Shown here piece after piece: positions 1 through 18,644 of a DNA stretch of 18,644 nucleotides. The translations under genes were made by a program, and so were the position numbers. This stretch comes from Eubacteriales bacterium. GTDB taxonomy: Bacteria; Bacillota_A; Clostridia; Lachnospirales; Lachnospiraceae. Numbering within the stretch: position 1 is the first letter of the stretch; every line of letters starts with the position of its first letter. The notes below the pieces were generated by a model that searched no databases, was not told the origin of the DNA, and saw only the letters and a program-made list of their open reading frames with translations. The stretch lies in NCBI GenBank assembly GCA_030533315.1, contig JAUNJL010000020.1, positions 19,054 to 37,697 on the forward strand, written 5' to 3'.

Positions 1-41
1 CGCTGTGCCCATCTTGGTAGATTTGGAAGCTTGACTTCCAA
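1..41 (-). CDS. Start of an unidentified gene, cut by the window edge
   Basis: Only about 13 codons are visible. Read on the minus strand they give LEVKLPNLPRWAQ with TTG as the likely start, because an AAAGGAG ribosome binding site lies five bases upstream. An in-frame ATG at 56..54 has no such site. The gene is 84 bases downstream of the kinase stop with no terminator between, so it probably belongs to the same sugar operon. The fragment is too short to name; a sugar-cleaving enzyme would fit the context, but nothing visible proves it. The first codons overlap a perfect 8-bp inverted repeat at 22-42. Confidence 0.4.
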   Translation of the reverse strand, partial: MEVKLPNLPRWAQ

Positions 42-42
42 A
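22..42. repeat. 8-bp inverted repeat at the start of the partial gene
   Basis: TTTGGAAG (22-29) and CTTCCAAA (35-42) are perfect reverse complements around a five-base loop. The repeat covers the proposed TTG start, so in mRNA the start codon would lie at the edge of a small stem. No U-run follows on either strand, so it is not a convincing terminator. Confidence 0.5.
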
Positions 43-124
43 CTTTCTCCTTTCATGGCACGTTCGCCGTGTCAACGATGGCTGGTCTGGAAGTCAGATT
101 TTCATGCTTTTCCAACTCATCATA

Positions 125-1228
125 TCACGATTTATATTTTTCCACAATAGCTTTCATCTGGGGAAGCTTTTCTTCCATATCCTTCACCAGCTTGAACTGC
201 GTCCTGCATCGATCCAGGTTATGCCCCTCCCGGTGTACCTTGAAATAATGATCCCCCTCCAGATAGTCTGTCAGGAAACGGATGCCGCACTCAAAGGTCA
301 TAAGGATCGCCCCCATGGGAAGCATGTCCAGCTCCGTCTCCGTGAGGGCGCCCCCGCATCCCTCCACGAAACCCTTGACGTAAATTTCATACAAATGAAG
401 ATCGCAGGATATCTTGGACAGATCCCTTTCATCCTCCGCCCCCGTGCTGGCCCCAAACCGGATGGAATCTCCAAAATCATTCACGGAAAGCCCAGGCATC
501 ACCGTATCCAGATCGATCACACAGATGGCCCTCCCGGTGCGGTCATCGATCATGATGTTGTTCAGCTTCGTGTCGTTGTGGGTGACCCTCAAAGGTAGCT
601 TCCCCTCCCTCTGAAGATCACACAGGGTGTGGGCAAGTGTCTCCCGCTCCATCACGAACCGGATCTCCTCTCCCACCTTCTTTGCCCGCCCGCAGACGTC
701 CTTCTCCACCGCTTCCTTCAATCTGGCAAACCGTTTCACCGTATTGTGGAAATCCTGGATGGTCTCATGAAGGGTCTCGGCAGGGTAATCCGCCAAAAGC
801 CGTTGAAAATGCCCAAAGGCCACGGCGCTCTGGTAAAAATCGCCGTCACATTCCACCTGGTCGAAGCTGGTGGCGTTTTCGATGAAGAGATAGGCTCTCC
901 AATATTCCCCGTCCTCCGCCTTATAGTAAGGCAGCCCCTCCCGGTCATAGACCAGATTCAGGGTTTCTCTCTCCGTGTCTCCCCCTCTTTCCCGTATCTT
1001 CTGCTTCAGCCACGCAGTCACCCTGCTGACGTTCTCCATCAGCTCCTCCGGCTTCACAAAAATACTTCTGTTCATCTTCTGGAGGATAAAACGTTTTGGG
1101 CCGCTGCCGGTGCGGAAGGTCAGCCGGTAAGTATCGTTGATGTGCCCGCTCCCATAGGGTACGCACTCCTGCAAAGTCCCAGGAAAATCAAACCTGCCGA
1201 TCACTTCCATGATCTTTTCATTTTCCAC
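125..1228 (-). CDS. nahK: N-acetylhexosamine 1-kinase-like phosphotransferase (APH fold)
   Basis: The 367-residue protein has the aminoglycoside/choline kinase fold. The nucleotide-binding loop is GSGHINDTY (26-34), followed by FILQKMNRSIF (47-57), a stretch typical of NahK relatives. The catalytic loop is THNDTKLNNI (216-225, base Asp219) and the metal site is IDLDT (238-242). Known NahK enzymes phosphorylate GlcNAc or GalNAc at C1 in cytoplasmic salvage from lacto-N-biose or galacto-N-biose. The start is GTG (1228..1226), directly after the TAA of the upstream nucleotidyltransferase, with GGAGG eight bases upstream inside that gene; this implies translational coupling. The paired nucleotidyltransferase supports a kinase making a sugar-1-phosphate. 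Exact sugar specificity cannot be read from sequence; a different hexose or a choline-like substrate is less likely. Confidence 0.8.
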   Translation of the reverse strand: MENEKIMEVIGRFDFPGTLQECVPYGSGHINDTYRLTFRTGSGPKRFILQKMNRSIFVKPEELMENVSRVTAWLKQKIRERGGDTERETLNLVYDREGLPYYKAEDGEYWRAYLFIENATSFDQVECDGDFYQSAVAFGHFQRLLADYPAETLHETIQDFHNTVKRFARLKEAVEKDVCGRAKKVGEEIRFVMERETLAHTLCDLQREGKLPLRVTHNDTKLNNIMIDDRTGRAICVIDLDTVMPGLSVNDFGDSIRFGASTGAEDERDLSKISCDLHLYEIYVKGFVEGCGGALTETELDMLPMGAILMTFECGIRFLTDYLEGDHYFKVHREGHNLDRCRTQFKLVKDMEEKLPQMKAIVEKYKS

Positions 1229-2158
1229 TTACTCTTCCTCCCACAGCCCTTGGGGATACAGGCCCTCATCCTTCATCCTCTGGATGGCGGCCACCACCAC
1301 CGGCTTATCCTCTTTGTAGGTCACCCCATACCACTTATCCATGGATTTCAGGACCTTCACCGACGCCCTCTTTTCCTTCAAAAGCTCATCCACCACAAAG
1401 GGCAGGAAATATTCACATTTCAGCGGATTTTTTTTCAGGTTTTCCTCCAAAAATCCAGAAAATCTCTCCTTCAGCTCCTTTAAGATGCTTGCGGAAAAGC
1501 CCCACATGTTCATGGATACCGTGCTGTCCATAGGCAGAGCCTGCCAGGAAGCTCCTCCGTCCTCCGTGTAAGCAGCTCCCCCGTCCCTTTTCTCGATATG
1601 GGTGCGCTCATTGATGTCCACAAGGTAACCTTCCTGGTCGGTGACGCAGATCCCCCTGGCCACGTGCCCGTGATCCGTCAGCGTATTCTCCAGCTGATAG
1701 CCCACCATCATGTACGAATAAAGCCCGTCCGTCTCCTGGTTCCCGGACAGGAAATCATAGGCCATGGAAAAAGCATGTCTTCCATAATAATCGTCTGCAT
1801 TGATGACTGCAAAGGGGCCGTCCACCTCCTCAAGGCAACTCATGATGGCATGGCCGGTTCCCCAGGGCTTGATACGCCCCTCCGGAACCGAAAAGCCCTC
1901 CGGAAGATTTCCCAGCTCCTGGAACACATAGGCAACCTGGATCACCTTGCTCAGCCGGTCACCAATGGCCTCCCGAAAGCTTTTCTCATTTTCCCTTTTG
2001 ATGATGAACACCACTTTCTCAAAGCCAGCCTTCACCGCATCGTAAATGGAAAAATCCATGATAATGTGCCCCTGGGGGTCCACGGGATCAATCTGCTTCA
2101 GACCGCCGTAACGGCTTCCCATCCCTGCCGCCATGACAACTAACACTGGTTTTTTCAT
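1229..2158 (-). CDS. Sugar-1-phosphate nucleotidyltransferase
   Basis: The 309-residue protein begins with the pyrophosphorylase signature AAGMGSRYGGLK (10-21), where Gly-rich loop, Arg16 and Lys21 bind NTP. PWGTGHA (98-104) and INADDYYG (119-126) follow, the latter supplying the metal-binding Asp. The family transfers a nucleotide from NTP to a sugar-1-phosphate. Next to a C1-kinase it probably makes a UDP-sugar, the role played by the LnpC step in the bifidobacterial lacto-N-biose pathway. The chosen start is ATG at 2158..2156, nine bases after AGGA; an in-frame upstream ATG at 2215 would add 19 residues before the fold and has no good site. The stop abuts the kinase start. Whether GlcNAc-1-P, GalNAc-1-P or glucose-1-P is used cannot be told. 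Confidence 0.82.
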   Translation of the reverse strand: MKKPVLVVMAAGMGSRYGGLKQIDPVDPQGHIIMDFSIYDAVKAGFEKVVFIIKRENEKSFREAIGDRLSKVIQVAYVFQELGNLPEGFSVPEGRIKPWGTGHAIMSCLEEVDGPFAVINADDYYGRHAFSMAYDFLSGNQETDGLYSYMMVGYQLENTLTDHGHVARGICVTDQEGYLVDINERTHIEKRDGGAAYTEDGGASWQALPMDSTVSMNMWGFSASILKELKERFSGFLEENLKKNPLKCEYFLPFVVDELLKEKRASVKVLKSMDKWYGVTYKEDKPVVVAAIQRMKDEGLYPQGLWEEE

Positions 2159-2198
2159 AAGACTTCGTCCTTTCTTTTTTATGATCAATGATCCTGCC

Positions 2199-2220
2199 GG
2201 GCTGTCTCCTTCCACAGCCC
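2199..2220 (-). repeat. Intercistronic hairpin between permease and nucleotidyltransferase
   Basis: A perfect 7-bp stem (GGGCTGT 2199-2205 with ACAGCCC 2214-2220) closes an eight-base loop in the 90-base gap between the second permease and the nucleotidyltransferase. No U-run follows, so it more likely stabilises or processes mRNA than terminates it. Confidence 0.5.
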
Positions 2221-2248
2221 TTCCAACAACAAGGATTTCCGGATATTC

Positions 2249-3133
2249 CTAACCCTTAATGCCTCCGGTAACGCCTCCGATGATCTTTTCGGACAGCAGC
2301 AGATACAAAATAAAGGTAGGCAAAAACACGATGACCACCGCCGCAAACATACCGGCCCAGTCCCCCGTATACTTCATGGCGTTGATCATGCTGTAAAGTC
2401 CCGGGGCAACCGGCCGTATGGCATCAGAGTTCCCAAAGATCAAAGACAGAAAATACTCGTTCCACACATTGATAAAGTTAAAGATGGTCACCGTGATCAG
2501 GCCGGACTGAGCCATGGGAAACATGATCTTCCAGAATGTCATGCCCGGCGCACAGCCGTCGATGGCGGCCGCCTCCTCATAGGTCCTTGACAGGTTCGCA
2601 AAGAAGGTGAGGAGAAAAATGGTGGTGTAAGGCACGTTGATCCCGATGTAGAGAAACACCAGGACCAGGCGGTTGCGAAGCCCTCCATCCACCAGGTTCA
2701 GACGGGCCACCACGCTGAACAGGGGAAGGACGATCATCACCACCGGCACTCCCATGGCCGATACAAAGCTGGTCTTGATGATCCGGTTCATAATAAAGTC
2801 AAAACGGCTCAGCACATAAGCCGCAGGAGCGCAGATAAGGATCAGAAAGACACAGGAAATACTGGAATAGATCAGGGAGTTCATGAAGAACGTGGAAACG
2901 TTCGATGCGTTCCATGCCTTTACATAGTTTTCAAAATGAAGCCCGGACTCAAAGCTGAGAGCCTTCCCCCGAAAAATCTCCGGGGTGGTGGCAAAGCTGG
3001 CCCCAATGATCCAGCCCAGCAGCACAAAAGTAAACAGCACCCACAGCGCCAGGATCAGGTAGCCTGGCAGGAGCCTGGCTTCTTTTTTCCAGTTGATCTT
3101 GCCCCGCCCTCTTATCTTCTTTTCATTTGCCAT
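2249..3133 (-). CDS. Carbohydrate ABC transporter permease, MalG type
   Basis: A 294-residue integral membrane protein with about six hydrophobic segments, the first at about 21-45. The conserved ATPase-contact loop is at 187-206 (EEAAAIDGCAPGMTF...P), the EAA motif of CUT1 sugar permeases. The start is ATG at 3133..3131 with AGGAGG five bases upstream; an in-frame ATG twelve codons earlier lacks spacing. It lies 16 bases downstream of the first permease, and the two form the membrane channel that takes sugar from the binding protein. No ATP-binding subunit is encoded here, so a shared MsmX-like ATPase elsewhere is inferred. Substrate is unknown but probably the sugar handled by the kinase and nucleotidyltransferase. 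Confidence 0.92.
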   Translation of the reverse strand: MANEKKIRGRGKINWKKEARLLPGYLILALWVLFTFVLLGWIIGASFATTPEIFRGKALSFESGLHFENYVKAWNASNVSTFFMNSLIYSSISCVFLILICAPAAYVLSRFDFIMNRIIKTSFVSAMGVPVVMIVLPLFSVVARLNLVDGGLRNRLVLVFLYIGINVPYTTIFLLTFFANLSRTYEEAAAIDGCAPGMTFWKIMFPMAQSGLITVTIFNFINVWNEYFLSLIFGNSDAIRPVAPGLYSMINAMKYTGDWAGMFAAVVIVFLPTFILYLLLSEKIIGGVTGGIKG

Positions 3134-3149
3134 GACATCCTCCTCTTTC

Positions 3150-4055
3150 CTAAAATTCCAGGTCATCATCCTTGATCACCTTGTCGCAGACGGTAAAAAT
3201 CAGGACCACGCAGATGCTCAGGATCACGCCCACGGCCGCTCCCAGGCCCGCATTCCTCTCGGTCACCGCATTACCCGCCCCAAATACCTGGGCGTACATA
3301 TAGACCATGGGAGTGATGGTCTGGGTATCTGCCGTGACGGAGGAAAACAGCTGGGACCATACGAAGAAGGCCGAACAGGTGACGGACCACATGGTGATGT
3401 TCGTCTTGATCACTCCTCGAAGGAGAGGCCAGGTGATAAAGCGGAACTGCTTGGGCTTCGTCGCCCCGTCGATGGTGGCAGCCTCGAAAAGCTCGGGACT
3501 GATACGCTCGATACCGCTTAGGAAGATCAGCATGTGATAGCCCACCATGCCAAAGCAATAGGCGATGAGAAGGGCCCAGAACTTATGATCCGCATCCAGC
3601 CAGGGAATGGCCGCCAGCTTCGTAAGATGAAGCCTTGTGAACAGATTTTTCAAAAGGCCGAACTGATTTTGGAATACAAACTGGAGCCACATGGTCGCCA
3701 GGGCAACGGCGCTGACCACGTTGGGCAGGTAGATCACCGCCCGGAAAAACTTTTTGAACCGGATCCCGCTGGTGAGGATCACCGCAAAAAGAAGAGCCAG
3801 GGACATGACGATCAGCCCTCCGAAAAGCCAGATGCGGAAAAGATTGAACATGGACGTGCGAAAAAGGCTGGTTCCCAGCAGCTTGCCGTAGTTGTCTATT
3901 CCCACGAAGCTCCACAAATCCATGCTGTCTGTCACACCCTCGATCTTAAAAAAGCTCATGAGCACGGTCCGGATAATGGGATAAAGAAACACGATGCAAA
4001 ACATGAGAACTGCGGGAGCCAGGAAGCCAACGATCATTTTTTTACTATGCTTCAA
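3150..4055 (-). CDS. Carbohydrate ABC transporter permease, MalF type
   Basis: A 301-residue permease with a hydrophobic first segment (8-30) and the EAA loop at 191-210 (EAATIDGATKPKQF...P). It pairs with the MalG-type permease downstream. The start is taken as TTG at 4055..4053, because AAGGAGG lies eight bases upstream. The longer open frame (to 4232) would add a polar, low-complexity leader and run through the intercistronic region; the internal ATG at 4037 is too far from the site. Length matches the family. It is separated from the binding-protein gene by a terminator-like hairpin, so its expression is probably lower than that of the binding protein. Confidence 0.9.
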   Translation of the reverse strand: MKHSKKMIVGFLAPAVLMFCIVFLYPIIRTVLMSFFKIEGVTDSMDLWSFVGIDNYGKLLGTSLFRTSMFNLFRIWLFGGLIVMSLALLFAVILTSGIRFKKFFRAVIYLPNVVSAVALATMWLQFVFQNQFGLLKNLFTRLHLTKLAAIPWLDADHKFWALLIAYCFGMVGYHMLIFLSGIERISPELFEAATIDGATKPKQFRFITWPLLRGVIKTNITMWSVTCSAFFVWSQLFSSVTADTQTITPMVYMYAQVFGAGNAVTERNAGLGAAVGVILSICVVLIFTVCDKVIKDDDLEF

Positions 4056-4200
4056 AACGGGTTCCTCCTTCTTTCCTGGGGATGTGAAAGCCGCCGGGGC
4101 AGGGGAGAGAGCCTGCGCAGGCGTTTTCCCATGAGATGTCCCCGCACTTTCGGCATCCCCTTCGTCTTTCTCACATAGAGTATGAACCTTCTTATGTGGT
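4056..4200 (-). other. Spacer between the attenuator and the first permease
   Basis: No gene is seen here. It holds a 6-bp inverted repeat (CACATA 4172-4177 with TATGTG 4193-4198) and a perfect 12-bp palindrome at 4111-4122, both able to form stems that could protect or process the permease mRNA. No clear new promoter for the permeases was seen, so they depend on read-through. Confidence 0.4.
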
Positions 4201-4236
4201 GAAAAAAATGGGCGGCAGCCTAAAACTGCCACCCAT
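4201..4236 (-). terminator. Partial terminator (attenuator) after the binding-protein gene
   Basis: Thirteen bases after the stop of the binding-protein gene an 11-bp stem (arms 4226-4236 and 4208-4218, one G-U pair) with a seven-base loop is followed by seven U residues on the minus strand. Placed inside the transport operon, it would let most transcripts end after the binding protein. This is the usual way importers gain excess binding protein over permeases. Confidence 0.85.
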
Positions 4237-4248
4237 CGCCTTTATCGT

Positions 4249-5499
4249 TTATTTTGATGCTTCCACCATAGCATCCACGAAGCCCTGTGCGTCCAGAGAA
4301 CCGGAGCAAAGCTTTGTGAAGTTCTCCTTGATCACCGGGGTGATGTCGTTGTTGGACTCGATGCTGACAGCCCAGCCATAGCGTGTGGTGGTATTGTCCA
4401 GAACTGCCTTCGCCTCCGTCAGAGCCTCCGGCCACGCCTCGCCGTTCGCCTGGTCTGCCGGGATGCACAGTGCCTGATCCACGAAGTTCTGATCCACTTC
4501 CCCTGTGGTCAGGTACTCAATCAGCTGGAATGCCTCCGCAGGCATGGAGGAATCCTTGTTGATGGCGAATACCTGGTTTGCGATGTTGTTGGCCTCTGTG
4601 CCGTCCACGCCGCCTTCCACAGCTGGATAAGCGAAGGAGCCCCAGCGGAAGCTGTCGCCGGCCACCGCCTTCACCTCGTTGGGAAGCCAGGTTCCGTTTA
4701 AGTACATCGCAACCGTACCGGTGGCAAACTCTGTGTTCTGTCCGGCCGGCCATACGTTCGTGCTCAGGTTCGGGGAGAAGTAGCCCTTGGAGGCCAGCTC
4801 CTCATAATCCTCTGCCATCTGAAGGACGATGGGGTCATCCCACTGCCCGTTCTCCACGATCTCCTTTACCTTGGCCTCTCCGCCGAGACGCCCCAGATGA
4901 TAAGCGATCATGCAGTCAATATACGCATCGTCACAGGTCAAAGGCGTGATGCCTGCATCCGTCAGCTTCTGGCACGCTTCCAGGAAGCTGTCCCAATCTG
5001 CGGGCACCTCCTCGATCCCAGCCTGATCAAAGAGATCCTTGTTGTACATGAAGCAGAAAAGAGATGGCTGGTAGGGAATGGATTTCAGAGTTCCGCCGGC
5101 AACGTCCCGGGCGATCTGGAAAAGAACGGGTGTGGCATGTTCTTCCTCATATCCATCCTTCACATATTCCTCAAGATCCAGAAGGTATTTGCCCCAAGAG
5201 GTGTTCACACGATCCACGTCCTCATCAAACACGTCGATCTGCTGTCCTGCATCCAGGGCCGGCTGAAGACCCTCGCGCTGTCCGGTACGTCCCTTAAACT
5301 CCACGTCCACTTCCACGCCGGTCTCCTCCGTAAACTTCGCTACGGCTTCTTTGATCACCTGGCCCTGGGGCTCTGCTTCATCCCACATGGACCAATAGAC
5401 CAGCTTTCCATCTGCTGCCTGCACCGCTGCTGGAGCAGCCATCGTTCCCGTCATCGCTGCACATAAGGCTGCGCAAAGAAGTTTTTTCTTGATACCCAT
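4249..5499 (-). CDS. Extracellular sugar-binding protein of the ABC importer
   Basis: The 416-residue protein is a family 1 solute-binding protein, the size and architecture of MalE-like proteins. MGIKKK and a hydrophobic core are followed by a type I signal-peptidase site, AVQA|AD (after residue 28). The mature part opens with KLVYWSMWDE, typical of the family, then FTEETGVEVDVEF. It would capture the sugar outside the membrane and deliver it to the two permeases. The start is ATG at 5499..5497, eight bases after AAGGAGG; the upstream in-frame ATG at 5541 is poorly placed. Unusually for a Gram-positive, no lipobox Cys is seen near the cleavage site (Cys9 and Cys13 lie within the hydrophobic core). 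The gene is divergent from the AraC-type regulator. Its ligand cannot be deduced. Confidence 0.9.
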   Translation of the reverse strand: MGIKKKLLCAALCAAMTGTMAAPAAVQAADGKLVYWSMWDEAEPQGQVIKEAVAKFTEETGVEVDVEFKGRTGQREGLQPALDAGQQIDVFDEDVDRVNTSWGKYLLDLEEYVKDGYEEEHATPVLFQIARDVAGGTLKSIPYQPSLFCFMYNKDLFDQAGIEEVPADWDSFLEACQKLTDAGITPLTCDDAYIDCMIAYHLGRLGGEAKVKEIVENGQWDDPIVLQMAEDYEELASKGYFSPNLSTNVWPAGQNTEFATGTVAMYLNGTWLPNEVKAVAGDSFRWGSFAYPAVEGGVDGTEANNIANQVFAINKDSSMPAEAFQLIEYLTTGEVDQNFVDQALCIPADQANGEAWPEALTEAKAVLDNTTTRYGWAVSIESNNDITPVIKENFTKLCSGSLDAQGFVDAMVEASK

Positions 5500-5555
5500 A
5501 GCTGATTCCTCCTTGTGTTTTACATTTCTTTTTTTGTGCAATATTGATTGTTTTT

Positions 5556-5640
5556 CACAATTTATATCGCTTTCTGCTTACAATTTTAACAGTTTACCCC
5601 CAATAGTATTTACACAATCATATTTTTGTTTTGCACAAAC
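5556..5640 (-). promoter_or_regulatory. Promoter and possible AraC-type operators of the importer operon
   Basis: On the minus strand a -35-like TTAAAA (5584-5589) and -10 TATAAA (5561-5566) are 17 bases apart, starting transcripts about 55 bases before the binding-protein ATG. Upstream lie two direct copies of (A/T)TTGTG(C/T)AAA, with CACAA on the plus strand at 5634-5638 and 5613-5617, exactly 21 bp apart. A third copy (5556-5560) overlaps the start point, and an opposed TTGTG lies at 5535. Two direct repeats 21 bp apart are the usual form of AraC-family half-sites. The regulator is encoded alongside, but binding is inferred. Confidence 0.45.
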
Positions 5641-5738
5641 GACCCGCTGCGGCCCCGGCACCAGAAGGATCCTTCCCCCTCCCAGGAGAAACGAAAAACT
5701 ATTTCTGTAAACTTCTGGATTTTTTATATCACTTACGT

Positions 5739-5744
5739 TATACT
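5739..5744 (+). promoter_or_regulatory. -10 element of the AraC-type regulator gene
   Basis: TATACT lies 36 bases before the regulator start. No good -35 is seen at 17-18 bases, so the promoter may be weak or activator-dependent. The rest of the 280-base divergent region (5500-5779) holds no gene. Confidence 0.45.
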
Positions 5745-5779
5745 AGGGAAAGATGTGAGGAGCAAAGAGGTAGAACCAT

Positions 5780-6682
5780 ATGGCTTATGAAAGCATTCAG
5801 ATCGATGCGGAGCTTCATATTGAAAGCATATACACCATCCATTATTTTGAATATCAGAAGGATTTTTATTTTGCCGGTGAGCGCCACGATTTCTGGGAAT
5901 TTCAGTGCGTAGACAAGGGCATGGCCCGGGTGCGGACAGACAACGGCGTCCACGTCCTGAACAAGGGACAGGCCATCTTTCACCGTCCCGGAGAATTTCA
6001 CGACCTTACCGCCGTCGGCCAGACGGCCCCCAACATCGTCGTGATCTCCTTTGGCTGCCATTCTCCCTCCATGGATTTCTTTAACAGGAGGATCGTGGAT
6101 ATCTCTGACACGGAGCGCAGCCTCATGGGCATGATCATTGGTGAGGCCAGGCGATGCATCGCCTCCCCCTTGGACGACCCTTATCTCCAAAAAATGGAAA
6201 AGCGCCCCGATCCTCCCTTTGGCTCACAGCAGCTGATCCGCCTTTACCTGGAGCAGATGCTGATCTACATCATCCGCCGAAACGGAAAGTCTCAGCTGTC
6301 CGTTCCGGACAGCCAGTTCTCTGACCTTAAGACCGGCTCCGCCGCCTACAACAAGATCCTCTGTTATCTGGAAGAGCACATCCAGGTCTCTCTCACCATC
6401 GAGGATATCTGCCATGACAATCTCATCGGCCGTTCCCAGCTCCAGAAGCTTTTCCGGGAGCAGAACGGCTGCGGCGTCATTGAGCAGTTCTCTCTCATGA
6501 AGATCGATCTGGCAAAGCGGCTCATCCGGGAGAATCAGATGAATTTCACCCAGATCTCCGATTTTCTGGGATATTCTTCCATCCATTATTTTTCCCGGCA
6601 GTTTAAGAAGATCTCAGGCATGACTCCTACAGAATATGCCACCTCCATCAAGGCCCGGTCCGAGCGGGGACAGACGTCCTAG
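5780..6682 (+). CDS. AraC-family transcriptional regulator with cupin sensor
   Basis: The 300-residue protein has an N-terminal AraC-binding cupin (about 20-110, with RHDFWEF at 35-41 and FHRPGEFHD at 67-75) that normally senses a sugar. The C-terminal DNA-binding part has two helix-turn-helix units, the first from about 205 and the second at about 255-287 (NFTQISDFLGY...F.R.FKK..G.TP..Y). It is divergent from the importer operon and upstream of nagB on its own strand, so the likely role is local activation of hexosamine uptake and use. The start follows AGAGG by nine bases. The inducer is unknown. The central region between the two domains carries no recognised fold. Confidence 0.9.
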   Translation: MAYESIQIDAELHIESIYTIHYFEYQKDFYFAGERHDFWEFQCVDKGMARVRTDNGVHVLNKGQAIFHRPGEFHDLTAVGQTAPNIVVISFGCHSPSMDFFNRRIVDISDTERSLMGMIIGEARRCIASPLDDPYLQKMEKRPDPPFGSQQLIRLYLEQMLIYIIRRNGKSQLSVPDSQFSDLKTGSAAYNKILCYLEEHIQVSLTIEDICHDNLIGRSQLQKLFREQNGCGVIEQFSLMKIDLAKRLIRENQMNFTQISDFLGYSSIHYFSRQFKKISGMTPTEYATSIKARSERGQTS

Positions 6683-6699
6683 AGGTCGGCGGCGCCCTT

Positions 6700-6727
6700 T
6701 TGTGTTGTTTTTTCTTTAAATTATCAT
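6700..6727 (+). promoter_or_regulatory. Candidate nagB promoter
   Basis: TTGTGT (6700-6705) and TATCAT (6722-6727) are 16 bases apart, placing the start about 15-20 bases before the nagB ATG. The U-rich stretch after a short GC-rich stem at 6684-6697 could also weakly terminate the regulator transcript, so co-transcription from upstream is not excluded. Confidence 0.4.
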
Positions 6728-6750
6728 AAATCAATAAAGGAGAGGAAATC

Positions 6751-7479
6751 ATGAAGCTTATCAAAGTAAAGGATTATCAGGAACTCAGCAAAAAGGCCGC
6801 AGGGATCATTGCGGCAAACATCATCCTGAAGCCGGACTGCGTCCTCGGCCTGGCAACCGGCTCTTCCCCCGTGGGCACCTACCAGGAGCTTGCCACCATG
6901 TACGAAAGAGGAGAGCTGGACTTCTCCCAGGTTACCTCTGTAAATCTGGATGAATACGTAGGCCTGGACGGCTCCAGCGACCAAAGCTATCGGTATTTCA
7001 TGAACAAAAACCTTTTTGAAAAGGTGAATATCCCCATGGGCCGCACCTTCGTCCCAGACGGCAGTAACTTAGACGAGAAAAAGGCCTGCGCAGATTACGA
7101 GGAGATCCTGAAAAAGACGGGACCGGCCGACCTGCAGCTCCTTGGCATCGGCGTCAACGGGCACATCGGCTTCAATGAGCCCTCGGACGCCTTCGCCGCC
7201 TCCACCCACTGCGTGGAGCTGACGGAGGAGACCATCCAGTCCAACAAGCGCTTTTTCCAGAGGGAGGAGGATGTCCCCAAAAAGGCATACTCCATGGGCA
7301 TCGGCAACATCATGAACGCAAAAATGGTTCTTTTGGTCGCCAACGGAAAGAACAAGGCCCAGGCCGTGGCACAGATGATCCAGGGTCCCGTGACGCCCAA
7401 AATGCCTGCCTCCATCCTGCAGTTTCATCCCAACGTGGTCGTAATTGCCGATGAGGAGGCACTTTCCATGCTCTCCTGA
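6751..7479 (+). CDS. nagB: Glucosamine-6-phosphate deaminase
   Basis: NagB converts glucosamine-6-P to fructose-6-P and ammonia in the cytoplasm, the last step of amino-sugar catabolism. At 242 residues it matches the short Gram-positive form, which lacks the C-terminal allosteric tail of the E. coli enzyme. Visible motifs are the phosphate loop ATGSSPVGTY (35-44), NLDEY (65-69, catalytic Asp67), and GIGVNGHIGFNEP (132-144) with His138 and Glu143. The start is ATG eight bases after AAGGAG. It follows the AraC-type gene and ends 32 bases before a strong terminator. It ties the locus to hexosamine use; nagA is not in the window. Confidence 0.97.
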   Translation: MKLIKVKDYQELSKKAAGIIAANIILKPDCVLGLATGSSPVGTYQELATMYERGELDFSQVTSVNLDEYVGLDGSSDQSYRYFMNKNLFEKVNIPMGRTFVPDGSNLDEKKACADYEEILKKTGPADLQLLGIGVNGHIGFNEPSDAFAASTHCVELTEETIQSNKRFFQREEDVPKKAYSMGIGNIMNAKMVLLVANGKNKAQAVAQMIQGPVTPKMPASILQFHPNVVVIADEEALSMLS

Positions 7480-7511
7480 GCATGGGCACACCCAAAGCTC
7501 CATAAATAACG

Positions 7512-7555
7512 AAAGTCCCCCCTTCATTTCTCCAGAATGGAAGGGGGGACTTTTT
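7512..7555 (+). terminator. Strong terminator shared by nagB and the convergent kinase gene
   Basis: A 14-bp perfect stem (7512-7525 with 7540-7553) is extended by three pairs past a one-base bulge, and ends in five T residues on the plus strand. The convergent histidine-kinase gene ends at 7563, so the hairpin can also act on the minus strand, though its U-run there is poorer. Confidence 0.92.
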
Positions 7556-7562
7556 GTCCTGG

Positions 7563-8891
7563 TTAAAACAGCAATTCCATTTTTGTACCCTTTCCCGGCT
7601 CGCTGTCCAGGTAAATCTTCGCCTGATGAAGGGCGGCCCCGTGCTTCACAATGGAGAGGCCCAGCCCCGTCCCTCCCGTCTGCCGGGAGTGGCTTTTGTC
7701 CACCCGGTAAAACCGCTCAAAAATACGGCCCTGCTGCTCGCTGGGGATCCCGATCCCATTGTCCTCCACCCGGTAAAAGGGCTTTCCGTTCACCTTTCCC
7801 ACCAGAATCTTCACCTCTCCTCCCGGGTTCGTGTACCGCACCCCATTGTCCGCAATATTAAAAAACATCTCATACAGCACGTGACGGACGCCCCGAATGG
7901 ACACCGGCTCACCCTGGAAGGTGAGACGAATCCCCTTTTTCTGGGCTGGAGCGCCAAGATCCTCCATCACGCTCTGGGCGATCTCCATCAGCTCCACGGC
8001 CTCAAAGGGCATACTGCTCTTCTCATCCAGCCTGGAAAGCTGGATGATGTCCGCCACCAGGCTGCTCAGGCGGTTGGCCTCATGGTAAATCCTCCCGGAA
8101 AACTCGGGGATTCTCTCAGGGGGTACCATCTGATTCATCATCAGCTCCGCATAGCCGGAGATGGACATGAGAGGCGTTTTCAGCTCATGGGAGACGTTTG
8201 CGGAAAACTCCTTCCGCACCGCCTCCGCCTCCTTCAGCTCCTCCACCTGAGCCTCGATCTGCCGGTTCTGCTGATCCACCCGCACCAGCAGCGGCCGCAG
8301 CTCCTCATAGCATACATTGCTCAAGGGCTCCTCCAGATTCAACTCATTGATGGGACGGATCAGATTCTTTGTCTGCCTCTGCACCAGGATAAACTCCGCC
8401 AGCAGGATCACCAGCATAAGCATCCCTAAAAGCGTAAAGCTGGACATCAAGGTCCGAAAAACACTGTCCGTAGTCTTGGCCACCCGCAGGATATAGCCAT
8501 TTTCCAGGCGGAGAGCATAATAAAAGGTCTGCTCCGACAGCGTCTCCGAATAACGGATCTTCTCCCCATGCCCCTCCTCCATGGCCTGCACAAACTCCGG
8601 CCGATGGCCGTGGTTGGGAAGCTGCTTTGCCTCCGCCTCGCTGTCAAAGATCACATCCCCCTCCTGGTCGGTGAGGGTGACACGGCTGCTGGTGGCGTCC
8701 CCCACCTTCCAGGAAAGGTAATCTTCTCCAAATTCCTCGATCCCCACCTGGATATACTTCGCCTCGTCACGCACTCCCTGCTGCATGTAAGTGTTGAACT
8801 TGCTGTACATGACCACGCTTGCGGCGATAAAAGTGAGGAGGACGGTCAAAACCACCATCCTGCTGGTATGGCCCAATATCTTCTGTTTCAT
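7563..8891 (-). CDS. phoR: PhoR-type sensor histidine kinase
   Basis: A 442-residue membrane kinase. TM1 lies at about 11-30, an extracellular sensor at 31-148 and TM2 at about 149-171. The sensor carries LPNHGHRPEF...GEKIRYSETL, a pattern common in Gram-positive PhoR-like kinases. The HisKA motif VSHELKTP has phospho-acceptor His235. The ATPase domain shows the N box NIADNGVRYT, the G1 box EDNGIGIP and TGGTGLGLSI. No PAS domain is apparent. It lies 41 bases after the regulator gene with a GGAG-type site, so it is in the same operon. Proximity to a phosphate symporter preceded by a pho box argues for phosphate-stress sensing; this is inferred from context rather than proven by sequence. Confidence 0.88.
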   Translation of the reverse strand: MKQKILGHTSRMVVLTVLLTFIAASVVMYSKFNTYMQQGVRDEAKYIQVGIEEFGEDYLSWKVGDATSSRVTLTDQEGDVIFDSEAEAKQLPNHGHRPEFVQAMEEGHGEKIRYSETLSEQTFYYALRLENGYILRVAKTTDSVFRTLMSSFTLLGMLMLVILLAEFILVQRQTKNLIRPINELNLEEPLSNVCYEELRPLLVRVDQQNRQIEAQVEELKEAEAVRKEFSANVSHELKTPLMSISGYAELMMNQMVPPERIPEFSGRIYHEANRLSSLVADIIQLSRLDEKSSMPFEAVELMEIAQSVMEDLGAPAQKKGIRLTFQGEPVSIRGVRHVLYEMFFNIADNGVRYTNPGGEVKILVGKVNGKPFYRVEDNGIGIPSEQQGRIFERFYRVDKSHSRQTGGTGLGLSIVKHGAALHQAKIYLDSEPGKGTKMELLF

Positions 8892-8932
8892 CTCTCCGGC
8901 TCCTCTCCTTCCCTTCGGGAGACCCCAGATCC

Positions 8933-9610
8933 CTATTTACTGATCCGGTAGCCCACGCCCCGGACCGTCTCAATAAGCTTTCCCGCCTCCCTCAGCTTTT
9001 GCCGGAGGCTGCGCACGTGAACGTCCACGGTCCTGGTCTCTCCCCCGAAATCATAGCCCCACACATGGCCCAGGATCTGATTCCTGGTCATGACCAGCCC
9101 CTTGTTCTCCATCAGATACAAAAGAAGCTCAAACTCCTTCCTGGTCAGAAGGATCTTTTCATCCTTGTAAAAGACCTCATGACGTCCTACTGAGATGGTC
9201 AGCCCCCGGGCCTCCAGCTCCCGATCCTCGTTCTGGCGGCCGCTTCGGCGGAGGACCGCCTTGATCCGGGCCACAAATTCCATCATCCCAAAGGGCTTGG
9301 TGATATAGTCGTCCGCCCCTTCCTCCAGTCCCTTCACCTTGTCGTACTCCGCTTCCTTTGCGGTCACCATGATCACGGGAATCTCCCTGGTCTCCGCATC
9401 TCCCTTCAGCTTCCGCAGGATCTCGTAGCCATCCTCCCCCGGAAGCATAATGTCCAAAAGGATCATGTCGGGACGTTCCTCCTTAAGTCCCTCCCACAGC
9501 TCCTTTCCATCCTCAAAGCCCTTTGCCTCAAAGCCGGTGGTCTCCAGGGTGTAGACCAAAAGCTCCCGGATGTTTCTCTCATCTTCCACACAATAAATCA
9601 CAGCACTCAT
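8933..9610 (-). CDS. phoB: PhoB/OmpR-type response regulator
   Basis: The 225-residue regulator has a receiver domain with acidic pocket VEDE (8-11), phospho-acceptor Asp53 in LLDIMLPGEDG, and Lys105 in ITKPF. A winged-helix DNA-binding domain (about 130-225) ends RTVDVHVRSLRQKL...RGVGYRI, typical of OmpR/PhoB members. The start is ATG at 9610..9608, five bases after GGAG; a longer frame to 9667 would run through the promoter. It is the partner of the kinase downstream. The pho box in front of the Na/Pi symporter just upstream is its most likely target. In other Firmicutes the equivalent is called PhoP. Confidence 0.88.
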   Translation of the reverse strand: MSAVIYCVEDERNIRELLVYTLETTGFEAKGFEDGKELWEGLKEERPDMILLDIMLPGEDGYEILRKLKGDAETREIPVIMVTAKEAEYDKVKGLEEGADDYITKPFGMMEFVARIKAVLRRSGRQNEDRELEARGLTISVGRHEVFYKDEKILLTRKEFELLLYLMENKGLVMTRNQILGHVWGYDFGGETRTVDVHVRSLRQKLREAGKLIETVRGVGYRISK

Positions 9611-9638
9611 CCCTTCTCCGTTCTGCCATGCTGTATTT

Positions 9639-9667
9639 AGTATACTTGTTTTTTCCAATTTACACAA
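9639..9667 (-). promoter_or_regulatory. Promoter of the response regulator and kinase operon
   Basis: TTGTGT (-35, 9662-9667) and TATACT (-10, 9639-9644) are 17 bases apart, and the predicted start is about 22 bases before the regulator ATG. So the two-component genes can be transcribed apart from the symporter. Confidence 0.7.
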
Positions 9668-9702
9668 GTCTCCTTATGAACGATACCCCTGCCCGACCAG
9701 AA

Positions 9703-9737
9703 CGTAACCGTTCACGGATTCCCTGTAAACGGTTACG
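9703..9737 (-). repeat. 13-bp inverted repeat across the symporter stop codon
   Basis: Arms 9703-9715 and 9725-9737 pair with a single mismatch (a possible G-U) around nine bases. The symporter TAA (9735-9733) is in one arm. There is no U-run, so it is a poor terminator. The arm with TGTAAACGGTTAC resembles a catabolite-repression (cre) site, and the repeat could instead be a protein-binding site upstream of the regulator promoter. Confidence 0.5.
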
Positions 9738-11499
9738 GCAGAGCATACTGCTTCCGAACCTGCTCCAGCTCCCGGTAAAACTTATCGTCCGGTGTGTTTT
9801 TCATGATATCCAGATGGCTGTGGGTATCATAGAGATCCTCCCGCACCTGGGTGACACAGACCCCGATGTTGGAGCAGTGATCGGCAATACGCTCCAGGCT
9901 GGTGATGATATCCGAGAGGATGAATCCCATCTCGATGGTGCAGGTCTGGGCACGAAGACGCTGGATATGGCGGCGTTTCAGATCCTTGCACAGCTCGTCA
10001 ATGATCTCCTCCAGGGGCTCGATGGACCCTGCCAGGAAAAGCTCCTGATTGGCAAACACCCGGTAGGCGATCTCCAGGATATCCTCGACCGCCCGGCCCA
10101 GCACCTGGAGCTCCGCCCGTGCCTGTGCCGAAAATCCCGCATTTTTGCTGTGCAGCTCCTCCGCCGACTCCTTAATGTTGAGGGCGTGATCCGAGATCCT
10201 CTCAAAGTCCCCGATGCAGTGGAGCATGATGGACAAGCTGCGGCTGTCCCTCTGGGAGAGATCCTTGCTGTTCAGCTTCACCAGGTAAGTTCCCAGCTCG
10301 TCCTCGTAACGATCCACCTTTGTCTCGATCTTTTCCACCAGCTTCGCCTTTTCCTCATCATACTCCATGGTCAGCCCGAAGGCGATGTCCAGGGCGCGCC
10401 TGGCCTCCCCGGCCATCTTTCTTGCCGCATTGCGGCTCTGCTCCATGGCAAAGCCTGGCTTTTCCAGAAATCGAGGCTCCAGAATCATAAACTCCTGATC
10501 CTCCTGGGAAACGACGGACTCCTCCTTGTCCCGCACCGTAAGACGCGCCAGCTTTTCCAGACCCTTGGAGAAGGGCAGCAAAACAAGGGTGGCCGTCACG
10601 TTGAACACGCTGTGGATCACGGCGATCCCGGCGGGATTAGCCGCCTCCGTCATGAAAGGAAGATGGACCATCGCATTCACAAGGTAAAAGACTGCCATGA
10701 AAATACTGGTGCCGATCACGTTGAAATACAAATGGACCATCGCCGCCCGCTTTGCATTTTTGTTTGCCCCCACGGAGGAGATCAGGGCCGTCACACAGGT
10801 GCCGATGTTTTGGCCCATGATGATGGGAAGAGCGGCTCCATACTGCACGGCGCCGGTCATGCAAAGAGCCTGCAGGATACCCACCGAGGCCGAGGAGGAC
10901 TGGATCACCGCCGTCAGGATCGTGCCAGCCAACACCCCCAGAAGGGGATTGGTAAATTTCAGAAGGATGCTGGTAAATTCCGGTACGTCAGCCAAAGGCT
11001 TCACTGCACCGCTCATGGTCTCCATCCCAAACATCAGAACCGCAAACCCCACCAGTATGGAGCCGATATCCTTCTTTTTCGGATTTTTCTGGAACACCAG
11101 AAGGACCACCCCGATCAGAGCCAGTACCGGCGAGAAGGAGGTGGGCTTTAGCAGCTGGATCAAAAAACTGCCGCTTTCGATCCCCGCAAGGCTCAGCAGC
11201 CAGGAGGTCACCGTGGTACCGATGTTTGCCCCCATGATGATCCCCACTGCCTGGGACAGCTGCATGATCCCGGAGTTCACAAATCCGACCACCATGACCG
11301 TGGTGGCCGAGGAGGACTGGATCACCGCCGTCACGCCGGCGCCCAGGATCACAGCCTTCACAGGGCTGGATGTCAGATTTTCCAATATCCTTTCCAGCCT
11401 TCCGCCGGACACCTTTTCCAGGCCATCGCCCATGACCTGCATACCATAGAGGAAGAGCGCCAGCCCCCCACATAACGTCAATAAGCTAAAAAAATCCAT
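9733..11499 (-). CDS. Na+/phosphate cotransporter with PhoU-like C-terminal domain
   Basis: The 588-residue protein has two inverted-repeat membrane halves of the PNaS/NptA family, each with the hallmark QSSS(A)(T/S) motif (61-66 and 200-205) and a following GxNIGT (90-94 and 229-233). The membrane part covers about residues 1-315. The rest, about 350-580, is a helical PhoU-like domain found in many bacterial members, probably regulatory. The protein imports phosphate with sodium. The start is ATG at 11499..11497, seven bases after AAGGGAG; the longer frame to 11601 runs back through leader hairpins and is rejected. It sits upstream of the two-component pair and downstream of a pho box, so it is likely induced by low phosphate. 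Total length matches PhoU-bearing members. Confidence 0.93.
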   Translation of the reverse strand: MDFFSLLTLCGGLALFLYGMQVMGDGLEKVSGGRLERILENLTSSPVKAVILGAGVTAVIQSSSATTVMVVGFVNSGIMQLSQAVGIIMGANIGTTVTSWLLSLAGIESGSFLIQLLKPTSFSPVLALIGVVLLVFQKNPKKKDIGSILVGFAVLMFGMETMSGAVKPLADVPEFTSILLKFTNPLLGVLAGTILTAVIQSSSASVGILQALCMTGAVQYGAALPIIMGQNIGTCVTALISSVGANKNAKRAAMVHLYFNVIGTSIFMAVFYLVNAMVHLPFMTEAANPAGIAVIHSVFNVTATLVLLPFSKGLEKLARLTVRDKEESVVSQEDQEFMILEPRFLEKPGFAMEQSRNAARKMAGEARRALDIAFGLTMEYDEEKAKLVEKIETKVDRYEDELGTYLVKLNSKDLSQRDSRSLSIMLHCIGDFERISDHALNIKESAEELHSKNAGFSAQARAELQVLGRAVEDILEIAYRVFANQELFLAGSIEPLEEIIDELCKDLKRRHIQRLRAQTCTIEMGFILSDIITSLERIADHCSNIGVCVTQVREDLYDTHSHLDIMKNTPDDKFYRELEQVRKQYALP

Positions 11500-11585
11500 T
11501 TGGTATCTCCCTTTCCTAAAATATATGCGGTTTCCTTTGTCAAACGGCAGCACCGCCGCCTTGCACCCCGCCATTTTCACCTGCC

Positions 11586-11623
11586 AAAAACGGGGTCCCA
11601 CCTTTGGAAACCACCGGACCCCG
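11586..11623 (-). terminator. Terminator-like hairpin in the symporter leader
   Basis: A perfect 8-bp GC-rich stem (11591-11598 with 11616-11623) closes a 17-base loop and is followed by five U residues on the minus strand. It lies about 90 bases before the symporter ATG and after the candidate promoter, so it would act as an attenuator. The large loop makes it weaker than a typical terminator. Confidence 0.5.
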
Positions 11624-11647
11624 GCCTTTCAGAGGCTGGAGCTGCCG

Positions 11648-11689
11648 GCGTCCACAGGACGCTGGTGCGCCGCAGAGCCATACTCTGCG
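11648..11689 (-). other. Two further hairpins in the symporter leader
   Basis: CGCAGAG/CTCTGCG (11671-11677 with 11683-11689, five-base loop) and GCGTCC/GGACGC (11648-11653 with 11657-11662, three-base loop) are perfect stems. With the downstream U-tailed hairpin they make three consecutive stems in a leader of about 190 bases. No known riboswitch core was recognised. Confidence 0.5.
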
Positions 11690-11692
11690 CTC

Positions 11693-11746
11693 ATTTTAGA
11701 AAAGTCATGTAAAATGATTGGGTGTCCATTGTAAAGATCTTGTAAA
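11693..11746 (-). promoter_or_regulatory. Pho box and -10 element of the Na/Pi symporter gene
   Basis: Three minus-strand copies of TTTACA lie at 11741-11746, 11730-11735 and 11708-11713, starting 11 and 22 bases apart, that is on one face of the helix. PhoP-type boxes in Firmicutes are TT(A/T/C)ACA-like repeats with about five bases between them, as here for the first two copies. The -10 candidate TAAAAT (11693-11698) lies nine bases downstream of the last copy, with no normal -35, as expected of an activator-dependent Pho promoter. Confidence 0.75.
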
Positions 11747-11810
11747 ATTTCTGTCGCTCTTTCAGCAGCCATGAGCTGCGCCGGACTTATGAGAAGGCCA
11801 TAAACAAGTG

Positions 11811-11841
11811 AAAAAAATCCAGGGCCCTAAAAGCCCCGGAT
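11811..11841 (-). terminator. Terminator of the GreA-family gene
   Basis: A 9-bp stem (11833-11841 with 11817-11825, one G-U pair) with a seven-base loop is followed by seven consecutive U residues (11817-11811, the first pairing at the stem base). The gene's TAG stop lies in the loop, so the terminator overlaps the end of the coding sequence. Confidence 0.9.
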
Positions 11842-12327
11842 CTCTTCGTCCTCCGTATGTGTTTTGTCGATGGAGAGGATCTCCAGAAAATAACTGTAGG
11901 AGTCATTTACCTGAACCTCCACCCGATCTCCCGCCTTGTGGCCCTTGAGAGCCTTTCCAATGGGGGACTCGATGCTGATGCGGTTTTCCATGGAATTTCC
12001 TCGGATGGAGGTGACCAGCTTGTACTTCTCCGTCTCGTCTTCCTCCTCAAACCGTACCTCCACCACGTCATTCATTCCCACCTCGTCCTCCCTGGAACGG
12101 TCTGTGACGATGATGGCGGTCTTCAGCATATTTTCCAGGTAACGGATCCTGCTCTCATTTTGGTTCTTATGCTTTTTTGCCGCATAATACTCGAAATTCT
12201 CACTTAAATCTCCCTGGGCCCTGGCTTCCTTCACAGCCTCGATGGCCTCCTTGCGGACCACCAGCTTCCGGTGGTCGATCTCCTGCTGGATTTTTTCCAC
12301 GTCCTGCTTTGTCAGCTTTTCTCTCAT
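11827..12327 (-). CDS. greA: GreA-family transcription elongation factor
   Basis: The 166-residue protein has an N-terminal coiled coil (about 1-75) with ARAQGDLSENFEY (35-47). Its tip acids Asp40 and Glu43 correspond to those Gre factors place in the RNA polymerase secondary channel to trigger cleavage of backtracked RNA. The C-terminal FKBP-like domain (about 85-160) has the usual SPIGKALKG (140-148). It is slightly longer than the 158 residues of E. coli GreA, by an acidic tail. The start is ATG at 12327..12325, nine bases after GGAG. It has its own consensus promoter and terminator, so it is probably monocistronic. A lineage may carry more than one Gre paralogue, so orthology to greA is probable rather than sure. 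Confidence 0.9.
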   Translation of the reverse strand: MREKLTKQDVEKIQQEIDHRKLVVRKEAIEAVKEARAQGDLSENFEYYAAKKHKNQNESRIRYLENMLKTAIIVTDRSREDEVGMNDVVEVRFEEEDETEKYKLVTSIRGNSMENRISIESPIGKALKGHKAGDRVEVQVNDSYSYFLEILSIDKTHTEDEEIRGF

Positions 12328-12372
12328 TTCCTGTATCTCCTTACGCCTTATTTTGCGATACTCTTTTCCTTA

Positions 12373-12397
12373 CAGGAGATGACATCGTCATTTCCTG
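12373..12397 (-). other. Hairpin in the greA leader
   Basis: Arms 12373-12383 and 12387-12397 pair with one mismatch around a three-base loop. The stem lies between the promoter and the ribosome binding site of the gene. A role in translation or RNA stability is possible; no ligand or protein is suggested. Confidence 0.45.
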
Positions 12398-12411
12398 CCC
12401 ATAGTTCTCTA

Positions 12412-12440
12412 ACCATAGCAGATTGGGCAGGTTTTGTCAA
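12412..12440 (-). promoter_or_regulatory. Consensus promoter of the GreA-family gene
   Basis: TTGACA (12435-12440) and TATGGT (12412-12417) are exactly 17 bases apart on the minus strand. The start would be about 80 bases before the ATG. Confidence 0.88.
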
Positions 12441-12499
12441 ACCCAGGCCGGCAAAGCTCCGGGAGGATCCCCGCAGGCTGCGCATATCCAGGCCTCCCG

Positions 12500-12543
12500 C
12501 CTGCCGAAAGGCTCCGCGGCGATGCGCGGTGCCATCCGGCAGG
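12500..12543 (-). repeat. Long GC-rich hairpin between the CarD and GreA genes
   Basis: Three nested paired blocks form one arm: CCTGCCG (12500-12506), GGC (12510-12512) and CCGCG (12514-12518). They match CGCGG (12525-12529), GCC (12531-12533) and CGGCAGG (12537-12543) in order. It begins about ten bases after the CarD-family stop. There is no U-run, so if it ends transcription it does so weakly; it may protect the 3' end. Confidence 0.65.
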
Positions 12544-12551
12544 ACAAAGCC

Positions 12552-13073
12552 TCATCCCTTTGCAGGCTCCTGATTCCGGGAGAGATAAGAAACAATGTAG
12601 CTGCCTATGGACTTTTTGGGAATGTCCAGAAGCAGGGAGAGCTCCGCATACAGATAGTCCTCCGCCATTTTCAGATATCGCTCGTCCGTGGCCGTGACCT
12701 TCTTCCTCCGGGACAGCCTGTCCTTCTTCCGCATCTGAATGGTCTTGATCACCCTCACAAGCTCCCGGGATTCACAGGTTTTCATGCATTCCCGGTATTT
12801 CTCTTCCCGCAGCTTGTCATTGGCAATGTCCAGCGTCTCGATCCCGGGGATCTCGTCCAGGAGCTCCCTCGCCTCCTTCTTCGACATGGTCCGGCGAATC
12901 GCGACCTTCGGATTCTCCACCGGGGTAAAAATGGTACCCTCCGTGGCCCCGTCCGGCCTGAGCACGTAGTAGAGCCGGTCCTTCGGCACACCATCCATAT
13001 TCATGGTAGTAGTCCCAACCACCTGGCAGATCCCTGTGTGACCATAAATTACATAGTCTCCTGGTGCAAACAT
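12552..13073 (-). CDS. CarD/CdnL-family RNA polymerase-binding regulator
   Basis: The 173-residue protein has the N-terminal RID domain (about 1-65; FAPGDYVIYGHTGICQV at 2-18) that binds the polymerase beta subunit, also found in the Mfd repair factor. A helical basic C-terminal region (about 75-165), with TMSKKEARELLDEIP and a cluster of Arg and Lys, contacts promoter DNA in known members. Such factors stabilise open promoter complexes. The start is ATG at 13073..13071, seven bases after AAAGGAG; an in-frame extension to 13220 runs through a putative RNA gene and is not expected in this family, whose members begin with the M-F-x-x-G-D pattern. It is upstream of the GreA-family gene but separately promoted. 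Confidence 0.92.
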   Translation of the reverse strand: MFAPGDYVIYGHTGICQVVGTTTMNMDGVPKDRLYYVLRPDGATEGTIFTPVENPKVAIRRTMSKKEARELLDEIPGIETLDIANDKLREEKYRECMKTCESRELVRVIKTIQMRKKDRLSRRKKVTATDERYLKMAEDYLYAELSLLLDIPKKSIGSYIVSYLSRNQEPAKG

Positions 13074-13116
13074 ATATACGCTCCTTTCCCATAAAATTGT
13101 TTTCCAGTTTTTATAG

Positions 13117-13122
13117 ATTATA
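13117..13122 (-). promoter_or_regulatory. -10 element near the CarD-family gene
   Basis: A perfect TATAAT lies 43 bases before the ATG. The nearest TTGATG is 22 bases upstream, too far for a normal -35, so this promoter is less certain than the one at 13267-13295. Confidence 0.5.
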
Positions 13123-13174
13123 CCCAGCTTTTCCGCACTGCCTACATCAAAGAGCAAAAATGCGCTGCCTGCAT

Positions 13175-13260
13175 AAAAAAGAACCCCCATACAGCCACAG
13201 GGCTGGCAAGGAGTCCTCATGTTCTAACTGTTCAGTCCCCAAAACAGTTATCTAAAGCCT
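13175..13260 (-). ncRNA. Putative small RNA or attenuator leader before the CarD-family gene
   Basis: A transcript starting near 13260 from the promoter at 13267-13295 would fold into a perfect 8-bp stem (13243-13250 with 13225-13232, ten-base loop). A second, bulged stem-loop follows, with core CAGCC/GGCTG at 13192-13205 and outer GAAC/GTTC, ending in six U residues at 13175-13180. Promoter, two stems and U-run make an RNA of about 85 bases. It could be an independent RNA, or a leader that ends transcription before the CarD-family gene. No known family was recognised. No convincing ribosome binding site or ORF is seen within it. Confidence 0.5.
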
Positions 13261-13266
13261 ATGTAT

Positions 13267-13295
13267 ATTCTATCACTTTTTTCTAACAATTTCAA
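13267..13295 (-). promoter_or_regulatory. Strong promoter upstream of the putative small RNA
   Basis: TTGAAA (13290-13295) and TAGAAT (13267-13272) are 17 bases apart on the minus strand, close to the sigma-A consensus. An overlapping pair, TTGTTA and TATACA with 16 bases, is a less likely alternative. From here to the stop of the fused GTPase gene (13296-13374) the DNA is AT-rich with no gene and no clear terminator. Confidence 0.75.
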
Positions 13296-13374
13296 AAAGA
13301 AAGTTTCAAATTCCATTTTTTTGTAGATATCAACAAATTTAAACAGGGTTTTTAGGCAAAATAACCGAATATGC

Positions 13375-16065
13375 TCAGAATTTCTTTTTTCCCAGGCGGA
13401 CGTCCTCCACATATTCCGAAATCTCCGGGGACGCCTGATCAAATAGGTAGCTGCGGCTGCTCTGCCTGCGCACATGCCATTCCTGGCGGACAGCCTCCTT
13501 GGTCTCCAAAATTTCCTTCTGGAGCCCCTTTGCCGAAATCCGGTGGGCTCCCTGCCCCATGATGATCACCTGCTCCAGACCATCTGAGGTGGCCACGGTC
13601 ACCTTGTACTGCCGGCCCAGCCGATGCACGGTTTTCTCGATGTACTGATCCGCCGTCTCCGCCTCTCTGGTGTAAACCACGTGAATGTTGTGGTAGCGGA
13701 CCACCTCCTCCTGATGCCCCTCCACCTTGTAGGCGTCAAAAACCAGGATCAGGGTGCAGCCCTTGTACCCCTGATAATCGCTCAGAATGTCCATCAAACG
13801 GCTGGCCGCTCCGTGAAGATCAGACTCCGCCAGAAGGCGCAGCTCCTCCCAGGCAAAGATCACGTTGTATCCGTCCACCAGAAGATACTCCTCCTGCTCC
13901 TTCTTTTTGGGAGCATGAGAACGGGAGTCGCCCCCGGAGGCCAAAACCCTGGCTCCCTCCGGCTCTCTCTCCCTCTTCACCGGACCAAAGGTACGCTCAA
14001 AAATAGCCATAAGCTCTTTTTCTTCCTCATAGCTCCCTACAGCATGGCTCTCCCGCCGCCCGGAGGGCTTTGCCTGAATCTCTTCCTCAGGCGAGGGCTC
14101 CCCCAGATTCCCAGCAGATTCCAGGTGCATATATTGTTCCACCTCATACCAGGGCACCACAAAGCCTGCACCGTGGGCGCAGAACACCGATCCGGTAGGA
14201 TTATCCAGGTCCCTCTCGGGATCATAGCCGATGGCCCTCACCACCTCATCCTGATCCTGACAGGGCTGATATCCCCCCAGGGTGCAAAACAGCCTCCCCT
14301 GGCCGCCGGTATAGGCAATGAACTGACTCTGGTAGTCTCCCATGGCTGACACGGGAACCGTTCCCTTCAGGATCATCCCCTCCTCCTCCAGATAAGGCTC
14401 CTGGAGGGTTCCCTGCATCCGCTGGATATCTGCCATCGCCCTTCCCACGCACTGGGCGGGCAGCTCCATGCGAAACTCATAATAAGGCTCCAAAAGGATG
14501 CTTCTGGCCTTTTTCAGGCCCTGGCGCACGGCCCGGTAGGTGGCCTGGCGGAAATCCCCTCCCTCCGTGTGCTTCAGGCGGGCTCTTCCCGTCAGGAGGG
14601 TGATCTGCACGTCGGTGAGGGCGGAGCCTGTGAGGACACCCAGGTGCTCCTTTTCCTCCAGGTGAGTCAGGATCAGACGCTGCCAGTTTTTGTCCAAAAC
14701 GTCCTCACTGCACGCCGTGAAAAACTGAAGACCGCTGCCCCTCTCTCCCGGTTCCAGAAGAAGATGCACCTCCGCATAGTGGCGGAGAGGCTCAAAATGG
14801 CCGACCCCCTCCACGGGGGCCGCTATGGTCTCCTTGTACACGATGCTTCCCCTGCCAAACTCCACCGCCGTGTGAAAACGCTCCCAGATCAGGCTTTTCA
14901 GAATCTCCGTCTGCACCTCCCCCATGACCATGGCATGGATCTCTCCTGCGGCAGGATCCCAGGCAATGTGGAGCTGAGGCTCTTCCTCCTCCAGCTCCTT
15001 CAGCCTTTTCAGCATCTGATGAACGTCACAGTCCGGCGGCAGGCAGACCTGGTACTTTAAAACCGGCTCCAAAACCGGCATTTCCGATTCCGCCTCCATG
15101 CCAAGTCCCTGGCCAGGACGAGTATGGGTCAGTCCTGTCACGGCACAGACCGTACCTGCAGGTGCTTCCCCCAGAAGCTGATACCTGGCCCCAGAGTATA
15201 GCCGGATCTGATCCACCTTCTCCTCCCACACCTCCTCGGAAGATGAGACCGGAAACCGCTTTTGGTTGGTGAGCAGCTCCTTTACCCTCAGACGGCCCCC
15301 GGTAATCTTCATGTACGTCAGCCGGTTTCCCTGCTCATCCCTGGCGATCTTGAAGATCTTGGCCCCAAAGGCTTCGCCGTAGACCCCGGGGGATGCGTAG
15401 GCCACCAGCCCGTCGATCAGCTCCTGCACGCCCGTCAGCTTCAGGGCGGAGCCAAAGTAGCAGGGAAAGACCTTCCGCTCCCTGACCAGCCTGGAAATCT
15501 CCTCCTCCGGCACCTCCCCCTCCTCCAAATATCGCTCCAAAAGCCTCTCGTCGCACATGGCCAGCTCTTCCCAAAAGTGGTCCTTTTCCTGGCTCGGTTC
15601 AAAATCCAGACATGCGTCGCTTAAACGCTTTTTCAGTTCCTTATGCAGAGCGTCCCTGTCCGTCCCCTCCTGATCCATTTTGTTGATGAACAAAAAGACG
15701 GGGATCCCATATCTTTTCAGCAGCCGCCACAGAGTCAGGGTGTGACCCTGCACGCCGTCCGCACCCGAGATCACAAGGATGGCGCAATCCAAAATCTGGA
15801 GCGTCCGCTCCATCTCCGCCGAAAAATCCACGTGTCCCGGCGTGTCCAGAAGGGTCACCTCCCATTCTCCCATGGACAGCTCCGCCTGCTTGGAAAAGAT
15901 CGTGATCCCTCTCTCTCTTTCCAGCTCAAAGGTATCTAAATAGGCGTCCCCGTGATCCACCCGGCCCTGCTTTCTGATCCTTTTGCAAAGGTATAAAAGG
16001 GCCTCTGACAAGGTGGTTTTTCCCGCATCCACGTGGGCCAGGATCCCAATTACAAGCTTTCTCAT
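13375..16065 (-). CDS. TetM-like ribosome-binding GTPase fused to a Rae1/YacP-type NYN ribonuclease domain
   Basis: An 896-residue protein; TetM/TetO proteins have about 640. Residues 1-650 form a translational GTPase: G1 AHVDAGKT (10-17), G2 RGIT (52-55), G3 DTPGH (74-78), G4 NKMD (128-131), GSA near 205, then EF-G-like domains II-V. A charged linker (about 650-724) follows. Residues 725 to about 865 form a NYN domain close to YacP/Rae1, with VDGYN (730-734, Asp731), VFDAY (Asp777), AETAD (Asp806) and ATSD (Asp828). Rae1 cuts mRNA in the ribosomal A site, where EF-G-like GTPases bind, so the fusion suggests GTPase-guided mRNA cleavage. The TetM tip loop (SPVST) is replaced by LKHTEGGDFR (497-506), arguing against classical tetracycline protection. 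The start has AAGGAG at six bases; 31 bases follow the diguanylate cyclase gene. Confidence 0.9.
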   Translation of the reverse strand: MRKLVIGILAHVDAGKTTLSEALLYLCKRIRKQGRVDHGDAYLDTFELERERGITIFSKQAELSMGEWEVTLLDTPGHVDFSAEMERTLQILDCAILVISGADGVQGHTLTLWRLLKRYGIPVFLFINKMDQEGTDRDALHKELKKRLSDACLDFEPSQEKDHFWEELAMCDERLLERYLEEGEVPEEEISRLVRERKVFPCYFGSALKLTGVQELIDGLVAYASPGVYGEAFGAKIFKIARDEQGNRLTYMKITGGRLRVKELLTNQKRFPVSSSEEVWEEKVDQIRLYSGARYQLLGEAPAGTVCAVTGLTHTRPGQGLGMEAESEMPVLEPVLKYQVCLPPDCDVHQMLKRLKELEEEEPQLHIAWDPAAGEIHAMVMGEVQTEILKSLIWERFHTAVEFGRGSIVYKETIAAPVEGVGHFEPLRHYAEVHLLLEPGERGSGLQFFTACSEDVLDKNWQRLILTHLEEKEHLGVLTGSALTDVQITLLTGRARLKHTEGGDFRQATYRAVRQGLKKARSILLEPYYEFRMELPAQCVGRAMADIQRMQGTLQEPYLEEEGMILKGTVPVSAMGDYQSQFIAYTGGQGRLFCTLGGYQPCQDQDEVVRAIGYDPERDLDNPTGSVFCAHGAGFVVPWYEVEQYMHLESAGNLGEPSPEEEIQAKPSGRRESHAVGSYEEEKELMAIFERTFGPVKREREPEGARVLASGGDSRSHAPKKKEQEEYLLVDGYNVIFAWEELRLLAESDLHGAASRLMDILSDYQGYKGCTLILVFDAYKVEGHQEEVVRYHNIHVVYTREAETADQYIEKTVHRLGRQYKVTVATSDGLEQVIIMGQGAHRISAKGLQKEILETKEAVRQEWHVRRQSSRSYLFDQASPEISEYVEDVRLGKKKF

Positions 16066-16096
16066 ATGTCTCTCCTTTTATTTCACAGCCATCCTC

Positions 16097-17257
16097 TCAC
16101 GCCCTGCCAGCCCAGTTCACACCGCTGCAGCCATAGGTCTCAAGCCTTCCCCTCCGGGCAGCAGCACCTGTTTTTCCCCCTCGCTTCGCATGGTAAAGAG
16201 CCTTGTCCACCTCCTCAAAAAGCTGGCGCTCCGACTGGATCTCCCCGTGCATCTCCTGAATCCCGCAGCTGAAGGTCACCTGGCAGACGGTACCGTCCAG
16301 CTCCTGCTCCATCCTGGAAAAGTCCTTCCTCAGACGTTCCATGATCTCCCTGGATTCCTTCAGGGACAGGCCGTCAAAAAGGATCACAAACTCCTCTCCT
16401 CCATAGCGGCAGGCGTGAGCCGGATAATTTTTCAGGCGATCCTGGATCAGTCCCGCCAGGTTCTCCAGAACCAGATCCCCATTGCCGTGGCCATAGGTAT
16501 CGTTGATCCTTTTAAAATTATCCACATCGATCATTGCCATGGTGAAAGGATTCCCTTCCTTCTGGTAACGGTTTATGCTCTCCTGGATCAGGACGGTGTA
16601 AGCATAGTGGTTCAAAAGGCCTGTCTGCACATCCACCATCAGCTTTTTCTGCAGCTTCGCCTGCTTTTCATAGTTGTCCTGGAGATATTCCATCACTCTC
16701 TTGTGGTAATCGATTACCACGTTGGTGAGAAGGTAAGCCATGAACAGAAGGATTACCCCGATCACCACGTTGGAGAAAAAAAGCCCCTCTCTAGGCGGCT
16801 GGGAAGGCTTTGGGAAATACACCGCCGCCAGATACAAGGCCAGGTTCAAGACCCCTATGTAGCTTGTCATTTTCCATGAACCAAACATCCCGGAAAGGAT
16901 GATGGGAACACAGAAAATACTGAACAGCACCAGAAAAATATAGTGAAAATATGCCACGGAAAAACAGATCAGGGACAGGCAGACAAGAGGTGTCATATAT
17001 TTGTATTGCTCGGGAAAGGTCTTCAATTCCAAAAAGATCCATCCAGAAAACCATGTCATGATATTCATCAAAAAGGGAAGGAGGATGTAAAAAGCCACAT
17101 ACTCTTCAAAGGTACACCACACCTGACCGATGCTGGTCAAATAATGGTACATGACGGCCTCCGCCAGCAGCAGTACCAGAATGAATACCATATTGATATA
17201 CATCAGGCGCTTCTGCCACTGTTTCGTATCACGGTTCACTAAAATTTGATTTTGCAT
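16097..17257 (-). CDS. Membrane diguanylate cyclase (GGDEF domain)
   Basis: The 386-residue protein has about six hydrophobic segments in residues 18-182, then a GGDEF domain. It starts DVQTGLLNHYAY (209-220), with metal-binding IDVDNFKRIND (243-253), HGNGD, and the active-site loop GGEEF (286-290). It would make c-di-GMP from two GTP at the membrane. The inhibitory RxxD site is absent (NYPA at the equivalent place), so product feedback through it is unlikely. The membrane part matches no named sensor. The start is ATG at 17257..17255, ten bases after GGAGG; an upstream ATG at 17287 lacks a site. It probably shares an operon with the GTPase-nuclease gene downstream. No EAL or HD-GYP gene is in the window. 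Confidence 0.9.
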   Translation of the reverse strand: MQNQILVNRDTKQWQKRLMYINMVFILVLLLAEAVMYHYLTSIGQVWCTFEEYVAFYILLPFLMNIMTWFSGWIFLELKTFPEQYKYMTPLVCLSLICFSVAYFHYIFLVLFSIFCVPIILSGMFGSWKMTSYIGVLNLALYLAAVYFPKPSQPPREGLFFSNVVIGVILLFMAYLLTNVVIDYHKRVMEYLQDNYEKQAKLQKKLMVDVQTGLLNHYAYTVLIQESINRYQKEGNPFTMAMIDVDNFKRINDTYGHGNGDLVLENLAGLIQDRLKNYPAHACRYGGEEFVILFDGLSLKESREIMERLRKDFSRMEQELDGTVCQVTFSCGIQEMHGEIQSERQLFEEVDKALYHAKRGGKTGAAARRGRLETYGCSGVNWAGRA

Positions 17258-17302
17258 ATGGCCCAAACCTCCATAAAAAACATCCATTTCAAAGATTGAC
17301 CC

Positions 17303-17331
17303 ATTTTATCACATAATCCATTGATGCACAA
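17303..17331 (-). promoter_or_regulatory. Promoter of the diguanylate cyclase operon
   Basis: TTGTGC (17326-17331) and TAAAAT (17303-17308) are 17 bases apart, and TGA immediately before the -10 makes it an extended -10. The start lies about 40 bases before the ATG. Confidence 0.75.
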
Positions 17332-17455
17332 GGTTCTTCGGCGAATTTTTGATATTTTTTTGATACCCCATATATAAAAAAACAAAACCCTGCATCCCAG
17401 CTTTCGTTTCCATCTTCTGATCATTCCCAGTTCTGCATCCATTCATCCTGATGCA
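17323..17455. repeat. Four TGCATC/GATGCA motifs upstream of the diguanylate cyclase
   Basis: TGCATC occurs at 17391-17396 and 17434-17439, and its complement GATGCA at 17323-17328 and 17450-17455. The pair at 17434-17455 forms an inverted repeat with a ten-base spacer, and the copy at 17323 overlaps the -35. They could be operator sites. The rest of 17332-17570 is AT-rich with no gene seen. Confidence 0.4.
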
Positions 17456-17572
17456 AAACACACCATGCTAAAATTAGCTTTCATTATCTTGGGGACAGCG
17501 CCCCCTTTACAGCCCTTGACGCATCTATTTCTATGAATGCTTTATTTCCATTGCATTCTGCATGAAAAGGCG

Positions 17573-17603
17573 GCGGGCCGAGAGTGAAAAACTCCCGGCC
17601 CGC
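17573..17603 (-). terminator. Second GC-rich hairpin after rpsI
   Basis: Arms GCGGGCCG (17573-17580) and CGGCCCGC (17596-17603) are perfect, and four more pairs follow past one mismatch, with a GAAAA loop. On the minus strand it is followed by CGCC and four T residues. It may be a back-up terminator after the rpsI one, or a block to antisense transcription. Confidence 0.55.
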
Positions 17604-17619
17604 TGTGTTTGTATCACAA

Positions 17620-17657
17620 ATAAGAAAACCCCGAAAACATAGAGTCTTCGAGGTTTT
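17620..17657 (-). terminator. Terminator of rplM-rpsI
   Basis: An 11-bp stem (17647-17657 with 17625-17635, one G-U pair) with an 11-base loop lies 27 bases after the rpsI stop. Its descending arm ends in TTTT and then CTTATTT, giving a usable U-rich end. Confidence 0.8.
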
Positions 17658-17683
17658 TCAACGTTTTTGAAGTCAGCTGAAGA

Positions 17684-18076
17684 TCATCGCTTGCTGAACT
17701 GGGGAGCGCGGCGGGCGGCCTTCAGACCGTACTTCTTACGCTCCTTCATACGCGGATCACGGGTCAGATAGCCGGCTGCCTTGAGGACAGGTCTGTACTC
17801 GCTGTCTGCCTCAAGAAGGGCTCTTGCAACGCCGTGTCTGATAGCGCCGGCCTGTCCGGTGTAGCCGCCGCCCTGTACGTTTACAAGAATGTCAAACTTA
17901 CCTTCGGTCTCCGTTGCCACCAGAGGCTGACGAACGATTACCTTCAAGGTCTCCAGTCCAAAATATTCATCAATGTCTCTTTTGTTGATCGTAATCTTGC
18001 CGGTTCCAGGTACCATATAAACTCTTGCGATCGATTTCTTTCTTCTTCCTGTTCCGTAGAATTTTGCACTAGCCAA
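17684..18076 (-). CDS. rpsI: Small subunit ribosomal protein uS9
   Basis: The 130-residue protein matches S9 in full length. The start region has [12 protein letters not shown], the middle [10 protein letters not shown] and [18 protein letters not shown], and the end RRAPQFSKR, whose terminal Lys-Arg tail reaches the P-site tRNA in the 30S subunit. The start is TTG at 18076..18074, nine bases after AGGAGG; no in-frame ATG is better placed, and the residues after it ([12 protein letters not shown]) are those of S9 N-termini. It follows rplM by 17 bases, the standard order. A TTG start for a ribosomal protein is notable. Confidence 0.97.
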
Positions 18077-18093
18077 TGTCCTCTACCTCCTCA

Positions 18094-18522
18094 TTAAAAT
18101 GTTAAGACTTCCGGTTTCTGAGCTGCGTGTTTGTGCTCTGGCCCAGCATAAACGAAAAGCTTCCTGTACATGGTTCTTCCCAGGGGTCCCTTGGGGAGCA
18201 TACCCTTCACGGCCAGCTCAACAACTCTCTCCGGCTTCTTCGCCATCATATCCTTCAATTTGGTCTCTCTCATTCCACCAACATATTCTGAATGATTGTA
18301 GTAGATTTTCTGCTCTAATTTCTTACCGGTCACTTTCACCTTGTCTGCATTTACGATGATCACATAATCGCCAGTATCCACGTGCGGTGTAAACTGAGGC
18401 TTATTCTTTCCTCTCAATACGCTGGCAACACCAGAAGCCAAACGGCCAAGTGTGCATCCTTCAGCGTCAACAACATACCATTTTCTCTCGATTTTATCTG
18501 GGTTCGCCATATAAGTCTGCAT
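18094..18522 (-). CDS. rplM: Large subunit ribosomal protein uL13
   Basis: The 142-residue protein is full-length L13. It has [17 protein letters not shown] (14-30), [18 protein letters not shown] and [13 protein letters not shown] (106-118), all conserved in bacterial L13, an early-assembly protein of the 50S subunit. The start is ATG at 18522..18520, seven bases after AGGAGG. It is the first visible gene of the rplM-rpsI operon. In some Firmicutes L13 represses its own operon through the leader, and the leader here is structured. Confidence 0.97.
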
Positions 18523-18541
18523 GGATTTACCTCCTGTTATC

Positions 18542-18639
18542 TATCAGCAATGTCTATAAAACCGCAGTCTGTGCGGGACTGAATAAAATTGTTCCTGGTG
18601 CGTCATGCAAAACTGCGGAAATGTCCGAAACCGCTGATA
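18542..18639 (-). promoter_or_regulatory. Structured leader of rplM-rpsI
   Basis: Two nested perfect stems are visible: GCTGATA/TATCAGC (18633-18639 with 18542-18548) and ACTGCGG/CCGCAGT (18612-18618 with 18562-18568). They enclose a further region with imperfect pairing. The outer stem ends about 20 bases before the rplM start and next to its AGGAGG site, a good position for translational control. An L13-type autoregulatory leader is the natural guess; I cannot confirm a match to that family. The promoter may lie beyond the window. Confidence 0.55.
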
Positions 18640-18644
18640 AATAC

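Follow-up and report, generated by a model that had tools for sequence, protein, structure and literature searches.

The window (the whole stretch of DNA that was analysed, 18,644 nucleotides) carries on its minus strand an intact reading frame of 896 codons, in which an EF-G/Tet-type GTPase is joined to a Rae1/YacP-type nuclease domain. The gene and its parts are as follows.

13375..16065, minus strand: whole gene of the GTPase–Rae1 fusion, 896 aa, stop codon included
16072..16077, minus strand: AAGGAG, a Shine-Dalgarno-like site
15376..16065, minus strand: G domain, residues 1–230, with G1 at 10–17, RGIT at 52–55, DTPGH at 74–78 and NKMD at 128–131
15076..15375, minus strand: domain II, residues about 231–330 (Pfam score 20.7 bits under a cut-off of 27; matched by structure)
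14854..15075, minus strand: domain III, residues about 331–404 (Pfam score 26.5 bits, marginally under the cut-off of 27; likewise matched by structure)
14500..14853, minus strand: domain IV, residues 405–522 (Pfam match over cut-off)
14524..14595, minus strand: domain-IV tip loop, residues 491–514, KHTEGGDFRQATYRA (TetO counterpart YYSPVSTPADFR)
14254..14499, minus strand: domain V, residues 523–604 (Pfam match over cut-off)
14122..14253, minus strand: conserved tail, residues 605–648, SVFCAHGAGFVVPW..V..YMH (aligned to the TetO/TetM C-terminal tail)
13894..14121, minus strand: variable charged linker, residues 649–724, mostly predicted disordered
13396..13893, minus strand: NYN_YacP (Rae1) domain, residues 725–890 (profile, sequence, fold)
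13873..13875, minus strand: Asp731 codon (VDGYN)
13735..13737, minus strand: Asp777 codon (FDAY)
13648..13650, minus strand: Asp806 codon (AETAD)
13582..13584, minus strand: Asp828 codon (ATSD)

Pfam and NCBIfam matches placed the EF-G/Tet-type GTPase at residues 4–605 and NYN_YacP at residues 728–890. Structure comparison aligned residues 1–618 of the predicted model to EF-G, with domains II–V in the EF-G order. The whole-protein model was of moderate quality (mean pLDDT 77.9, pTM 0.61), and domain placement was therefore left out of the argument. The linker, 79 residues long in the window protein and 68–139 residues across 81 orthologs, had AlphaFold pLDDT values below 50 at 653–686 and 688–722. 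Mean conservation across 81 orthologs was highest in domain IV (0.84), with the NYN domain at 0.74 and the G domain at 0.73.

A reading of the letters alone (hereafter the sequence-only reading) had proposed this architecture, and the profile matches to both parts, the complete G motifs and the four retained acids confirmed it. The nearest locus among named genomes was that of Blautia schinkii (73%), and both domains were present in all 120 protein matches listed (the best 120 of 7976 scored). An assembly join as the source of the fusion was ruled out, since the two domains recur together in the proteins and loci of relatives.

The GGDEF gene upstream ends at 16097, leaving a gap of 31 bases into which a long leader would not fit. 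An Rfam search of the window gave zero matches. A consensus scan counted 7 promoter-like sites in the window (3.1 expected, sd 1.7) and 5 terminator-like sites (5.3 expected), neither of which was used as evidence. We found no conserved neighbourhood at the chosen cut-offs, the window neighbours recurring in at most 5 of 44 full-flank loci; when neighbours were clustered, the largest other cluster occurred in 20 of 80 fused loci and in 4 of 39 in a second set. Next downstream (11827–13220) lie a GreA/GreB-type factor and a CarD/TRCF-RID protein, matched in 5/44 and 4/44 full-flank loci, respectively. Positions 125–5541 hold an APH-family kinase, a nucleotidyltransferase and three genes whose products we take for a binding protein and a pair of ABC permeases, and a glucosamine-6-phosphate isomerase-type gene lies at 6751. 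With roles assigned partly by reading, this set looks like one for sugar (amino sugar) uptake.

The C-terminal domain is Rae1/YacP

The NYN_YacP profile matched the C-terminal domain with 172.4 bits against a cut-off of 24.6, over positions 1–165 of 166. Asp731, Asp777, Asp806 and Asp828 were all retained in the 33 fused domains compared; on the basis of the sequence-only reading and of family knowledge we take these four residues to be the active site. Structure searches with the full model listed no Rae1, the list being filled by GTPase matches, and the NYN part was therefore folded separately. Folded alone, it was predicted to adopt the Rae1 fold. The domain is thus Rae1 by profile, sequence and fold, in agreement with the identity first proposed for it.

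The fusion in place of a separate yacP

A survey of stand-alone yacP, which the sequence-only reading had suggested, revealed that the fusion replaces it in nearly all fusion genomes. In each of eight fusion genomes checked, the single NYN_YacP match was the fusion itself. We extended this to an order sample of 147 genomes (requested at a nominal 90% completeness), 132 of which carried the NYN_YacP domain. GTPase and NYN lay in one open frame of at least 840 codons in 49/147, and a stand-alone domain (frame below 260) was present in 82/147. Two genomes had both (G134 and G116, the fusion of G116 being cut by a contig end) and two had frames of middling length (G102 and G041); second fragments in G052 (48 codons, one stop) and G025 (62 codons) and a second piece in G145 were left out of these counts.

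At the G041 locus (1389–3929) GTPase residues 1–120 occupy one frame and residues 120–404 followed by NYN another, with domains IV and V unmatched, which we read as a decayed or unusual fusion. At the G102 locus (1335–3898) GTPase and NYN lie in two overlapping frames of 504 and 372 codons, which we read as a frameshift or assembly slip. The stand-alone NYN domains of G134 and G116 share a divergent form on a long branch (0.8), and are perhaps a paralog with another role.

In a class sample of 243 genomes, NYN_YacP was found in the genome for 81/81 full-frame and 7/7 cut- or split-frame GTPases. Three of the fusion genomes in this sample (G269, G320 and G352) had an additional NYN_YacP match, the position of which does not appear among the matches listed. 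In a phylum sample the family occurred in 20/299 genomes, 18 of them with frames of at least 857.

The location of yacP was then compared. In three of five unfused genomes viewed (G255, G139 and G154), yacP lay downstream of rlmB and next to a sigma-factor gene, directly before the latter in the cysS/RNase III-like/rlmB region; in the remaining two (G090 and G016) yacP and rlmB were on different contigs. In four of the eight fusion genomes (G001, G003, G006 and G007) rlmB adjoined that sigma gene with nothing between, so that half of them still show, as a gap, where yacP used to be. In G002, G004, G005 and G008 no sigma-marker match was found among the open reading frames kept near rlmB. From these comparisons, it seems that in many gut bacteria related to Blautia the fusion has supplanted the usual stand-alone Rae1, and the genome of the window would likewise be without a separate yacP.

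The GTPase is a branch of its own

The GTP motifs were invariant in 58 sequences, including the catalytic histidine of DTPGH, with one G1 position nearly invariant. The best NCBIfam match of the fusion was tet_protect, at 411.6 bits under a cut-off of 775, and four unfused relatives scored 393–422 bits against the same profile; TIGR00484 (EF-G) gave 289.7 bits, under its cut-off of 659.4. Unfused proteins, mostly of 641–729 aa, were recovered by a search with domain IV only. In a GTPase tree of 74 rows, built by a quick method and including two rows of ribosomal protection proteins (RPPs), fused and unfused members formed one group of 63 rows (support 99). TetO grouped with the second RPP row, L221 (100), across a branch of 99 from this family, and EF-G stood apart (100). 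Judged by sequence, then, the GTPase is an EF2-family branch of its own and no Tet resistance protein. The description 'TetM-like' in the sequence-only reading therefore holds at the level of fold; it fails at the level of family, with a domain-IV tip unlike those of TetO and another RPP.

Two further unfused EF2-family GTPases, L137 (G105) and L138 (G069), with frames of 643 and 688 aa and an HTHPLDF tip loop, fell outside the 63-row family, the RPP pair and EF-G.

Domain-IV tip and C-terminal tail

The first tip loop had H[FY]EP in 63/63 family members, and the third had HT followed by three residues and DF or DL, again in 63/63, mostly as KHTEGGDFR or KHTSGGDFR. In TetO and the G001 RPP, the tip loops read NPFWAS and YYSPVSTPADFR. 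The TetO stretch YSPVSTP was absent from the tip loop of the fusion. Pro509 of TetM lies in the tetracycline site, according to the portion of PMC8161019 available to us, and by our own reading it is the proline within YSPVS of this stretch. Because the tip is conserved yet is neither that of EF-G nor that of TetO, its sequence points to a different task in the A site.

The tail, SVFCAHGAGF..PW..V..YMH, aligned to the TetO end CQPRRPNSRIDKVRHMFH, and structural alignment paired residues 1–641 of the model with TetM 1–639. It was present in both fused and unfused members, and the nuclease is joined C-terminal of it. The TetM tail reportedly contacts the decoding centre; if so, the nuclease would hang from the point nearest the A site.

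These comparisons bear on a suggestion made in a 2015 survey, under which the protein would be a TetM-type protein for tetracycline resistance to which an RNase has been added. The survey, in the portion available, classes the fusion under Tet (PMC4342817). Some relatives are named as TetM/TetW/TetO/TetS family in their source records and tet_protect is the best NCBIfam match, but that match falls far under its cut-off, the clade is apart from TetO and a true RPP, and the stretch placed at the drug site is missing from the tip loop. Furthermore, the G001 genome encodes the fusion and also a distinct RPP, which falls with TetO in the tree. The tetM gene is under leader-type control, for which the 31 bases upstream in the window leave no room, and the fusion gene, common on chromosomes, is seldom met in records of plasmids and phages. 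We consider a resistance function quite improbable.

An acquired mobile resistance gene was also ruled out as the main reading, at least 80% of the query being covered in 2 of 72,556 plasmid and 2 of 50,697 phage records. Of the two plasmid records, one is a Monoglobus replicon of 518 kb and the other an Agathobacter replicon of 252 kb. The phage records are two faecal 'Bacteriophage sp.' entries that carry no annotation, MT835563.1 and MT835514.1; they covered 94–95% of the fusion and are perhaps bacterial DNA within a phage collection.

Origin of the fusion and its unfused relatives

Of the 80 fused loci, 16 entered the GTPase and NYN trees together with fetched rows; rows short of the set ranges were dropped. 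The fused rows needed two label changes in the GTPase tree, because an unfused copy from L. salivarius (L199) fell among them with weak support, and one origin was not rejected (p-AU 0.42). The NYN tree needed three label changes, and again one origin was not rejected (p-AU 0.44). The free NYN domains nearest the fused ones came from G090, G016, G092, G147 and G034, and the unfused GTPases of these genomes were also on the fused side of the GTPase tree. This would fit, but does not prove, a single join of two genes of the same genome.

The L. salivarius relative, annotated as tetracycline resistance, lies on the pMP118 megaplasmid (3529–5920 of the locus), where rpsN and a putative metal-homeostasis gene stand back to back with it; this species accounted for 28 of the 30 plasmid matches listed. 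Another genome, G255, has two unfused GTPase copies and a single NYN_YacP match.

Sixteen class-sample genomes had an unfused GTPase, and six of these (G178, G181, G205, G219, G323 and G347) had no NYN_YacP, indicating that the GTPase is of some use even where the nuclease is absent, and ruling out an obligate pairing of the two. Rae1 can also do without the GTPase, as it stood alone with no GTPase in 60/147 order genomes. Outside the fusion, co-occurrence in the order sample gave a Fisher p of 0.026 with kinship ignored (20/20 with NYN, one of them, G069, having its GTPase outside the family in the tree); in the class sample it was non-significant (p 0.15, kinship likewise ignored).

The six genomes without NYN_YacP, and a linker so long and variable, would suit two independent activities, a lineage-specific translation or recycling GTPase and an ordinary Rae1, whose fusion merely fixes their ratio. 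Against this, the fusion has been retained through wide divergence, the weakly placed L. salivarius copy being the sole unfused row among the fused ones, and the conserved tail and the NYN domain are both preserved. We regard independent activities as unlikely. A Rosetta-stone argument from the fusion would make the unfused Clostridia GTPase family, some members of which are filed as tetracycline resistance, a partner of Rae1 in GTP-controlled cutting of mRNA on the ribosome; we offer this extension tentatively, as a possibility on the doubtful side.

Proposed function

Collectively, we lean towards the view that the organism has no Rae1/YacP besides this protein, which would be a ribosome-dependent mRNA endonuclease tethered by a flexible linker to a dedicated EF2-family GTPase. 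Part of the literature on Bacillus Rae1 (the available portion of PMC6613710) was also counted in its favour. A ribosome-guided nuclease is the best inference, with ribosome binding, cutting, the order of steps and the use of GTP as its putative parts. The GTP form might bind a 70S ribosome with an empty A site, either stalled or slow, and domain IV would enter the decoding site. GTP hydrolysis would then shift domain IV out, and the tethered nuclease would enter the vacated A site and cut the exposed codon. Because domain IV and the nuclease would clash sterically in the A site, such a hand-off in sequence is needed; alternatively, the nuclease may cut on a neighbouring ribosome.

The same anatomy would serve if Rae1 cleaved first and the ribosome remaining on the cleaved mRNA were then cleared away or split with the help of the GTPase. 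EF2-family proteins act in translocation, in splitting ribosomes and in releasing factors (EF-G with RRF, RF3), as set out in the available part of PMC4342817. The join after a TetM-like tail fits delivery of the nuclease at least as well, and we think a GTPase acting after the cut improbable next to the tethered, ribosome-guided nuclease. To our knowledge, it is unsettled how Rae1 enters the A site and what allows it to cut. With a GTPase welded to Rae1 in common gut bacteria, the question of A-site entry becomes testable with one protein, and a fusion that replaces free Rae1 hints at the route of Rae1 into the ribosome. Genes named tetracycline resistance in Eubacteriales MAGs, Agathobacter and L. 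salivarius are probably not resistance genes, and resistome counts would be affected accordingly.

Comparison with known systems

The fusion is real, conserved and partly known. The sequence-only reading knew of no characterised member, and our literature search found no assay of the fusion; the fusion itself has been in print since 2015. Atkinson 2015 (PMC4342817), in the part available, describes Tet proteins of ten Clostridiales species that gained a YacP-like NYN domain. These are the same fusion, read there as Tet proteins with a possible role in resistance. The available part of that paper contains no mention of the replacement of yacP, of a separate GTPase family or of unfused members. 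Relative to the literature available, the yacP replacement and the separation from the Tet family are new; the Rae1 literature may already mention the fusion.

Compared with Tet(M)/Tet(O), the fusion is about 30% identical to TetO, belongs to a separate clade and differs in its tip loops, and TetO has no nuclease domain. Compared with EF-G (twelve rows taken from six clostridial genomes), its identity is 21–27%, its G domain is about 40 residues shorter, and its tip is unlike the VDSSEMAF that the seven displayed EF-G rows have. In Bacillus subtilis, Rae1/YacP (PDB 5MQ8 and 5MQ9) is a separate protein with a chain of 181 aa, whereas in the fusion it forms the C-terminal part of a GTPase protein, and position 779, which is His in 23/32 stand-alone domains, is Tyr in 33/33 fused domains.
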